From positions 2,046,001-2,110,000 of the forward strand of contig NZ_JACCFO010000001.1 in the NCBI RefSeq assembly GCF_013410565.1: DNA of 64,000 nt, given 5' to 3'. Origin of the DNA: Streptomonospora nanhaiensis (GTDB lineage: Bacteria; Actinomycetota; Actinomycetes; Streptosporangiales; Streptosporangiaceae). Positions 1-64,000 of the stretch are shown in pieces. A program made the translations under genes and the position numbers. Position 1 is the first letter of the stretch, and the number at the start of each line of letters is the position of its first letter. The notes beneath the pieces are model-generated. The model saw nothing but the letters and a program-made list of their open reading frames with translations. It did no database searches and had not been told where the DNA came from.

Positions 1-239
1 CCACCATGGACGCCGGCGTGCTGGTCGAGAACAACTACTTCGAGAACGTCGACAACCCCACCCACGTGGGCTACGCCGACTCCGACCCCGGCCGCATCGA
101 GGCCCGAGGCAACGTCCTGGACGGCTCCGGCGCGCTGGAGACCGCCGGCTCCGTCCCCGAGCCGCCCTACTCCTACGACCTGGACAACGCCGCGAACGTC
201 CCCGGCATCGTCTCGGGCGGGGCGGGCCCGACCCTGTAG
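1..239 (+). CDS. Pectate lyase (PL1 family), C-terminal end, 5' truncated by window
   Basis: The reading frame is open from base 3 to the TAG at 237-239, so only the last ~79 residues are present. The segment GVLVENNYFENVDNPTH is typical of the parallel beta-helix of secreted pectate lyases, and the tail (PYSYDLDNAANVPGIV followed by GAG) matches the usual C-terminal strand of PL1 enzymes. These enzymes cleave polygalacturonan by beta-elimination outside the cell. Catalytic and calcium-binding residues lie upstream of the window and cannot be checked. A strong hairpin follows the stop codon. Confidence 0.8.
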   Translation, partial: TMDAGVLVENNYFENVDNPTHVGYADSDPGRIEARGNVLDGSGALETAGSVPEPPYSYDLDNAANVPGIVSGGAGPTL

Positions 240-254
240 CCCTCCCCCTCGCCT

Positions 255-287
255 CCCGAGGGGCGCGGCGCGCCCGCGCCCCTCGGG
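255..287. terminator. Bidirectional hairpin terminator
   Basis: Perfect 13-bp inverted repeat (CCCGAGGGGCGCG / CGCGCCCCTCGGG) with a 7-base loop, placed between the convergent ends of the pectate lyase gene and the TetR gene. No U-tract, as is usual in this GC-rich DNA. Confidence 0.75.
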
Positions 288-299
288 TAAGCGCTTACC
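286..299. promoter_or_regulatory. Perfect 14-bp palindrome GGTAAGCGCTTACC, LacI-type operator shape
   Basis: A perfect palindrome with the central CG pair typical of LacI-family operators (CelR/CebR sites have the same length and symmetry). It overlaps the end of the terminator hairpin and lies 3' of both flanking genes, three bases before the TetR stop codon, which is an odd place for an operator. Confidence 0.4.
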
Positions 300-301
300 G
301 T

Positions 302-916
302 CTACCCCGGCTCCCCCAGCTCCTTGGCCACCATTCGCGCCCACTGCCGCACGATGCGCCCGCGCCGGGCGCTGTCGTCGGTGAGCAGGTCGGCCAGGCC
401 CAGTCCGCGCGCGAGGTCCAAAGTGGCCTGCACGGTCTCGCGCACGCCGGGCCGCGACTCGTCGGCGCCCAGCAGCTCCACCGCCACCCGGTGCGCCTCG
501 CGGCCGACGTGCTCCTCCAGCGGCAGCACGTGCTCGCGCAGCGCGGGGTCGCCCGCCGCCGCGGCCCACAGCTGCACGGCGGCGTCGAACTCGGTGCCGT
601 TGTAGGTGGCGACCAGCATCTCCACGGCGGCCTCGATCCGGCCCGGCCCCTCGGGCAGGCGGGCCCCGCACCGGCGCAGCTCCGCCAGCCGCGCGCCGCT
701 CATGTAGCGCAGCGCCTCGGTGAGCAGGTGCTCGCGGGTGCCGAAGTGGTGCTGGGCCGCGCCGCGCGAGACCCCGGCGCGCTCGGCCACCGCGCCCAGC
801 GTGCTGGCGCTCACGCCGGTCTCGGCCAGGCACTCCACGGCCGCCTCCAGCAGCCGCTGTCGGGTGGCGCGGCTGCGCCGCTGCTGCGGCTCTCTGGCCG
901 GTGCCCTGGTCTCCAT
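302..916 (-). CDS. TetR family transcriptional regulator
   Basis: 204 residues, the usual size for the family. The N-terminal helix-turn-helix is clear: residues ~15-65 read RSRATRQRLLEAAVECLAET, then a recognition helix ending VSRGAAQHHFGTREHLL. The C-terminal ligand/dimer domain is helical and not assignable to a ligand. The ATG at 916 has only a weak ribosome-binding site (GCGGTG). The gene is convergent with the pectate lyase gene and back-to-back with no obvious target; the next gene (Lrp/AsnC) points the same way, 127 bases upstream. Target unknown. Confidence 0.85.
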   Translation of the reverse strand: METRAPAREPQQRRSRATRQRLLEAAVECLAETGVSASTLGAVAERAGVSRGAAQHHFGTREHLLTEALRYMSGARLAELRRCGARLPEGPGRIEAAVEMLVATYNGTEFDAAVQLWAAAAGDPALREHVLPLEEHVGREAHRVAVELLGADESRPGVRETVQATLDLARGLGLADLLTDDSARRGRIVRQWARMVAKELGEPG

Positions 917-1043
917 GTCGGCACCGCCCCCGGTCCGCCCGCGACTCCTGGCCGGGTCGTGCGGGAGAGGTCCCCGGACCCGGCGTCAGGGGCATGCTAG
1001 AGCACGTCCGGGCACTGCGTCACCGCCCGGACGCGGCGCGGCG

Positions 1044-1697
1044 TCAGTTGGCGGGGCGCACGACGGGGCGGTGCACGACCTCGTCGATGACGGTCAGCGT
1101 CTGGGTGGCGGTGACGCCCGGCAGCGCCTGGAGCCGGGTGAGGATGAGGTCGCGCAGCTGGTTGGTGTCGGCCACGCGGACCAGCAGCACGATGTCGGCC
1201 GAGCCCACCACGTACCAGCAGTACTCGATCTCGGGGTAGGACGACAGGATCTCGCGGTTGGCCCGCCAGTCGGGCTGGCTGCCCGAGATCAGCACCAGCG
1301 CGGTGACCCCCAGCCCCATGCGCGCGTGGTCGGTGACCACCGAGTAGCCGCGGATGACGCCCTCGTCGGTCAGGCGCTTGATGCGGTTGTAGGCGGTGGC
1401 GCGCGAGACGTTGGCCATGGCCGCGATCTCGGTGATGCCGGTGCGGGCGTCCTCGGCCAGTGCGCCGATGATGATCTCGTCCACGGCGTCGGGCAGCCGC
1501 GCGCCGCGGGCGCGCGGGCGGTCGGGGTCGTCGCCGCCTGCCGCAAAGCGCGGCGGCCTCCGGCGCTCGGCCTCGGCCGCGCCCTCTCTGCGGTCGGTGT
1601 CCTGCCACTGCCCGTCGGCCATACCCGTTGCTCCCCGGGGGTCTCGGTCGAAGGACGGTCGGGCGGGGTCGACCATCGGCTTCGCCTGCTTTGTCAT
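1044..1697 (-). CDS. Lrp/AsnC family regulator, probably of the divergent 2-oxoacid dehydrogenase operon
   Basis: 217 residues: a disordered charged N-terminus (1-~68), the AsnC winged helix (DAVDEIIIGALAEDARTGITEIA, recognition helix VSRATAYNRIKRL) and a C-terminal RAM ligand-binding domain ending ATQTLTVIDEVVHR. Lrp-type regulators of branched-chain keto acid dehydrogenase (BkdR) sit divergent from their targets, which fits the E1/E2 genes starting at 2441, though a small gene (1829-2188) lies between. The start at 1697 is chosen because a -10-like GATAAT inside a palindrome ends a few bases upstream, suggesting a leaderless message. An ATG at 1622 with GGGGAG upstream is the alternative (192 residues). 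Confidence 0.8.
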   Translation of the reverse strand: MTKQAKPMVDPARPSFDRDPRGATGMADGQWQDTDRREGAAEAERRRPPRFAAGGDDPDRPRARGARLPDAVDEIIIGALAEDARTGITEIAAMANVSRATAYNRIKRLTDEGVIRGYSVVTDHARMGLGVTALVLISGSQPDWRANREILSSYPEIEYCWYVVGSADIVLLVRVADTNQLRDLILTRLQALPGVTATQTLTVIDEVVHRPVVRPAN

Positions 1698-1700
1698 TGA

Positions 1701-1712
1701 TTATCGAGATAA
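1701..1712 (-). promoter_or_regulatory. Palindrome TTATCGAGATAA with embedded -10 box, upstream of the Lrp/AsnC gene
   Basis: TTATC and GATAA arms flank two bases, three bases before the ATG at 1697. On the minus strand this reads GATAAT close to the start codon, so it may be both the -10 element of a leaderless transcript and an autoregulatory site. It is AT-rich against a very GC-rich background. Confidence 0.4.
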
Positions 1713-1828
1713 GGGCGGCGGCAGCGCCACCCGATCCGCGAACGCGCCCCTCGGCCCGGCGCCGCCGTGCGATCTAGCATGGGTCTCAGGCGCGCGGCGC
1801 ACCCGCGCGGCTACCGCTAGGAGGCCCG

Positions 1829-2188
1829 ATGCCCGTCCCCCCGTCGGTCCGCGAACGAGCCCGCGGCTTCCTGCCGGCCGGGGCCGAGATCCGCTACATC
1901 TTCCCGGCGTCGTGGAACGAGTCGATGTTCTTCGTCTTCGTGGTGACCGATTCGGCCATCACGGTGCTGCTGAACAGGTTCTGGAGCCGCACCCGCCCCA
2001 AGCGGATCTGGCACGTGTTCCCGCGCGGCGTGCGCCTGGGTCCGGTCGACACCCACCTGATCCCCACCTTCCACCTGGGCGGCCACACCTTCGAGGTCGA
2101 CGACGAGTACGTGTCGGTGGTCAACGCCTGCGACGCCGAACTGCTCGGCACGGCGTCGCTGCCGCCGGACCCGCTGCCCGACCTCTAG
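1829..2188 (+). CDS. Hypothetical protein, 119 aa
   Basis: Starts at an ATG with a strong AGGAGG eight bases upstream and ends at TAG. The product has no signal peptide or clear membrane helix; it alternates short hydrophobic strands (SMFFVFVVTDSAITVLLNRF, THLIPTFHLGGHTFEVDDEYV), suggesting a small beta-rich PH-like fold. It sits between the Lrp/AsnC gene and the dehydrogenase operon. I do not recognise the family and assign no function; codon use is typical of a real gene here. Confidence 0.75.
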   Translation: MPVPPSVRERARGFLPAGAEIRYIFPASWNESMFFVFVVTDSAITVLLNRFWSRTRPKRIWHVFPRGVRLGPVDTHLIPTFHLGGHTFEVDDEYVSVVNACDAELLGTASLPPDPLPDL

Positions 2189-2295
2189 CCGCGGTTCGTC
2201 CCACCCCTCGGCGGCGCCCGCGCCCCCACCGCGCGCGGCGCCGTTCCGGCGTGTCCACGAAGGCCCCCACCGGACACCGCCGATTTTAGACGATC

Positions 2296-2311
2296 GCGGA
2301 TGTTTATCCGC
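2296..2311. promoter_or_regulatory. Palindrome GCGGAT-GTTT-ATCCGC upstream of the dehydrogenase operon
   Basis: 6-bp arms around GTTT, 130 bases before the E1 alpha start, in the AT-richest part of the 250-base gap between genes (bases ~2280-2370). It could be an operator for the adjacent Lrp/AsnC regulator or a weak terminator for the small upstream gene. No clear -35/-10 pair was settled. Confidence 0.35.
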
Positions 2312-2440
2312 CGCCTGTACTCCGGTGTATCGACTTTTCCGGAAGATCTGGCACATGTGTCGACCCCGAGCGCACAATCGAAGCAGTCCGGCGGTCCGCC
2401 CGCGCGCCGCCGTCCGGTCCGCTGACCGAGGGAGCCCACC

Positions 2441-3475
2441 ATGCCGACCCGCGAGCCGCCCGCCCCCCGCCTCCACCGCGCCGGGCCCCTGCCCGCCGAC
2501 CTGGCGCGCCGCCTGTACCGGCTGATGCTGACCGCCCGCATGCTCGACACCGAGGCCATCGCCCTCCAGCGCCAGGGCGTCTTCCCCGCCTACGTGTCGC
2601 TGCGCGGCCAGGAGGCCGCCCAGGTCGGCAGCGCCGCCGCCATGGACCCCGAGCGCGACTTCGCGTTCCCCACCTACCGCGAGATGGCGGTGGCCCTCAC
2701 CCTGGGCGTGGACATGGTCGGCTACCTGGCCAGCCACCGGGCGCTGTGGCACGGCGGCCTCTACAACCCCCTGACCTCGCGGTTCGCGCCGATCAACGCC
2801 GTGGTGGGCGGTCCGGTGCCGCACGCCGTGGGGTGGGCGCTGGGCGAGCGGCTGGCCGGGCGCACCGGGGTGGCGGTGTCCTACTTCGGCGACGGCGCCA
2901 GCTCCGAGGGCGACGTCCACGAGGCCATGAACCTGGCCGGCGTGCTGAACGCGCCGGTGGTGTTCGTCTGCCAGAACAACCGGTGGGCGCTGTCGGTGCC
3001 CAACGAGCGCCAGATCGCGGGCGGCTCGGTGGCCGCGCGCGCCGCCGGCTACGGCATGCCCGGGGTCACGGTCGACGGCGACGACCTCGCCGCCGTCCAC
3101 GAGGCCACGCGCACCGCCCTGGAGCGCGCCCGCGCGGGCGGCGGGCCCACCCTCATCGAGGCGCTGACCTACCGCGCCAACCCGCACTCCACGTCCGACG
3201 ACACCTCCCGCTACCGCGACCCCGCCGAGGAGCGGGCGTGGGCCGACCGCGACCCGCTGCTGCGCGCCCGCGCGGCGATGGAGGCCTCCGGCGCCGCCGA
3301 CGCCGCGTTCTTCGCCGCGGCCGAGGCCGAGTGCCGCGCCGCCGCCGAGCGGATCCGCGACGGTGTCAGCGCCGCGCCCGAGCCTCCGGGCACCGACCTG
3401 TTCGACCACGTCTTCCGCGAGCCCGCGCCGCACCTGGCCGCCCAGCGGCGGGTGTGGGAGGAGGAGGTCCGATGA
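2441..3475 (+). CDS. Thiamine-dependent 2-oxoacid dehydrogenase E1 component, alpha subunit
   Basis: 344 residues. The thiamine diphosphate motif is complete: GDG at 150-152 and the closing NN at 179-180. The region HSTSDDTSRYRD is typical of E1 alpha subunits of branched-chain keto acid and pyruvate dehydrogenases, and RGQEAAQVGSA (55-65) of actinobacterial ones. It decarboxylates a 2-oxo acid (or acetoin) with the beta subunit encoded next and passes the acyl group to a lipoyl domain. ATG with GAGGGAG upstream. It overlaps the beta-subunit gene by four bases (ATGA). Because the E2 genes downstream are of acetoin-cleaving type, the substrate is left open. Confidence 0.9.
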   Translation: MPTREPPAPRLHRAGPLPADLARRLYRLMLTARMLDTEAIALQRQGVFPAYVSLRGQEAAQVGSAAAMDPERDFAFPTYREMAVALTLGVDMVGYLASHRALWHGGLYNPLTSRFAPINAVVGGPVPHAVGWALGERLAGRTGVAVSYFGDGASSEGDVHEAMNLAGVLNAPVVFVCQNNRWALSVPNERQIAGGSVAARAAGYGMPGVTVDGDDLAAVHEATRTALERARAGGGPTLIEALTYRANPHSTSDDTSRYRDPAEERAWADRDPLLRARAAMEASGAADAAFFAAAEAECRAAAERIRDGVSAAPEPPGTDLFDHVFREPAPHLAAQRRVWEEEVR

Positions 3476-4509
3476 GCCCGACCGCCACCGCCGCCGCCGA
3501 GCACGGCCGCACGGCCGCGCCGCCCGCCGGACCGTCCATGCGCGACGCGCTGAACCGCGCGCTGGACACCGCGCTGGCCGAGGACCCCGCGACCCTGGTG
3601 TTCGGCGAGGACGTCGGCCGCCTGGGCGGGGTCTTCCGCGTCACCGACGGCCTCCAGCGCCGCCACGGCGCCGACCGGGTGTTCGACACCCCCATCGCCG
3701 AGTCGGGGATCGTGGGCCTGGCGGTGGGCCTGGCCATGAACGGGTGGCGGCCCGTGCCCGAGATCCAGTTCGACGGGTTCGCCTATCCGGCGGTCGACCA
3801 GATCGTCAACCAGATGGCGCGCATGCACTACCGCTCGCGCGGCGCCGCCCCGATGCCCATCACGCTGCGGGTGCCCAGCTTCGGCGGCATCCAGGCGCCC
3901 GAGCACCACGGCGAGAGCCTGGAGGCGCTGTTCGCCCACGTGCCCGGGCTGCGGGTGGCCGCGCCCGCCGACCCGCTGGACGCCTACCACCTGCTGCTGC
4001 AGTCGATCCGCTGCGAGGACCCGGTGGTGTTCCTGGAGCCCAAGGCCCGCTACTGGGACCGCGCGCCCCTGCCCGAGGACGGATGGGCGGCGGCGCCGGC
4101 GCCGCCGATGGGCGCCGGCCGCGTGGTGCGTGCGGGCCGCCACGCCACGCTGGTGGCCTGGGGCGCGATGGTGCGCCGTTGCCTGCGGGCGGCCGAACTG
4201 GCGGCCGAGGACGGCGTGGACCTGGAGGTGGTGGACCTGCGCTGGCTCAAGCCGCTGGACGCCGACACGGTCGCGGCCTCGGCGGCCCGCACCCGCCGCG
4301 CCGTGGTGGTGCACGAGGCCCCGCTGACCGCCGGCCTCGGCGGCGAGGTCGCCGCGCTGATCACCGAGCGCGCCTTCCGCGACCTCGCCGCGCCGGTGCA
4401 GCGGGTCACAGGCTTCGACGTCCCCTACCCGGCCGGCCCGCTGGAGCCCCAGTACCTGCCCACCGTCGACCGCATCCTGTTCGCGGTCCAGCGCACCCTG
4501 GAGTACTGA
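3472..4509 (+). CDS. Thiamine-dependent 2-oxoacid dehydrogenase E1 component, beta subunit
   Basis: 345 residues, family-typical length after a short Ala/Thr-rich extension. The core begins SMRDALNRALDTALAEDP and contains the GEDVGRLGGVFRVTDGL and FDTPIAESGIVGLAVGLA blocks conserved in pyruvate/branched-chain/acetoin dehydrogenase beta chains, with the C-terminal transketolase domain (VVDLRWLKPLDADTV, VVVHEAPLTAGLGGEV). Translation starts inside the stop codon of the alpha gene (ATGA), so the two are coupled and form the alpha2-beta2 heterotetramer. The lipoyl-domain gene follows after three bases. Confidence 0.92.
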   Translation: MSPTATAAAEHGRTAAPPAGPSMRDALNRALDTALAEDPATLVFGEDVGRLGGVFRVTDGLQRRHGADRVFDTPIAESGIVGLAVGLAMNGWRPVPEIQFDGFAYPAVDQIVNQMARMHYRSRGAAPMPITLRVPSFGGIQAPEHHGESLEALFAHVPGLRVAAPADPLDAYHLLLQSIRCEDPVVFLEPKARYWDRAPLPEDGWAAAPAPPMGAGRVVRAGRHATLVAWGAMVRRCLRAAELAAEDGVDLEVVDLRWLKPLDADTVAASAARTRRAVVVHEAPLTAGLGGEVAALITERAFRDLAAPVQRVTGFDVPYPAGPLEPQYLPTVDRILFAVQRTLEY

Positions 4510-4512
4510 CCC

Positions 4513-4866
4513 ATGAGCGAGAACGCCCCCGCGCGGGAGTCCACGTTCCACCTGCCCGACCTGGGCGAGGGCCTGGTCGAGGCCACGGTGCTGGAGTGGC
4601 TGGTGGCGCCGGGCGACCGGATCGCCCGCAACGACCCCCTGGTGGAGGTCGAGACCACCAAGTCGGCGGCGGAGATCCCCTCGCCGGCCACCGGCGTGGT
4701 GGCGCGGCTGCACGCCGAGGCGGGCGCGGTGGTGGCGGTCGGTGCCCCGCTGGTGACCTTCGAGGTGGACCCCGAACCCGGCGGCGGCGCGCCCGGGATC
4801 GTGGGCACCGTCCCGGCCGAGGAGCCGACACGGCGGCGGGTGCGGCTGCGCCCGCCGCGGGAGTGA
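4513..4866 (+). CDS. Free-standing lipoyl-domain protein (E2 N-terminal domain only)
   Basis: 117 residues. Residues ~11-87 form one complete lipoyl domain: HLPDLGEGLVEATVLEWLV, and the lipoylated lysine K50 in VEVETTKSAAEIPSP. A short linker rich in Gly/Pro/Arg follows, and then the protein ends: there is no E3-binding domain and no 2-oxoacid acyltransferase catalytic domain. The next gene, 47 bases on, encodes an alpha/beta hydrolase. In acetoin-cleaving systems the E2 (AcoC) is one ~370-residue chain with a lipoyl domain followed by an alpha/beta hydrolase, so this pair (117 + 262 residues) looks like that protein split in two. It could instead serve as a mobile acyl carrier for an E2 encoded elsewhere. 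Confidence 0.85.
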   Translation: MSENAPARESTFHLPDLGEGLVEATVLEWLVAPGDRIARNDPLVEVETTKSAAEIPSPATGVVARLHAEAGAVVAVGAPLVTFEVDPEPGGGAPGIVGTVPAEEPTRRRVRLRPPRE

Positions 4867-4913
4867 GCGTGCCGGCCGCCGCGCGGCCGGCGACACCGAA
4901 AGGGGCGACCGCG

Positions 4914-5702
4914 ATGACCCCAAGCGTCCTGCCCGGCGAGGTTCCGCTGGCCTACACCGCCGTACCCGGCGCGGGGACCCCCGTGCTGCTGGTGCACGGG
5001 TTCGGCTCTGACTTCGAACTGAACTGGGAGCGCACGGGGTGGGTGCGCGCGCTGGCGGGCCGCCCCCTGATCGGCTGCGACCTGCGCGGGCACGGCCGCA
5101 GCGGCAAACCGCACGACCCGGCCGCCTACACCCCCGAGGCGATGGCGGGGGACCTGGTGCGGCTGCTGGACGCGGTCGGCGCCGAGCGGGCCGACGTCGT
5201 GGGCTACTCCATGGGCGCCCGCCTGGCCTGGGAGCTGGCGCTGGCGCACCCCGGCCGGGTGCGGCGGGCGGTGCTGGGCGGGTTCGGTCCGGCCGACGCG
5301 TTCGCCGGCGCCGACCTGGACCGCCTGGGCGCCGACGCCAACTCCCCCTTCGGCCGGGTGTTCCGCGCGGGCGCGGCCCTGCCGGGCGCCGACACCGCGG
5401 CGCTGGAGGCGTGCGCGCGGGGGCAGGCCGCGCACCCGTTCCGGCCCGACCCCGCCCCGCGCGGGGTGCCGCTGCTGTTCGCGGCCGGCGACCGCGACGA
5501 CCTCGCGGCCGGCGCGCCGGTCCTGGCCGCGCGCACCGGGGGCACGCTGGCGCGGGTGCCCGGCCGCGACCACCGCACGGCGGTGGCGGCCCAGGCCATG
5601 AAGAGGGCGGCCGCGCAGTTCCTGGCGGCCGGGCCGGAGCCGGCCGACGAGGGGACCGGCGGCGCCTCGGGCGCCGGCGAGGGGGCCGCCCGCACGGCCT
5701 GA
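4914..5702 (+). CDS. Alpha/beta hydrolase, probable acyl-transfer partner of the lipoyl protein (AcoC-like C-terminal half)
   Basis: 262 residues starting at an ATG behind GAAAGGGG. Canonical features: HGFG oxyanion region (~28-31), CDLRGHGRSGKP (55-66), nucleophile elbow GYSMG with S99, acid near AGDRDD and histidine near GRDHR. It is the fourth gene of the E1 alpha/E1 beta/lipoyl operon. In AcoC the acyltransferase module is of this fold rather than the usual chloramphenicol-acetyltransferase-like fold, so a role in releasing or transferring the acyl group from the lipoyl arm is plausible. A general esterase (pimeloyl ester type) cannot be excluded from sequence alone. The last ~25 residues are low-complexity Gly/Ala. 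Confidence 0.8.
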   Translation: MTPSVLPGEVPLAYTAVPGAGTPVLLVHGFGSDFELNWERTGWVRALAGRPLIGCDLRGHGRSGKPHDPAAYTPEAMAGDLVRLLDAVGAERADVVGYSMGARLAWELALAHPGRVRRAVLGGFGPADAFAGADLDRLGADANSPFGRVFRAGAALPGADTAALEACARGQAAHPFRPDPAPRGVPLLFAAGDRDDLAAGAPVLAARTGGTLARVPGRDHRTAVAAQAMKRAAAQFLAAGPEPADEGTGGASGAGEGAARTA

Positions 5703-6109
5703 CCCCGGCAGGCGGCGCGCCGGCGCCCGCCGAACGCGCGCGTGCCCGCGTCGCGGCCCCGGTCCGCCGCGGGCCCGGGCGTTGCGGCGCCGACGGGTAT
5801 TCAGGACCGCTCGGGGATCAATAGCGCGCTTTCCGAAACCGGCGCCGCGCCGTCACTGCGCCGTTACTCGGCGGGCGCGGCCGGGCGGCGGAGAATTACC
5901 GCGTGAGGGACGACCGGGCAGGTCACCGGGGTGGTGTGGGACACAGTGAAAGGCGCGGCGCCGACCTCCGTTTCGCTCCGCTCTCGCCTTCATAACAACT
6001 TTTCCCTGGTCATTGGTGACATTTCCCGGAACGGATATCGTCCTTCCGCGAAACCTGGTGAGTCCGTTACCGACGCGGCCTGGTGTCCAGGTGCGAAGAG
6101 GAGTGCAGA
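5703..6109. other. Intergenic region upstream of the nucleoside-binding lipoprotein
   Basis: About 400 bases. The first half is very GC-rich with no gene; the second half (from ~5985) is notably AT-richer and holds the probable promoter of the following operon. No riboswitch fold was recognised. Confidence 0.5.
6013..6041 (+). promoter_or_regulatory. Probable promoter of the nucleoside import operon
   Basis: TTGGTG (6013-6018) and TATCGT (6036-6041) separated by 17 bases, giving a leader of roughly 60 bases before the GTG at 6110. The box lies in the only AT-rich stretch of the gap. A TTCCCGGAA inverted element sits between the boxes. Confidence 0.45.
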
Positions 6110-7186
6110 GTGAAGCGCAAGCATGCCGTCAAGCTCGCCGCCGCCACCGCGGTCGGCGTGCTGACCCTGGCCATGACGGCCTGTGACAGTCCCGAAGGCG
6201 AAAACGCCGGCGGCGACGGGGGCGAGGGCGGCGGGAGCGACGAGATCCGCGTCGGACTCGCCTACGACGTCGGCGGCCGGGGCGACCGGTCGTTCAACGA
6301 CTCCGCCTACCGCGGCCTGCAGCGCGTCCAGGAGGAACTGGGCATCAGCGCTGACGACGTGCAGGACTTCGAGCCCAGCGAGGACGAGTCCGACGTCGAC
6401 AAGGAGGAGCGGCTGAAGAACATGGCCGACCAGGGCTTCAACGTCATCATCGGGGTGGGCTACGCCTACACCGAGCCGATGCGCAACGTCGCGTCCGACG
6501 AGGCCTACTCCGACGTCCACTTCGCCATCGTCGACTCCGAGATCGAGGACCTGGACAACGTCACCAGCCTGGTCTTCACCGAGGAGCAGGCCTCCTTCCT
6601 GGCCGGCGCCGCCGCCGCGCTGAAGTCGGAGGAGGACCACATCGGCTTCGTCGGCGGTGTCGAGAACCCGCTGATCAAGAAGTTCGAGGCCGGCTATGTG
6701 GCCGGGGCCCGGGAGATCAACCCCGACATCGAGATCGAGATCTCCTACATCAGCCAGCCGCCGGACATGAGCGGGTTCTCCGACCCCGCCACCGGCCGCT
6801 CCACCGCCGAGGGCCAGTTCGACAGCGGCGCCGACGTGGTCTACCACGCGGCCGGCGCCTCGGGCAACGGCGTGCTGGAGGCCGCCGCCGAGGCCGAGCG
6901 GCTGTTCATCGGCGTCGACAGCGACCAGTACCAGACCGCCCCCGAGGACCAGCGGGAGTTCGTGCTGACCTCCGCCATCAAGCAGGTCGACACCGCGGTG
7001 TTCGAGTTCGTGCAGTCGGTGCAGGAGGGCGAGGAGCAGTCGGGCATCCAGCGCTTCGACCTGGAGAGCGGCGGCGTGGACTACTCCACCTCCAACGAGG
7101 AGGAGATCAGCGACATCCAGGACCGGCTGGACGAACTGAAGCAGCAGATCATCGACGGCGAGATCGAGGTCCCCACCGAGCCCTAG
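6110..7186 (+). CDS. BMP family nucleoside-binding lipoprotein (ABC transporter)
   Basis: 358 residues from a GTG with GAAGAGGAG upstream. The N-terminus is a lipoprotein signal (MKRKHAVKLAAATAVGVLTLA, then MTAC with lipid-accepting Cys25), followed by an acidic Gly-rich linker. The mature domain is of the PnrA/BmpA type: IRVGLAYDVGGRGDRSFND, GIGVDSDQ-like block FIGVDSDQYQ, and the C-terminal lid. It captures nucleosides (probably purine or pyrimidine ribo/deoxyribonucleosides) outside the membrane for the ATPase and permeases encoded next. The downstream cytidine deaminase and thymidine phosphorylase genes support a nucleoside rather than sugar ligand. Confidence 0.9.
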   Translation: MKRKHAVKLAAATAVGVLTLAMTACDSPEGENAGGDGGEGGGSDEIRVGLAYDVGGRGDRSFNDSAYRGLQRVQEELGISADDVQDFEPSEDESDVDKEERLKNMADQGFNVIIGVGYAYTEPMRNVASDEAYSDVHFAIVDSEIEDLDNVTSLVFTEEQASFLAGAAAALKSEEDHIGFVGGVENPLIKKFEAGYVAGAREINPDIEIEISYISQPPDMSGFSDPATGRSTAEGQFDSGADVVYHAAGASGNGVLEAAAEAERLFIGVDSDQYQTAPEDQREFVLTSAIKQVDTAVFEFVQSVQEGEEQSGIQRFDLESGGVDYSTSNEEEISDIQDRLDELKQQIIDGEIEVPTEP

Positions 7187-7200
7187 GCGGACGCCTCGTA

Positions 7201-7249
7201 AACACGGCACCGGGACCCAGGGAGCGTGCCCTGGGCCCGGTGCCGTGTT
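7201..7249 (+). terminator. Long hairpin between the binding protein and ATPase genes (attenuating terminator)
   Basis: Arms 7201-7222 and 7229-7249 pair over 21 bp with one bulged base around a 6-base loop. Placed directly after a highly expressed binding-protein gene, it would lower transcription of the transporter genes relative to the lipoprotein and stabilise the lipoprotein mRNA, a common layout in ABC operons. Confidence 0.75.
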
Positions 7250-7325
7250 CCGCCCGCGCCTTCGCAGCCCGCCGCCCACCGGCGGCGCGGACCAACGCTG
7301 GACCAACGCCCAACCAAGGAGTCGG

Positions 7326-8890
<1,565 letters not shown>

Positions 8891-8894
<4 letters not shown>

Positions 8895-10327
8895 CGAGCA
8901 AACTCCCCACCCTCCCCACCTGGGCCGCGGTGGCGGCGGCGGTCGTGCCGGCGGCGGTGGTGACCCTGCTGGGCGACATGGGCCTGCTGGCGCCCGCGGC
9001 GGCGGCGCTGGGCACGGCCCTGGCGTTCGCGGTGACCGCGCTGTTCAGCCGCCCGGCCACCGAGGACGCCGACACCCGGATGCACCGGTTCGTGGTCATC
9101 CCGGCCGCGCTGGTGCTGTCGGTCCTGGCCGGCGTGATCGTCGGCGGTGTCCTGGACTGGTGGTTCATCGAGCCGGCCGCGTACACGATGGGCGCCGCGG
9201 CCGGGGCCGCCGCCGGGTTCTGGCTGCACCGCGGCCTGGGCACGCAGCTGGCGCTGGCCTTCGGCGCGGTGGCCGCGGCGGGTGTGCTGGCGCTGGCCGC
9301 CACCAGCGTGGTGCTGGCCCTCAGCGGTGTCGCGCCGCTGCACGCCTTCGGGCAGATGCTGGAGTTCGGGCTGCAGCCCAACAGCCTGGTCATCGTCGTC
9401 AACTCCGCCACGACGCTGTACCTGTCGGCGGTGGCGGTGGCGATCGGCTTCAAGATGAAGCTGTTCAACATCGGCGTGGACGGGCAGTACCGGCTGGCTG
9501 CGCTGCTGGCGGCGGCCGTGGGCGGCGCGTGGGTGCTGCCGCCGGTGGTCCACCAGGTGGTGGTGATCCTGGTGGCGGTGGCGGTCGGCGGTTTCTGGGC
9601 CGGTATCGCGGGCTACCTCAAGGTCACCCGGGGGGTCTCCGAGGTGATCTCCACGATCATGCTCAACGCGGTGGCCACCGGGATCACCGCCTACCTGCTC
9701 AACACCGACCGGCTGGCGGTGCAGATCAGCACCAACAACATCGGCACCTCGCCCATCCCCGAGTCGGGATGGGTGCCGGGGATCCCCGCCGGCTTCATGG
9801 GCTCCGACCGCGACATCTACGGCCTGGTGCTGCTGGCCGCGGCGGTGGGCGTGGGCTACTGGACGATGCTCAACCGCACCCGGTTCGGGTTCGACCTGCG
9901 CGCCACCGGGCAGTCGCCCACGGCGGCGCTGGCCAGCGGCGTGAACATCCGCCGGATGGTGCTGCTGTCGATGGTGATCTCGGGCATGGTGGCGGGCCTG
10001 GTCGGGATCCCGCAGCTGCTGGGCCAGTCGCACTACTACGCGCTGGACTTCCCCGCCGGACTCGGGTTCACCGGGATCGCGATCGCCCTGCTGGGCCGCA
10101 ACCACCCCGCGGGCATCGCGTTCGCCGCCCTGTTCTGGGCCTTCCTCGACCAGTCCGCCCAAATCCTCGACTTCGAGGGCATCCCCAAGGAGATCGCCGT
10201 GGTCACCCAGGCCACCATCGTGCTGACCGTGGTCGTGGTGTACGAGGTCGTGCACCGCTGGGGTCTGCGCTACCAGCAGCAGCAGGTCGGCCGGGAGCTG
10301 GCGCGCGAGGGGGCGGAGGCCCGATGA
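8891..10327 (+). CDS. Nucleoside ABC transporter permease 1
   Basis: 478 residues of the branched-chain-type permease fold (BPD_transp_2). About four hydrophobic helices form an N-terminal extension (1-~150), then the conserved core with GFKMKLFNIGVDGQYRLAA, GVSEVISTIMLNAVA and the cytoplasmic coupling segment. It forms the heterodimeric channel with the next gene product. Start overlaps the ATPase stop by four bases, stop overlaps the next start by four bases. Confidence 0.92.
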
Positions 10328-11757
10328 GCCAGGAGATGACGGTCGCCGCGCCGGCGGCGGGCCGGCCCGCCGCCGAGGGGCGTCCGCGCGCGTGGAACCG
10401 GCTGCGGATCGTGAGCATCGTTGTGGCGGCGTTCGTGGCGCTGGCCGGGGTGCGCGCCATCACCGGCCAGCCCATGCTCACCAGTTCGGGCACGTTCCAG
10501 GCGGCGCTGGCGTTCGCCGTGCCCATCGGCCTGGCCGGGCTGGGCGGGCTGTGGGCCGAGCGGGCCGGGATCATCAACATCGGCCTTGAGGGCATGATGG
10601 TCCTGGGCACCTGGTTCGGCGCCTACTTCGCCTACAGCACGGGCAGTCCGTGGGCGGGCCTGGTCGCCGGGGTGCTGGGCGGCATGGCCGGGGGCCTGGT
10701 GCACGCGCTGGCCACCGTGACCTTCGGGGTCGACCACATCATCTCGGGCGTGGCGATCAACATCCTGGCGGTGGGCGCCATGCGCTACCTGTCGCTGCTG
10801 TTCTTCGTGGACACCCCCGGCGGCGGGGCCTCGCAGTCGCCGCCGCTGCCGGAGTTCCCGCAGGTGGGCCTGCCGTTCGTGGCCGACCTGCTGGCGCCCG
10901 CGCAGGAGTCGCAGGTGTTCCTGGTCGCCGACCTGGCCGGGCTCGTGGTGGGCCTGACCACGCAGGTCTCGGTGCTGACGCTGCTGGCGCTGCTGATGGC
11001 GCCGGCCACGTTCGTGGTGCTGTGGCGCACTCCCTTCGGGCTGCGGCTGCGCTCGTGCGGCGAGAACCCCGACGCCGCGGAGTCGCTGGGCGTGCCCGTC
11101 TACACCTACAAGTTCACCGCGGTGCTGCTGTCGGGCGGGTTCGCCGGCATGGGCGGGGTGTTCCTGGCGATGGTGGCGTCGTCGGTCTACCAGGAGGGCC
11201 AGACCGGCGGGCGCGGCTACATCGGCCTGGCGGCGATGATCTTCGGCAACTGGCGGCCGGGCGGCCTGGCCATGGGAGCGGGGCTGTTCGGGTTCACCGA
11301 CGCGCTGCAGGTGCGCGGGGGCGGCGGCGCGGTGCACGCGCTGCTGCTGCTCATCGCGGTGGCGCTGATCGCGGCCGGGCTGGCGCTGCTGGGGCGCGCG
11401 CTGTGGCGCACGCGGCGGCTGCCGCTGGTGGTGTTCGCCGCCGGCGCCCTGGTGGCGGTGGTGGCCGGCGTGGCGGCGCTGACGCTGGGCGCGCCCTGGT
11501 GGTGGGCGCTGGCCGGGGTCGGCCTGGCGGTCGCCGTGGGAGTGGGGGCGTGGACGGCGCGCGGTCCGGTGTCGGCCGTGGTCGCGGTGGTCGCCGGGGT
11601 GCTGGTGCTGGTGTGGTTCCTGGGCACCGACTCCCTGCCGGGCCAACTGGTCACCTACAGCCCGCAGATGGCGACGCTGCTGGTGCTGGCGCTGGCCTCG
11701 CAGCGGCTGCGGGCGCCCGCGGGCGTGGGCCGGCAGTGGCGCCGGGGCCGCTCGTGA
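10324..11757 (+). CDS. Nucleoside ABC transporter permease 2
   Basis: 477 residues. Core motifs: ERAGIINIGLEGMMVLGTWFG, FGVDHIISGVAINILAVG and LRSCGENPDAAESLGV, all typical of the second BMP-type permease. It is longer than most relatives because ~100 residues of extra hydrophobic helices (about residues 335-440) are inserted before the last helix YSPQMATLLVLALASQRLRAP. Overlaps both neighbours by ATGA/GTGA, so translation of transporter and cytidine deaminase is coupled. Confidence 0.92.
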   Translation: MSQEMTVAAPAAGRPAAEGRPRAWNRLRIVSIVVAAFVALAGVRAITGQPMLTSSGTFQAALAFAVPIGLAGLGGLWAERAGIINIGLEGMMVLGTWFGAYFAYSTGSPWAGLVAGVLGGMAGGLVHALATVTFGVDHIISGVAINILAVGAMRYLSLLFFVDTPGGGASQSPPLPEFPQVGLPFVADLLAPAQESQVFLVADLAGLVVGLTTQVSVLTLLALLMAPATFVVLWRTPFGLRLRSCGENPDAAESLGVPVYTYKFTAVLLSGGFAGMGGVFLAMVASSVYQEGQTGGRGYIGLAAMIFGNWRPGGLAMGAGLFGFTDALQVRGGGGAVHALLLLIAVALIAAGLALLGRALWRTRRLPLVVFAAGALVAVVAGVAALTLGAPWWWALAGVGLAVAVGVGAWTARGPVSAVVAVVAGVLVLVWFLGTDSLPGQLVTYSPQMATLLVLALASQRLRAPAGVGRQWRRGRS

Positions 11758-12176
11758 GCGCGGCGGCGGACGCGGCGGCGGAGGTGGACTGGCCGGCGCT
11801 GCGCGCGGCGGCCGCGGCCGCCATGCGCCGCGCCTACGCCCCCTACTCGGGGTTCGCGGTGGGCGCGGCGGCGCTGGTGGACGACGGCCGCACGGTGTCG
11901 GGCTGCAACGTGGAGAACGCCTCCTACGGGTTGTCGCTGTGCGCGGAGTGCGGGCTGGTGTCGGCGCTGCACGCCTCGGGCGGCGGCCGGCTGCGGGCGT
12001 TCGCGTGCGTGGACGCCGAAGGGCGGGCGCTGATGCCCTGCGGGCGGTGCCGCCAACTGCTGTTCGAGCACGGCGGCCCGGAGCTGCTGGTGGACACCCC
12101 CGAGGGGGTGCTGCCGCTGAGCGCGGTGCTGCCCCAGGCGTTCGGCCCCGACGACCTCGCCCGGGGCCCGTTGTAG
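11754..12176 (+). CDS. cdd: Cytidine deaminase
   Basis: 140 residues, the normal size of the homotetrameric enzyme. The zinc site is complete: catalytic Cys-Ala-Glu in LCAECGLVSAL and the two other cysteines in MPCGRCRQLLFE; the substrate motif CNVENASYG is present. It deaminates cytidine and deoxycytidine to (deoxy)uridine, feeding thymidine phosphorylase. The start is a GTG overlapping the permease stop (GTGA). Confidence 0.95.
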   Translation: MSAAADAAAEVDWPALRAAAAAAMRRAYAPYSGFAVGAAALVDDGRTVSGCNVENASYGLSLCAECGLVSALHASGGGRLRAFACVDAEGRALMPCGRCRQLLFEHGGPELLVDTPEGVLPLSAVLPQAFGPDDLARGPL

Positions 12177-12371
12177 CGGGGGACCCCCTTTTTCCATCGT
12201 CCCACCCGGGCGCGGCGCCCACCACGGCTCCGCGTCCGGCTGTGGACACCGCGGGGGGACGCGCACGCGCCCCGCCCTGGGCCGCCCCGCGGCCCCCACC
12301 GTCTAGTCTCGTGTTCTCTCAGCCGGGACCGGCCGCGCCGTCCGGTCCGCGCCGCCGATCGGAGGGTGTAC

Positions 12372-13637
12372 ATGGACGCCGTCGAGGTCATCGCCGCCAA
12401 GCGCGACGGCCGGGAGCTGACCGGCGCGCAGATCGCCTGGACGGTGGACGCCTACACCCGGGGCGAGGTCGCCGAGGAGCAGATGTCCGCGCTGTGCATG
12501 GCGGTGGTCTGGCGCGGCATGACCCGCGCCGAGGTCGGCGCCTGGACCGAGGCCATGCTGCGCTCCGGGGAGCGGCTGGACTTCTCCGATCTGGCGCGGC
12601 CTACCACCGACAAGCACTCCACCGGCGGGGTCGGCGACAAGATCACGCTGGTGCTCACCCCGCTGGTGGCGGCGTGCGGTGCGGCCGTGCCGCAGCTGTC
12701 CGGGCGCGGCCTGGGCCACACCGGGGGCACGCTGGACAAGCTGGAGGCGATACCGGGCTGGCGGGGCGACCTCGCGCCCGCGGACATGCGGCGCGTCCTG
12801 GCCGACGTGGGGGCGGTGGTGTGCGCGGCCGGCCCCGGCCTGGCACCGGCCGACCGCCGCCTCTACGCGCTGCGCGACGTCACCGGCACCGTGGAGTCCA
12901 TTCCGCTCATCGCCGCCTCGATCATGTCCAAGAAGCTGGCCGAGGGCACGGCCTCGCTCGTACTGGACGTCAAGGTCGGTTCGGGCGCGTTCATGAAGGA
13001 CCCCGCCTCGGCCCGGGAGCTGGCCGAGACGATGGTGGCCATCGGCACCGACCACGGTGTGCGCACCCGTGCCCTGCTCACCGCCATGGACGCCCCGCTG
13101 GGCCGCGCGGTGGGCAACGCCGTCGAGGTCGCCGAGGCGGTGGAGGTGCTGGCGGGCGGCGGCCCGTCCGACGTGGTGGAGCTGACCCTGGCGCTGGCCC
13201 GCGAGATGCTGGAGGCCGCCGGGATCGCCGCCGACCCCGCCGCCGCGCTGCGCGGCGGCGCGGCCATGGACGTGTGGCGGCGCATGGTCGCCGCCCAGGG
13301 CGGCGACCCCGACGCCCCCCTGCCCGCCGCCGCCGAGCGCCGCGACATCCTGGCGCCCGCCACCGGCACGCTCACCCGGCTGGACGCCCGCGCCGTCGGC
13401 GTGGCCGCCTGGCGGCTGGGCGCGGGGCGGGCGCGCAAGGAGGACCCGGTCTCCCCCGGCGCGGGGGTGCTGCTGCACGCCAAGCCCGGCGAGCCGGTGC
13501 GGGCGGGCCGGCCGCTGCTCACCCTGCTGACCGACGAGCCGGCCCGGTTCGACCGCGCGGCCGAGGCACTGGCCGACGCCTTCGAGGTCGACGGCCCCGG
13601 CGGCCGCCTCCCGCTGGTCCTGGACCGCGTGGGCTGA
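12372..13637 (+). CDS. deoA: Thymidine phosphorylase
   Basis: 421 residues. Phosphate-binding and active-site motifs are intact: DKHSTGGVGDK (~79-89), SGRGLGHTGGTLDKLEAIPG (the family signature) and the KKLAEG segment; the C-terminal barrel-sandwich hybrid is present. It cleaves thymidine/deoxyuridine with phosphate to base and 2-deoxyribose-1-phosphate. Start: ATG at 12372 with GGAGGG six bases upstream, preferred over the in-frame GTG six bases earlier. The 195-base gap after cdd could hold its own promoter. Confidence 0.95.
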   Translation: MDAVEVIAAKRDGRELTGAQIAWTVDAYTRGEVAEEQMSALCMAVVWRGMTRAEVGAWTEAMLRSGERLDFSDLARPTTDKHSTGGVGDKITLVLTPLVAACGAAVPQLSGRGLGHTGGTLDKLEAIPGWRGDLAPADMRRVLADVGAVVCAAGPGLAPADRRLYALRDVTGTVESIPLIAASIMSKKLAEGTASLVLDVKVGSGAFMKDPASARELAETMVAIGTDHGVRTRALLTAMDAPLGRAVGNAVEVAEAVEVLAGGGPSDVVELTLALAREMLEAAGIAADPAAALRGGAAMDVWRRMVAAQGGDPDAPLPAAAERRDILAPATGTLTRLDARAVGVAAWRLGAGRARKEDPVSPGAGVLLHAKPGEPVRAGRPLLTLLTDEPARFDRAAEALADAFEVDGPGGRLPLVLDRVG

Positions 13638-13638
13638 G

Positions 13639-13662
13639 CCGCCCGCGCGGGCGCGCGGGCGG
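13639..13662. terminator. Bidirectional hairpin terminator between the convergent nucleoside operons
   Basis: 10-bp perfect stem (CCGCCCGCGC / GCGCGGGCGG), four-base loop, two bases after the thymidine phosphorylase stop codon and before the end of the minus-strand mutase gene. Confidence 0.7.
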
Positions 13663-13712
13663 GGTGAGCGCGGCGCCGCGCCCGCCGCCGGGGGCGGGCC
13701 CCGGCGCGCGGG

Positions 13713-15365
13713 TCAGGCGGGGAACAGTTCGCGCACCGCCGCGCGCAGGTTCGCCAGGTGCTCGCCGGCGCGCGCCCGGGCGGCCGCGGGGCCCGCGGAC
13801 TCCACCGGGAGCACGACCTCCAGGTAGGCCTTGAGCTTGGGTTCGGTGCCCGAGGGCCGCAGGGTGACCCGGCCCCGCGCCGGTCCGCCCAGGCGGTAGC
13901 GCAGGGCGTCGGTGGCGGGCAGGCCGCCGCGCCCCTCGGCGAAGTCCTCGACGCCCTCCACCTCCAGGTCGCCGAACGCGCGGGGCGGCCACGCGCGCAG
14001 CCGGCGCAGGGTGCCGCCGATGACCGCGCGGTCGGCCACCCGCAGCGACTCCTGCGCGGTGGCGTGCAGGCCGTAGCGGCGCGCCTGGTCGTCCAGCAGG
14101 TCCAGCAGGGTGCGGCCGGCGCGCTTGGCCTCGGCCGCCATCGCGGCCACCGCCAGCGCCGCGCCGATCCCGTCCTTGTCGGCGACCGGGCGGCCCGCGT
14201 CGCCCGCCAGGCAGTAGCCCAGCGCCTCCTCGTAGGCGAACACGCACCGCTCCCCCGGACCGGCGGCCCGCGCCAGCCACTTGAAGCCGGTCAGGGTCTC
14301 GGCGCAGCGCACCCCGTGGGCGGCGGCGATCTTGGGCAGCAGCCCCGCCGAGACGATGGTGGTGGCCACCATCCGGTCGGCGCCGCTGGTGCGCTCCAGG
14401 ACGTACTCGGCGAGCAGCCCGCCCACCTGGTCGCCGGTGAGCAGCCCGTGACCGGGCACGCCCACGGCCAGGCGGTCGGCGTCGGGGTCGTTGGCCAGCA
14501 CGATGTCGGTGCCCGCGTCGCGGCCCAGCGCCAGCGCGAGGTCCATCGCGCCGGGCTCCTCGGGGTTGGGGAACTCCACCGTGGGGAAGTCGGGGTCGGG
14601 CTCGGCCTGCTCCAGCACCGTGACCGGCGCGGGGAACCCGGCGCGGGCGAACGCGGTGGCCAGCGTGGCCCCGCCGACCCCGTGCAGCGGCGTGTAGGCG
14701 GTGGTGACGTCGCGCTCGCCGCCCAAGGGCAGCCGGCCGACGGCGCTGAGGTAGCGGTCGACCACCTCCTCGCCCAGCACCTGCCAGCCGGTGCCCATCG
14801 GCAGCCGGTCGGCGAACTCCACCGCGTCGATGGCGGCGGAGATCGCGGTGTCGGCGGGCGGCACGATCTGGGCGCCCGCGTCGGGCCCGGCCCCGCCGGC
14901 GTAGACCTTGTAGCCGTTGTCGCGGGGCGGGTTGTGGCTGGCGGTCACCATGATCCCGGCGTCGGCGGCCAGGTCGCGCACGGTGTGCGCCAGCACGGGC
15001 GTGGGCAGCGGCCGGGGCAGCAGCAGCGCGGTGCACCCCGCGCCGGTGAGCACGGCGGCGGAGTCGCGGGCGAAGTCGGCGGAGCGGTGGCGGGCGTCGT
15101 AGCCGATGACCACGGTGGCGCCGGCCCCGGCCCACCGCGCCACCCCGGCGGCGGCGCGCATGACGGTCACCCGGTTCATCCGGTTGGGCCCGGCGCCCAG
15201 TTCGCCGCGCAGGCCGGCGGTGCCGAACTCCAGCCGGGCGCCGAACCGGTCGGCCAGCGCGGCGTCGTCGCCGGCCTCCAGCAGCGCGGTCACCTCCGCC
15301 CGGGTCTGGGGATCGGGGTCGTGCTCGCGCCAGGCCAGCGCCTGGGCTCGGTAGGAGTCGCCCAT
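13713..15365 (-). CDS. Phosphohexomutase family enzyme (phosphoglucomutase/phosphomannomutase type), likely phosphopentomutase role
   Basis: 550 residues with the four-domain alpha-phosphohexomutase layout. Phosphoserine loop TASHNPPRDNGYKVY (~145-160), metal loop NDPDADRLAVG, sugar loop EEALGYC and C-terminal phosphate loop RPSGTEPKLKAYLE are all intact. Its place in an operon with purine nucleoside phosphorylase and deoxyribose-phosphate aldolase suggests it interconverts (deoxy)ribose-1-phosphate and -5-phosphate, a job done by this superfamily where DeoB is absent; no DeoB is in the window. That assignment is inference; a phosphoglucomutase would look the same. Confidence 0.85.
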   Translation of the reverse strand: MGDSYRAQALAWREHDPDPQTRAEVTALLEAGDDAALADRFGARLEFGTAGLRGELGAGPNRMNRVTVMRAAAGVARWAGAGATVVIGYDARHRSADFARDSAAVLTGAGCTALLLPRPLPTPVLAHTVRDLAADAGIMVTASHNPPRDNGYKVYAGGAGPDAGAQIVPPADTAISAAIDAVEFADRLPMGTGWQVLGEEVVDRYLSAVGRLPLGGERDVTTAYTPLHGVGGATLATAFARAGFPAPVTVLEQAEPDPDFPTVEFPNPEEPGAMDLALALGRDAGTDIVLANDPDADRLAVGVPGHGLLTGDQVGGLLAEYVLERTSGADRMVATTIVSAGLLPKIAAAHGVRCAETLTGFKWLARAAGPGERCVFAYEEALGYCLAGDAGRPVADKDGIGAALAVAAMAAEAKRAGRTLLDLLDDQARRYGLHATAQESLRVADRAVIGGTLRRLRAWPPRAFGDLEVEGVEDFAEGRGGLPATDALRYRLGGPARGRVTLRPSGTEPKLKAYLEVVLPVESAGPAAARARAGEHLANLRAAVRELFPA

Positions 15366-15434
15366 GGTCCGCGTCGTCCCTTCGTTGTCGCCGCCGGGGC
15401 CGGTTCCCCGGCGGTCCCGCGCCGCCGCCCCGTT

Positions 15435-16262
15435 CTAGTCGCCCTGGGGGCCGGCGGCGGGGGTGTCCAGCCGGGCCACGATCTCGGCGAGCAGCGCGCC
15501 GACGTCGGCGGCGGCGTCGCGGCCGGTGGCCAGGACCTCCTCGTGGTCCAGCGGCTGGCCGGTCAGCCCGGCCGCGACGTTGGTGACCAGGGAGATCCCC
15601 AGCACGACGGCACCGGCCTCGCGCGCGGCGATCGCCTCCAGCGCCGTGGACATGCCCACCAGGTCGGCGCCGATCGCCCGCAGCATGCGGATCTCGGCGG
15701 GGGTCTCGAAGTGCGGCCCGGGCATGGCGGCGTAGACGCCCTCGGGCAGCGCGGGGTCGGCCTCCTTGGCCAGCGCCCGCAGCACCGGGGAGTAGGTGTC
15801 GGTGAGGTCCACGAACGCCGCGCCCCGCAGCGGGGAGCGCGCGGTGAGGTTGATGTGGTCGGCGATGAGCACCGGCGAGCCCACGGGCATGTCCGGGCGC
15901 AGGGACCCCGCGGCGTTGGTGAGGATGACCGTGGAGGCGCCGGCGGCCACGGCGGTGCGCACGCCGTGCACGACGGGGTCGGTGCCGTGGCCCTCGTAGA
16001 GGTGGGTGCGGCCCAGGAAGACCAGCAGGTCGCGCCCATCGGCGCTGACGCTGCGCACCGTGCCCCGGTGGCCTTCCACACCGGGCGGGACGAACCCCGG
16101 CAGCTCGCTGGCGGCGAACTCGCCGCCGGAGCCGCCGAGGGCGTCGGCGGCGGGCACCCACCCCGAGCCCATCACCAGGGCGACGTCGTAGGACTCCACG
16201 CCGGTACGCGAGCGCAGTTCGTCGGCCGCCTTGCGGGCGGTGGTCACGGGGTCGGTGGTCAC
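15435..16262 (-). CDS. Purine nucleoside phosphorylase (PNP-I, trimeric type)
   Basis: 275 residues. Motifs of trimeric [49 protein letters not shown] and the base-binding [15 protein letters not shown] and LVTNVAAG. It phosphorolyses inosine/guanosine (ribo and deoxy) to the base and (deoxy)ribose-1-phosphate. The GTG at 16262 follows GGAG at good spacing; a second in-frame GTG lies five codons later. The mutase gene follows 69 bases downstream. Confidence 0.92.
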
Positions 16263-16434
16263 GGGTGCTCTCTCCTTCTGACGGGGACGCGGTCGGCGCG
16301 GACGGGTCCGCTCGGTGATCTTGTCCCGCCGCGGCGGGTCCGGGCAACGACGACGGGCCCCGCGTGGCGTCCGCGCCGGGGCCGGCGAGCGGCGGGCGGG
16401 CGCGCTGCGCGCCGGGCGCCGGGGGCGCGGCGGC

Positions 16435-17046
16435 TCACCGCAGCGGCCTGCGCAGCACGGCCTGGGGGCCGGCGGTCGCGCTGAGGAGGACCCGGTGTCC
16501 GGTGGCGGCGAACCCGCCGGCGAGGTAGGCGCGCACCGCCGGGCGGTTGGCCTCGGAGACGGCCACCAGCACCGCGCGGGCGCCCGGGTGGACGCCGCGC
16601 ACCAGGTCGTCGAGGCGGGCGCAGGCGGTGCGGCCGATCCGCCGGTTCTGCCACTCCGGCACCAGGTAGAAGGCGCGCAGCAGCACGGCCGCGCGGGGGT
16701 CGCCCACGACACCGCCGGACGCCGCGCCGAGCAGCAGGGCCAGCCGGCTGACCGCGCCGCCCCGTTCGATGATCCCGAACCCCACCGGCTCGTGGGCGCG
16801 CAGGACGGCGAAGGGGAAGCGGTCGGGGTCGGCGTCGGCGCGCGGCAGGGTCTCGACGGCCTCGGTGACCAGCCGCCGCTGGCCCGGCGCGACGCGCAGG
16901 CGCGGCACCGCGGCGCGCACCCGCTCGACCTCGGGGTCGCCGCGGGCATCCAGCCGCAGCAGCCGGACGTCCCCGACGAGGCCGCCGGGGTCGGCCGGGC
17001 GCGGCGCGGCGGGCGCGGGGCCGGCCGCGCCGGGTTCGTCGCCCAC
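16435..17046 (-). CDS. GNAT family N-acetyltransferase
   Basis: 203 residues from a GTG preceded by GGGAGGT; an ATG 27 codons upstream (17127) is possible but would add a Pro/Arg-rich tail. The GNAT core is recognisable: [25 protein letters not shown] contains the acetyl-CoA loop (family Q/RxxGxG/A, here RRIGRT), followed by [22 protein letters not shown] (beta5-alpha5). Substrate unknown. It lies between the aldehyde dehydrogenase and phosphorylase genes on the same strand, so may only be a passenger in the nucleoside operon. Confidence 0.8.
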
Positions 17047-17164
17047 CTCGCGCCACCTCCCTGCCGGCCGGCCGGCGGCCGGCGGACGGGGGCGCGCGGT
17101 GCCGGCACCGCGCGCCCGGTGCCCCAATATCGCACAGGGCGCTGCGGGCGCCCGGGTGCGGCCG

Positions 17165-18137
17165 TCACCTGCCGACGGGGTGCCAGACGGTCTTGGTCTC
17201 CAGGAACGCGGTCATCCGGGTAAGGCCGGGGTCGGCGGTCCAGTCCTCGCCGGGGCGGGGGCGCAGCACCCGCTTGAGGGTGGTGGCGGCGGCGCGCTCC
17301 AGTTCGACGGCGTCCTCGGGCACGGCGCCGGTGAGGTCGATGCCGTTGACGTCGGCGTGCGCGGCCAGGTGCGGCGCGATCTCGGCGGTGCGGCCGGTGA
17401 GGATGTTGACGACACCGCCGGGCAGGTCGGAGGTCGCCAGCGCCTCGGCGAGGGTGAGCGCGGGCAGCGGCGCGCGTTCGGCGGCCACCACCACGCAGGT
17501 GTTGCCGGTGGCGATGACCGGGGCGATGACCGACACCAGCCCCAGCAGCGGGGCGCGCTGGGGCGCCAGGACGGCGACCACGCCGGTGGGTTCGGGCGTG
17601 GAGAGGTTGAAGTAGGGACCCGAGACCGGGTTGGCGCCGCCCATGACCTGGGCGATCTTGTCGGGCCAGCCCGCGTAGTGCACCCAGCGGTCCACGGCGG
17701 CGCAGACGAGCCGGTCGGCGTGGTCGGCGGCGATGCCGTCGGCCTCGGCGATCTCGGCGGCGTACTGGGCCCGCCGGCCCTCCATCATCTCGGCGACGCG
17801 GTAGAGGATCTGGCCGCGGTTGTAGGCCGTGCGGCCCGCCCACCCGGCGAACGCCTTGCGCGCGGCCACGACCGCGTCGCGGGCGTCCTTGCGCGAGGCG
17901 AGCGCGGCGTTGGCGAGGTGGCCGCCGTGTGCACCGGTCACGGGGTAGCACCTGCCTGACTCCGAGCGGGGGAAGGCCCCGCCGACGTAGAGCTTGTAGG
18001 TCTTGCGGACGGCGAGGCGGCCCGGACCGGAGCCCACGGGCAGGCGGTCGGGCGCGGAGCCGGGGCCGCCGGGCTCGGGCGCGGCCGCCAGGTGGGGGTG
18101 CTCGGCCGCGGTGCCGGTGTCGGCGGCGCGGGGCTGC

Positions 18138-18154
<17 letters not shown>
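17165..18154 (-). CDS. Short aldehyde-dehydrogenase-like protein without catalytic cysteine
   Basis: 329 residues against ~480-500 for normal aldehyde dehydrogenases. After a Pro-rich leader (1-~50) it follows the NAD-binding half: [85 protein letters not shown]. The usual ELGGK block is absent and the protein ends before any GQxC catalytic site, without a frameshift or disrupted remnant downstream. It starts 17 bases inside the end of the full-length dehydrogenase gene, so the pair is co-translated. A non-catalytic subunit or regulator of the active enzyme is the likeliest role. Confidence 0.85.
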
Positions 18155-19661
<1,507 letters not shown>

Positions 19662-19672
19662 GGGTCGGCCTT

Positions 19673-20641
19673 TCAGTCCAGGGTGTAGTAGTCGGGGCCG
19701 GGGTAGCTGCCGGTGGACAGCCGGGTGCGTTGCATCAGCAGGTCGTTGAGCAGGCTGGAGGCCCCGAGCCGGAAGTGGGCGGGGTCGAGCCAGCCGGGGC
19801 CGGCGACCTCGTTGACCAGCACCAGGTTGCGCAGGGCGTCCTTGGTGGTGCGGATGCCCCCGGCGGGCTTGACGCCCACGCGGCGCCCCGTGGCGGCGTG
19901 GTGGTCGCGCACGGCCTCCAGCATGATGAGCGTGACGGGAAGGGTGGCGGCGGGCGAGACCTTGCCGGTGGAGGTCTTGATGAAGTCGGCGCCGGCGTGG
20001 ATGGCCAGCCACGAGGCGCGGCGGACGTTGTCGTAGGTGGCGAGCTCGCCGGTTTCGAGGATGACCTTCAGGTGGGCCGGCCCGCACGCCTCCTTGACCG
20101 CGGTGATCTGGTCGTGGACGGCGCGGTAGTCGCCGGCCAGGAAGGCTCCCCGGTCGATGACCATGTCGATCTCGGCGGCGCCGTCGGCCACGGCGCGGCG
20201 GGTGTCGGCGAGCTTGGCCTCCAGCGGCGCCCGGCCCGAGGGGAACGCGGTGGCGACCGAGGCCACGGCGACGCCGCTGCCCGCCAGGGCGTCGGCGGCG
20301 GTGCGGGCGAGGTCGGGGTAGACGCAGACGGCGGCGACCGAGGGGACGGAGCGGTCGGCGGGGTCGGGGCGCACGGCCTTGGCGCACAGGGCGCGGACCT
20401 TGCCGGGGGTGTCGGCGCCCTCAAGGGTGGTGAGGTCGACCATGCGGATGGCGAGGTCGATGGCGCGGGCCTTGGCGGTGGTCTTGATGCTGCGGGTGGC
20501 CAGGTCGGCCGCGCGCGCCTGGACGCCGACCTCGTCGACCCCGGGCAGGCCGTGCAGGAACGCGCGCAGCGCCGCGTTGGAGGCCGCCGCGTCGGGCGGG
20601 CTCGGTGCCGCCGTTCCGGGCGGCGGGGCGGTATCGGTCAC
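19673..20641 (-). CDS. deoC: Deoxyribose-phosphate aldolase
   Basis: 322 residues. Schiff-base lysine in ADFIKTSTGK and the second active-site lysine in VGVKPAGGIRT; the substrate aspartate segment EIDMVIDRGAFL is present. It splits 2-deoxyribose-5-phosphate into glyceraldehyde-3-phosphate and acetaldehyde. The start is set at the GTG 20641 (behind GAGGTG); an in-frame upstream start at 20689 would add 16 residues rich in Pro. First gene of the minus-strand nucleoside operon. Confidence 0.93.
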   Translation of the reverse strand: MTDTAPPPGTAAPSPPDAAASNAALRAFLHGLPGVDEVGVQARAADLATRSIKTTAKARAIDLAIRMVDLTTLEGADTPGKVRALCAKAVRPDPADRSVPSVAAVCVYPDLARTAADALAGSGVAVASVATAFPSGRAPLEAKLADTRRAVADGAAEIDMVIDRGAFLAGDYRAVHDQITAVKEACGPAHLKVILETGELATYDNVRRASWLAIHAGADFIKTSTGKVSPAATLPVTLIMLEAVRDHHAATGRRVGVKPAGGIRTTKDALRNLVLVNEVAGPGWLDPAHFRLGASSLLNDLLMQRTRLSTGSYPGPDYYTLD

Positions 20642-20953
20642 GTGGCACCTCACGGATGTCGCTGGCGGCGCCCGCTCAGGCTGCGGCACCGGTGATCACC
20701 GCCACCATAGTGCCACGATCGGACAAATCACCGCCTGCGGCCCGCCGGGCGCCGGCCCCGGTACGGAGGGTGTCGCCGCTGCTCAGGGCGGGTGGAGGCG
20801 GGTTGCGGGCGGGCGCGGCGCCGACCGCGCGGGCGGCCGGGCCGGAAGGGGGCGGCCGGGTCGGGGCATCGGGCATCATGGGGAGCCGGAGGCCCGCGGG
20901 GACCGGCGCCGCCGCGGGCGGGCCCCGGCGGGCGGACCGGAAGAGGAGGGGCA
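20642..20953. promoter_or_regulatory. Divergent intergenic region with palindrome CGGTGATCACCG (20690-20701)
   Basis: 312 bases between the deoC operon and a plus-strand hypothetical gene. The 12-bp perfect palindrome lies ~50 bases upstream of the deoC start and is a candidate operator for the nucleoside operon. On the minus strand a TATGGT -10-like box is present just upstream of it. The rest is GC-rich with nothing recognised. Confidence 0.4.
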
Positions 20954-21652
20954 ATGGCGGAGTTCCGGATCACCTCCGAGGACGGCGTGCTGGACCTGAA
21001 GCGGCTGGCCGCCGACCTCGTGGAGTCCCAGGGCTGGCCGCGCGACCAGGTCGGCATCTGGGAGAACCGGGGCGGCGGCGACGTGGTGGTCACGGTCGAC
21101 GACGCGCTGCTCGCGCGCCCCGCCGGGCCCGACCCGATGAACGTGCCCGTGCACACCCGCAGCGACGTGCACCGGGCCTGCGAGACCCTGCGCCGCCGCG
21201 ACCCGTCGCTGCGCGGGGTGGACTTCGCCGACCTGCGGGACGAGGCCGCCCGGTTCTTCTCGGCCGGGTGGACCGTCAACGACCTGCTGCACGCGCTGGC
21301 CCACCGCTACGACGGCGCCCCGTGGCCGCGCGGCGAGGGCTACGAAGGCGTCGAGTGGCTCCAGCACCGGCTGCGCGGGTGGAAGTCGCCGCGCGGTGAC
21401 ATCCGGCCGTCGGTGTCGCAGGAGGGCGCCCAGTTGCGCGTCGTGGGCCGGGTGGGCCTGCCCGAGGGGCTGGGCCTGCCCGCCGAGGAGCCCGCCGACC
21501 ACCGCCGCGCCGCCTCGTGCGAGGCCGCCCGGGCGGCGGCCGACGACGCCCGGCGGCTGATGCGCGCGCAGGCCCCCACCACCAGCGACGCCCTGGCGCA
21601 CCGCGACCGCACGGCAGCCCACATCACCCGGCCGCCCCACCACCCGCGGTAG
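20954..21652 (+). CDS. Conserved-looking hypothetical protein, 232 aa
   Basis: ATG with GAGGAGG upstream. The N-terminal ~70 residues are acidic and mixed alpha/beta (FRITSEDGVLDLKRLAADLVESQGW). Residues ~95-150 (FSAGWTVNDLLHALAHRYDGAPW, then GVEWLQHRLRGWK) resemble the helical segments found in actinobacterial replication/helicase-accessory and winged-helix proteins, but the match is too weak to name. The C-terminal third is Ala/Arg-rich. No membrane or export signals. Confidence 0.7.
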   Translation: MAEFRITSEDGVLDLKRLAADLVESQGWPRDQVGIWENRGGGDVVVTVDDALLARPAGPDPMNVPVHTRSDVHRACETLRRRDPSLRGVDFADLRDEAARFFSAGWTVNDLLHALAHRYDGAPWPRGEGYEGVEWLQHRLRGWKSPRGDIRPSVSQEGAQLRVVGRVGLPEGLGLPAEEPADHRRAASCEAARAAADDARRLMRAQAPTTSDALAHRDRTAAHITRPPHHPR

Positions 21653-21688
21653 CCGGGCCGGGGCGCCCGTGCGGGCCCGGTGAAGGCT

Positions 21689-21714
21689 GATAATTTCTGT
21701 CCATGCGGCCAGAA
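21689..21714 (+). promoter_or_regulatory. Leaderless promoter and autoregulatory operator of the TetR gene
   Basis: GATAAT (21689-21694) sits eight bases before the ATG at 21703 and no ribosome-binding site is present, indicating a leaderless transcript. Bases 21695-21714 form the interrupted palindrome TTCTGTCC-ATGC-GGCCAGAA (TTCTGnCC n4 GGnCAGAA, 14 symmetric positions), which covers the transcription start and start codon. The same motif recurs twice at 24074-24113. Confidence 0.65.
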
Positions 21715-22341
21715 GACAGTCAGGGCGGTCAGAGGAAGCGCTCCTTCATCGAGGAGGCCCGCCGGGCTCAGATCATCGAGGCCGCCATCCAGACCATCGC
21801 CGACGTCGGCTTCACCAACGCCTCGCTGGCGCGCATCGCCGAGCGGGCGGGAATCAGCAAAGGCGTGATCTCCTACCACTTCTCCAGCAAGGACGAACTG
21901 ATGGAGCAGGTGGTCATCCAGGTGTACACGTCGATCGCCGAGCACGTGGGCCCCCGCATCACGGCGGCGCCCGACGCGCGCGCGGGACTGCGGGCGCACA
22001 TCCGCACCGTGGCGGAGTACATGCGCGGCCACCGCGAGCAACTGTTGGCCCTCGGTGCGATCTTCACGCACTCGCTCACCCCCGAGGGCAGGGCCAAGTA
22101 CGGGGTGGCCGGTTCCGAGCCCGTCTACGAGGCCATCGAGTCCCTCTTCCGCAACGGCCAGGAAGCGGGTCTCTTCCGCCCGTTCGACCCCCGCGTGATG
22201 GCGGTGACCGTCCAGGCCGGCATCGACGGCATGTTCGGCTACTGGGCCGCCTACCCCGACCACGACCTGGAGCGGCACGCCGAGGAACTGGCCGAGGCCA
22301 TGGACCGCGCCACCCGCGCCGAACCCGCTCCGGCGCCCTAG
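21703..22341 (+). CDS. TetR family transcriptional regulator
   Basis: 212 residues. The HTH is clear: RRAQIIEAAIQTIADVGFTNASLARIAERAGISKGVISYHFSSKDELM (helix-turn-helix around residues 22-68 in total). The C-terminal domain is of the common TetR_C type. It probably represses itself through the palindrome over its start codon, and the acyltransferase gene at 24160 through two copies of the same motif. The stop codon TAG (22339-22341) is formed by the TA target duplication and the first base of the IS element; the base after the downstream TA is also G, so the ancestral stop was TAG and the protein is not truncated. Confidence 0.88.
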   Translation: MRPEDSQGGQRKRSFIEEARRAQIIEAAIQTIADVGFTNASLARIAERAGISKGVISYHFSSKDELMEQVVIQVYTSIAEHVGPRITAAPDARAGLRAHIRTVAEYMRGHREQLLALGAIFTHSLTPEGRAKYGVAGSEPVYEAIESLFRNGQEAGLFRPFDPRVMAVTVQAGIDGMFGYWAAYPDHDLERHAEELAEAMDRATRAEPAPAP

Positions 22342-23273
22342 GTCCTGTTTTTTGAAAGGTCTGCGGGGCGGGCTGGTCTTCGGTAATCCTTGGGATCCAT
22401 GGTCCGACGCCATGAACTCACCGACGCCGAGTGGGACCTGCTCGCCCCGCTCATGCCCGCCCACCCCCGCAAAGGCAAGCGGTGGGCCGACCACCGCCGC
22501 GTCATCAACGCCATCCTCTTCCGGACCAGAACCGGTATCCCCTGGCGCGACCTGCCCGAACGCTACGGCCCCTGGGAAACCGCCGCCGGACGCCACCGCC
22601 GCTGGTGCCTGGACGGCACCTGGGACAGGATCGCCGAGCGGCTGCGTATCGACGCCGCCACCGGCCGGCCCCTGGACGTGGGAATCGACTCCACCCTGGT
22701 GCGCGCCCACCACCACGCCGCCGGAGCGGCGAAAAAGGGGACGCGGTTCGGGAGGAATGGGACGGATCCGAAGCGCTGGGCCGGTCCCGGGGCGGGCTGA
22801 CCACCAAGATCCACCTGCTCGCCGACTCCCGCCGCCGCCCCCTTGCCATCGCCACCAGCCCGGGCCAGCGCGGCGACACGCTGATGTTCGCGCCGCTGAT
22901 GGGTGCGCTGCGGCTGCCGCGGACCCGGGGCCGGCCCCGCACCCGTCCCGACCGCCTGCTGGGCGACAAGGCCTACTCCTCGGCCGCGATACGCGCCCGT
23001 CTGCGGGCGCGCGGCATCAAGGCGACCATCGCCCAGCCCGCCGACCAGCGGGCCAACCGGCGCAGGCGCGGATCACGGGGAGGCAGGCCGCCGGCTTTCG
23101 ACCGGCAGGCCTACCGGGGCCGCAACACCGTCGAGCGCGCGATCAACCTGCTCAAGCAGAACAGGGCGGTCGCGACCAGGTACGACAAGAGGGCTGCGGT
23201 CTATGACGGAACCGTCCAGCTCGCCTCCATCCGCATCTGGCTTCGCGACCTCACCAAATCAAAAAACACTGCC
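22341..23273 (+). mobile_element. IS5-family insertion sequence, 933 bp, TA target duplication
   Basis: Imperfect 15-bp terminal inverted repeats at 22341-22355 (GGTCCTGTTTTTTGA) and 23259-23273 (complement GGCAGTGTTTTTTGA; 12 of 15 identical), flanked by TA on both sides (22339-22340, 23274-23275) within a CTAG target, as is normal for IS5 relatives of the IS427 type. It encodes one transposase in two overlapping frames. The transposase stop codon TAG is itself made from the duplicated TA plus the flanking G, so it depends on the target site. Confidence 0.88.
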
Positions 23274-23276
23274 TAG
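22399..23276 (+). CDS. IS5-family transposase, two frames joined by a -1 frameshift
   Basis: Frame A runs 22399-22800 and holds the N-terminal domain (RRHELTDAEWDLLAPLMP) and the first catalytic Asp (VGIDSTLVRAH). Frame B is open through to 23276 and holds GRSRGGLTTKIHLLAD, the second Asp (LLGDKAYSS) and the catalytic Glu (RNTVERAINLLKQNRAV). Alignment of the two frames to ordinary IS5 transposases puts the switch at the A5G4 run 22732-22740, giving AAKKGDAVREEWDG. This looks like programmed -1 slippage, since both frames are otherwise intact; a single-base inactivating indel is the alternative. Confidence 0.85.
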
Positions 23277-23295
23277 GTGTACTGACCCCGGGAGG

Positions 23296-23336
23296 CCGGA
23301 GCCGGTGGCCGGCCGGCGGCCGGCCGCCGGCTCCGG
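23296..23336 (+). terminator. Very stable hairpin, probably the original terminator of the TetR gene
   Basis: 19-bp stem (23296-23314 with 23318-23336, one G-T pair) and 3-base loop. It starts ~20 bases after the IS right junction, so before the insertion it lay directly behind the TetR stop codon; it now ends transcription leaving the IS. Confidence 0.75.
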
Positions 23337-24073
23337 CGGGGAGTGGTCGCCGCCGTGCCGGTCCAGCCGCTCGGGGGTCGCCGCCTGCCGCCCGGCGGCT
23401 GACGTGCCGGGCCGGGGGCGGGGCCGTTTCCCGGCCGGAGCGGCGGGACCGCTCCCCCTGGGGCCTGCTGGTCCGGGGGTCCGGGTGCGTTCGTGCCCGG
23501 CCCTCGACCGGACCGACACACCGCGCCGTGATCCGCGGATACGCGGCGGCGCCGTGGCCGGTCGGCACCCGTGCCGCCGCGGTACCCGCCACGGCGAAGC
23601 GGGCGCGCGCCGCGCGAGCGCGGTGGCGGTCTCCCCCGCGTTTTTCGCCCGGGCCGTGGTGTAGGCCGGGCGGAACCCCGCGGCCACGGTGGGGGCCGGG
23701 CGGGAGCGGCCGTCGACCGCGCCCGAGCGCGGTGCGCCGCCGTTGCCTCCTCGTCCGGATGGGCGCGGCACCGGCCCCTCCCGGCGTCTCGCGCGAGGCG
23801 CCGATCGCCGCGCGCCGCTCCACCGCCGTCGGCGTCCCGCCGGTCGTCGGCGGGGCACGTCCCGGCCCCGTGCGGCCGCGCGGGGCCGGTGTCCGGCCCG
23901 GGTGGGGCGTGTCACTGGCCCGGTCCGGCCAGGGCGCGGCGCCCCGCCCCCTTCCCCGGCGCCCCGCGGCCGCGCGACCCTCCCGACCTGTGCCTTCGGA
24001 GGCCGCCCCGGGCATCCCCCGGCGGGCCGCTCGGGGACGGATCAGTGGTCTCTCAGGGTTGGCCCGGGTTGCC
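23337..24073. other. 737 bases without a recognisable gene
   Basis: Extremely GC-rich and full of chance open frames in several phases with Pro/Arg/Gly-rich translations and no ribosome-binding sites. No family was recognised on either strand. It lies between the TetR/IS unit and the operator sites of the acyltransferase gene and may be a decayed gene. Confidence 0.5.
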
Positions 24074-24113
24074 TTCTGTCCATGCGTACTGAAAACTGAC
24101 CAAGCGGCCAGAA
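24074..24113 (+). promoter_or_regulatory. Two adjacent copies of the TetR operator motif
   Basis: Site A, 24074-24093 (TTCTGTCC-ATGC-GTACTGAA), and site B, 24094-24113 (AACTGACC-AAGC-GGCCAGAA), abut each other. Against TTCTGnCC n4 GGnCAGAA site A keeps 12 and site B 12 of the 14 fixed positions. Site A also shares TTCTGTCCATGCG with the operator over the TetR start. They lie 47-86 bases upstream of the acyltransferase start, where they would cover its promoter. Confidence 0.6.
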
Positions 24114-24159
24114 ATTCGGCCAGCCGTATGGCATCCCCTTCTCGTGCTCGGAGTTCCTG

Positions 24160-25395
24160 ATGTCCCTGGAGTCGCCCCCGTCCGGCCCGGTTCCCCCCGG
24201 CGCGGCGCCCACCCCCGTACCGCCACCCCACGCGGCACCGCCCGGCACCGCACCGGACCCCGCCTCCGCGCCGGCGGAGGGCGGCGGCGCGGCCCGCCCC
24301 CGGCTGCACTACCTCGACAACCTGCGCGTGGCGCTCACCGTGCTGGTGGTGCTGCACCACGTGGCGGTCACCTACGGCAACATCCCGGTCTGGTACTACA
24401 TCGAGACCGCCCAGGACCCCACCGGCGGCCTGCTCGACCTCCTGGCCGTGCTCAACCAGGCGTTCTTCATGGGGTTCTTCTTCCTCGTGTCCGGGTTCTT
24501 CGTCCCCGGCTCCCACGACCGCAAGGGCGGGCGCGGCTTCCTGCGCGGCCGACTGGTGCGCCTGGGCGTCCCGCTGCTGGCGTTCGTGCTGCTGGTGCGG
24601 CCCGTCGTCACACTGGGGGTGTTCCAGGAGTACGCCGACGAACTGCCCTACTGGCTCTTCTACCTGGTGTCCTGGAACCCCGGGCCGCTGTGGTTCGTGG
24701 AGACCCTGCTGGTGTTCTGCCTGGTCTACGTGCTCCTCCGCCGCGTGGGCGCCCGCCGCACCGCTCCCGCCGCCGCGACCGCGCGGGGCGCCGGCCGGAT
24801 GCCCGGTCCGCTCGCGGTGGCCGGGTTCACCGCCGCGCTCATCGTGCTGACCGCCCTGTGGCGCCTGCTCGTGCCGGTCGGCTCCTACTGGCCGATCATC
24901 GGCGTGGCCACGCCCGCCTACCTGCCCCAGTACGTGCTGCTGTTCGCGGTCGGGGCCATGGCCTTCCGGCGCGGCTGGTTCGACCGCGTTCCCCCCGCCG
25001 CGGGGTGGGCCGCCCTGCCGATCGCCGTCGCCGGTGCCGTCACGGTCGCCATCACGGCCATCACCGGCGCGACCGAGGCCGCCCCGCTGTCCTGGCCGTC
25101 GCTGCTGTACACGGCGGCCGAGAGCGTGTTCGCCGTGTCGGTCATCATCGCCCTGCTGTGCCTGTTCCAGCACCGTTTCAACCGCCAGCGCGCCTTCGGC
25201 CGGTTCCTCTCCGCCAACGCCTACGCCGTCTACTTCCTGCACGCGGTGGTGCTGGTGGGCCTCGGTTACGCGTTCGCCTGGTGGGACGCGCCGGCGATCG
25301 CCAAGTTCACCGTGGTGGGGGCGCTGTCCCTCCCGCTGTGCTGGGGCGCCGCCGCCCTGCTGCGCGCCCTCCCCGGCGCCAAGCGCGTCTTCTGA
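24160..25395 (+). CDS. Acyltransferase-3 family integral membrane protein
   Basis: 411 residues. A Pro/Ala-rich cytoplasmic leader (1-~48) is followed by the acyltransferase-3 start LHYLDNLRVALTVLVVLHHVAVTYG, with the two histidines expected for this O-acyltransferase family, and about ten membrane helices. It probably transfers an acyl group to a cell-surface or secreted carbohydrate or other small molecule; acceptor unknown. GGAG lies seven bases before the ATG. The TetR operators upstream suggest repression by the regulator at 21703. Confidence 0.85.
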   Translation: MSLESPPSGPVPPGAAPTPVPPPHAAPPGTAPDPASAPAEGGGAARPRLHYLDNLRVALTVLVVLHHVAVTYGNIPVWYYIETAQDPTGGLLDLLAVLNQAFFMGFFFLVSGFFVPGSHDRKGGRGFLRGRLVRLGVPLLAFVLLVRPVVTLGVFQEYADELPYWLFYLVSWNPGPLWFVETLLVFCLVYVLLRRVGARRTAPAAATARGAGRMPGPLAVAGFTAALIVLTALWRLLVPVGSYWPIIGVATPAYLPQYVLLFAVGAMAFRRGWFDRVPPAAGWAALPIAVAGAVTVAITAITGATEAAPLSWPSLLYTAAESVFAVSVIIALLCLFQHRFNRQRAFGRFLSANAYAVYFLHAVVLVGLGYAFAWWDAPAIAKFTVVGALSLPLCWGAAALLRALPGAKRVF

Positions 25396-25466
25396 CCCCC
25401 TCGCCGCCGCTCCCGGGCCGGGCCAGACTCGACCCGGGAACCCCCCGACACGAATCGAGGAACCTC

Positions 25467-25652
25467 ATGGGTGTGTTCGACGGCAAGCGCGTACTGCTGG
25501 CGCCCGAGGAGGTGGCCGCGGCGGTCGAGCACATCCTGGAACTCGGCCGCACCGGCGAGGTGTGGACGGTGGCCGCCGGCCACCCGCCCGCGCCGTTCCC
25601 CTTCCCCGAGGTGCCCGGCCTGCCGGCCCCGGGCAGGGGCGCCGCCGACTAG
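25467..25652 (+). CDS. Small protein of 61 aa resembling the C-terminus of a short-chain dehydrogenase
   Basis: ATG behind CGAGGA. The sequence LLAPEEVAAAVEHILELGRTGEVWTV followed by a Pro-rich FPFPEVPGL end looks like the last helix-strand of SDR oxidoreductases, where 'pathway' residues (Rossmann fold, Tyr-x3-Lys) would lie upstream; none of these are encoded nearby. Either a remnant of an SDR gene with a new start, or an independent small protein. It overlaps the end of the convergent HAD gene by four bases. Confidence 0.5.
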   Translation: MGVFDGKRVLLAPEEVAAAVEHILELGRTGEVWTVAAGHPPAPFPFPEVPGLPAPGRGAAD

Positions 25653-26344
25653 AAGATCTCGACAAGCCGCCCGATCGGGTCCACCTCGCGGAAGCGGGCG
25701 TGCCCGGCGGGCGGCTCGGCGTGCTCCAGGACCCAGGTGGCGGGGTGGGGCACCAGCACCGCGCCCATGCCCGCCTCCAGGGCGGGCAGGATGTCCGAGC
25801 GCACCGAGTTGCCGATCATCCAGGTGGCGCCGGGGTCGAGGCCGTGATCGCGGCCGAAGGACTCGTAGGCGGCCGGGTCCTTCTCGCGCACGATCCCCAC
25901 CCCGGCGAACAGCGGCTCCATACCCGAGGCGGCGATCTTGGCCCGCTGGTGCTCGGGGTCGCCCTTGGTCAGCAGGTACAGCCGGTGCCGCCGGCGGAGG
26001 GTGTGCAGGGTCTCCAGCGCGCCCTCCAGCAGAACGAGTTCGCCCTCCACCAGCGCCGCGCACAGGCGGCCGAGGAACGCGCGGTCGGCCGCGTCCACCG
26101 GCCGGCCGGGGCGCAGCCGGGCCAGGCAGTCGCCCAGGCTGCGCTCGAAGACGCGGGCGCCGTACCCGTGGGCCGCGGTGTTCTCGCGTTCGACCTCGGT
26201 CAGCGCGGCCCGGACCTCGGCGCGCGACAGCGTGGGGTGGTCCACGTAGTCGACAAAGGTCTCGATGGCGCGCTCGAACAGCACCGTGCATTCCCACAGC
26301 GTGTCGTCGGCGTCGAAGATCAGGTTCTGCGGACCCCGCGGCAC
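25649..26344 (-). CDS. HAD-superfamily hydrolase (phosphatase)
   Basis: 231 residues from a GTG preceded by GGGGGAGG; a longer His/Arg-rich start at 26428 is less likely. Motif I DADDTLWE, motif II LLTKGD and motif IV GNSVRSDILPALEAGM are present, so it should be an active Mg-dependent phosphatase; substrate unknown. It diverges from the PTS genes across a palindrome at 26480-26497 and may share control with them, for instance acting on a PTS-derived phosphorylated sugar acid. Confidence 0.85.
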   Translation of the reverse strand: MPRGPQNLIFDADDTLWECTVLFERAIETFVDYVDHPTLSRAEVRAALTEVERENTAAHGYGARVFERSLGDCLARLRPGRPVDAADRAFLGRLCAALVEGELVLLEGALETLHTLRRRHRLYLLTKGDPEHQRAKIAASGMEPLFAGVGIVREKDPAAYESFGRDHGLDPGATWMIGNSVRSDILPALEAGMGAVLVPHPATWVLEHAEPPAGHARFREVDPIGRLVEIF

Positions 26345-26479
26345 CGCGCCTCCCCCGTGTACGTCGTGCCTGTGCCGGTGGCCGTGCCGGCCAAGCCACC
26401 CCCGCTCTGGCGCTCGCGGGCGGCGCATGCGACCCTACCGGGCACGACACCCAACCGGACCTTACGTTACATTCGTGCG

Positions 26480-26497
26480 ATCACGCCCTAGCGTGAT
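26480..26497. promoter_or_regulatory. Palindrome ATCACGC-CCTA-GCGTGAT between the HAD and PTS genes
   Basis: Perfect 7-bp arms around four bases, midway in the 214-base divergent gap. Its position fits an operator controlling the PTS operon and possibly the HAD gene. No regulator gene is adjacent. Confidence 0.5.
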
Positions 26498-26558
26498 AAC
26501 GCGGCTCCAGCCACGTGCGCGAACACCGTGAGCCGGGTGCACCATCGGGAGGCAATGC

Positions 26559-27032
26559 ATGCGCGAACCGTCCCTGTCGCAGCTCCTGCCGGTCGACGCG
26601 ATCGTCACCGGCATCCAGGTCGACAGCTGGCGCTCGGCCATCAGGGCCGCCGGTGAACTCCTGGTGGCCACGGGCACCACCACCAACGACTACATCGGGC
26701 AGATGCAGAGCGCCGTCGACGAGTACGGCCCCTACATCGTGATCGCCCCCGGTCTGGCCCTGGCCCACGCGCGGCCCTCGCCCGCCGTGCTGCGCACCGG
26801 CCTGTCGTGGGCGGGGCTGGCGGAGCCCGTGGAGTTCGGCCACAGCACCAACGACCCCGTGCGGCTGGTGGTCGGGCTCGCCGCGGTGGACCACGACGGC
26901 CACTCCTCGGCGCTGTCGCGGCTCGCCCGCCTGCTGGCCGACCCCGCCCGCCTCGACCGGCTCGTGCGCGCCACCAGCGCCCAGGAGATCCACACCACCA
27001 TCACCGAGTACGAATCGAGCGCCGACGAATGA
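26559..27032 (+). CDS. ulaC: PTS ascorbate-type transporter subunit IIA
   Basis: 157 residues of the EIIA-type-2 fold (mannitol/fructose/ascorbate group). The phosphorylated histidine is in GLALAHARPSPAVLRTGLSW (H74). It accepts phosphate from HPr and passes it to IIB. Separate IIA, IIB and IIC chains in this order are typical of the ascorbate (Ula/Sga) family. The ATG follows GGGAGG. Overlaps the IIB gene by four bases. Confidence 0.88.
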   Translation: MREPSLSQLLPVDAIVTGIQVDSWRSAIRAAGELLVATGTTTNDYIGQMQSAVDEYGPYIVIAPGLALAHARPSPAVLRTGLSWAGLAEPVEFGHSTNDPVRLVVGLAAVDHDGHSSALSRLARLLADPARLDRLVRATSAQEIHTTITEYESSADE

Positions 27033-27304
27033 AGATCCTCGCGGTTTGCGGAATGGGCATCGGTACCAGCGTCCTGCTCAAGAGCAACGCCGAGCGCGCC
27101 GCCCGGGAACTGGGGCTGGACGCCGACGTGGAGGTCGCCGACATCGGCACGGCGCGCGGCGCCGCCGCGACGGCCGACGTCGTGCTGACCTCCGGTGAAC
27201 TGGCCGCCGAACTGGGCGACCTGGGGGTTCCCGTCGTAGTCATCGACAACTTCGTCGACGGCACCGAGGTGCGCGACAAGCTCGCCTCGGCCGTGAACGG
27301 CTGA
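27029..27304 (+). CDS. ulaB: PTS ascorbate-type transporter subunit IIB
   Basis: 91 residues. The P-loop-like active site with its cysteine opens the protein: MKILAVCGMGIGTSVLLK (C7), followed by the Rossmann-like alternating strands ending VIDNFVDGTEVRDKL. It is phosphorylated by IIA and phosphorylates the incoming substrate at IIC. Start ATG lies within the IIA stop (ATGA). Confidence 0.9.
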   Translation: MKILAVCGMGIGTSVLLKSNAERAARELGLDADVEVADIGTARGAAATADVVLTSGELAAELGDLGVPVVVIDNFVDGTEVRDKLASAVNG

Positions 27305-27388
27305 CCCCGCGCCGCCGGGCCCTCCCCCGGCGCCGCCACCCCCGGCTCTGGTCGTTGTTGGTCCCACGGGTAGTGCAGGAGCGGCCCT

Positions 27389-28864
27389 ATGCAGTGGCTT
27401 GTCGCCGTCGCGCAGTTCATCGTCAACGAGATCCTGAGCATCCCCGCCTACATGGTCGGGCTGATCACCGCGGTCGGCCTGATCGCGCTGCGCCGCTCGG
27501 TCGGGCAGGTGGTGGGCGGCGGGATCAAGGCCGTGCTGGGCTTCCTGCTGATCGGCGCGGGCGCCGACCTGGTGGTGGCCGCGCTCGACCCCCTGGGCGT
27601 GATGATCCAGGGCGCCGCCGGCGCCCAGGGCGTGGTGCCCACCAACGAGGCGATCGTCGCCATCGCCCAGGACCGGTTCGGCGCCCAGGTGGCCTGGATC
27701 ATGATCGCCGGGTTCGCGCTGAGCCTGGTCCTGGCGCGGTTCACCCCCCTGCACTACGTGTTCCTCACCGGCCACCACACCCTGTTCATGGCCACCCTGC
27801 TGACCATGGTGCTGGCCACCACCGACCTGCCCACCGTGGTGACCGTGGCGCTGGGCGCGGTGCTGCTGGCCGTGGTCATGGTGTCGCTGCCGGCGCTGGC
27901 CCAGCCCTGGACCCGGCGGGTGGGCGGTGACGGCAAGATCGCCATCGGCCACTTCGGGACGCTGGGCTATGTGGCCGCCGGCGCCACCGGGCAGCTGGTG
28001 GGGCGCACCAGCCGCAGCACCGAGGAGATGAAGCTGCCCGAGGGGCTGCGCTTCCTGCGCGACTCCATGGTGGCCACGGCGCTGTCGATGGTGCTGATCT
28101 ACCTGGTCGTGGCGCTGGTGTACTGGGCGCGCCAGGGCACCGCCGCCGCGCTGGACATGTTCGAGCCCGCCCAGGGGCTCGACCCCACCATCGGCCACTT
28201 CCTCATGCAGTCGGTGATGCAGGGCCTCCAGTTCGGGATCGGCGTGGCGGTGATCCTCTACGGTGTCCGCACTATCCTGGGCGAACTGGTGCCGGCGTTC
28301 CAGGGCATCGCCGAGCGGATCGTGCCCGGCGCGGTGCCCGCGCTGGACGCCCCCATCGTGTTCCCTTTCGCGCAGAACGCGGTGCTGATCGGGTTCATCT
28401 CCAGCTTCGTGGGCGGCCTGGCGACCCTGGCGGTGATGGCGCTGGCGATCAACCCCGCCTTCGGGCTGGCGCTGATCCTGCCCGGCCTGGTCCCCCACTT
28501 CTTCACCGGCGGCGCCGCCGGGGTCTACGGCAACGCCACCGGCGGCCGCCGGGGCGCGGTGGCGGGCGCGTTCGTCAACGGCGTGCTGATCACCCTGCTG
28601 CCCGCGCTGCTGCTGGGCGTCCTGGGCGACTTCGGCAGCGCCAACACCACCTTCGGCGACGCCGACTTCGGGTGGTTCGGGATGGCGATCGGCTACGCGT
28701 TCCGCGCCGGCGACGGGATCGGCGTGGTGCTGGCCCTGGTGCTGGCGGTGGTCCTGCTGGCGGCCGCGATCGTGGTGCAGAAGCGGGTGGTGGAGCGCGG
28801 CTGGGACCCCGGCGCCCGCCACGAGGCGGCCCTGGCCGAACGCGCCGAGCGCGAGGAGAAGTAG
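27389..28864 (+). CDS. ulaA: PTS ascorbate-type permease subunit IIC
   Basis: 491 residues, ~11 membrane helices of the SgaT/UlaA family: LLIGAGADLVVAALDPLG, FTPLHYVFLTGHHTLFMATLL (substrate-site His pair) and the C-terminal GLVPHFFTGGAAGVYGNATGG are characteristic. CAGGAG lies eight bases before the ATG. The 84-base gap after IIB may slow translation relative to IIA/IIB. Substrate by family is L-ascorbate or a related sugar acid; the window has no ascorbate-6-phosphate catabolic genes, so specificity is uncertain. Confidence 0.9.
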   Translation: MQWLVAVAQFIVNEILSIPAYMVGLITAVGLIALRRSVGQVVGGGIKAVLGFLLIGAGADLVVAALDPLGVMIQGAAGAQGVVPTNEAIVAIAQDRFGAQVAWIMIAGFALSLVLARFTPLHYVFLTGHHTLFMATLLTMVLATTDLPTVVTVALGAVLLAVVMVSLPALAQPWTRRVGGDGKIAIGHFGTLGYVAAGATGQLVGRTSRSTEEMKLPEGLRFLRDSMVATALSMVLIYLVVALVYWARQGTAAALDMFEPAQGLDPTIGHFLMQSVMQGLQFGIGVAVILYGVRTILGELVPAFQGIAERIVPGAVPALDAPIVFPFAQNAVLIGFISSFVGGLATLAVMALAINPAFGLALILPGLVPHFFTGGAAGVYGNATGGRRGAVAGAFVNGVLITLLPALLLGVLGDFGSANTTFGDADFGWFGMAIGYAFRAGDGIGVVLALVLAVVLLAAAIVVQKRVVERGWDPGARHEAALAERAEREEK

Positions 28865-28887
28865 GGCCCGCGGCCGCGGCGCGGGCA

Positions 28888-29775
28888 TCAGATCACGCGG
28901 GCGAAGCGGCGCGCCGTCCAGGTCAGGGCGGCCGCGGTGCACGCGGCGACCAGCAGGACCTCAAGCGCCACCGGCGGCTGCCACCCGCCCCATTCGACGG
29001 TGGACAGAAACGCGGTGCTTTGCGCGGGACCGCCGCCGATCACCGCTTCGATGGTGCGGCGCTGGGCGTCGACCGCGTAGGTCAGCGGGTTGGCCAGGGC
29101 GATAGCGGCCATCCACCCCGGCATGGCGCTGAGCGGGAACATCATGCCCGACAGGAACAGCAGCGGGGTCATCAGCACGCCCAGCACGGTGTGGAAGGTC
29201 TGCATGCGGCGGATGGACACCGCCACGGCCGAGCCCAGCGCGGTCATGGCCAGCGCGGTCAGACTCAACTGGGCCAGCAGCGCGGCCAGCAGCCCGGGGT
29301 GGTAGGGGATCTGGACCAGTCCCGCGCACGCCAGGACCACCACCGCGTTGCAGGTGGCCACGGTGGCGCCGCCCAGGCACTTGCCCAGGACCAGGGTGGA
29401 GCGGTGCACCGGCGCCACGAGCATCTCACGCAGGAAACCGCTCTCGCGGTCCCACACGATCGACGCGCCCGCCGAGATGGCCGGCGCCTGCGCCGCCATG
29501 ACGAGCACGCCCGGGAACACGAACCGCAGGTAGGCGTCGCCGGCCGAGCCGCCGGCGCTGGACTCGTCGAGCAGGCGGGCCAGGCCCACGCCCAGGATGA
29601 ACAGGAACAGCATGGGCTGGAACAGCGAAACGGCGGCGCGGGCGGGGTCGCGGACGAAGTGCAGCATCTCGCGGCGCCACACCATGGCGCCCGCCCGCAA
29701 CTCCAGGGCCGCCCCCGTGGTGGGCGCCGGCAGGGATTCGTGAGCGGCGGGCGCGGCGCCGGCTCCGGGGGTCAC
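28888..29775 (-). CDS. cinH: Lantibiotic ABC transporter permease (CinH type)
   Basis: 295 residues, six membrane helices of the ABC-2 family as in daunorubicin-type (DrrB) exporters: FVRDPARAAVSLFQPMLFLFILG at the start, VWDRESGFLREMLVAPV (coupling segment), and VLMTPLLFLSGMMFPLSAMP. The GTG start overlaps the stop of the ATPase gene (TGA/GTG), so the two are coupled. Last gene of the cinnamycin-like cluster; it should export the lantibiotic and possibly contribute to immunity. The convergent PTS gene ends 23 bases away. Confidence 0.88.
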   Translation of the reverse strand: MTPGAGAAPAAHESLPAPTTGAALELRAGAMVWRREMLHFVRDPARAAVSLFQPMLFLFILGVGLARLLDESSAGGSAGDAYLRFVFPGVLVMAAQAPAISAGASIVWDRESGFLREMLVAPVHRSTLVLGKCLGGATVATCNAVVVLACAGLVQIPYHPGLLAALLAQLSLTALAMTALGSAVAVSIRRMQTFHTVLGVLMTPLLFLSGMMFPLSAMPGWMAAIALANPLTYAVDAQRRTIEAVIGGGPAQSTAFLSTVEWGGWQPPVALEVLLVAACTAAALTWTARRFARVI

Positions 29776-30794
29776 GTGGCGGCTCCCGGTGCGGGCTCGG
29801 CGCTGCCGGACGCGGCGACGCGGTGTCCGGTGTGGTGCATGAAGACGTCGTCAAGGCTGGGGCGGGTGACCGACACCGCGTGCACGGGCACGCCGAGGTC
29901 GGCGCACAGGCGCGGCACCAGGCTGGCGGCGTCCTCGGCGCGCAGGGTCAGGGAGTCGCCGGCGGCTGCGGCGGTCAGGCCGAAGCGCTCGCGCAGGGCG
30001 CGGGCCGCGGCGGGGTTGTCGGCCGTGCGGAGTTCGACGCGGTCGGCGCCCAGGACCGCCTTCAGCTCGGCGGGCGGGCCCTCGGTGACGACGCGGCCGG
30101 AGTCCACGATGGCGACGCGGTCGCAGTGGTCGGCCTCGTCCAGGTAGTGGGTGGTGAGGAACAGGGTGGTGCCCTCGTGCCGGCTGACGGCGCCCAGGTG
30201 GGCCCAGACGCGCGCGCGGGCGTGGGGGTCGAGCCCGATGGCGGGTTCGTCCAGGAAGAGCACGCGCGGCCGGTGCAGGATGCCCCGGGCGATCTCCAGG
30301 CGGCGGCGCATGCCGCCCGACAGCGTGCGCACGGCGGAGGCACGGCGGTCGGCCAGCCCCACGAGGTCGAGGACCTCGCAGACGCGGTGCGGCAGGCCGG
30401 CGCGCGGCAGGCCGTAGAGGTCGCCGTGGAAGCGGAGGTTCTCCTCGACGGTCAGCTCGGGGTCGAGGGTGGACTCCTGGAGGACCAGGCCGATGCTGCG
30501 GCGCACCGCGCCGGGCGCGGTGCGGGTGTCGTGGCCGCAGACCTCGGCCCGGCCCGCGGTGGGCAGCACCAGCGTGCACAGCATGGCGATGGTGGTGGTC
30601 TTGCCGCAGCCGTTGGGGCCCAGGAAGCCGAACGTCTCGCCCTGGGCGACGGTGAGGTCGATCCCGCGGACGGCCTCGACCCCCGGATAGGTCTTGCGCA
30701 GGCCGACGGCCCGGATGGCGGGGACGGAGGCCGACCCCGGGGTGGGGAGCCCGGGGTCGGTGCGCGTCCGCGGGCGGCGCCGCAGTGGGAACAA
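29772..30794 (-). CDS. cinT: Lantibiotic ABC transporter ATP-binding protein (CinT type)
   Basis: 340 residues, DrrA-like. Walker A GPNGCGKTTT, Q-loop VLQEST, signature LSGGMRRRLEIARG, Walker B VLFLDEPAIGLDP, H-loop TTHYLDEADHCD; the C-terminal DUF4162-like tail contains SVTRPSLDDVFMHHTG. The start is placed at a TTG (30794) with AAAGGA upstream because no ATG or GTG precedes the conserved region in frame at a sensible distance; this start is the least certain point. It follows the hydroxylase gene by 46 bases. Confidence 0.88.
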   Translation of the reverse strand: MFPLRRRPRTRTDPGLPTPGSASVPAIRAVGLRKTYPGVEAVRGIDLTVAQGETFGFLGPNGCGKTTTIAMLCTLVLPTAGRAEVCGHDTRTAPGAVRRSIGLVLQESTLDPELTVEENLRFHGDLYGLPRAGLPHRVCEVLDLVGLADRRASAVRTLSGGMRRRLEIARGILHRPRVLFLDEPAIGLDPHARARVWAHLGAVSRHEGTTLFLTTHYLDEADHCDRVAIVDSGRVVTEGPPAELKAVLGADRVELRTADNPAAARALRERFGLTAAAAGDSLTLRAEDAASLVPRLCADLGVPVHAVSVTRPSLDDVFMHHTGHRVAASGSAEPAPGAAT

Positions 30795-30840
30795 CCGGCG
30801 TCCTTTCCGGTGGGGGCCGCTGGTGGGAGCGGGGCGCGGC

Positions 30841-31770
30841 TCAGCCGGTGAGGCCGAGGCGCTCCCGCCAGGTGTCGGGCACGACGAACCCGAAGCTCCA
30901 GCGGTCGGAGGCGGTGGGGTTGACGATGCAGTGCCAGAACAGGCGGTCGGGGTCCTGCTCGACCTTGAAGAACCGCACGATCCGGTGCCGCTCGGTGAGG
31001 GTGACGAGTTCGCCGGTGTCGGGGTGCAGGTAGCGGAAGAACGAGGTCTTCTCGCCGGAGGAGAACGGCGGGTCGATCTCGATGACGTACATGCGCCAGC
31101 CCGGCTGGCTCCGGTTGGTGTGCCAGAGCCGGTAGCTGTCCGGCGGGTACCACATGCTGCCGGAGAAGCGGATCTCGCAGCCGAAGAGGTCCTCAAGGGC
31201 GGCGACGGTGCGGCCCTTGGCCGCGAGGTAGTCGAGGTAGCCGGGGTGGTCGACGTGCTCGTCGAGGTTGACCACGTGGAACTCGCGCTCGTTGCTGTCG
31301 GTGGGTGCCCGGTGGGTGCCGCCTTCGGCGGGGTCCTGGACGCCGGCCTCCCAGGCGCGGTACTCCGGACTGCCCGGTGCGAGGTCGGTGCTGCGGAGGT
31401 CGTCGGGGCGGTGGCGCCGGGCGAAGTCCGCGAGGTCGACGGTGGGCGGCTTGATGGCCAGCCGCGGGAGTTCGTCGAGCAGGGGCGCGAGCCCGGGGAT
31501 GTCGGTGAGCTCGTATTCGTGGTGGTAGAAGGACGTGCGCCCGGGGCCGGGGTCGGGCGCCTCGGGCGGGGGCGGCGGAGGGGCCGGTGCGTCCTCGGGC
31601 GGCACGAAGCTCGAGGAGGCCGCGGCGAGGTCGGTGAGCTGGAAGTCGAAACCGTGTCGTCGGCCCAGCGCGACCATCTCGCGGGCGGCGGTCATGGCGC
31701 GCAGTTGGGCGCTCAGCTCCCGCGACGAGTAGACCGTGCGCAGGAACTGCGTGCAGGACTCGATGGACAT
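30841..31770 (-). CDS. cinX: Aspartate beta-hydroxylase of the lantibiotic cluster (CinX type), with Nif11-like N-terminus
   Basis: 309 residues between the LanM and transporter genes, the position of cinX/durX, whose product hydroxylates Asp15 of the peptide with Fe(II) and 2-oxoglutarate. Residues 1-~55 (SIESCTQFLRTVYSSRELSA ... LGRRHGFDFQLTDLAAA) look like a Nif11 leader-type helical domain; a Pro-rich linker (57-75) follows. In the C-terminal domain H217-x-N219, H280 and R290-x-S292 are candidate iron and 2-oxoglutarate ligands (most relatives have HxD/E). ATG follows AGGGG; the gene starts two bases after the LanM stop, so they are co-translated. Confidence 0.85.
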   Translation of the reverse strand: MSIESCTQFLRTVYSSRELSAQLRAMTAAREMVALGRRHGFDFQLTDLAAASSSFVPPEDAPAPPPPPPEAPDPGPGRTSFYHHEYELTDIPGLAPLLDELPRLAIKPPTVDLADFARRHRPDDLRSTDLAPGSPEYRAWEAGVQDPAEGGTHRAPTDSNEREFHVVNLDEHVDHPGYLDYLAAKGRTVAALEDLFGCEIRFSGSMWYPPDSYRLWHTNRSQPGWRMYVIEIDPPFSSGEKTSFFRYLHPDTGELVTLTERHRIVRFFKVEQDPDRLFWHCIVNPTASDRWSFGFVVPDTWRERLGLTG

Positions 31771-31772
31771 TG

Positions 31773-34700
31773 TTACCCCTTCGCGGAGTCGGTGGCGGGC
31801 GGGTCGAGGAGGAGCACCGAGGGCACGCGGTCGGGTGCGGCCAGCCGCAGGAAGTGCATGCCCATGCCGGAGATGCCGAGCATCAGCCCGGGGAAGAAGT
31901 CGGTGCTGTCGCCGGTGATGCCGTGGCGGGCCTCGTCGAAGGTGCGCCACTGGTTCTGCACCTGCACGTTGGCCTCCAGCTGGAAGGCGGGGTCGTCGTG
32001 CAGGCGGCCGTAGCGCAGCAGGAGTTCGGCGTTGCCGGACCGGCCGTGGCAGAGGGTGTCGTTCATCAGGCGCGGGAAGTTGCGGAGGGTGGCCGCCAGC
32101 GCCACACCGGCCTCGCGCAGCAGGAGGTCGTCGTCGCGCCCGAGGAGGTCCCAGGCGCTGATGCGGCTGAGCCCGATCCCCGCGGCGCCGTTGCACCAGG
32201 CGTTGGCGTAGTGGCGGTTCTCGCGGACGACTCCTCCGCCGAAGGTGCGGAGGTCGTACCAGTCCTGGGCGGTGGTGTCGAAGTGGTGGGCCTCGTAGGC
32301 GAACGCCCGGCGGCCGGCGGCGATGAGGTCGGGGCGGTCGATGCGGACCCCGAGCTGGATGAGGGCCCACCCCATGCCGGCGGCGCCGTGGGTGAACCCG
32401 GTGAGGTCGAGCTGGGTGGGGTCGGCGCCCTGCTGCGGCCAGCTCAGGGTGTCGCCGTTGTCGCGGGCGCGGCGCAGCAGGTGGTCGGCGCAGCGGACGG
32501 CCTCGGCCAGCCCGGCGCCGTCGGCCGCGGCGGCCAGTCCCAGCAGGACGGGGATGAGGCCGGCGGCGCCGCCGAGGATGTCGAGGTGGGGGTCGGCCTC
32601 GATCCGGTCGCCCAGGCCGGCGGCGAGCCGCACCGCGCGGTCGAGCAGCGCGGGGTCGCCCCACAGGTGGTGCAGGTGGGTGAGCAGGTAGATGAGACCG
32701 CCGGTGCCGGTGAAGGCGCCGATGCGGCGGTGGTCGTCGGCGTGGGCGAGGGCGTGGTCGAGCGCGCGCTCGACCGCGGCCCGCAGCCGGGGGTCGGGGG
32801 CCAGGTGGTCGAGGTAGGCGAGGAACAGCGCGATGCCCGCGGAGCCGAGGTAGAGGTCGGCCTCGATGTCGGCCTCGACGGGGGTGCCGTTGTCGAGCCG
32901 GTAGGAGGTCCAGGGCGCGGGGGCCGAGGACGCGCGGAGCTGGTCGCACAGCCGCAGGCCGATGCGCCGGGCCTGCTCGCGCGCCGCGGTGACGAAGGAG
33001 GGGCTGGAGATCTCGCCGGTGGAGAGCCCGGCGGCGATGTAGTGCCGCTGCTGGGCGCGGTTCTCGGGCGAGAGCCGGCGGATGCGTTCGGCCGCGCTGC
33101 GCACGGGTGACTCGGCGAGGTAGGACGCGATGGCCGTGGCGTGGTCGTGGACGAGCCGGCGGTCGTGCGCCCCCACGGTGAACAGCGGGATGTCCATGCG
33201 CCACAGGGACTGCAGCTCGCACTCGGCCAGGACCCCGCGGTCGTCCCAGACGCGGGGCGCTGCGCGCACGACCCGGGCGAGGAGGTCGACCTCAAGGGGG
33301 TCGGCCAGCGCCTTGGGGTGGCGGGCGGACAGCAGCGCCTGGGCGTAGACCTGGGTGGCCCGGTTGATGAACCGCAGGGTGGCGCCGGCGAAGGCGTCGG
33401 CGACGTGCTGGGCCGTGCGGTCGGGCCACTGGCGGAACCAGTCGTAGACCCGGGTGAACCCGGTGGTGATGGCGTCGGCGTGGTCGCCGGGGTCGACCAG
33501 GCGGTCGCCGAGGAAGACGCGGTTGGCGGCGGCGGGGTCGACCCGGACGCCCTCCTCGTGGGTGACGGAGGCGGCGAAGGTCATGCGGGGGCCGCTGACG
33601 CGCGGGACGGCGATGGGCATCTCGTAGGAGACGCCGCCGGCGTAGCCGCTGATGTTCATGGCGGCGGCGCCGTCGGCCGCGGCCGCGGGGCGCGGCCACT
33701 CGAGCAGGCCGGTGTTGAAGACGGAGTCCAGGAGGGTGCCCGAACCCTCGATCTGGCCCTCGGGGCGGGCGCCGAGCACGGTCTCGCAGTCGCAGACGTA
33801 GGCGTTGCCGTCGGCCACCAGGATGTTCTCGAAGTGGAGGTCGCCGCCGCCCAGGACGTAGAACAGGGCGAGGTAGCCGCCGAGCTGGCGGTAGACGCGG
33901 TCGGCGTCGGCGGCGGATCCGACGCGGTTGCGGCCGGCGGGGATGGCGGCCTCGTAGCCGTAGGGGCCGCGGTCGAGGACGGCGCGGGTGGCGAAGTCGA
34001 CGGCGCCGGCCTCGCGGATGCGGGTGAGCAGGTCCTGGACGGCGGATTCGGCGGCGATGCTGCGCGGCTTGTAGACGAGGCTGCCGGTGCGGCCGCCGGC
34101 GAGGTCGACGTGGACGAACGCCACCTGCTGCGCGCCGGCGTGGGGGTCGGAGTGCCCCAGGCTGAGCCCTCGGAACCGGGTGATCGGGCTCTCGAAGAAG
34201 GCCGCGGAGAGGTCGGCGGCGTCGGCGCAGAGGCGGTCGACGAGCTGGGCGCCGTAGTCGGCGAGCAGGCGCGTGACGTGGGCCAGCCACCGGCCCAGGA
34301 CCGGGTAGCGCAGGTAGAAGCGGTGGTAGGCGGCGCCGTCGGCGAAGGCGGTGTCGAGGAAGGCGAGGTAGTCGGCCTCGGTGGCGGTGGACTTGTCGAG
34401 GCCGGTCCGGGCGCAGTGGACGTTGCCCTCGGCCTCGACCGCCCAGGCGAGGTGGAGTTCGAACCGGTCGAGCAGGTGGCCCTGGAGGTCGGCGATGAGG
34501 GCGCGGTCGATGAGCCCGGAGCGCGCCACGGGGTTGCGGTCGCGGGCGGATTCCAGGCGGCGGCCGAGTTCGAGGAGGAAGGGTTCGCAGGCGGTGGCCA
34601 GGCGGCCGTAGTAGGTGCCGGGGGCGCGCCAGGGGGCTCCGGGGTCGGCGGCGGGCGCGTGGTCGTAGGTGTCGAGGGCGGCCTGGTAGGTGGGCAGCCA

Positions 34701-35024
34701 GTCGCTGTGGAGGTCGGTGAAGACCTTCCGGACGGAGTCGTCGGCGTCGGGCAGGAGGAGTTCGTGCAGGCGGTAGGCGGTGAGGATGCGGGCGTAGTCG
34801 TGCTGGTCGCGGCCGTCGGCGGGGGTGGCCGGGGAGCCGGGCTGCGGCTGGCGCCGCAGCCGGTCGGCGAGCTTGGCCGAGGTGCGCTCGATCTTCCAGG
34901 TGTCGAAAGGGTCGAGCCCGGCCGCCGCGCCCGGACGGGGGTCGCCCAGCGCGTCGACGATCCGGATGCGCTCCGCGAGGTTGCACGCACGGGCCGCGAT
35001 GTCGGCGGGGTAGGGGTGTCCCAT
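31773..35024 (-). CDS. cinM: Class II lanthipeptide synthetase LanM (CinM type)
   Basis: 1083 residues. The N-terminal dehydratase half (DUF4135-like) phosphorylates and eliminates Ser/Thr; a kinase-like active-site region is seen at KPRSIAAESAVQDLL and GGGDLHFENILV, CDCE. The C-terminal LanC-like cyclase has all three zinc ligands: C944 (WCNGAAG), C992 and H993 (LCHGRSG). It builds the three lanthionine/methyllanthionine bridges of the peptide. Start: the ATG at 35024 behind AGGAG, preferred to an in-frame start at 35144 that would overlap the hairpins after the precursor gene and add 40 low-complexity residues. Confidence 0.95.
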   Translation of the reverse strand: MGHPYPADIAARACNLAERIRIVDALGDPRPGAAAGLDPFDTWKIERTSAKLADRLRRQPQPGSPATPADGRDQHDYARILTAYRLHELLLPDADDSVRKVFTDLHSDWLPTYQAALDTYDHAPAADPGAPWRAPGTYYGRLATACEPFLLELGRRLESARDRNPVARSGLIDRALIADLQGHLLDRFELHLAWAVEAEGNVHCARTGLDKSTATEADYLAFLDTAFADGAAYHRFYLRYPVLGRWLAHVTRLLADYGAQLVDRLCADAADLSAAFFESPITRFRGLSLGHSDPHAGAQQVAFVHVDLAGGRTGSLVYKPRSIAAESAVQDLLTRIREAGAVDFATRAVLDRGPYGYEAAIPAGRNRVGSAADADRVYRQLGGYLALFYVLGGGDLHFENILVADGNAYVCDCETVLGARPEGQIEGSGTLLDSVFNTGLLEWPRPAAAADGAAAMNISGYAGGVSYEMPIAVPRVSGPRMTFAASVTHEEGVRVDPAAANRVFLGDRLVDPGDHADAITTGFTRVYDWFRQWPDRTAQHVADAFAGATLRFINRATQVYAQALLSARHPKALADPLEVDLLARVVRAAPRVWDDRGVLAECELQSLWRMDIPLFTVGAHDRRLVHDHATAIASYLAESPVRSAAERIRRLSPENRAQQRHYIAAGLSTGEISSPSFVTAAREQARRIGLRLCDQLRASSAPAPWTSYRLDNGTPVEADIEADLYLGSAGIALFLAYLDHLAPDPRLRAAVERALDHALAHADDHRRIGAFTGTGGLIYLLTHLHHLWGDPALLDRAVRLAAGLGDRIEADPHLDILGGAAGLIPVLLGLAAAADGAGLAEAVRCADHLLRRARDNGDTLSWPQQGADPTQLDLTGFTHGAAGMGWALIQLGVRIDRPDLIAAGRRAFAYEAHHFDTTAQDWYDLRTFGGGVVRENRHYANAWCNGAAGIGLSRISAWDLLGRDDDLLLREAGVALAATLRNFPRLMNDTLCHGRSGNAELLLRYGRLHDDPAFQLEANVQVQNQWRTFDEARHGITGDSTDFFPGLMLGISGMGMHFLRLAAPDRVPSVLLLDPPATDSAKG

Positions 35025-35078
35025 GGTCCAGTCGGCTCCTGCCGTCGAAGGAGGCGGCGCGAGCGCCGCGGTGGCCGG

Positions 35079-35133
35079 GCGGGTCGGCGGCGCCGACCCG
35101 CCACGGGCCCGGGCGGGGACCCGCCCCGCCCGG
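35079..35133 (-). terminator. Two tandem hairpins between precursor and synthetase genes
   Basis: Perfect 10-bp stems at 35109-35133 (CCGGGCGGGG / CCCCGCCCGG, 5-base loop) and 35079-35101 (GCGGGTCGGC / GCCGACCCGC, 3-base loop), directly downstream of the precursor stop. Such read-through terminators between lanA and lanM let the small precursor be expressed far above the enzymes. Confidence 0.7.
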
Positions 35134-35147
35134 ACCCCGCTCACGGG

Positions 35148-35390
35148 CTACTGCTTGGAGGAGCCGTCGCACACGACGGTGAAGGGCCCCCAGCTGCAAC
35201 TGGTGCTGCACGCGAAGATCTCGCTGCTGACGATGCCGTCGGTCCAGGAGTCGATGGCCGCCTGGTCGGCCTGCTCCACGGTGGCGGGAAGCGCGTCGGC
35301 GGTGAGGCCGAAGGCGGTGGGGTCGGCGAGGACCGCTGCGCGGAACTCGGCGTCGACGGCGGCCTGGTGCATCAGCGTGGTGGTGGACAT
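35148..35390 (-). CDS. cinA: Cinnamycin-like lantibiotic precursor peptide
   Basis: 80 residues from an ATG preceded by AGGAG. Leader 1-60 (MSTTTLMHQAAVDAEFRAAV ... DSWTDGIVSSEIFA) closely follows the CinA leader pattern; the core 61-80 starts at Cys after IFA, the cinnamycin-type cleavage position. Core: C1 S2 T3 S4 C5 S6 W7 G8 P9 F10 T11 V12 V13 C14 D15 G16 S17 S18 K19 Q20. All bridge-forming positions of cinnamycin are kept: Cys1-Ser18 (here Ser, so lanthionine instead of methyllanthionine), Ser4-Cys14, Cys5-Thr11, Ser6-Lys19 (lysinoalanine) and Asp15 for hydroxylation. Differences include Trp7, Val12, Ser17, Ser18 and an extra C-terminal Gln. Members bind phosphatidylethanolamine; F10, G8-P9 and OH-Asp15 form that pocket. 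Confidence 0.95.
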   Translation of the reverse strand: MSTTTLMHQAAVDAEFRAAVLADPTAFGLTADALPATVEQADQAAIDSWTDGIVSSEIFACSTSCSWGPFTVVCDGSSKQ

Positions 35391-35473
35391 GTGTTCTCCT
35401 TCGGTGCGTTGGCGATGTGCCGATTGCGTGAGGTGGTGGCGGACCGGGCGGCCCTGGCGGGCGGCCCGGTGGT

Positions 35474-35830
35474 TCACTCGGACTTCTCGGCGATGAGACG
35501 CATGCCGGTCTGCTGCTCGACGTTGCTGAGTTCTCGCATGGCGGCGCCCATGTTGTCGCTGTCGCTCTGCCAGTCGACCACCTGCCTCTCCTCAGGCGTG
35601 ATGTCGTCACGGAGCCAGAAGGACTCCAGCCACCCCTTCACGGCGTGGGGGTGGAGGTCGGGGACGGGTCCGACGTGGGCCAGCAAGGGCTCCTCGTGGA
35701 CGGCGAGGGCGGTTTCGAGGAGTTCGCGGAGTTTGCCGTCGGGCGGCAGCAGGGAGCACAGGACCACCAACTGCTGGATGCGGCGGATGGTGTCGACGCC
35801 TTCGTAAATGGTCGGTCCCTTTGCGCTCAT
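35474..35830 (-). CDS. cinorf7: Lysinoalanine-forming protein (Cinorf7/DurN type)
   Basis: 118 residues, matching the ~120 of Cinorf7/DurN, and in the same place directly upstream of the precursor gene. The protein is small, soluble, helical and acidic (TIRRIQQLVVLCSLLPPDG, HAVKGWLESFWLRDDITPEERQVVDW). DurN-type proteins promote attack of Lys19 on dehydroalanine-6 to close the lysinoalanine bridge; both residues are kept in the core here. The ATG at 35830 follows GAAGG. The assignment rests on size, position and sequence resemblance. Confidence 0.85.
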   Translation of the reverse strand: MSAKGPTIYEGVDTIRRIQQLVVLCSLLPPDGKLRELLETALAVHEEPLLAHVGPVPDLHPHAVKGWLESFWLRDDITPEERQVVDWQSDSDNMGAAMRELSNVEQQTGMRLIAEKSE

Positions 35831-35978
35831 CGGCGAACCTTCCTGAAGTGGTCCATGGGGAGGCGTGGCCGCGCAGACGCGGCGGATGCGAAACGCGGTT
35901 TCCACCGGTCCGCCGTCGCCGTGTTCACGCACATGGCGATCGGCCGGTTTTCCCGCGGATCCGTGCCAGTCATATAGG

Positions 35979-36007
35979 AGCATAGACGAAAGGCGTCGGC
36001 GCGTCCT
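35979..36007 (-). promoter_or_regulatory. Probable promoter of the lantibiotic operon
   Basis: In the 258-base gap upstream of cinorf7 the minus strand shows an AT-rich stretch with TATGCT (35979-35984) as -10 and only a poor -35 (AGGACG, 36002-36007) at 17 bases, the usual state of promoters needing a SARP activator. Short AGTAAG/AGTCGAG-like repeats lie just upstream (36005-36030), but a strict 11-base heptamer repeat was not confirmed. It would drive cinorf7 through cinH. Confidence 0.35.
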
Positions 36008-36088
36008 TTCACTCGACTTACTTACTGCTTTCATTTGCCGCACCGCAGCAGCGTCCACACCGCCGGTAAATGGACTTTTCTCGGTAAT

Positions 36089-36937
36089 TCACGGCTCGAT
36101 GCCGCTCTTCTCGGGCAACGTCCCGGTTTGCCCCGTTCGCGCGGCGGGCACCGGGACCGCGCCGGCGGCCGCGAGGGCGGGATCGCCGCGCAGCACGGCG
36201 AGGTGGAGTTCGCGCGACTCCGGACAGGGGTCCATGCCGGTTTCGTCGCGCAGGCGCGCGCTGAGTTCGGCGTAGGTCTCCAGCGCCTCGACGCGCCGGC
36301 CGGACCGGTAGAGGGCGAGCACGAGCTGGCGCCAGAACCCCTCGTGGAAGGGGAACTGCCGCACGAGGTCGCGCAGTTCGGCGATCAGGGGGTCGTGCCG
36401 GCCCCGGGCCAGGGCGAGCGCGTGCGCGCGTTCGCGCACCAGCAGCCATTCCTCGGTGACGCGCGCGACGAGGTCGCGCCGCAGCGCCTCGGAGCGGACC
36501 TCGGGCAGGATGGGCACGCTCCACAGCGCCAGGGCCTGGCGCAGGGCCGCGGACTCGGAGTCGGGGTCGCGGCGCGCGGCGGCCTGGCGGGCGTGCGCGG
36601 CGAGCCGCCGGAAGCGCAGGAGGTCGAGCTGGTCGGGGCCGGCCTCGATGAGGTAGCCGGCCGAGCAGGTGCGCACCACCGCCGACAGACCCGCCGCGTG
36701 CTGGTCGAGGGTGTGCCGCAGCCGGGTCAGGCACGTGTGCAGCGCGGCCCGGGGGCTGTGCGGGCGGGCGCGGTCCCAGACCCAGCCGACGAGCTGGTCC
36801 TGGGGCACGGGCTCGTTGGCGCTGAGCAGCAGGGCCGCCAGCAGCGCCCGCTGCTTGCCCGCGGACAGCCGGACCGGATTGCCGTGCACGGCCACCCGGA
36901 GCGGCCCCAGGACGGAGAAAACCACCCCTTGCGCCAT
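36089..36937 (-). CDS. cinR1: SARP family transcriptional activator (CinR1 type)
   Basis: 282 residues. N-terminal OmpR-like winged helix (VFSVLGPLRVAVHGNPVRLS, KQRALLAALLLSANEPVPQDQLVGWVW, recognition region ALHTCLTRLRHTL, wing TCSAGYLIEAGPDQLDLLRF) and a C-terminal bacterial transcriptional activation domain (FPFHEGFWRQLVLALYRSGRRVEALETYAELSARLRDETGMDP), the exact SARP arrangement. It sits upstream of the lantibiotic genes on the same strand and is the likely cluster activator. The ATG at 36937 is chosen (GGGGA upstream); an in-frame ATG at 37027 would add 30 residues. Confidence 0.9.
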   Translation of the reverse strand: MAQGVVFSVLGPLRVAVHGNPVRLSAGKQRALLAALLLSANEPVPQDQLVGWVWDRARPHSPRAALHTCLTRLRHTLDQHAAGLSAVVRTCSAGYLIEAGPDQLDLLRFRRLAAHARQAAARRDPDSESAALRQALALWSVPILPEVRSEALRRDLVARVTEEWLLVRERAHALALARGRHDPLIAELRDLVRQFPFHEGFWRQLVLALYRSGRRVEALETYAELSARLRDETGMDPCPESRELHLAVLRGDPALAAAGAVPVPAARTGQTGTLPEKSGIEP

Positions 36938-37280
36938 AAGCGTTCCCCGCTTTCCGGCACGGGAGGTGGCCCCCGCCGCGCCCAGCCCGGCACGCTGTGG
37001 ACCATAACCGAATTTCGGCGTTGCCATTAATGCGTGCAGTGACGATCACGGCGCAATTTTATCCGTTTCATCGCCACCGTCGGCGAGGTTGTCCACAGAT
37101 GCCGCGCGGAGCCGGATCGCAGAACGCGATCCGGAATACGGGGGCGGGAACCGCGGACACCAAACCGGCCCGACCGGAAATCCGGTGAAAAATACGGAAT
37201 GTCAGAATGCCGTAATTCCCTGATATCGGATTCCCCGAAAGGAGCCGGTGCGCAGCGGAGGGGGGGCACGGCTCCCCGCG
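36938..37280. other. AT-richer intergenic region upstream of the SARP gene
   Basis: No gene seen. Bases ~37010-37230 are far lower in GC than the surroundings, which suggests the SARP promoter and possibly regulator binding; short inverted elements are present but none stands out. This region marks the upstream boundary of the cluster. Confidence 0.45.
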
Positions 37281-37326
37281 CACCGCGGCCGGCCCGGGGC
37301 GTGGGGCGCCCCGGCCGGCCGCGGTG
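37281..37326 (-). terminator. Strong hairpin terminator of the MFS exporter gene
   Basis: About 20 bp of pairing (37281-37301 with 37307-37326, one bulge) and a 5-base loop, 19 bases downstream of the exporter stop codon on the minus strand. Confidence 0.75.
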
Positions 37327-37344
37327 GGACGGCGGATCAGCGGA

Positions 37345-38949
37345 TCAGATGTGCACGACCGGAACCTCGGACCCGGTGTCGTGGCGCTGCGGCTTCATGA
37401 ACATCGCCAGGACGGCCGCGGCCACCATGACGGCGGCGGAGATCCCGAACGCCAGGTGCATGCCGTCCAGGAACGCCAGGTTGCTGGCGCGGGTGATGGC
37501 CTCGGCCGTGGCGCCCTGGGCCGAGCCGAGGACCTCGCCGCCCTGCGACACCGCGCTCTGCATCTCCCGCGCCTCGGCGGCGGAGAGTTCGCCCAGCCCG
37601 GCGTCGGCGAAGTGGCCCGGCAGGGTGGTGACGATGACCAGCGACAGCACCGCGCCCAGGACGGCGGTTCCCAGCGACCCGCCCAGCTGCATGGCGGTCT
37701 GCTGCAGGCCCGAGGCGACCCCGGCCAGCGACACCGGCGCCGCCGTGATCATGGCGGCGGTGGCGCCGGTCATGACCAGGCTGAGCCCGATGCCCAGCAG
37801 CAGGAAGCCCGCCGAGGTGGCCACGACCCCGGTGTCGAGGCTCAGCCGCGACAGCAGGAACAGGCCCGCGGCGGCGGTGAGCAGCCCCGCGACGGTGGGC
37901 ACCCGGGTGCCGAAGCGGTCCATGACGCGCCCGGCGGGGGTGCCGCACACGCCCATCATCAGGGTGAGCGGGAGGAGTTGCAGGCCGGTCTGCATGGGAC
38001 TGAGGTCGCGCACGCCCTGCAGGTAGAAGGTCACGAAGAACAGCGACCCCATGAGGCCGAGCGCGGTCAGCACCATCAGCACCACGCCGATGGACAGCGC
38101 GGGCAGCCGGAAGATGCCCAGCGGCATCAGGGGGTCGGCGGCGCGGGCCTGCCACAGGGCGAACCCGGCCCCGAAGGCCAGCGAGACGGCGAGCACGGCC
38201 AGGGTCTCGGGGTGGGCCCAGCCCACCACCGGGGCCTCGACCAGCGCCCAGACCAGGGCGAAGATGGCCACGCTCAGCAGCAGGATGCCGGGGATGTCCA
38301 GGCGCGAGGCGGGGTCGGTGGCGCGGTTGGGGCCGATGAGCCACAGCGCCGCGGCGACGGTGACCGCGCCGAGGGGCAGGTTGATGAGGAACGCGGCCTC
38401 CCAGCCGAAGGCGGAGACCAGCATGCCGCCGACGATGGGGCCGGCCGCCATGGCGCCGCCCAGGATGCTGCCGAACACGCCGAAGGCGCGGCCGAGCATG
38501 TGCGGGGGGAAGTTGGAGCGCAGCAGGCCCATGGCCGCCGGGGCGATGGTGGCGCCGAAGACGCCCTGCAGGATGCGGAAGCCCACGAGCACGGGCACCG
38601 CGCCGGAGAGCGCGATGCCGATCGAGGTGAGGGTGAACCCGACGACGCCGACCAGGTAGACGCGGCGGTGGCCGTAGCGGTCGCCGAGCTTGCCCGAGGT
38701 GATGAGGAAGACGGCCAGGCCGAGCAGGTAGCCGTGGGTGACCCACTGCAGCTCGGCCAGGGAGGCGCTGAGGTCGCGGGCGATGTCGGGGTTGGCCACG
38801 GCGACGATCGTGCCGTCGAGGGCCACCATGACCACGCCGAAGGCGATGGCCACCAGGGTGCCCCACGGGCCGCCGCGGAACCCGCGCGGCGGCGGGGGCG
38901 GCGGTGGCGCCGCGGAGTCGGCTGCGGGTCTGGCGGCGGTGTCGGTCAT
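37345..38949 (-). CDS. MFS drug exporter, DHA2 (14-helix) family
   Basis: 534 residues. A Pro-rich cytosolic leader is followed by helix 1 with motif D1 (LVAIAFGVVMVALDGTIVAVANPDIARDL), motif A (GKLGDRYGHRRVYLVG) between helices 2 and 3, motif B (GFRILQGVFGATIAPAAMG) and motif C-like GGAMAAGPIVGGMLV. The residue pattern is that of proton-driven multidrug/antibiotic exporters. ATG follows GGGGAG. It diverges from a TetR gene that probably represses it. It neighbours the lantibiotic cluster, but the terminator and 340-base gap argue that it is separate. Confidence 0.9.
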   Translation of the reverse strand: MTDTAARPAADSAAPPPPPPPRGFRGGPWGTLVAIAFGVVMVALDGTIVAVANPDIARDLSASLAELQWVTHGYLLGLAVFLITSGKLGDRYGHRRVYLVGVVGFTLTSIGIALSGAVPVLVGFRILQGVFGATIAPAAMGLLRSNFPPHMLGRAFGVFGSILGGAMAAGPIVGGMLVSAFGWEAAFLINLPLGAVTVAAALWLIGPNRATDPASRLDIPGILLLSVAIFALVWALVEAPVVGWAHPETLAVLAVSLAFGAGFALWQARAADPLMPLGIFRLPALSIGVVLMVLTALGLMGSLFFVTFYLQGVRDLSPMQTGLQLLPLTLMMGVCGTPAGRVMDRFGTRVPTVAGLLTAAAGLFLLSRLSLDTGVVATSAGFLLLGIGLSLVMTGATAAMITAAPVSLAGVASGLQQTAMQLGGSLGTAVLGAVLSLVIVTTLPGHFADAGLGELSAAEAREMQSAVSQGGEVLGSAQGATAEAITRASNLAFLDGMHLAFGISAAVMVAAAVLAMFMKPQRHDTGSEVPVVHI

Positions 38950-38995
38950 GGTCTCCCCCTGTGGGCCGTGGTGCCGCGGGCGGCGGCACCGGCCA

Positions 38996-39057
38996 AGATT
39001 ATGGCAGCGGCTGACAAGTGGCAATCGCTGACTGTTTTATGCGCCGCCGGGTATCAT
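38996..39057. promoter_or_regulatory. Divergent promoters and operator between the MFS and TetR genes
   Basis: Minus strand: TTGCCA (39019-39024) and TAATCT (38996-39001), 17-base spacer, for the exporter. Plus strand: CTGACT (39028-39033) and TATCAT (39052-39057), 18-base spacer, for the TetR gene. Between them lie an inverted repeat CAGCG-N16-CGCTG (39005-39009, 39026-39030) and direct repeats GCTGAC (39010, 39027) 17 bases apart, a good candidate operator covering both -35 regions. Confidence 0.55.
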
Positions 39058-39154
39058 CCGGGCAGACACGCCCTGAACGATGAGGTGGATGCGGTGAAGG
39101 TAACGTCGCGTGCTGACATTTCGGGCGGCCGCCGCCGGGGCGGGCGGGCGTGAG

Positions 39155-39811
39155 ATGACGCACACCTGCGAGCAGCCCGGGCTCCGCGAGCGCAAGAAGG
39201 CCCGCACCCGCCAGGCCCTCGTCGCCGCGGCGCTGCGGCTGTTCGCCGAGCGGGGCTTCGACGCGGTCACCACCGAGGAGATCGCGGCCGCCGCCGACGT
39301 CTCCCAGCGCACGCTCTTCCGCTACTTCCCGAGCAAGGAGGAGATCGTCCTGTCGGTGCACGACCAGATCGAGGAGGGGTTCCGCCTCAAGCTGGCCGCG
39401 CGGCCGGCCGAGGAGCACCCCTTCACCGCCATGGTCAACGCCTTCGGCGACGCGTGGTCCGAACTGGAGCCCGCCGACGTCGCGGCCCAGCTCCAGGTGC
39501 TGCGCCTGACCAACGACTCCCCCCGCCTGCACGGCGCGCGCCAGGAGCGGGTGTGCGCACACCAGAGCCGGCTGGCCCTCCTCATCGCCCGCCGCGCCGG
39601 CGTGGACCCCGGCCTCGACCCCCGCCCCGACCTCCTGGCGGCGGCGTTCTCCTCGGCCCTGCAGGTGGCGTTGGGCCGCTCGTGCCGCCGAGGCGGCGAG
39701 GACGCCCTGCTCACGGCCGTCGACGAGTGCCTGGCGCTGCTGCCCGCCGCGCTGGCCGACGACTGGGGCGCTCCGGCCCGCCCCCGCACGCGGCAGGGCG
39801 CGCGGGGCTAG
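39155..39811 (+). CDS. TetR family regulator of the divergent MFS exporter
   Basis: 218 residues from the ATG at 39155 (a GTG at 39110 behind GAAGG is an equally possible start, adding 15 residues). The HTH is typical: RERKKARTRQALVAAALRLFAERGFDAVTTEEIAAAADVSQRTLFRYFPSKEEIV in the first ~65 residues. The C-terminal domain is of the MftR-like TetR_C type. Divergent placement and the shared operator-like repeats indicate repression of the exporter. Ends four bases inside the convergent membrane-protein gene. Confidence 0.87.
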   Translation: MTHTCEQPGLRERKKARTRQALVAAALRLFAERGFDAVTTEEIAAAADVSQRTLFRYFPSKEEIVLSVHDQIEEGFRLKLAARPAEEHPFTAMVNAFGDAWSELEPADVAAQLQVLRLTNDSPRLHGARQERVCAHQSRLALLIARRAGVDPGLDPRPDLLAAAFSSALQVALGRSCRRGGEDALLTAVDECLALLPAALADDWGAPARPRTRQGARG

Positions 39812-41046
39812 GCGCGCGGCGCCGCGCGGCCGCGGTCCTCGGGCGGCACCACCTCGGCGGCCGTTTCGGCGAGGTGGCCCACCAGCCGCTCCAGCGGGCC
39901 CCGGCCCAGCGTCAGGCGCCACACCGTGGCGAGCACCAGGGCGCCCAGGACGAACGCCTCCAGCCGGAACGGCTGGGCGTCCCAGGCGGAGTAGCCCAGG
40001 GCGGCGATCACCAGGACGTGGCCGGTGTAGATGGTCAGGGGCATCGAGCCCGCCGCCGCCAGGGGGTACAGCAGCCGGCCGGCCGCGTCGGCCGCCGCCA
40101 GGCAGGCGGCCAGGACGACGAGCGCGGTGCCGACCGCGCCGGCGATCTCGAAGCCGGTGCCGCTGTGCGGCGAGGCCACGGCGAGGTACCAGGCGGTGTC
40201 GGTGGGGACCTGCCCGTGCATGTCGCCGACCTTGTCGCCGATGGTCTGGTACAGCAGTTGCTTGTCCGGGGAGGCCAGCCACGCCCGCTCCAGGTGGTCC
40301 AGGCCGCCCAGGGGGTGCAGCAGCAGCCAGGAGCCGCCGTAGCCCAGCAGCGCCAGCCCCGCCCCGCCGGCCGCCATGCCCAGCCGCACCCGCGCGGAGG
40401 TGAGGTCGAGCCGGCCCACCGCCATTCCGGCCACCACGAACGCCATGAAGCTGAAGGCCGGATAGTAGCCGGTGAGCAGGAAGTCGACCGGCCCGCCGAT
40501 GGAGGCCACACGCGGCCCGGTGTCGCCCATGGCCCCGCGGATCGCGAAGGAGGCCACCGGTCCGGCCGCGGCGGTCACCGCGGCGAGGGCGGCCAGCGCC
40601 GGGGCGCGCAGCCGCAGCAGGAGCAGGGGGATCGCCAGCAGGAAGAAGCCGGCGTAGTAGGTGAGGATGATCGCGATGGGCGCGCCGGCGAGGTCCAGCA
40701 GCACCCCCAGCACGCCCAGCACGAGCGCGCGCATGAGGATCCGCAGGCACCGCCGCCGGAGCTCGGCCCCCGCCAGGGGTTCGGCGCGCCCGGTCATCAG
40801 GGCCAGGGAGACCCCGGCCAGGAACGCGAAGAGGGCGGAGGAGCGGCCCCGGGTCAGCTCGTGGACGGACTCGGTGAGGGCGGTGCCCACGGCGTCGGAG
40901 CCGAACACGCCGATGGCCCCGACCCCGAGGTGGACGGAGAACATGCCGAACACCGCGAGGGCGCGGGCGACGTCGATGCCGGCGATCCGCTCCGCCGGGG
41001 AGCGCTGCGCGGTTGCGGCCCGCGTCTGGGGTATGTGCTGCGACAC
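39808..41046 (-). CDS. DUF418/HGSNAT-like multi-pass membrane protein
   Basis: 412 residues, GTG start at 41046. RIAGIDVARALAVFGMFSVHLG is the typical first helix of the heparan-acetyltransferase-like/DUF418 family, with GRSSALFAFLAGVSLALMTGR following and the DUF418 end GPLERLVGHLAE. About ten membrane helices. Members are thought to be acyl-group transferring or transport proteins; function here is unknown. A tail of ~15 charged residues is cytosolic. Confidence 0.82.
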   Translation of the reverse strand: MSQHIPQTRAATAQRSPAERIAGIDVARALAVFGMFSVHLGVGAIGVFGSDAVGTALTESVHELTRGRSSALFAFLAGVSLALMTGRAEPLAGAELRRRCLRILMRALVLGVLGVLLDLAGAPIAIILTYYAGFFLLAIPLLLLRLRAPALAALAAVTAAAGPVASFAIRGAMGDTGPRVASIGGPVDFLLTGYYPAFSFMAFVVAGMAVGRLDLTSARVRLGMAAGGAGLALLGYGGSWLLLHPLGGLDHLERAWLASPDKQLLYQTIGDKVGDMHGQVPTDTAWYLAVASPHSGTGFEIAGAVGTALVVLAACLAAADAAGRLLYPLAAAGSMPLTIYTGHVLVIAALGYSAWDAQPFRLEAFVLGALVLATVWRLTLGRGPLERLVGHLAETAAEVVPPEDRGRAAPRA

Positions 41047-41102
41047 GCCGCCCAGACTAGGCGGATTCGGGAGTGTTTGTCCCCTGTGGCCGCTCCCCGC
41101 CC

Positions 41103-41144
41103 CCGCCGGTCCGGGCCCGGCCGGAGCCCGGCCCGGACCGGCGG
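41103..41144 (-). terminator. Hairpin terminator of the acetoacetyl-CoA synthetase gene
   Basis: Perfect 15-bp stem (41103-41117 with 41130-41144) and 12-base loop, seven bases after the synthetase stop codon in its direction of transcription. Confidence 0.7.
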
Positions 41145-41150
41145 CGGGCC

Positions 41151-43109
41151 TCACCGCTCGGCGGCCAGGCGGGTGAAGTAGTCCAGCGCCTCGGGGTTGG
41201 CGAGGGAGTCGCGGCTGGCCACCCGCTCGGGGCGCTCGCCCATGAGGATGCGCTTGACCGGGACCTCCAGCACCTTGCCCGACAGCGTGCGCGGCACCTC
41301 GGCGATGGCGCGCACCGCGTCGGGCACGTGGCGGGGCGAGCAGTCCTCGCGGATGCGGCGGGCCAGCCGGGCCGTGAGGTCGTCGTCGAGCGCGGCGCCC
41401 TCGCGCACCACCACGAACAGCTCGATGCGGGAGCCGCCGTCGGGCTGGGGGACGTCGACCACGAGGGCGTCGACCACCTCCTCCAGGGCCAGCACCGCCC
41501 GGTAGATCTCGCTGGTGCCCATGCGGACCCCGCCCCGGTTGATGGTGGAGTCGGAGCGCCCGTAGATGATCGCGGTGCCGCGCTCGGTGATCTCGATCCA
41601 GTCGCCGTGCCGCCACACCCCGGGGTACATGGCGAAGTAGCTGTCGCGCAGCCGCTCGCCGCCGGGGTCGTTCCAGAAGTAGACCGGCATGGAGGGCGCC
41701 GGCCGGGTGACCACCAGTTCGCCCACCTCGCCGACCAACTCCTTGCCGTCGGGGTCCCAGGCGGCCACCGCCATGCCCAAAGACCGCGCCTGGATCTCGC
41801 CCTCGTAGACCGGCAGCGTGGGCACGCCGCCCACCAGGCAGCTGCAGATGTCGGTCCCGCCGCTGGTGGAGAACAGCCACAGCCGGTCGCCCAGTTCGCG
41901 GTAGCACCAGGCGAACCCCTCGGGGCTCAGCGGCGAGCCGGTGGAGCCCAGCGCGTGCAGCCGGGACAGGTCGCGGCCCTCGGCCGGGTGGACGCCGGCC
42001 TTCATGCACGAGGCCAGGTACCCGGCGCTGGTGCCGAACACGGTGATCCCGGCGCGCTCGGCCAGGTCCCACAGGGCGCCGAGGTCGGGGTGGCCGGGGC
42101 TGCCGTCGTAGAGCACGATCGACGCCTTGGTCAGCAGCACGCTGACCAGGAAGTTCCACATCATCCAGCCGGTGGTGGTGAACCAGAAGACGCGGTCGTC
42201 GGGCTGGGCGTCCAGGTGCAGGGTGAGGTTCTTCAGCTGCTCGACGACGATCCCGCCGTGGCTGTGCACGATCGCCTTGGGCAGGCCGGTCGTGCCCGAG
42301 GAGTACAGCACCCACAACGGGTGGTCGAAGGGCAGCGGGGTGAACTCCAGTTCGGCACCGGCGCCGGCGGCCTCCAGCTCCGCCCAGTCCAGCGCGCCCT
42401 CGACCGGTCCGGTGCCCAGGTAGTCGAGCACGACGGTGTGGCGCAGGGTGGGCAGGCTGCGGCGCAGCTCGGCCAGCACCCCGGTGCGGTCGAAGTCCTT
42501 GCCGCCGTAGCGGTAGCCGTCGACGGCCAGCAGCACGGCGGGCTCGATCTGGGCGAAGCGGTCCACGACGCTGCGCACCCCGAAGTCGGGCGAGCAGGAG
42601 GACCACACGGCGCCGATGGCGGCGCAGGCGTAGAACGCGGCCGCCGCCTCGGCGATGTTGGGCAGGTAGGCCACGACCCGGTCGCCCGGCCCCACGCCCA
42701 GTTGGCGCAGGCCCTGGGCGATGGCTGCGGTGCGGGCCTTCAGCTCGCCCCAGGTCCACTCCCCCAGCACGCGCAGCTCCGAGGCGTGCCGGATGGCCAC
42801 GGCGTCGTCGTCGCGGTCGCGGAAGACGTGGCGGGCGTAGTTGAGCCGCGCGCCGGTGAACCACCGCGCGCCGGGCATCTCGGCCGAGGCGAGCACCTCC
42901 TCGTAGGGGGTGTCGGCCTGGACGCCGCAGTACTCCCAGACCGCCGACCAGAAGCCGTCGAGGTCGGTGACCGACCACCGCCACAGCGACTCGTAGTCGG
43001 GGGCCTCGACTCCGCGGTGCTCGCGCACCCACCGGGCGAAGTCGGTGATGTTGGCGCGTTCGCGCCGCTCGCTGTCGGGTGTCCAGAGCACAGGCGGCGG
43101 TGTCCGCAT
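41151..43109 (-). CDS. Acetoacetyl-CoA synthetase
   Basis: 652 residues, the normal length. Adenylate-forming motifs: VLYSSGTTGLPKAIVHSHGG (A3), SGGTDICSC and the C-terminal GTSEIYRAV and SGKVLEVPVKRIL with the conserved lysine. The N-terminal block LWRWSVTDLDGFWSAVWEYCGV and GARWFTGARLNYA distinguishes acetoacetate-CoA ligases from acetyl-CoA synthetases. It activates acetoacetate to acetoacetyl-CoA, linking ketone-body or leucine breakdown to central metabolism. ATG preceded by AAGGAGG. Monocistronic by its surroundings. Confidence 0.93.
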   Translation of the reverse strand: MRTPPPVLWTPDSERRERANITDFARWVREHRGVEAPDYESLWRWSVTDLDGFWSAVWEYCGVQADTPYEEVLASAEMPGARWFTGARLNYARHVFRDRDDDAVAIRHASELRVLGEWTWGELKARTAAIAQGLRQLGVGPGDRVVAYLPNIAEAAAAFYACAAIGAVWSSCSPDFGVRSVVDRFAQIEPAVLLAVDGYRYGGKDFDRTGVLAELRRSLPTLRHTVVLDYLGTGPVEGALDWAELEAAGAGAELEFTPLPFDHPLWVLYSSGTTGLPKAIVHSHGGIVVEQLKNLTLHLDAQPDDRVFWFTTTGWMMWNFLVSVLLTKASIVLYDGSPGHPDLGALWDLAERAGITVFGTSAGYLASCMKAGVHPAEGRDLSRLHALGSTGSPLSPEGFAWCYRELGDRLWLFSTSGGTDICSCLVGGVPTLPVYEGEIQARSLGMAVAAWDPDGKELVGEVGELVVTRPAPSMPVYFWNDPGGERLRDSYFAMYPGVWRHGDWIEITERGTAIIYGRSDSTINRGGVRMGTSEIYRAVLALEEVVDALVVDVPQPDGGSRIELFVVVREGAALDDDLTARLARRIREDCSPRHVPDAVRAIAEVPRTLSGKVLEVPVKRILMGERPERVASRDSLANPEALDYFTRLAAER

Positions 43110-43729
43110 CTTCGGCAGTCCTCCTTGGTGCTGCGCGCCGGCGGGGGCGGCACGGGTGCTGCGGTGTGACGCCCATCATCCACCACGGCAGGTCGGGGCG
43201 CGGGCGGGTGGTCGCCCTTGGCGGGCGCGCGCCGCGGCAGTGGCCTTCCGCCAAGGATCGGCCGCCGTTCTTTGTCGGCTTCGGCCATGACGCCGCCGGG
43301 CGCCTCGTGTGACAGTTGCGGGGTCCCCCTGGCACGCGGCCCGCGCCCTCGCGGCGCGGAGCCGTTCGACGGGCCGGGCGCGCCTCCTCACCGGTGGACC
43401 GGTGCCGCAGCGGCCCGCCGCAGCGCCAACGGCGTCGCGGCGGCGGGCCGGCGCAGGGATGGCCACCGCGTCGCGGCTGCGGCCACCGCGCGGGAGGCGC
43501 GCCCCGCAGGCCCGCTCCGGTCCCGGCCGCCCGGCTCGGGCCGCCGGAGCGGGTGCCCGCCGCCCTCTCCGGCACACCGGTCCCGCCCCCGGCGTGCGCC
43601 GCCGCCTCCGGAACCGGCATTGCGCGCCCCTCCCCCGCCCGGGCGCGCGGGTAGCCTGCGGCATAGGCCCGCCGCACCCGGACCGGGCCGCCCCCGTCCG
43701 CGCGAGGTGAGAGGAGGCGAACCCGCCCA
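43110..43729. other. 620 bases without a recognisable gene
   Basis: Divergent region between the acetoacetyl-CoA synthetase and SGNH genes. Very GC-rich, with only Arg/Pro/Ala-rich chance frames on both strands. No promoter was identified with confidence. Confidence 0.5.
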
Positions 43730-44845
43730 GTGCGCCTTCCCGAGATGAGCCGGCGCCGCCTGGTCATCACCGCCACGGCGGCCGCGCTGGCGCTGGTGTG
43801 CGTCGTCGTGCTGCTGGTCCCCGCCACCCGGCACGGCCTGGTGACCGCCTGGTGCGACATCACCCAGTCCGCCTGCCCGCCCACGGCCGACGACCCGCGC
43901 CGCGACTACGCCGACGGCGCCGGCTGGCGGCGCCGCCTGGACCCCGTTGCCGCCGCCACCTGGGGCAACTACGTGGCGCTGGGCGACTCCTACTCCTCCG
44001 GCGACGGCGCCGGCGACTACGCCGAGGGCACGGCGGCGGTGGGCGACTGCCGCCGCTCCGCGAACGCCTACCCCCGGCACGTGGTCTCGGCGCACGACTT
44101 CGCGGGCGACCTGGGGTTCTTCGCGTGCAGCAGCCAGCGCGGCTGGGCGATGCTGGACTCCCTGGGCGAGCCGCGGTCGCAGATCGACCGGGTGGGCCCG
44201 CACACGTCCCTGGTCACCATCGGGATCGGCGGCAACGACGTCGGGTTCACCAAGATCCTGCGCGCGTGCATGGTGCGGGTGCCGCTGGTGGAGACCCAGG
44301 CGTGCACCGAGCAGGAGGAGGAGATCGAGAAGCGGATGCGCACGTTCGGCCCCACCCTGGAGGAGATCGTGCTGGAGATCCGCGAGCGCGCGCCCGACGC
44401 CCGGGTGCTGGTGGTGGGCTACCCCCGGCTGTTCCCCGGCGACCCCGACAGCATGTACTACACCATGGCCCCGCACGACCAGGAGTGGCTGAACGCCATC
44501 ACCAAGCGGTTCAACGAGCAGGTGGCCGAGGACGTCGCCGCGCTGGACTCCGAGATCGTGGAGGCGGGCCAGACCGGAAGCGTGGAGTACGTCCGGATGT
44601 ACAACGCGCTGAAGGGCCACGAGGTGGGCACCGAGGACCCCTGGCTCAACGGGGTGCTGCTGTCGGACTTCGCCAACGGGCTGGAGATCGACCGCAGCAC
44701 GTTCCACCCCAACGCGCGGGGCCAGCAGGAGTTCGCCGAGCGGGTCTTGGACCAGGTGGAGCAGGGGCCCGAGCGCCCGCTCTACGCGGCGCTGGAGACC
44801 CTGGACGGCGCCGACCCCGAGGTGCTGGCCGCCGAACTCGACTAG
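43730..44845 (+). CDS. Secreted or membrane-anchored SGNH-family lipase/esterase
   Basis: 371 residues. N-terminal hydrophobic helix (RRRLVITATAAALALVCVVVLLV, ~8-30) acts as signal or anchor. The SGNH blocks are all there: block I YVALGDSYSSGDGAG with the nucleophile Ser, block III GIGGNDVGF, and block V DRSTFHPNARGQ with the Asp/His pair. The six cysteines (two near the mature N-terminus) suggest disulfides as in Streptomyces rimosus-type lipases. GTG start chosen for AGGAGG 12 bases upstream; ATG 15 bases later is too far from it. Substrate not predictable. Confidence 0.88.
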   Translation: MRLPEMSRRRLVITATAAALALVCVVVLLVPATRHGLVTAWCDITQSACPPTADDPRRDYADGAGWRRRLDPVAAATWGNYVALGDSYSSGDGAGDYAEGTAAVGDCRRSANAYPRHVVSAHDFAGDLGFFACSSQRGWAMLDSLGEPRSQIDRVGPHTSLVTIGIGGNDVGFTKILRACMVRVPLVETQACTEQEEEIEKRMRTFGPTLEEIVLEIRERAPDARVLVVGYPRLFPGDPDSMYYTMAPHDQEWLNAITKRFNEQVAEDVAALDSEIVEAGQTGSVEYVRMYNALKGHEVGTEDPWLNGVLLSDFANGLEIDRSTFHPNARGQQEFAERVLDQVEQGPERPLYAALETLDGADPEVLAAELD

Positions 44846-44858
44846 CCGGTCCGGCGGT

Positions 44859-44888
44859 GCCGCGCCCCGGCGAAGGCCGGGGCGCGGC
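44859..44888. terminator. Bidirectional hairpin terminator
   Basis: Perfect 13-bp stem (GCCGCGCCCCGGC / GCCGGGGCGCGGC) with GAAG loop between the convergent SGNH and aminotransferase genes. Confidence 0.8.
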
Positions 44889-44897
44889 GACGGGCCC

Positions 44898-46175
44898 TTA
44901 GGACCGGGCGGCGCCCAGGCCGCGCAGGACGGCGCCGAGCTGGTCCAGCGCCCAGTTCAGCTCGTCCTCGGTGATCACCAGCGGCGGCGACAGCCGGATC
45001 GTGGACCCGTGGGTGTCCTTGACCAGGACGCCGCGTTCGGCCAGCAGTTCGCACATCTGGCGGCCGGTGGCCAGGGAGGGCTCGACGTCGATGCCCGCCC
45101 ACAGCCCGATGGAGCGCGCGGCCACCACGCCGCTGCCGACGAACTCCTTGAGCCGGGTGCGCAGGACCTCGCCCAGCCGCCGGGCGTTGTCGAGGTAGGG
45201 GCCCTCGCGCAGCATGCGGACCACGGTGCGGCCCATGGCCCCGGCGAGCGGGTTGCCGCCGAAGGTGCTGCCGTGCTGGCCGGGCTTGATGACGCCGAGC
45301 ACCTCCGCGTCGGCCACCATGGCCGACACCGGCAGGATGCCGCCGCCCAGCGCCTTGCCGAACAGGTAGGCGTCGGGCACGACCCCGGAGTGCTCGCAGG
45401 CGCGCACGGTGCCGGTGCGGCCCAGGCCCGACTGCACCTCGTCGGCGATGAGCAGGGTGCGCGTGCGGTCGCAGATCTCGCGCAGCCGGGGGAGGTAGTC
45501 GTTGGGAGGGACGATCACGCCGGCCTCGCCCTGGACGGGCTCGACCAGCACGGCGGCGGTGGTGGAGTCGACCGCCGCGGCGGCCGCCGCGGCGTCGCCG
45601 TAGGGGACGATGCGGAATCCGGGGGTGTAGGGACCGTAGCCGCCGTAGGCGTCGGGGTCCTCGGAGAAGGAGACGATGGTGGTGGTGCGGCCGTGGAAGT
45701 TGCCGCCGGCCACGACGATGGTGGCGGCGTTGGCGGGCACGCCCTTGACGTCGTAGGCCCAGCGGCGGGCGACCTTCACGGCGGTCTCGACGGCCTCGGC
45801 CCCGGAGTTCATCGGCAGGACCTGCTCCTTGCCGGCGAGCTGGGCCAGGGCGGTGACAAACGGCGCGAACTGGTCGTTGTAGAACGCGCGGCTGGTCAGG
45901 GTGACGCGGTCGAGCTGGTGGTGGGCGGCGGCCACGAGTTCGGGGTTGCGGTGGCCGAAGTTGACGGCCGAGTAGCCGGCCAGGCAGTCGAGGTAGCGGC
46001 GTCCCTCGACGTCGGTGACCCAGGCGCCCTCGCCTTCGGCGATGACGACGGGCAGGGGATTGTAATTGTGCGCCGAATGGGTTTCGGCCAGCCGAATGTG
46101 TTCGGTGGTCGACATGACCGGCCCGGCGGGGTCTCCGCCGACAGGCTGGTCCCCCAGACCGCGGGTGTCGCTCAT
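44898..46175 (-). CDS. rocD: Ornithine aminotransferase
   Basis: 425 residues, class III PLP enzyme. PLP lysine in YLFGKALGGGILPVSAMV, aspartate in LLIADEVQSGLGRTG, phosphate-binding MNSGAEAVETAVK. The start HSAHNYNPLPVVIAEGEGAWVTDVEGRRYLD is characteristic of ornithine-delta aminotransferases rather than acetylornithine or GABA enzymes. It converts ornithine and 2-oxoglutarate to glutamate semialdehyde and glutamate in arginine/ornithine breakdown. ATG with AGGA. No arginase or dimethylargininase gene is adjacent, though these often accompany it. Confidence 0.9.
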   Translation of the reverse strand: MSDTRGLGDQPVGGDPAGPVMSTTEHIRLAETHSAHNYNPLPVVIAEGEGAWVTDVEGRRYLDCLAGYSAVNFGHRNPELVAAAHHQLDRVTLTSRAFYNDQFAPFVTALAQLAGKEQVLPMNSGAEAVETAVKVARRWAYDVKGVPANAATIVVAGGNFHGRTTTIVSFSEDPDAYGGYGPYTPGFRIVPYGDAAAAAAAVDSTTAAVLVEPVQGEAGVIVPPNDYLPRLREICDRTRTLLIADEVQSGLGRTGTVRACEHSGVVPDAYLFGKALGGGILPVSAMVADAEVLGVIKPGQHGSTFGGNPLAGAMGRTVVRMLREGPYLDNARRLGEVLRTRLKEFVGSGVVAARSIGLWAGIDVEPSLATGRQMCELLAERGVLVKDTHGSTIRLSPPLVITEDELNWALDQLGAVLRGLGAARS

Positions 46176-46387
46176 CCAGGTTCCTCCGATCGCCCTTGAT
46201 CGATGTTCGATCATGGGATACCCGCTCGGTAACCGAACAAAGCGCACAGCGCCCGGCAGAACTGGGCCACACGGCCGCCGCGGGCCGCCGCCGGGGTTGC
46301 CCACCCCCGCCCCGCTGTGACGCGCCCCATAGCGGCATGATCGGTCGGCACAGACTTTCACGGGTACACCGGCGATCTGGGGGACCC

Positions 46388-48115
46388 ATGACTGAGACAG
46401 CCCGCAGCGCGCCCCGGGGCGCCGCAGGAGGCGCCGAGCCCGCCCCGGCCCACGCGGCCGGGCGCCGCCCGGCCGCGGGCGAGGGCGCCGAGCGCCTGAC
46501 CCTCGCCGCCCTGCTCGGCGCGGTCGCCGCGGCCGTGCCCGAGCGCACCGCCGTGGTCGCCGGCGACCGCCGCGCCACCTACGCCGGCCTGCTCGCCCGC
46601 GCCGACCGCCTGGCCGCGCACCTGGCCGGCGCGGGGGTGGCGCCCGGCGAACCCGTGGCCGTCCTCGCGCACAACCGGCTCGAATGGCTTGAGGCGTTCT
46701 TCGGTGCGCTGCGCGCCGGTGCCGTGCCGGTCAACGTCAACCACCGCTACATCGAGTCCGAACTCGTGCACGTCCTGGCCGACAGCGGCTCGGTGGCGCT
46801 GGTGGCCGAGCGCGCCCTGGCCGCGCGGCTGAGGCGCGCCGCCCCGGCGCTGCCGCGGCTGCGCCGCCTTCTGCTGCTGGCCGACCCTGCGGGCGCCGCG
46901 CCGCCCGGAGGGCCCGCCGGCCCCGCCGGGGTCGAGCAGACCGGCTACGAGGACGCGCTGGCGGCCGCCGCCGACCACCTGGTGCCCGCCCTTCCGGCCC
47001 CGGGCCGCGAGGCGCGCTACCTGCTCTACACCGGCGGCACCACCGGCCGGCCCAAGGGCGTGGTGTGGCGCCAGTGCGACCTGTTCCGCGCGGCCCTGGA
47101 GCTGCGCCCGCCGGGCGCCCCGCGCGCCGCCTCCCCCGAGGAGGTGGCCGAGCGCGCCCGGGCCCGCAGCCCGCGCCGGCTGCTGGTGCTCGGGCCGCTG
47201 ATGCACGCCGCCGGGCAGTGGAACGCGCTGGGCACGCTGTTCACCGGCGGCACCGTGGTGCTGAGCACCGCGCCCGCATTCGACGCCGAGGCCGCGGTGC
47301 GCCTGGCCGACCGCGAGCGCGTGCACGCCGTGCAGGTCGTGGGCGACGCCATGGCGCGGCCGCTCGCCCAGCGGCTGACCGCCGTGCCCGACCGCTGCAC
47401 CGACCTGACCACGGTGACCTCCGGCGGCACGCCGCTGACCCCGGCGGTGCGCGACCTGTGGCTGGCGTGGCGGCCCGGGATCGCCGTGCACGACAGCTAC
47501 GGGGGCTCGGAGACCGGGGTGTGCGGCGTGGCCGGCGGCGGGGCGCCGCGCTTCTCCGTGGGCGCCAGCGTGGCCGTGCTCGACGAGCGCCTGCGCCCCC
47601 TGCCGCCCGGCTCGGCCCGCGTGGGCCGCATCGCCCGCACCGGCCGCATCCCCCTGGGCTACCACAACGACCCCGCGGGGACCGCGCGCACCTTCCCCGT
47701 CGACGCCGAGGGGCGGCGCTGGGTGCTGTCGGGCGACTACGGCACGGTCGAGGCCGACGGCACGGTCACCCTGCTGGGCCGCGGATCGGCGGTGATCAAC
47801 ACCGCCGGAGAGAAGGTGTTCGCCGAGGAGGTGGAGTCGGTCGTCAAGGCGCACCCCGGCGTGGAGGACGCGATCGTTGTGGCCGCGCCCGACGACCTGC
47901 TGGGCCAGCGGGTGACCGCGATCGTGGCGCCGGCGCCCGGCGGCGGGCCCGACGCCGACGCCCTGCGCGACCACTGCCGGTCGCGGCTGGCCGGGTTCAA
48001 GGTGCCCCGCTCGATCCACTTCGTGGACCGGGTGCGGCGCACCGCCGTGGGCAAGCAGGACTACCGCTGGGCCGCGGGCGTCGCCCGGTCCGGGAGGGGC
48101 TCCGCCCGGGGGTGA
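46388..48115 (+). CDS. Acyl-CoA synthetase (AMP-forming ligase family)
   Basis: 575 residues. ATP loop LLYTGGTTGRPKGVVW, adenine motif HDSYGGSETG, hinge LSGDYGTVEADGTVTLLGRGSAVINTAGEKV and C-terminal lysine in RTAVGKQDYRW, so the enzyme should be complete. The first ~35 residues are a disordered Ala/Gly/Pro extension. The pattern (NHRYIESELVHVLADSGSVALV) is that of fatty- or aryl-acyl-CoA ligases; the acid is not predictable. It diverges from rocD and is followed by a kinase gene after 141 bases. Confidence 0.88.
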   Translation: MTETARSAPRGAAGGAEPAPAHAAGRRPAAGEGAERLTLAALLGAVAAAVPERTAVVAGDRRATYAGLLARADRLAAHLAGAGVAPGEPVAVLAHNRLEWLEAFFGALRAGAVPVNVNHRYIESELVHVLADSGSVALVAERALAARLRRAAPALPRLRRLLLLADPAGAAPPGGPAGPAGVEQTGYEDALAAAADHLVPALPAPGREARYLLYTGGTTGRPKGVVWRQCDLFRAALELRPPGAPRAASPEEVAERARARSPRRLLVLGPLMHAAGQWNALGTLFTGGTVVLSTAPAFDAEAAVRLADRERVHAVQVVGDAMARPLAQRLTAVPDRCTDLTTVTSGGTPLTPAVRDLWLAWRPGIAVHDSYGGSETGVCGVAGGGAPRFSVGASVAVLDERLRPLPPGSARVGRIARTGRIPLGYHNDPAGTARTFPVDAEGRRWVLSGDYGTVEADGTVTLLGRGSAVINTAGEKVFAEEVESVVKAHPGVEDAIVVAAPDDLLGQRVTAIVAPAPGGGPDADALRDHCRSRLAGFKVPRSIHFVDRVRRTAVGKQDYRWAAGVARSGRGSARG

Positions 48116-48256
48116 GGGCGCCGAGGCGCGGGCGGCGGCGCTCCGGCGCAGGTCAGCCCCTGTCCTGTTGACCCGGCGCAACGTGTCCAACCGGTAATAC
48201 CCGTGCGATCTCCGCGATCCCCATGAACGTCCCCCCTCGCGCTAAGGTCTGTGGGC

Positions 48257-49834
48257 ATGGCCTCCCACGTACTCGCCGACCGCTATCGGCTCCTTGAGCC
48301 GATCGGCCATGGCGGCATGGGCACCGTGTGGCGCGCCGAGGACGAACTCCTGCACCGCCACGTCGCGATCAAGGAGGTGCGGGTCGCCCCCGACCTCGAC
48401 CCCGACAAGCGCGACGAACTCATCGCCCGGACCATGCGCGAGGCGCGCATCTGCGCGGGCCTGAGCACCCACCCCGGGATCGTCACCATCCACGACGTGG
48501 TCCGCGAGGGCGGGCGCCCCTGGATCGTCATGGAACTGGTCAGCGGCCGCGGCCTGGACCAGGTCGTGGCCGAGGAGGGGCCGCTGTCGCCGCGCCGCAC
48601 CGCCGAGATCGGCCGCCAGATCTTCGCCGCGCTGGACAGCGCGCACAGGGCCGGTGTGGTGCACCGCGACGTCAAGCCGGCCAACGTCATGCTGCTGCCC
48701 GACGGCCGCGCCATGCTCTCCGACTTCGGTATTGCGGTGTCGGACTCCGAGGACAAGCTCACCCTCACGGGCAGGCTGCCCGGATCCCCCGGCTACGTCG
48801 CGCCCGAGCGGCTGCGCCACAACATGATGTCGCCCGCCGCCGACGTGTGGTCGCTGGGCGCCACCCTGTACTTCGCGGTGGAGGGCCGCTCGGCCTTCGA
48901 ACGCCCCACCAACGCCGGCCGCCTCACCGCCGCGCTGGAGTCCCCGCCCGACCCGCCCCGGCGCGCCGGCCCGCTGCGCCCCGTCCTCAACGGCATGCTT
49001 CAGCCCGACCCCGAGCACCGGCTGGGCGGCGACGCCCTGGACTCCGCACTGGCCGGCGTGGTCAGCGGCGCCGGACCCGAGGACGCCACCCCCACCCAGC
49101 TCGACGTCTCCGGCGCGCTGCCGCAGGCCCCCGCCCCCGACCGCGCTCCCCGGCCGCTGGGCTCCGCCCCGCTGGGGCACTCCACCCCGATGAGCGTCGC
49201 CGGCCTGGCTCCGGCGCGGCTGGACCGGCGCGGGTGGACGCGGGTGCTGGCCTCGCTGCTGCTCGGCCTGATCACGCTGATCGCCGCCCCGCTGCTGGTG
49301 GAGTACCTCTCCAGCGTGCTCATCGACGACGACCCCGCGCCCAGCCCCTCGGCCGAGAGCACCGCCGCCGACCACGCCAACGCCCTCAAGGAGGCCCCGC
49401 CGCTGCCCGAGGGGTTCGTCGAGCACACCGGCGGCGGGTTCCGGGTGGCCGCCCCCGGCGACTGGTCGGCCGCCCAGGAGGCCGACGGCCTGCGGATCTC
49501 CGCGCCCGACTCCTCCCAGGACCTCCTGCTGAGCAGGGTCGACCTGGCGGGCGCCACACCGGTGGAGCACCTGCGCTCCCTTGAGGCCGAGTACGCCGCC
49601 AAGCCCGGGTTCCGCAGCATCACCCTGGAGGAGGTCGACCACCCGGCGGGCGAGGCCGCGCGGTGGACCTTCGAGTCCGCCGAGTCCGGTGTGCCGCGCA
49701 TGTGCAGCGGCCTGCTGGTGGCCGACGGCCAGGGCGGCGCCGCCATGGTCGTCTACAGCGCCGACCCCGACCGCTGGGAGCAGGAGGCGCAGACCCGCCA
49801 GGCCGCGCTGGACTCCCTGCGCCGGGCGGCCTGA
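48257..49834 (+). CDS. Membrane Ser/Thr protein kinase (PknB-like catalytic domain, single transmembrane helix)
   Basis: 525 residues. Kinase domain 9-~265: GHGGMGTVW, VAIKEV (K39), HRDVKPAN (136-143), SDFGIAVS (156-158 DFG), GSPGYVAPE, and the DVWSLGATLY region. A Pro-rich juxtamembrane linker is followed by one helix (~329-353) and a ~170-residue extracytoplasmic domain beginning DDDPAPSPS, without PASTA repeats; it has the look of a compact beta-rich sensor (GFRVAAPGDWSAAQEADGLRIS). ATG at 48257 with AAGG chosen over a GTG six bases upstream. Targets unknown. Confidence 0.9.
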   Translation: MASHVLADRYRLLEPIGHGGMGTVWRAEDELLHRHVAIKEVRVAPDLDPDKRDELIARTMREARICAGLSTHPGIVTIHDVVREGGRPWIVMELVSGRGLDQVVAEEGPLSPRRTAEIGRQIFAALDSAHRAGVVHRDVKPANVMLLPDGRAMLSDFGIAVSDSEDKLTLTGRLPGSPGYVAPERLRHNMMSPAADVWSLGATLYFAVEGRSAFERPTNAGRLTAALESPPDPPRRAGPLRPVLNGMLQPDPEHRLGGDALDSALAGVVSGAGPEDATPTQLDVSGALPQAPAPDRAPRPLGSAPLGHSTPMSVAGLAPARLDRRGWTRVLASLLLGLITLIAAPLLVEYLSSVLIDDDPAPSPSAESTAADHANALKEAPPLPEGFVEHTGGGFRVAAPGDWSAAQEADGLRISAPDSSQDLLLSRVDLAGATPVEHLRSLEAEYAAKPGFRSITLEEVDHPAGEAARWTFESAESGVPRMCSGLLVADGQGGAAMVVYSADPDRWEQEAQTRQAALDSLRRAA

Positions 49835-49987
49835 CCGGCGCCCGCGGCCCCGGCCGTGGGATCATGGCGCCGACCGGGGCGCCGGACGCCCCCGCACCCG
49901 CGCACGCCCGGCTCCCCCGCCGCTCGCGCGCGCGGCGCCCGGCGGGCGCGGTCGGGGGCCCACCACCCAGCATCCGAAGGGACGCGC

Positions 49988-50812
49988 GTGAGCAGCTGCA
50001 ACATCCTGTCCATCGCCGGCAGCGACCCCAGCGGCGGCGCCGGGATCCAGGCGGACCTCAAGACGTTCTCGGCCCTGGGCGGCTACGGCATGGCCGTGAT
50101 CACCGCGCTCACCGCGCAGTCCACCACGGGCGTCACCGCCGTGCACGAGGTGCCCGGGCACTTCGTCGCCGCGCAACTGGAGACCCTGCTGGGCGACGTC
50201 CGCGTGGACGCGGTCAAGATCGGCATGCTCGCCAACGCCGAGGTCGTCGAGGCGGTCGCCGACGCGCTGGACCGCCACGCCCCGCCGCACGTGGTGCTGG
50301 ACCCGGTGATGGTGGCCAAGAGCGGCGACCGGCTGCTGGCCCCCGAGGCGATCGAGGCGGTGCGCACCCGCCTGGTCCCGCGCGTCGACCTCATCACCCC
50401 CAACCTGCCCGAGGCCGCCGAACTGCTCGGCGAGGAGGAGCGCCACGACCTCTCCTCGATGCGGGAGCAGGCCGAGCGCCTGCTGGCGCTGGGCGCCCGC
50501 CGGGTCCTGCTCAAGGGCGGCCACCTGCAGGGGGAGAGCAGCACCGACCTGCTGGTGGCCCCCGACGGCCGGGTCGCGACGTTCACGGCCGAACGCGTCG
50601 CCACCCGCAACACCCACGGCACCGGCTGCACCCTGTCCTCGGCGATCGCCGCGCTGCTGCCCCGCCGCCGCGACTACGACGACGCGGTGCGCGACGCCAA
50701 GGACTACCTCACCGAGGCCCTGCGCCGCGCCGACGACCTCGACGTCGGCCGCGGCAAGGGCCCCACGCACCACTTCCACGCCTGGTGGGACGCCCCGCGG
50801 CGCCGGGGCTGA
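49988..50812 (+). CDS. thiD: Hydroxymethylpyrimidine/phosphomethylpyrimidine kinase
   Basis: 274 residues of the ribokinase fold: SIAGSDPSGGAGIQADLKTFSALGGYG at the N-terminus is diagnostic, ALTAQSTTGV and VVLDPVMVAKSGDRLL bind substrate and the C-terminal NTHGTGCTLSSAIAA holds the anion hole and catalytic base region. It phosphorylates HMP and HMP-P in thiamine biosynthesis. GTG at 49988 with AAGGGA upstream. No other thiamine gene is next to it. Confidence 0.93.
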   Translation: MSSCNILSIAGSDPSGGAGIQADLKTFSALGGYGMAVITALTAQSTTGVTAVHEVPGHFVAAQLETLLGDVRVDAVKIGMLANAEVVEAVADALDRHAPPHVVLDPVMVAKSGDRLLAPEAIEAVRTRLVPRVDLITPNLPEAAELLGEEERHDLSSMREQAERLLALGARRVLLKGGHLQGESSTDLLVAPDGRVATFTAERVATRNTHGTGCTLSSAIAALLPRRRDYDDAVRDAKDYLTEALRRADDLDVGRGKGPTHHFHAWWDAPRRRG

Positions 50813-50861
50813 GGCGGCGCCGGCGGCCCTGGGCGGCGCTGCGGACGCCCGCGACGAACGG

Positions 50862-50892
50862 CGGGGGCGCCCCGCGGTGCGGGGCGCCCCCG
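50862..50892. terminator. Bidirectional hairpin terminator
   Basis: Perfect 14-bp stem (50862-50875 with 50879-50892), GGT loop, between the convergent thiD and symporter genes. Confidence 0.85.
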
Positions 50893-50943
50893 TGGGGGTG
50901 CGCGGCGCCGGCCCCGGCGAGGGCCGGCGGCCGGGCCGGCCGG

Positions 50944-52359
50944 CTAGGACCGGACGTCCACGATCGTGGAGTCCGGGTTCTTCCAGTCGGGGTTGGCGAA
51001 GTACTTCTTGGTCTCGGCGACCACCACGCCCGACAGCAGCAGCAGGCCGACGAGGTTGGGCAGCGCCATCAGGCCGTTGGCGATGTCGCTGAAGGACCAG
51101 ATCACGTCCAGCGGCACGGTCGCGCCGATGTAGACGACCGCCACGAACACCAGGCGGAAGGGGAACACGCCCTTGCGCCCGACGAGGAAGTCGATGCACC
51201 GCTCGCCGTAGTAGGACCAGCCCACGATGGTGGTGAAGGCGAAGAACATCACCGAGATGGCCACGCCGTAGGTGCCCAGCGGGGCCAGCGCCGGCGAGAT
51301 CGCGCCGAGGCCGTCGGACATCGCCTGGGCGGTCAGCAGCGAGCCGTCGTCGGTGGAGGTCTCCCAGGCGCCGGTGACGATGATGACCAGGCAGGTCATC
51401 GACACCACGATGATGGTGTCGATGAAGGTCTGGGTCATGGACACCATGGCCTGGCGCACGGGCTGGTCGGTCTTCGCCGAGGCGGCGGCGATACCGCCGG
51501 TGCCCAGGCCCGACTCGTTGGAGAAGATGCCGCGGGCCACGCCCTGCTGGATCGCGAACAGCAGCGCCGAGCCCAGCAGGCCGCCGGTGGCGGACCGCCC
51601 GGTGAACGCCTCGGTGAACACCAGCGCGATGGCGGCGGGCAGGTCGCCGATGTGGGCGATGAGCACCAGCAGCGAGATGACGATGTAGAAGACGATCATC
51701 AGCGGCACGACCGCCGAGGCGAACCGGCCGATGCTCTTGATGCCGCCGATCACGACCAGGGCGGTCACCACAACGAGCACGATGCCCGAGATCCACGGCG
51801 GGATGGAGAACACGTCCTCCATCTGCAGGGCCACGGTGTTGGCCTGGGTGCCGTTGCCGATACCGAAGGACGCGATCGCGCCGAACACCGCGAAGGCGCC
51901 GCCCAGCACCAGGCCCAGCCCGCCGGGCAGGCCGTAGCGCAGGTAGAACATCGGGCCGCCGCTCTGCTCGCCGCGGGCGTCGGGGCGGCGGTACTTCACG
52001 CCGAGCAGGGCCTCGCTGTACTTGGTGGCCATGCCCAGCGCGGCCACCACCCACATCCAGAACAGCGCGCCGGGGCCGCCCGCGGTGATCGCCAGCGCGG
52101 CGCCGGCGATGTTGCCGACACCGACCGTGGCCGCCAGGGCCGTGCTCAGCGCCTGGTAGTGGGAGATGTCGCCCTGGGCGTCGCCGCCCTCGGTGCGGCG
52201 GAAGAGGGCCAGCCACAGCGCGTGGAAGAGGACCCGGAACTGCAGCAGGCGCAGCCGGATCGTCAGGTAGAGGCCGGTGAGCAGCAGCAGCGGTATGAGG
52301 ACGAAGGGTCCCCACACCACTGAGGAGATTTCACCCAGGATTTCCTGGAGTTGCGCCAT
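50944..52359 (-). CDS. Sodium:alanine (amino acid) symporter, AgcS family
   Basis: 471 residues, ~11 membrane helices. Family signature GGPGALFWMWVVAALGMATKYSEALL, sodium-site region ALAATVGVGNIAGAALAI, and YGERCIDFLVG are typical of alanine/glycine:cation symporters. It imports small neutral amino acids with sodium. ATG follows GGGAG at six bases. Its promoter must lie in 52360-52574, which also separates it from a small upstream gene on the same strand. Confidence 0.92.
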   Translation of the reverse strand: MAQLQEILGEISSVVWGPFVLIPLLLLTGLYLTIRLRLLQFRVLFHALWLALFRRTEGGDAQGDISHYQALSTALAATVGVGNIAGAALAITAGGPGALFWMWVVAALGMATKYSEALLGVKYRRPDARGEQSGGPMFYLRYGLPGGLGLVLGGAFAVFGAIASFGIGNGTQANTVALQMEDVFSIPPWISGIVLVVVTALVVIGGIKSIGRFASAVVPLMIVFYIVISLLVLIAHIGDLPAAIALVFTEAFTGRSATGGLLGSALLFAIQQGVARGIFSNESGLGTGGIAAASAKTDQPVRQAMVSMTQTFIDTIIVVSMTCLVIIVTGAWETSTDDGSLLTAQAMSDGLGAISPALAPLGTYGVAISVMFFAFTTIVGWSYYGERCIDFLVGRKGVFPFRLVFVAVVYIGATVPLDVIWSFSDIANGLMALPNLVGLLLLSGVVVAETKKYFANPDWKNPDSTIVDVRS

Positions 52360-52574
52360 GGACGACTCCCTGTCGGTCGGATCGGGGGCGCTGGCCACCG
52401 CCTCGCCGTGCCGTGTGCGGGGCGCGGGGCGAGGCCGGGCCCGGGCCTCGCGGTGTGGGGCGGGCCCGGGTCAGCGCAGAGAAAGGGTCACACCCCCGCG
52501 TCACGCGGGCATCACGATTGACCCACACCACGGTTGCGCCGAACGCGGTGTTACGCGCGGGTGACGTGGGCGTT

Positions 52575-52823
52575 TCAGGCGGTGTCGGACTCCGCCGCCT
52601 GGGCGCGGGCCAGCGCCGCGACGGCCGCCGCGGCCTCCTGCGGGTCGGCGCCGCGGCCCACCGCGATGCCCACGAGGTAGGTGGTGACCGGGGCGGCGGG
52701 GCGCGCGATCGAGTGGGCGGCGTCCTTGGCGAGGTCCAGCACGCGGTCCACGTCGGCCTTGCCGAGCTCCTCGGGCAGGTCCAGTTCGGCGCAGACCTGC
52801 TGCGCCCACTCGACGAGGGTCAT
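52575..52823 (-). CDS. Small DUF6457-type protein, 82 aa
   Basis: ATG with AGGAG nine bases upstream. All-helical, acidic, soluble: MTLVEWAQQVCAELDLPEE, then DVDRVLDLAKDAAHSIARPAAPVTTYLVGIAVGRGADPQEAA. This pattern matches the short domain often attached to or encoded beside MobA (molybdenum cofactor guanylyltransferase) in actinobacteria; no mob gene is nearby here. Function unknown. Confidence 0.78.
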   Translation of the reverse strand: MTLVEWAQQVCAELDLPEELGKADVDRVLDLAKDAAHSIARPAAPVTTYLVGIAVGRGADPQEAAAAVAALARAQAAESDTA

Positions 52824-52928
52824 GGCGACTCCTGGGGCTGGTGGGGGCGAATGCACGACAGGTGGCGATCCTACGACGGCACGGCCGCGAAGGGCCGCCG
52901 AAGATGTCGCATTCCCGGCGGCGGGCCG

Positions 52929-53010
52929 TTGACCGCGCGTATGCCTGCGGTACGAACCGGTTCATTCTGGCTGCTTAGGGTGCCGCCCAGGAGCCGTCCC
53001 GTGAACGGGA
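52929..53010 (+). promoter_or_regulatory. Promoter, palindrome and leader hairpin of the GT4 gene
   Basis: TTGACC (52929-52934) and TACGAA (52951-52956) with 16-base spacing; the perfect palindrome GAACCGGTTC (52954-52963) overlaps the -10. Further down, TCCCG-TGAA-CGGGA (52997-53010) can form a small hairpin whose 3' arm includes the GGGA of the ribosome-binding site, so translation might be damped by mRNA structure. Confidence 0.4.
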
Positions 53011-53017
53011 GAGCCGC

Positions 53018-54196
53018 ATGCGCCCGCCTTACCCATCCCTCAGCCCCGACCCCGCCGACCCGCTGCGCGTGGCGATCGTGACGGAGTCGTTCCTTCCCCA
53101 GGTGAACGGTGTCACCAACTCGGTGTGCCGGGTCGCCGACCACCTCCGCTCGCGCGGCCACCACGCCCTCATCCTCGCCCCCGGCGCCGGTCCCGCCACC
53201 TACGCGGGTTATCCGGTGCTGCGCCTGCCCAGCGTCCCGCTGCCGGGCTACCGGTCGTTCTCGCTGGGCCTGCCCGCGCGGCGGCTGGTCACCGCGGCGC
53301 TGCGCGCCTTCGCCCCCGACGTGCTGCACCTGGCCTCGCCGGTGCTGCTGGGCGGCGCCGCCGTCGAGGTGGCCCGACCGCTGGCCCTGCCCACCGTCGC
53401 CGTGTACCAGACCGACCTGCCCGGGTTCGCCGCGCGCCACGGCGTGCCCGGCGCGGACGCGCTGTGGCCCCTGCTGCGCCAGGTCCACGCGGCGGTGGAC
53501 CGCACCCTGGTGCCCTCCACCGCCACGCTGCGCGCCCTGGCCGAGCGCGGGTTCCCCCGGCTGAGCCTGTGGCAGCGGGGCGTGGACACCGACCGCTTCC
53601 ACCCCCGCCACCGCGACGAGGAGCTGCGCCGGCGGCTGGCACCCGGCGGCGAGGTGCTGGTCGGCTACATCGGCCGCCTCTCCCGCGACAAGCGGGTGGA
53701 CCTGCTGGCGCACGTGGCGCGGCTGCGCGGGGCGCGCCTGGTGGTGGTGGGCGACGGCCCCGACCGGGCACGGCTGCGCCGCCGGATACCGGGCGCGGTG
53801 TTCGTGGGCCAGCGCACCGGGGAGGAGCTGTCGCGGCTGCACGCCTCGATGGACGTGTTCGTGCACACCGGCGCCGACGAGACGTTCTGCCAGGCCATCC
53901 AGGAGGCCCTGGCCTCGGGCGTGCCCGTGGTGGCGCCGGCGGCCGGCGGCCCGCTGGACCTGGTCGAGCCCGAGCGCACGGGCCTGCTCTACGCCCCGGA
54001 ATCGGTGCGCGAGCTGCGCGTGGCGGTGGGCCGGCTGATCCACAACGGAGCGCTGCGCCGGCGTATGGCCGCCGCCGCGCGGCCCGCCGTGGAGGGCCGC
54101 ACCTGGGAGGTCGTCGGCGACCAGCTGATCGGCCACTACCGCTCGGTGATCGCCCCGGGGCAGGTGGACCTGCCCCGGATGCGGCTGCACGCCTGA
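53018..54196 (+). CDS. GT4 family glycosyltransferase (mannosyltransferase MgtA/PimB-like)
   Basis: 392 residues. GT-B fold: VAIVTESFLPQVNGVTNSVCRVADHLRSRGHH at the N-terminus, GYIGRLSRDKRVDLL linker strand, and the E-x7-E motif in GADETFCQAIQEALASGVPVVAPAAGGPLDLV. The pattern is that of GDP-mannose-dependent lipid mannosyltransferases of actinobacteria that build phosphatidylinositol or glycolipid mannosides on the inner membrane face. ATG with GGGAGAG upstream. Acceptor not provable from sequence. Confidence 0.88.
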   Translation: MRPPYPSLSPDPADPLRVAIVTESFLPQVNGVTNSVCRVADHLRSRGHHALILAPGAGPATYAGYPVLRLPSVPLPGYRSFSLGLPARRLVTAALRAFAPDVLHLASPVLLGGAAVEVARPLALPTVAVYQTDLPGFAARHGVPGADALWPLLRQVHAAVDRTLVPSTATLRALAERGFPRLSLWQRGVDTDRFHPRHRDEELRRRLAPGGEVLVGYIGRLSRDKRVDLLAHVARLRGARLVVVGDGPDRARLRRRIPGAVFVGQRTGEELSRLHASMDVFVHTGADETFCQAIQEALASGVPVVAPAAGGPLDLVEPERTGLLYAPESVRELRVAVGRLIHNGALRRRMAAAARPAVEGRTWEVVGDQLIGHYRSVIAPGQVDLPRMRLHA

Positions 54197-54322
54197 ACGG
54201 GCGCTACGCTGTCCGCGGCGCGGGAGCGCGCCCGGCCCTTCCGCGATGACCGGGTGTCGCTCCCGCTGACCGCGCTCCCCGCGGTCCTCCCCGCCGCCCC
54301 CGCTGTCTCCCACATGCCGTGG

Positions 54323-54356
54323 GTCCGGCCGGCCATCCGCGCCAGGCCGGCCGGAC
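54323..54356. terminator. Bidirectional hairpin terminator
   Basis: Perfect 12-bp stem (GTCCGGCCGGCC / GGCCGGCCGGAC), 10-base loop, four bases before the end of the convergent aminotransferase gene. Confidence 0.75.
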
Positions 54357-54359
54357 GGC

Positions 54360-55679
54360 TCATCCCGCCTTGGGCACCGCCCGCACCGCCGGGGCGGGCA
54401 CCCGCGCCGCCGCGCGCCGCGCGCCCGGGCCGACCCGCTCCAGCACCTCGCTGAGGCGGTCGAGGTGGGCGCGGATCCAGGGCAGCGCCAGCGGGTCGTC
54501 GGCGGCCAGCGCCGCGTGCCGGCGGGCCTCGGTGTCGCCGTAGAGCAGGCTTGAGGCCACCCGTAGGCGCAGGGCGCGTTCGTTCTCGCCGAACTCCGCG
54601 GCGGCCAGCACCCCCATGCCGTAGTCCTCCAGCAGCAGCGCCGCGAGTTCGCGGCCGGTGCGCACGCCGTGTTCGGCGGCGAGGTGGCCGCGCCACGCCT
54701 CGAGGTCGGGGTAGGTGTAGAAGGCCGCCTGGGGCGCGGGCACCAGCGCGCCGGCGGCGGCGAACCGGTCGGCCACCTCGCGGATGACGATGCCGTGCAG
54801 GCGGCGGCTGCGGCCGATGTGGTCGGCGATCTCGGGCGGCTCGCCGAAGGCGTAGGCGGCGGCCTGCTGGACCGGCGCGGCCGGGCTGGACCAGATCTCG
54901 CTTGCCACCCCGAGCAGGTCGGCGCGCAGCAGGCGGCCGAAGGGGCTGTCGGGCAGCCGGGCCACCCCCAGCCGCCACCCGCCCAGGGCGAGGTTCTTGC
55001 TCAGGCCGGTGGTGACGACGGTGCGCTCGGGCGCGTACTCGGCCAGGCTGTGGAAGTCGGCGCCGGGGTCGTGCACGAGATCGCGGTAGATCTCGTCGGA
55101 GATGATCACCAGGTCGAGTTCGCGCGCGGTGTGGGCGAGGCGGCGCACGGTGGCGTCGTCGGCGAGGGTGCCGGTGGGGTTGTCGGGCAGGGTGGCGACC
55201 ACCGCGCGGATGTCGCGGCCCCGCGCGCGCTCGTCCTCGACGGCGGCGGCGAGCAGGTCGGGCTGGGGCAGCCCGCCCTGGGCGGGGTCGGTGGGCACCT
55301 GGACGCAGCCGTGGCCGGAGAGGTGGGCCTGGGCGGCGTAGCTGACCCAACTGGGCGCGGCCACCGCGACCGCGCCGCCGATGCTCAGCAGCAGGCCGTA
55401 GAGCAGCGGCTTGCTGCCGGGGCCGGCCACCACCAGGTCGGGGTCGGTGGGCAGGCCGCGGCGGCGCCAGTAGCCGGCGGCGGCCTCGCGGAGTTCGGCC
55501 GTGCCGGCGACCGGGCCGTAGGCGTTCCTGTCACATCCAGCCGACAGCGCGTCGCGCATGGAGGGGTGGACCGGCAGCCCGGCCTCTCCGAAGCCCAGCG
55601 GTAGGACGGGCAGGCCGCGGCGGCGGCGCTCGGCCAGGGCTTCGTTGACGGCGAGGGTGGCGGACACGGTGACAGACAT
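54360..55679 (-). CDS. Class I/II pyridoxal-phosphate aminotransferase
   Basis: 439 residues. PLP lysine in TTGLSKNLALGGWRLG, aspartate/tyrosine in IISDEIYRDLV, and NPTGTLADDA are the standard fold-type I motifs; AYGPVAGTAELREAAAGYWRRRG matches aspartate-aminotransferase-like enzymes. A longer C-terminal tail rich in Ala/Arg follows the normal end. ATG at 55679 with GGAG 11 bases upstream. It diverges from a LysR gene and is probably its target. Substrate unknown. Confidence 0.88.
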   Translation of the reverse strand: MSVTVSATLAVNEALAERRRRGLPVLPLGFGEAGLPVHPSMRDALSAGCDRNAYGPVAGTAELREAAAGYWRRRGLPTDPDLVVAGPGSKPLLYGLLLSIGGAVAVAAPSWVSYAAQAHLSGHGCVQVPTDPAQGGLPQPDLLAAAVEDERARGRDIRAVVATLPDNPTGTLADDATVRRLAHTARELDLVIISDEIYRDLVHDPGADFHSLAEYAPERTVVTTGLSKNLALGGWRLGVARLPDSPFGRLLRADLLGVASEIWSSPAAPVQQAAAYAFGEPPEIADHIGRSRRLHGIVIREVADRFAAAGALVPAPQAAFYTYPDLEAWRGHLAAEHGVRTGRELAALLLEDYGMGVLAAAEFGENERALRLRVASSLLYGDTEARRHAALAADDPLALPWIRAHLDRLSEVLERVGPGARRAAARVPAPAVRAVPKAG

Positions 55680-55824
55680 GAAGCGATCAACTCCGCATCG
55701 TCCAGGCGGCTCGAAACGGCTCCGAGCCCGTGGTCTGCCGCCGGACGCCGCAGGCGTCCGGCTGTCACACGCCACACTGCCCAATCCGGTGCATCAGTAC
55801 CAGCGAATCTTTTGCATGCAGAGG

Positions 55825-55839
55825 ATAAGCTCGGCTTAT
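55825..55839. promoter_or_regulatory. LysR-type operator ATAAGC-TCG-GCTTAT over the LysR start codon
   Basis: Perfect 6-bp arms around three bases, with the T-N11-A spacing of LysR boxes (T55826, A55838). The ATG of the LysR gene lies inside the right arm, so the gene is probably leaderless and autoregulated. A second palindrome TGCATGCA lies just upstream. Confidence 0.6.
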
Positions 55840-56782
55840 GCTCGACCTGCGTCGGCTGCGGATCCTCAAGGAGTTCTCCGAGCGCCGCACCATCGCCGCT
55901 ACCGCCGAGGCGCTGGGTTACACCCCCTCGGCGGTCTCCCAGCAGCTGTCGGCGCTGGAGCGCGAGGCCGGGGCCGCCCTGCTCGACCGCACCGCCCGCA
56001 GCGCCGAGCTGACCGAGAGCGGACGGCTGCTGGTCGAGCACGCCGAGCAGATCCTGGCCATGGTCGAGGCCGCGGAGTCGGTGCTGGCCGAGCACCGGGG
56101 GGTCGCCGCCGGCCAGGTCACCGTCACGGCCTTCCCCACCGGCGCGGTGGCCTTCGCGCCGCTGCTGGCGCGGGGCCTGCGGGTGCACGAGAACATGCAG
56201 CTGGTGCTGCGGCAGAGCATGGGGGCCGCCGGGATCCGGCAGGTGGCCTCGGCCGAGGTCGACATCGCGCTGGTCGACGACTGGTCGGGCGACCGGCCCG
56301 ACAGCGGCGCGGGGCGGCTGCGGCACGTGCACCTGCTGCACGACCCCATGGTGCTGGCGGTTCCCCGGGGGCACCGCCTGGCCGACCCGGCCGTTCCCGT
56401 CGACCTGCGGGAGCTGCGCGAGGAGCCGTGGATCGCGGCGCCGCGCAGCGAGCCCTCGCGCTCGGGCATCGACCGCCTGTTCGCCGACGTGGGGGGCGCC
56501 CCGACCACGGCCTGGGAGTTCGAGGGGCAGAGCACGATCCTCAGCCTGGTGGCGCGGGGCATCGGGATCGCCGCGGTGCCCGCGCTGGCGCTGGCGGCCG
56601 GCACCGGGGGGCTGGCCTTCCGCAGGCTGCCCGGTGTGGGCCCCACCCGCGAGGTCTACGCGGTGGTGCGCGCCACGAGCATGCGCCGCCCGGCCATCGA
56701 GGCCACCCTGCGGGCGCTGCGCCGCACGGCGGCCGAGGTGCGGCGCGACCTGGACGCCGAACTGGGCGCGGCACCCGGCTGA
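55838..56782 (+). CDS. LysR family transcriptional regulator
   Basis: 314 residues. N-terminal winged HTH: LDLRRLRILKEFSERRTIAATAEALGYTPSAVSQQLSALEREAGAALLDR; C-terminal periplasmic-binding-protein-like sensor domain with VALVDDW-like ligand pocket residues and GIGIAAVPALAL near the end. Divergent from the aminotransferase gene across a short gap with a LysR box. No ribosome-binding site precedes the ATG, consistent with leaderless translation. Confidence 0.9.
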   Translation: MLDLRRLRILKEFSERRTIAATAEALGYTPSAVSQQLSALEREAGAALLDRTARSAELTESGRLLVEHAEQILAMVEAAESVLAEHRGVAAGQVTVTAFPTGAVAFAPLLARGLRVHENMQLVLRQSMGAAGIRQVASAEVDIALVDDWSGDRPDSGAGRLRHVHLLHDPMVLAVPRGHRLADPAVPVDLRELREEPWIAAPRSEPSRSGIDRLFADVGGAPTTAWEFEGQSTILSLVARGIGIAAVPALALAAGTGGLAFRRLPGVGPTREVYAVVRATSMRRPAIEATLRALRRTAAEVRRDLDAELGAAPG

Positions 56783-56803
56783 GGCGGGCGGCGGCCCGCG
56801 CCC

Positions 56804-57118
56804 TCAGCCGCCGAAGGGCCGCGGCCGGTGGTGGAGGCGCTCCAGGCGGCGGCGCAGCCGGCGGGCCACGTGGCGGGCGCGGTCGCGCTCCTCGCGCACC
56901 GCCCACCAGCGCGAGTACGCCTCGATCCGGCGGCGGCGCAGCTCGGCCAGCTCCTCCTCGGCGCGCTGGACCTGGCGCTGGATGTCGGTGTGGACGCGCT
57001 CCAGGCCGATGAGCGCGGCCTCGCGCTCATCGGCCTCCCGCTGGACCTTCCGCAGCCGGGCCGCGATCCCGTGGATCTGCGCGGCCCTGCCGCCCCGGCC
57101 CGTCCCGACGAACCACAC
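56804..57118 (-). CDS. Small coiled-coil protein, 104 aa
   Basis: GTG start with no ribosome-binding site; TTAGAC lies just upstream, so it may be leaderless. Residues ~20-95 form one long charged helix (RLRKVQREADEREAALIGLE, VQRAEEELAELRRRRIEAY, ERDRARHVARRLRRRLERL) predicted to coil. No known domain was recognised. Heptad-like spacing of Leu and Ala supports a real protein. Confidence 0.6.
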   Translation of the reverse strand: MWFVGTGRGGRAAQIHGIAARLRKVQREADEREAALIGLERVHTDIQRQVQRAEEELAELRRRRIEAYSRWWAVREERDRARHVARRLRRRLERLHHRPRPFGG

Positions 57119-57247
57119 AGGGGGTGTCTAACCGCGCGGCGCGAGGCCATCACCGGAGAGTCGCGCAAAGAATACGGAAAGTGAGTGAGTTGTCGGTATA
57201 CCGGGCCGTTTCGGCGCTTTCTCCCGTTCGCCCGGATCGTCGGCCGG

Positions 57248-58552
57248 TCAGGCGGCCATCCCCTGGCGGCGGACGCGCGCCCCGGCGGCCGCGGGCGTGC
57301 GCAGCCGCGACATCGGGCGCGGCCGGACCTCGGTGTAGATCTCGACGAACCGGTCCAGGGAGCGCGCGTGGTCGTGGCGCCGGGCGATCTCGCGGCTGGC
57401 GGCGCCCATGGCGGCGCGGGTGCCGGGGTCGGCCAGCACCTCGGCCAGCCGCTTGGCCAGCGCGGGGACGTCGCCGGGCGAGTAGAGGTAGCCGTTGCGG
57501 CCCTCCTCCACCAGGTGCGGCAGGGCGAGCGCGTCGGCCGCCACCACGGGCAGGCCGGTGGACATCGCCTCCAGTGTGGCGATGCTCTGCAGTTCGGCCA
57601 CGCTGCCGATGGCGAACACGTCCCCGGCCACGTAGACCAGCGGGAGGTCGGCGTCGGGCACGAACCCGAGGAAGTGCACGCGGTCGGCCACACCCAGCTC
57701 GGCCGCCAGGCGGCGCAGGCGCTCCTCGCGCTGGCCGGTGCCGGCCAGGGCCAACTGGAGGTCGCGCTCCCCGTGGACGCGGGGCAGCGCCCGGATCAGG
57801 TCCTCGATGCGCTTCTCCTCGTCCAGCCGGCCGACGAACACCATGGTGTCGCGGTCGGGCAGGCCGAAGCGGGCGCGCGCCGCGGCGCGCTCGGCCGGGC
57901 GCGGGTGGAAGCGCTCCAGGTCGATGCCGCAGGACACCGCCTCGACGTGGCGGTCCAGCCCCTTGCCGGTGAGCAGGTCGGCGGCGCGCCGGGTGGGCGT
58001 GGTGACGTAGTCGGCGGTGCGCGCCACCGCGATCATGTCGCGCCAGGCGAGGTCGCCGACCAGCTCCTGCAGCCGGCCGGGCACGTGCGCGTGGGCGAAC
58101 AGGTTGTCGGGCATGAAGTGGTTGGTCAGGACCACGGGCACCCCGGCCCGGCGGGCGCGGCCGATGGCGGCGCGGCAGGTCGTGAAGTGGCTCTGGGCGT
58201 GCAGCACGTGCGGGCGCAGCCGGGAGATCAGCCGGTCCAGGTGGCCGTTGATCCCCAGCGGCAGGGTGGTGCGCATGGACTCGTGGACCAGCACCGACAC
58301 CGAGCGCAGCTCGTGCACGGTGACCCCGTCCCGGCGGCGGACCCCGGGCTCGCCGGTGGGCGAGGCGCACACCACGTGCACGTCGTGGCCGCGGGCGGCC
58401 AGCCCGGTGGCCAGCCGGTGGGTGAAGTAGGCGCAGCCGTTGACGTCGGGCGGATAGGTGTCGGCCGCGATCAGGACGCGCAGGCGGGCCGGGTTCGCAG
58501 CGGCGGCTCGGACGCCGGCGCGCAGCTGTGTGCGCTGGCTCAACGGGGTCAT
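57248..58552 (-). CDS. GT4 family glycosyltransferase
   Basis: 434 residues. N-terminal RVLIAADTYPPDVNGCAYFTHRLATGLAARGHDVHVV and the C-terminal donor site GSVAELQSIATLEAMSTGLPVVAADALALPHLVEEGRNGYLYSPGD, with the linker strand VFVGRLDEEKRIEDLI. The first glutamate of the family E-x7-E motif is present at AELQSIATLEAM. It probably adds a sugar to a lipid or glycan at the cytoplasmic membrane face. It starts inside the stop of the EamA transporter gene (ATGA), so the two are co-translated and may act in the same export pathway. Confidence 0.88.
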   Translation of the reverse strand: MTPLSQRTQLRAGVRAAAANPARLRVLIAADTYPPDVNGCAYFTHRLATGLAARGHDVHVVCASPTGEPGVRRRDGVTVHELRSVSVLVHESMRTTLPLGINGHLDRLISRLRPHVLHAQSHFTTCRAAIGRARRAGVPVVLTNHFMPDNLFAHAHVPGRLQELVGDLAWRDMIAVARTADYVTTPTRRAADLLTGKGLDRHVEAVSCGIDLERFHPRPAERAAARARFGLPDRDTMVFVGRLDEEKRIEDLIRALPRVHGERDLQLALAGTGQREERLRRLAAELGVADRVHFLGFVPDADLPLVYVAGDVFAIGSVAELQSIATLEAMSTGLPVVAADALALPHLVEEGRNGYLYSPGDVPALAKRLAEVLADPGTRAAMGAASREIARRHDHARSLDRFVEIYTEVRPRPMSRLRTPAAAGARVRRQGMAA

Positions 58553-59490
58553 CGGGAGTCTCCTGGAGTCGTCGTCGAGTGGACGGAGGTCGTGGAAAGC
58601 GCGGTGCCGGCCGGTGCGGGATCCCCTGTCCGGTGCCGGGCCGCCTCGGGGTTGCGGTTGCGGGCCACGGCCAGCGCGACCGTGCCGGCGATGGCCAGCA
58701 GCGCGGATCCGGCGGCCAGGGCCTGGTCCAGTGGCGTGGCGGGCAGCCCCTCGCCCAGCAGCAGCGCGCCGATACCGGCCCCCGTGATGGGGTCGACGAC
58801 GAGCAGCGTGGCGTAGGCGGCGGCGAAGTGGCCGGTGCGGTAGGCGTTCTGCTGGAACAGCCCGCCGAACACGGCCACCGCCACGCACAGCACGGTCAGC
58901 CAGCTCAGTACGGCGGTGGCGTCGACCACGGCGTTGGCCGCCACCACGCGCGCCAGGGCCGAGGTGGTGCCCAGCGCCACGCCGCCGACCGCGGCCAGCA
59001 GCAGCACGCGCAGGGCGGGGGGCAGCCAGTGGGCGGCGGCGTAGGCCGCGCAGCCCACGGCCGCGACCGAGCCGGCCAGCGCCAGGGCGGTGCCGGTGGC
59101 CATGTGCGGGGTCTGGGCGGTGTGCGGGAAGAGCAGGAGCAGCCCGGCCAGGCCCACCATGACGGCCCCGCCGGCGACGATCTGCCCGGGCCGGACCCGG
59201 CGCCGGTTGAACACCGCCGAGAGCACGATGGCGAAGATCAGGCCGGTGACGCCGATCGGCTGGATGATGGTGAGGGGGGCGCCGCTGAGGGCGACCAGGT
59301 GCAGGACCACGCCGGCCCCGGCGCCCAGGGTGCCCAGCAGCCAGCGCGGGCGCTGGGCGAGGTGGAGCAGGAACCCGAACCGGGCGACGCTGTGCCCGGG
59401 GGCGCGCACGGCGTCGCGCTCCTGGAGGGCCGACCCCAGCGCCATGCAGAAGGCCCCCGCCAGGGCGATGAGGATGGACCAGATCAGCAT
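58549..59490 (-). CDS. EamA/DMT-superfamily membrane transporter
   Basis: 313 residues, nine to ten membrane helices: LIWSILIALAGAFCMALGSALQERDA at the start, GAPLTIIQPIGVTGLIFAIVLSAVF and VVDPITGAGIGALLLGEGLP, the pattern of the DMT_YdcZ/EamA-like family. Its C-terminal ~35 residues are cytosolic and Thr/Pro-rich. Translationally coupled to the glycosyltransferase downstream. Substrate unknown. Confidence 0.85.
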   Translation of the reverse strand: MLIWSILIALAGAFCMALGSALQERDAVRAPGHSVARFGFLLHLAQRPRWLLGTLGAGAGVVLHLVALSGAPLTIIQPIGVTGLIFAIVLSAVFNRRRVRPGQIVAGGAVMVGLAGLLLLFPHTAQTPHMATGTALALAGSVAAVGCAAYAAAHWLPPALRVLLLAAVGGVALGTTSALARVVAANAVVDATAVLSWLTVLCVAVAVFGGLFQQNAYRTGHFAAAYATLLVVDPITGAGIGALLLGEGLPATPLDQALAAGSALLAIAGTVALAVARNRNPEAARHRTGDPAPAGTALSTTSVHSTTTPGDSR

Positions 59491-59977
59491 TCCGGCCTCC
59501 TCTCTCGCGGGCCGGCGGGATCCGGCGGCCGATCCGGCATCGTCTCCCCCTCGTCGGTACTGGGCGGCGCCGAGGTGAGCGCTCCGCCTGTCCGAAACGC
59601 TACGCGGCGGCTCCTGGAGCGGGCGATAACGTCACCACCCGGATCGGGGTGGTGCCAGCCCTACCGTGCCGGTGCGCCCTCCTCCCCCCCGGCGGTCGCG
59701 GCGCGCGGCGCCCTCGGCCGCCGCCGCGCGGCGGTTCCGGCGTCCGCCGCGCACCGCGTGTGTCCTGGATAGCGGCCGTGTCTGACCTCTCGCTCGCCTT
59801 CCGGGGAATCACCGGAAACATCAGGGCAAGAGTCGGTGACGCGAGCGGGTCCCGCCCGGCCTCCTTCCCGGTGGGCGCCGTGTCAACCCCCCGCGCGGCG
59901 CCCCGCGCCGCGGGGCCGGGCGGGCGGGCGCGGGTTCGGCAGAATTGGGACACCCCCGAACCAGGTAGGTGAGTGCC
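59491..59977. other. Intergenic region, 487 bases
   Basis: Divergent gap between the EamA operon and a split Lrp/AsnC gene. The part nearest the EamA gene is AT-richer (GATAACGTCACC around 59620-59640) and may hold its promoter. No gene was recognised. Confidence 0.45.
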
Positions 59978-60414
59978 GTGAGCGCGCTGGAACCGGACGG
60001 CGTCGACGCCGCCATCGTGCGGGAGCTGCGGGCCGACGGCCGCCTGCCGTTCGAGACGCTGGCCGGGCGCGTGGGGCTGTCGGCGGGCGCGGTGCGCGCG
60101 CGGGTGATGCGGCTGGTCCGGGGCGGCGCGGTGCCGTGACCGCGCTGCTGGACCCCGAGGCGGTGGGGATGGGGCGGCACGGCGGGTTCACGGCGCGGCC
60201 GGCGGCGAAGGGGGCCGCCGCGGTCGCCGGGATCGCCGGGTGGGAGCACACCCGGTTCCTGGCCCGCTGCCTGGGCGGCGCCGACCTGGTGGGGACCGTC
60301 GCGGCGGGTTCGGTCGCCGGCCTGGGCACGGTGTTCGAGCGGCTGCGCGCGCTGCCGGGCGTGCGCGTCACCGACACCTGGATCCGGCTGGACCTGGTCA
60401 CACCGGCGCTCTAG
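59978..60414 (+). pseudogene. Lrp/AsnC family regulator split by a one-base frameshift
   Basis: Frame 1 (59978-60139) encodes the complete HTH half: LEPDGVDAAIVRELRADGRLPFETLAGRVGLSAGAVRARVMRLVRGGAVP, then TGA. Frame 2 continues from the overlapping GTG at 60136 as TALLDPEAVGMGRHGGFTARPA and the C-terminal ligand domain ending VTDTWIRLDLVTPAL (TAG 60412-60414). Together they make one normal ~146-residue Lrp/AsnC protein. Loss of one G in CCG-TGACC at 60134-60139 explains it, but the GTGA overlap could also allow coupled translation of two half-proteins. It may also be a sequencing error. Confidence 0.8.
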
Positions 60415-60726
60415 GGGCCCGTCCACGGAGGCGCGCCCTCCCGGGGAGGCCGCCGAGCGCGCCCGCCGCCGCCCGCGCGCCGGCGGGCGTGCTCGGTGCC
60501 GCCGGCCCGCCGGGGTGTCCGGGACCGGCCGGTGGCCGCCTCCGGCCCCACGGGGCCGCGCGCCGCCGGCAAGCCCTTACCAGGTGAACAGCCGCCGACA
60601 TCTGCGTGAACCGGCCCGTGCCGGGCCACCGCCGGGGTAGCCGGGGCGTCAACTGGGAGCAGCCTCATCCGCGACGGGTGCGGCCGCACCGCCGCCTGCC
60701 GCAGCGACCACCCAACGGAGACGCAC
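60415..60726. other. Intergenic region, 312 bases
   Basis: Between the split regulator and the asparagine-synthase-like gene. GC-rich; no small precursor gene (for example of a lasso peptide) was found in either orientation. Probable promoter of the downstream gene not located. Confidence 0.45.
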
Positions 60727-62562
60727 ATGCGCTTCTACCTGGCACTCTGCTCCGCCGAGCCCGACCACCGCGCGCCCGTCGCCGACCACGTGGTCGCCGC
60801 GGCGCGGACCCTGGCCCACCGCGTGCTGCCCGTCCCGGCCGAGACACTGCGGCACTCCTCCTGGGAGGCCCCGCGGCACAACATCGTGCTGATGGCGTGG
60901 ACCAACGAACCCGAGCACCCCTGGCTGCCCCGGCCGCTCACGCCCGTGCGCGTCGACGGCGAGGACGGCGTCTTCGGCTACACCGGCTACCTGGCCGACC
61001 CCGCCGACGCCGAGCGCCTGCGCGCCGAGCCCGGCGACCCCGGTCCGCTCGCCGACCGCACCGCGGGCGCGTTCGGGATCTTCCGCGCGCTGCCCCGGGG
61101 TGTGGACGCGGTCACCTCGCTCACCCGCAACGACCCGGTCTACCACTGCGAGCGGGCCGCCCTGCACGTGATCGGCAACCGGGCCGCCCTGGTGCACCTG
61201 GTGGCCCGCGCCGCCGAGGAGGGCCCCGACTCCCCCATGCCGCCCGCCCCCGACTACGACGTCGCGCCCATGCAGGCGCTGGTGCGGCACGGGTTCTACA
61301 TCAGCGACCACACGCCCTTCCGGGGAATTTCCACCCTCACCGAGCTGAGCACGCTGCGGGTGCGCGACGGCGTGGCGCGCGTGGTGTCGCGCCCGCTGCC
61401 CCGGCCCGAGCCGGCCCCGCGCCGCCCCCTGGCCCGCCGCGCCCGCCTGGCGGCGCTGACCGAGGCGCTGGTGGACTCGGTGGCGCCGGTGCGCCGGCAC
61501 GACGAGGCGATCTCGCTGTCGCTCACGGGCGGGCGCGACAGCCGGCTGGTGGCGGCGCTGCTGCACGCCGCGCGCATCCCGTTCCGCGCCACCACGCGCG
61601 GGTTCGCCGACCACCCCGACGTCGTCCTGGCCCGCCGGATCTGCGCGCGCCTGGGTGTCACCGACCACCGCGTCACCGAACCCGAGGTCGAGGACGACGC
61701 GGTGCTGGCCGAGCACCCGCTGCCGCGCACCGCCCGGCTGGTGCGCATGACCGAGGGCATGAACTCCGCGTTCGAGAACGTCATCGCGCCCACGTCGTTC
61801 CTGCTGGAGGCCCGGCTGTCGGGGTCGGGCGGCGAGGCGCTGCGGGGCGGGTGGCTCAACGACCAGCCCTGCCTGGAGCGCTCGGCGCTGCTGAAGAAGG
61901 TCGAGACCATCACCCGCGCCCAGGCGGCGCTGATGACCCCGCAGGCCAACGCCGAGGCCGACCGCTATTTCCGGCGCTACACCGCCGAGACCGACGACCT
62001 CGCCGTGGTGCTGGACCGGATGTTCCTGCGGTTCCGCAGCGGCCGGTGGCTGCCCGGGTCGCGCACGGCCACCCTGATCGGGTTCTGCATGTACCACCCG
62101 TTCCTGGACCACCGGGTGCGCTGGGAGGCCATGACGCTGTCGCCGCGGTGGCGCTGGTCGGAGGAGGTGGTGTACCGGCTCATCGCGCGGCTGGCGCCGC
62201 CGCTGGCCGCGCTGCCCGTCGAGGGGCGGCCCTGGCGCTTCGACGCCCGCCGGTCGCGCCGCTGGACGGGGCGGGCGCGGCCCGCCCTGACGGCCACCAC
62301 CGCAAGGGGCGGGTTCGACTGGCGCCGCCGCCTGGGCGGGGAGTACCTCGCGCCCATGCGCGAGCGCATCCTCGACACCCCGCAACTGTTCGAACTGGTG
62401 GACAAAGAGCGCACCGAGCGCCTGCTCAACGAGGACCCCGTCCGCCGCCCGGGGCAGGTGTGGCACCTCTACACCCTCGCGGTGCTGCTCTCCAACGAGT
62501 GGCTGTCCCCCACCGCGCCGCTGGGGCCCGGCAGCGAGCGGATCCGGGTGCCCGTGCGGTAG
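60727..62562 (+). CDS. Asparagine-synthase-like protein without glutaminase cysteine
   Basis: 611 residues. The PP-loop of the ATP pyrophosphatase domain is present as SLTGGRDSRLVAALL (family SGGxDS; here one Ser is Thr and Leu becomes Arg), with GGEALRGGWLND later as the second conserved block. The N-terminal half does not start with Met-Cys and has no catalytic Cys2, so it cannot hydrolyse glutamine as AsnB does; it resembles the asparagine-synthase homologues used as amide-bond or cyclisation enzymes in natural-product pathways. No leader peptide, RRE or protease gene accompanies it. ATG behind GGAG. Confidence 0.8.
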   Translation: MRFYLALCSAEPDHRAPVADHVVAAARTLAHRVLPVPAETLRHSSWEAPRHNIVLMAWTNEPEHPWLPRPLTPVRVDGEDGVFGYTGYLADPADAERLRAEPGDPGPLADRTAGAFGIFRALPRGVDAVTSLTRNDPVYHCERAALHVIGNRAALVHLVARAAEEGPDSPMPPAPDYDVAPMQALVRHGFYISDHTPFRGISTLTELSTLRVRDGVARVVSRPLPRPEPAPRRPLARRARLAALTEALVDSVAPVRRHDEAISLSLTGGRDSRLVAALLHAARIPFRATTRGFADHPDVVLARRICARLGVTDHRVTEPEVEDDAVLAEHPLPRTARLVRMTEGMNSAFENVIAPTSFLLEARLSGSGGEALRGGWLNDQPCLERSALLKKVETITRAQAALMTPQANAEADRYFRRYTAETDDLAVVLDRMFLRFRSGRWLPGSRTATLIGFCMYHPFLDHRVRWEAMTLSPRWRWSEEVVYRLIARLAPPLAALPVEGRPWRFDARRSRRWTGRARPALTATTARGGFDWRRRLGGEYLAPMRERILDTPQLFELVDKERTERLLNEDPVRRPGQVWHLYTLAVLLSNEWLSPTAPLGPGSERIRVPVR

Positions 62563-62614
62563 CCGCGGGCCGCCCATGTCCTTTTCGGACGGGTCGTGGC
62601 ACCATGGTCTGGCC

Positions 62615-62630
62615 ATTGGTCTAGACCGGA
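62615..62630. promoter_or_regulatory. DasR operator (dre site)
   Basis: ATTGGTCTAGACCGGA matches the established dre consensus ACTGGTCTAGACCAGT at 13 of 16 positions, including the full TGGTCTAGACC core. It lies 12 bases before the GTG of the hexosaminidase gene. DasR is the GntR-family repressor of N-acetylglucosamine and chitin genes in streptomycetes and relatives. Confidence 0.88.
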
Positions 62631-62642
62631 TGGGAGCCCCCC

Positions 62643-64000
62643 GTGCCCGCTTTCTCGCTGCTGCCCCGGCCCGCCGAGCTGGCGACCGGAGCCTATGACG
62701 GCCTGGTCCTGACGCCGTCCACCCGGATCGACGCCGACAGCGCGGCCCGGGGTACCGAGGCGTGGCTGCGGGCCGAACTGGGTGCGGCCACCGGGCTGCC
62801 GTTCCCGCGCGGCGACGGCGAGAGCGCGCAGATCCGGCTCAGCGTCGACGCCGCCGCCGGGCTGGGCACCGAGGGCTACCGGCTCATCGTCGACGGCGAG
62901 GGCGCGCTGATCGTGGGCAACGACCCCGCCGGGGTGTTCTACGGCGCCCAGACCCTGCGTCAACTCCTGCCCCCCGACGCGTTCCGGCGGGCGCCCCTGG
63001 CCGGCGCCGCGCACTGGACGCTGCCCAGCGTGCGCGTCACCGACCGGCCGCGGTTCGCCTGGCGGGGCTGCATGCTCGACGTCGCCCGGCACTTCATGCC
63101 CAAGCACGGCCTGCTGCGCTTCATCGACCTGCTGGCCATGCACAAGCTCAACGTGCTGCACCTGCACCTGACCGACGACCAGGGCTGGCGCGTCGAGATC
63201 AAGCGCTACCCGCGCCTGACCGAGGTCGGCGCCTGGCGCGCGGAGAGCCAGGTGGGCGCGGGCCAGCCGCCCGTCTACGACGGCCGCCCGCACGGGGGCT
63301 TCTACACCCAGGACGACATCCGCGAGATCGTCGCCTACGCCGCCGCCCGGCACATCACGGTGGTGCCGGAGATCGACATCCCCGGCCACTCCCAGGCGGC
63401 CATCGCCGCCTACCCCGAACTGGGCGAGGGCGACCCCGTGGACGTGGGCCGCGACTGGGGGGTCATCGAGACCGTCCTCAACGTCAGCGACACCACGCTG
63501 GACTTCTACCGCGGCGTCTTCGACGAGGTGCTGGAGCTGTTCCCCAGCCGGTACGTGTGCGTGGGCGGCGACGAGTGCCCCAAGAAGCAGTGGCGGACCA
63601 GCGAGACCGCCCAGCGGCGCATCCGCGAGGAGGGGCTGGCCGACGAGGACGAGCTGCAGAGCTGGTTCATCCGGCAGTTCGACGCCTACCTCGCCGAGCG
63701 CGGGCGGCGGCTGCTGGGCTGGGACGAGATCCTGGAGGGCGGCCTGGCCGAGGGCGCCACGGTGCTGTCCTGGCGCGGCACCGAGGGCGGGATCGCGGCG
63801 GCGCGGGCCGGCCACGACGTGGTGATGTGCCCCACCGCGACCTCCTACCTGGACTACCGCCAGTCGGCCGACCCCGACGAGCCCGTGCCGGTGGGCACCG
63901 TGCTCACCACCGCCGACGTCTACACCGCCGACCCCGTGCCGCCGGAACTGGCGGCCTCGGGCGCCGACCGGGTGCTGGGGGCGCAGGTCAACGTGTGGAC
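62643..64000 (+). CDS. Beta-N-acetylhexosaminidase (GH20), 3' truncated by window
   Basis: First 452 residues; runs off the window. An N-terminal GH20b domain (1-~125) precedes the TIM barrel, which holds HLHLTDDQGWRVEIKRYPRL, FYTQDDIREIVAYAAARHITVVPEIDIPGH and the catalytic Asp-Glu pair D310-E311 in VCVGGDECPK. It removes GlcNAc (or GalNAc) from chitooligosaccharides, cell-wall fragments or glycans. No signal peptide is visible at this GTG start, which suggests an intracellular enzyme. GGGAG lies eight bases before the GTG. The dre site upstream indicates DasR control. Confidence 0.93.
   Translation, partial: MPAFSLLPRPAELATGAYDGLVLTPSTRIDADSAARGTEAWLRAELGAATGLPFPRGDGESAQIRLSVDAAAGLGTEGYRLIVDGEGALIVGNDPAGVFYGAQTLRQLLPPDAFRRAPLAGAAHWTLPSVRVTDRPRFAWRGCMLDVARHFMPKHGLLRFIDLLAMHKLNVLHLHLTDDQGWRVEIKRYPRLTEVGAWRAESQVGAGQPPVYDGRPHGGFYTQDDIREIVAYAAARHITVVPEIDIPGHSQAAIAAYPELGEGDPVDVGRDWGVIETVLNVSDTTLDFYRGVFDEVLELFPSRYVCVGGDECPKKQWRTSETAQRRIREEGLADEDELQSWFIRQFDAYLAERGRRLLGWDEILEGGLAEGATVLSWRGTEGGIAAARAGHDVVMCPTATSYLDYRQSADPDEPVPVGTVLTTADVYTADPVPPELAASGADRVLGAQVNVW

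Follow-up and report, generated by a model that had tools for sequence, protein, structure and literature searches.

A conserved cinnamycin-type lantibiotic cluster and an unlinked CinL-like methyltransferase gene in Streptomonospora nanhaiensis

Organization and conservation of the cluster

Reading of the open reading frames revealed seven intact genes, all on the minus strand, that span positions 28888-36937 of the window (the whole stretch of 64,000 nucleotides of S. nanhaiensis DNA that was analysed) in the order SARP-DurN-CinA-CinM-CinX-CinT-CinH (Table 1). Seven co-oriented genes of the cinnamycin type had been proposed here in the initial annotation, and all were recovered with matches to their families and without a stop or frameshift in any of them. 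CinTH is the sole transporter of the cluster according to Pfam, and both cinA and durN are present as a single copy in the genome. DurN was detected in 5 of the 394 genomes of a class-wide sample (four of these five belong to the window's own family) and in none of 14 control genomes, so that a chance likeness can be ruled out. An alignment scan of the genome collection for DurN yielded 17 loci. The same gene order was also found in Actinoallomurus, Marinactinospora and N. trehalosi.

Table 1. Genes and candidate regulatory features of the cluster (positions in the window)
Feature	Position	Strand	Size	Evidence and remarks
SARP-type activator (CinR1/KyaR1-like)	36089..36937	-	282 aa	ATG at 36937; BTAD PF03704 E 2.1e-32, Trans_reg_C 1e-06
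Putative SARP-binding site	36006..36033	-		Upstream of durN; TGAAAG-N5-AGTAAG-N5-TGAAAG, with a hexamer period of 11 nt
DurN/Cinorf7-like lysinoalanine synthase	35474..35830	-	118 aa	PF19375 E 1.7e-43, 147.3 bits
CinA-like precursor	35148..35390	-	80 aa	Leader 1-60, core 61-80; PF19398 E 3.2e-29, NF033431 E 3.4e-29
Candidate attenuator (pair of GC-rich hairpins in the cinA-cinM gap)	35078..35137	-		Folding
CinM-like class II lanthionine synthetase	31773..35024	-	1083 aa	DUF4135, LANC_like, TIGR03897 E 1.2e-152
CinX-like Asp15 beta-hydroxylase	30841..31770	-	309 aa	Homology; predicted 2OG-Fe(II)-oxygenase-like fold
CinT-like ABC exporter ATPase	29772..30794	-	340 aa	Starts with TTG, preceded by RBS-like GGAAAGGA; ABC_tran E 4.9e-31, DrrA1-3_C
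CinH-like ABC-2 permease	28888..29775	-	295 aa	Starts with GTG, which overlaps the stop of cinT; ABC2_membrane E 7.8e-32

The cluster of Streptomonospora mangrovi S1-112 (L002/L032) matches the window in all seven genes and in their order, and no product of it was found in the literature searched. All seven genes are kept in this species with dN/dS values of 0.18-0.53 (0.19 for the SARP, which is 90.8% identical to its homologue), which shows, at the level of substitutions, purifying selection on each of them since the two species split. Related clusters can be cryptic, as kyamicin was undetected in wild strains on 13 media (PMC6974636), and the seven genes could likewise be a silent relic. 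This is very unlikely, however, in view of the intact frames, the selection acting on all seven and the conservation of the SARP-type box described below.

The precursor and its core peptide

The core, CSTSCSWGPFTVVCDGSSKQ, occupies residues 61-80 of CinA (nt 35210-35151), exactly as the 20-residue core had been given in the initial annotation. CinA scored 101.5 bits against PF19398 (DurB-like; cut-off 26.6) and 101.3 bits against the cinnamycin family NF033431 (cut-off 35). In cinnamycin and duramycin, residue 18 is Thr and Lys19 is the last residue. All fixed positions of the published cinnamycin-type motif, CxxxCSxGPFTxxCDGxTK (PMC12837462), are kept in the core, save for Ser in place of Thr18, and Gln20 is added after Lys19. 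It follows from the chemistry that Ser18 would make the first bridge a lanthionine, as had been predicted. The computed monoisotopic mass of the product is 2021.807 with Gln20 and 1893.748 without it, and 15.995 less if unhydroxylated.

The core had also been presented as a variant without a match among described lantibiotics. A literature search, which included a text string from the core and covered text but not figures, did not find it in print, and to that extent the claim stands; it is less special than was thought, since S. mangrovi has a nearly identical core and both Ser18 and the tail recur. The S. mangrovi precursor is 94% identical to CinA, and the two cores agree at 18 of 19 positions; Ser18 of the window is Thr in S. 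mangrovi and Gln20 is missing there, the codons at this end reading AAG TAG CAG in S. mangrovi and AAG CAG TAG in the window. The canonical set comprised 30 of 34 precursor places (G070, G072, G076 and the second place in G009 were dropped). Ser18 is present in two of these 30, recurring in Nocardiopsis trehalosi, and a tail past Lys19, common and variable among the relatives, in 13; position 10 is Leu, Ile or Thr in several canonical cores. Judged by its residues, the window core is an ordinary member of the cinnamycin-type set, and the published motif looks too narrow because relatives vary at residue 18, in the tail and at position 10. The product is a candidate new lantibiotic that would bind phosphatidylethanolamine (PE); its first bridge would be a lanthionine, and it would have a tail at the C-terminus.

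Modification enzymes

CinM scored 509.8 bits against the class II LanM model TIGR03897 (cut-off 304) and matched LicM2 in the PDB (6st5) at E 4e-50. It contains the motifs WCNG at 943 and CHG at 992, which we take to be the zinc site, and one replacement (A751V) at the sites that are invariant in the other 16 sequences. DurN, without an NCBIfam match at E 0.001, matched the lysinoalanine synthase of PDB 6c0g at E 1.5e-45 and did not deviate at any of 23 invariant sites.

For CinX no whole-length family match was obtained in Pfam, its N-terminus alone matching Nif11. The predicted model (pLDDT 79.7, pTM 0.79) has a 2OG-Fe(II)-oxygenase-like fold and PHD2 as its best Foldseek match (E 3.1e-6, with low TM-scores). 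A likeness to human AspH, compared by residue spacing only, is not claimed: the best 50 Foldseek matches were led by PHD2/P4H and did not contain AspH. Three residues past the presumed iron His217, in the WHTNE motif, CinX of the window carries Arg220 (codon 31113-31111), whereas Glu is found in all 17 relatives, including S. mangrovi (Arg in 1 of 18 sequences). A second radical change, P262H, lies at a site that is invariant in 16 relatives. The initial annotation had predicted a gain of 16 Da. A CinX homologue is indeed present, but hydroxylation of Asp15 is uncertain because Arg220 replaces the otherwise invariant Glu.

If CinX were inactive, a peptide with deoxy Asp15 would be made that does not kill by binding PE, and the cluster would be drifting or serve another role; deoxycinnamycin is described as inactive (PMC5408092, excerpts). 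Apart from the two replacements, the dN/dS of CinX (0.39 against S. mangrovi) is higher than that of CinM, DurN and CinA, and core residue 18 and the C-terminus also set this lineage apart from S. mangrovi. However, cinX has no stop or frameshift, its dN/dS remains below 1 and Glu220 lies outside the usual HxD position. Changes confined to the window occurred at 4 of 128 conserved sites, compared with 3 of 128 confined to S. mangrovi, and thus there is no sign of general decay of CinX. We regard its inactivity as doubtful. As a natural variant, this CinX can reveal the residues on which the hydroxylase depends.

Regulation

The hexamers listed in Table 1 form the top-scoring triplet with 11-nt spacing upstream of durN in the window. 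A like triplet was top-scoring in 7 of 7 upstream regions scanned (the window and six of the 17 loci), with 7-35 of 500 shuffles per region reaching the score. In the cin cluster three hexameric repeats are described upstream of cinorf7 (PMC5408092, excerpts). The hexamers of the window are probably a SARP-binding site. The segment 35025-35147 folds with an MFE of -83.7 (z -1.90; 8 of 200 shuffles were equally stable), which makes the hairpins between cinA and cinM, by folding alone, a weak candidate for a transcriptional attenuator; a functional attenuator is described at the same place in the cin cluster (PMC5408092, excerpts).

Absence of linked immunity genes

The cinnamycin, duramycin and kyamicin clusters share homologues of CinA, CinM, CinX, DurN, CinTH and the SARP with the window (PMC6974636), but carry in addition CinL, CinR and CinK. 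No match to CinL, CinK, CinR or the genome's own methyltransferase was found in the window (phmmer, E 1e-3). On this absence the initial annotation was silent. CinL, CinK and CinR were equally absent beside the S. mangrovi cluster (E 1e-8), and all three were present at loci L037, L040 and L041. In N. potens (L038) a methyltransferase gene lies directly behind cinH, with neither CinK nor CinR. Marinactinospora thermotolerans DSM 45154 (L034), the mathermycin producer, resembles the window in its gene order, in having no CinL, CinK or CinR match beside the cluster and in its unlinked CinL-like methyltransferase. It differs in its core, CASTCSFGPFTIACDGTTK, in CinX (64% identical) and in a VTT-domain (DedA-like) gene that adjoins the SARP gene and has no counterpart in the window. 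The coerumycin cluster of Actinomadura coerulea TMS085 likewise has few genes and no CinL described, whereas its transport gene is described as a single protein in place of CinT and CinH (PMC12837462). The core of the A. coerulea reference strain DSM 43675 (G234, L025) is CASTCSSGPFTFACDGSTK.

An unlinked CinL homologue (47%) is present in the window's genome at G000:C1:3513378-3514004; the genome position of the methyltransferase gene is 3513312-3514010. Of the order's 345 genomes, 72 have a methyltransferase of this kind, among them all six of Streptomonospora, four of which are without cinA; the enzyme is therefore not there for the cluster. It scored 40 bits against NCBIfam PmtA (cut-off 250) and better, 56.9 bits, against the ornithine-lipid enzyme OlsG (cut-off 350). 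Since both scores are below their cut-offs, the enzyme is no more than a candidate for the conversion of PE to phosphatidylcholine (PC). In the lipid table of PMC8448680, PC is given for 5 of 5 Streptomonospora species and PE for 2 of 5. Methylation of PE in the genus may thus be incomplete, because two species still list PE. In S. cinnamoneus, constitutive cinorf10 makes cinKR dispensable (PMC5408092, excerpts).

Proposed mechanism

The locus is likely to be a compact cluster for a class II lantibiotic of the cinnamycin type, maintained by selection, in which a SARP switch, a PE-binding product and self-protection by a methyltransferase belong to one explanation. The SARP would switch on durN-cinA-cinM-cinX. 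CinM would dehydrate Ser4, Ser6, Thr11 and Ser18 and form the bridges Cys1-Ser18 (Lan), Ser4-Cys14 (Lan) and Cys5-Thr11 (MeLan); Asp15 would be hydroxylated by CinX, unless Arg220 has disabled it, and Ser6 and Lys19 would be joined by DurN. The peptide would then be exported by CinTH, with the leader cut behind Ala60, and would bind the PE of competitors. The producer's housekeeping lipid N-methyltransferase may convert its own PE towards PC and so shield it, which would make a dedicated CinL and CinKR switch unnecessary.

Host lipids and carriage of the cluster

Among the 29 genomes with canonical cores, six have both a PS decarboxylase and the methyltransferase and 23 have no PS decarboxylase; A. 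coerulea DSM 43675 gave no PS decarboxylase match. A canonical core is absent from all 162 genomes of the order in which PS decarboxylase is present and the methyltransferase is not (Fisher test, phylogeny ignored: p 6e-9 by genome, p 0.010 by genus). The 23 carriers represent only two genera, and the association is confounded by phylogeny. The methyltransferase was scored as present at E 1e-20 among at most 8 candidates listed per genome. The counts are sensitive to this cut-off: G070, counted as negative, has a CinL-profile match at E 3.6e-20. One genome outside the order (G654) is an exception to the lipid pattern: it has a PS decarboxylase and a cinnamycin-type cluster, with CinL absent from the 20 kb read and only weak CinL-like matches. 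No further carrier was found in 35 genomes of its order.

It could be argued that the CinTH exporter by itself confers immunity and that the methyltransferase, serving only PC or ornithine-lipid synthesis, is irrelevant. CinTH being the only transporter, the presence of the methyltransferase in every Streptomonospora with or without cinA, the better score of OlsG and the cluster of G654 are in line with this. On the other hand, S. cinnamoneus possesses cinTH, yet becomes duramycin-sensitive by loss of cinorf10 alone (PMC5408092, excerpts), and the 162 genomes with PS decarboxylase only are devoid of the canonical core. Immunity through the exporter alone is in our opinion rather unlikely, and we infer that immunity relies on a masked or absent target.

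It is possible, although we lean slightly against it, that the membrane chemistry of a host determines whether it is able to carry a cluster of the cinnamycin type, with CinL and CinKR of its own in PE makers and none where PE is absent or methylated. If so, PE would be absent in Actinomadura and Actinoallomurus and methylated by a housekeeping enzyme in the Nocardiopsis/Streptomonospora group, and the Streptomonospora cluster would have lost, or never needed, immunity and feedback genes. How the coerumycin producer protects itself is a question posed in print (PMC12837462), to which this membrane-lipid rule suggests a checkable answer.

The g30 genomes have a PS decarboxylase and no methyltransferase at E 1e-20. 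They were rejected as a breach of the immunity pattern and left out of the canonical count because their precursors share only the leader; no DurN or CinX was found in the 13-15 kb read per locus (phmmer). Their loci carry the same LanM and exporter with different cores, of the kind CPxTHxCxHTxxCxxTY.

Gene set and family membership

The location of the seven co-oriented genes proposed in the initial annotation proved exact, and their names are backed by protein families. Each of them is also kept in Streptomonospora mangrovi, where dN/dS ranges from 0.18 (CinH) to 0.53 (CinT). Among 345 genomes of the order, CinA was found in 32 (34 places, E 0.001) and the canonical cinnamycin-type core at 30 places in 29 genomes. 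The cluster, carried by a genome of 6.28 Mb, is a genuine addition to the cinnamycin family, and its core is slightly unusual.

Features of the window cluster and of related loci
Feature	Position	Strand	Matches
Window	G000:C1:2046001-2110000		
Seven-gene cluster	window 28888-36937	minus	
SARP		minus	BTAD, E 2.1e-32
DurN		minus	PF19375, E 1.7e-43; lysinoalanine synthase structure 6c0g, E 1.5e-45
CinA precursor		minus	DurB-like PF19398, E 3.2e-29; NF033431 cinnamycin family, E 3.4e-29
LanM (CinM)		minus	TIGR03897, E 1.2e-152
CinX residues 1-47	window 31770-31630		Nif11, E 7.8e-08
CinT, CinH		minus	ABC ATPase, ABC-2 permease families
Ten Pfam-scanned neighbours			PTS EIIA and EIIC, HAD hydrolase, acyltransferase, two TetR, MFS, AMP-binding, GDSL lipase, one unmatched
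N. potens methyltransferase-like gene	L038:16971-17537		
Second cinA of genome G258	L077:8162-8773		

Core peptide

The core of S. mangrovi is CSTSCSWGPFTVVCDGSTK. The corresponding DNA has AAG-TAG-CAG versus AAG-CAG-TAG in the window, where the stop lies one codon later. Thirteen canonical precursors out of 30 continue beyond Lys19, with the tails Q, P, G, G, GQ, A, Q, G, N, A, N, HHHH and VG. Such a tail therefore varies, and it is probably of little consequence, or else it may be trimmed. Ser18 occurs in two of the 30, the window and Nocardiopsis trehalosi. As had been proposed, the chemistry implies that Ser18 makes the 1-18 bridge a lanthionine and not a methyllanthionine; Ser4 should also give lanthionine, and the predicted product would therefore contain two lanthionines and one methyllanthionine. 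The claim that the core is new stood in that no published report was found in the open-access literature, but both Ser18 and the tail recur in relatives. In the precursor of locus L024, four His residues follow Lys19 (core end CDGTTKHHHH).

CinX, a putative hydroxylase

No protein family matched CinX over its whole length. The Nif11 domain matched by its first residues is otherwise known from RiPP leader peptides, and this part is possibly a leader-like docking part. When an AlphaFold model of CinX (pLDDT 79.7, pTM 0.79) was searched, PHD2 and other 2OG-Fe(II) oxygenases ranked first (best E 3.1e-6); since TM-scores were low (0.25-0.49) and rmsd high among the 50 best matches listed, this indicates the fold class only. 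Aligned with 16 relatives, the window CinX has two replacements of its own at sites that are invariant in all others, E220R and P262H, and that of S. mangrovi has one, L101I. Position 220 is also Glu in an eighteenth sequence (locus L078). Codon 220, CGG in the window, differs at two bases from the GAG of S. mangrovi. In the model, residue 220 lies three past His217, where a core strand ends, and His280 and Arg290, on later strands, appear to be placed like the iron and 2-oxoglutarate ligands of the fold. At invariant sites DurN showed no departures and CinM a single mild one; the branch counts gave no indication that CinX is decaying generally (4 versus 3 of 128 sites, window versus S. mangrovi). 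Deletion of cinX in S. cinnamoneus was reported to yield inactive deoxycinnamycin (PMC5408092). The +16 Da hydroxylation predicted in the initial annotation must therefore be questioned and cannot be taken for granted.

Immunity genes

Self-protection of S. cinnamoneus is described as phosphatidylethanolamine (PE) methylation by Cinorf10/CinL under control of CinKR, which are dispensable when cinorf10 is constitutive (PMC5408092). With CinL, CinK, CinR and the window genome's own methyltransferase as queries, no match was found within the window (E 1e-3). All CinL-like matches of this genome fall outside it: one strong gene 1.4 Mb from the cluster (47% over residues 16-223), and four weak ones. 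The methyltransferase scored far below the cut-offs of the OlsG and PmtA models. CinL, CinK and CinR adjoin the cluster in Kutzneria (L037), a MAG (L040) and S. roseoverticillatus (L041); the flanks covered for the other loci gave no match to them at E 1e-8, except in Nocardiopsis potens (L038). There a methyltransferase-like gene lies directly 3' of cinH, without CinK or CinR (OlsG 98.3 and PmtA 55.8 bits, both below cut-offs), and the genome has a second, unlinked copy. This arrangement is consistent with immunity by lipid methylation, and the linked gene may be a local immunity gene of separate origin.

Six loci (L034, L036, L037, L038, L040 and L041) have a minus-strand DedA-like gene near the cluster, upstream of durN; the two tested (L034, L041) contain VTT_dom PF09335. 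None was found in the window. Certain members of the DedA family transport PE across membranes, so a role in immunity is conceivable.

Host membrane chemistry

At a methyltransferase threshold of E up to 1e-20, the CinL-like enzyme was present in 72 of the 345 genomes, all among the 234 with PS decarboxylase, the PE-making step. Canonical cores occurred in 6 of 72 genomes with both enzymes, 0 of 162 with PS decarboxylase only and 23 of 111 without it, counts confounded by phylogeny (carriers in six genera, genus-level p 0.010) and including some incomplete genomes. The 23 comprise 19 of the Actinomadura group and 4 of the Actinoallomurus group. Published lipid profiles agree with this pattern: Actinomadura membranes are listed with non-nitrogenous phospholipids, type PI (PMC8631618), and Streptomonospora with phosphatidylcholine in five of five species, PE in two of five, PME in S. 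arabica and 2MPE in S. salina (PMC8448680). The clusters in which CinL, CinK and CinR are linked, three in number and all from outside the order, are in PS-decarboxylase genomes. Genome G654 (L078, core CKTTCSSGPITIVCDGNTK), also outside the order, is an exception: it has PS decarboxylase and a cinnamycin-type cluster, CinL was absent from the 20 kb examined, and its CinL matches elsewhere in the genome search were weak only (best E 3.2e-4). Four cinA-less Streptomonospora also carry the methyltransferase, which is therefore not there for the cluster. Missing immunity genes and host membrane chemistry thus fit together, and this fit and the CinX variant are what is unexpected and useful here. 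This fit bears on the self-protection question left open for coerumycin in PMC12837462; in genome G234, apparently the reference strain of Actinomadura coerulea, the producing species, no PS decarboxylase match was found and CinL-like matches were weak only (best E 2.1e-4).

Regulation and divergent clusters

TGAAAG-N5-AGTAAG-N5-TGAAAG sits upstream of durN in the window. A scan for triplets with 11-nt spacing, covering the window and 6 of 17 named loci, ranked a like motif first in all seven upstream regions, its score being reached by 7-35 of 500 shuffles each. In S. cinnamoneus, cinorf7 is described as preceded by three hexameric repeats, and its transcript as 1800-fold down without cinR1 (PMC5408092). 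Hairpins between cinA and cinM folded barely better than shuffles (z -1.90).

In three genomes of group g30, PS decarboxylase is present and a cinA-like leader precedes another kind of core; neither DurN nor CinX was found near the cinA-like gene. G070, one of the three, gives a match to the CinL profile (E 3.6e-20). Their loci (L073-L075) and a second place in G009 (L076) combine a cinnamycin-type leader with CinM, CinT and CinH homologues; DurN and CinX were not found. With cores such as CPGTHHCIHTHVCRKTY and CPSTHHCNHTYACHPTY, they seem to form a separate, His-rich group of class II lanthipeptides. The second cinA of G258 encodes the core CISTCSYGPTTIICDGATKVG; CinM, CinX and DurN were not found within the 11.7 kb examined. 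In the Actinomadura clusters L042-L048 no SARP match was present within about 7 kb of durN, and a single long frame covers the CinT-like region, with no separate CinH frame listed, which fits the one transport gene described for coerumycin. A cluster table in PMC12842786 lists for Streptomonospora nanhaiensis 12A09 a lanthipeptide region of class IV under the label Duramycin.
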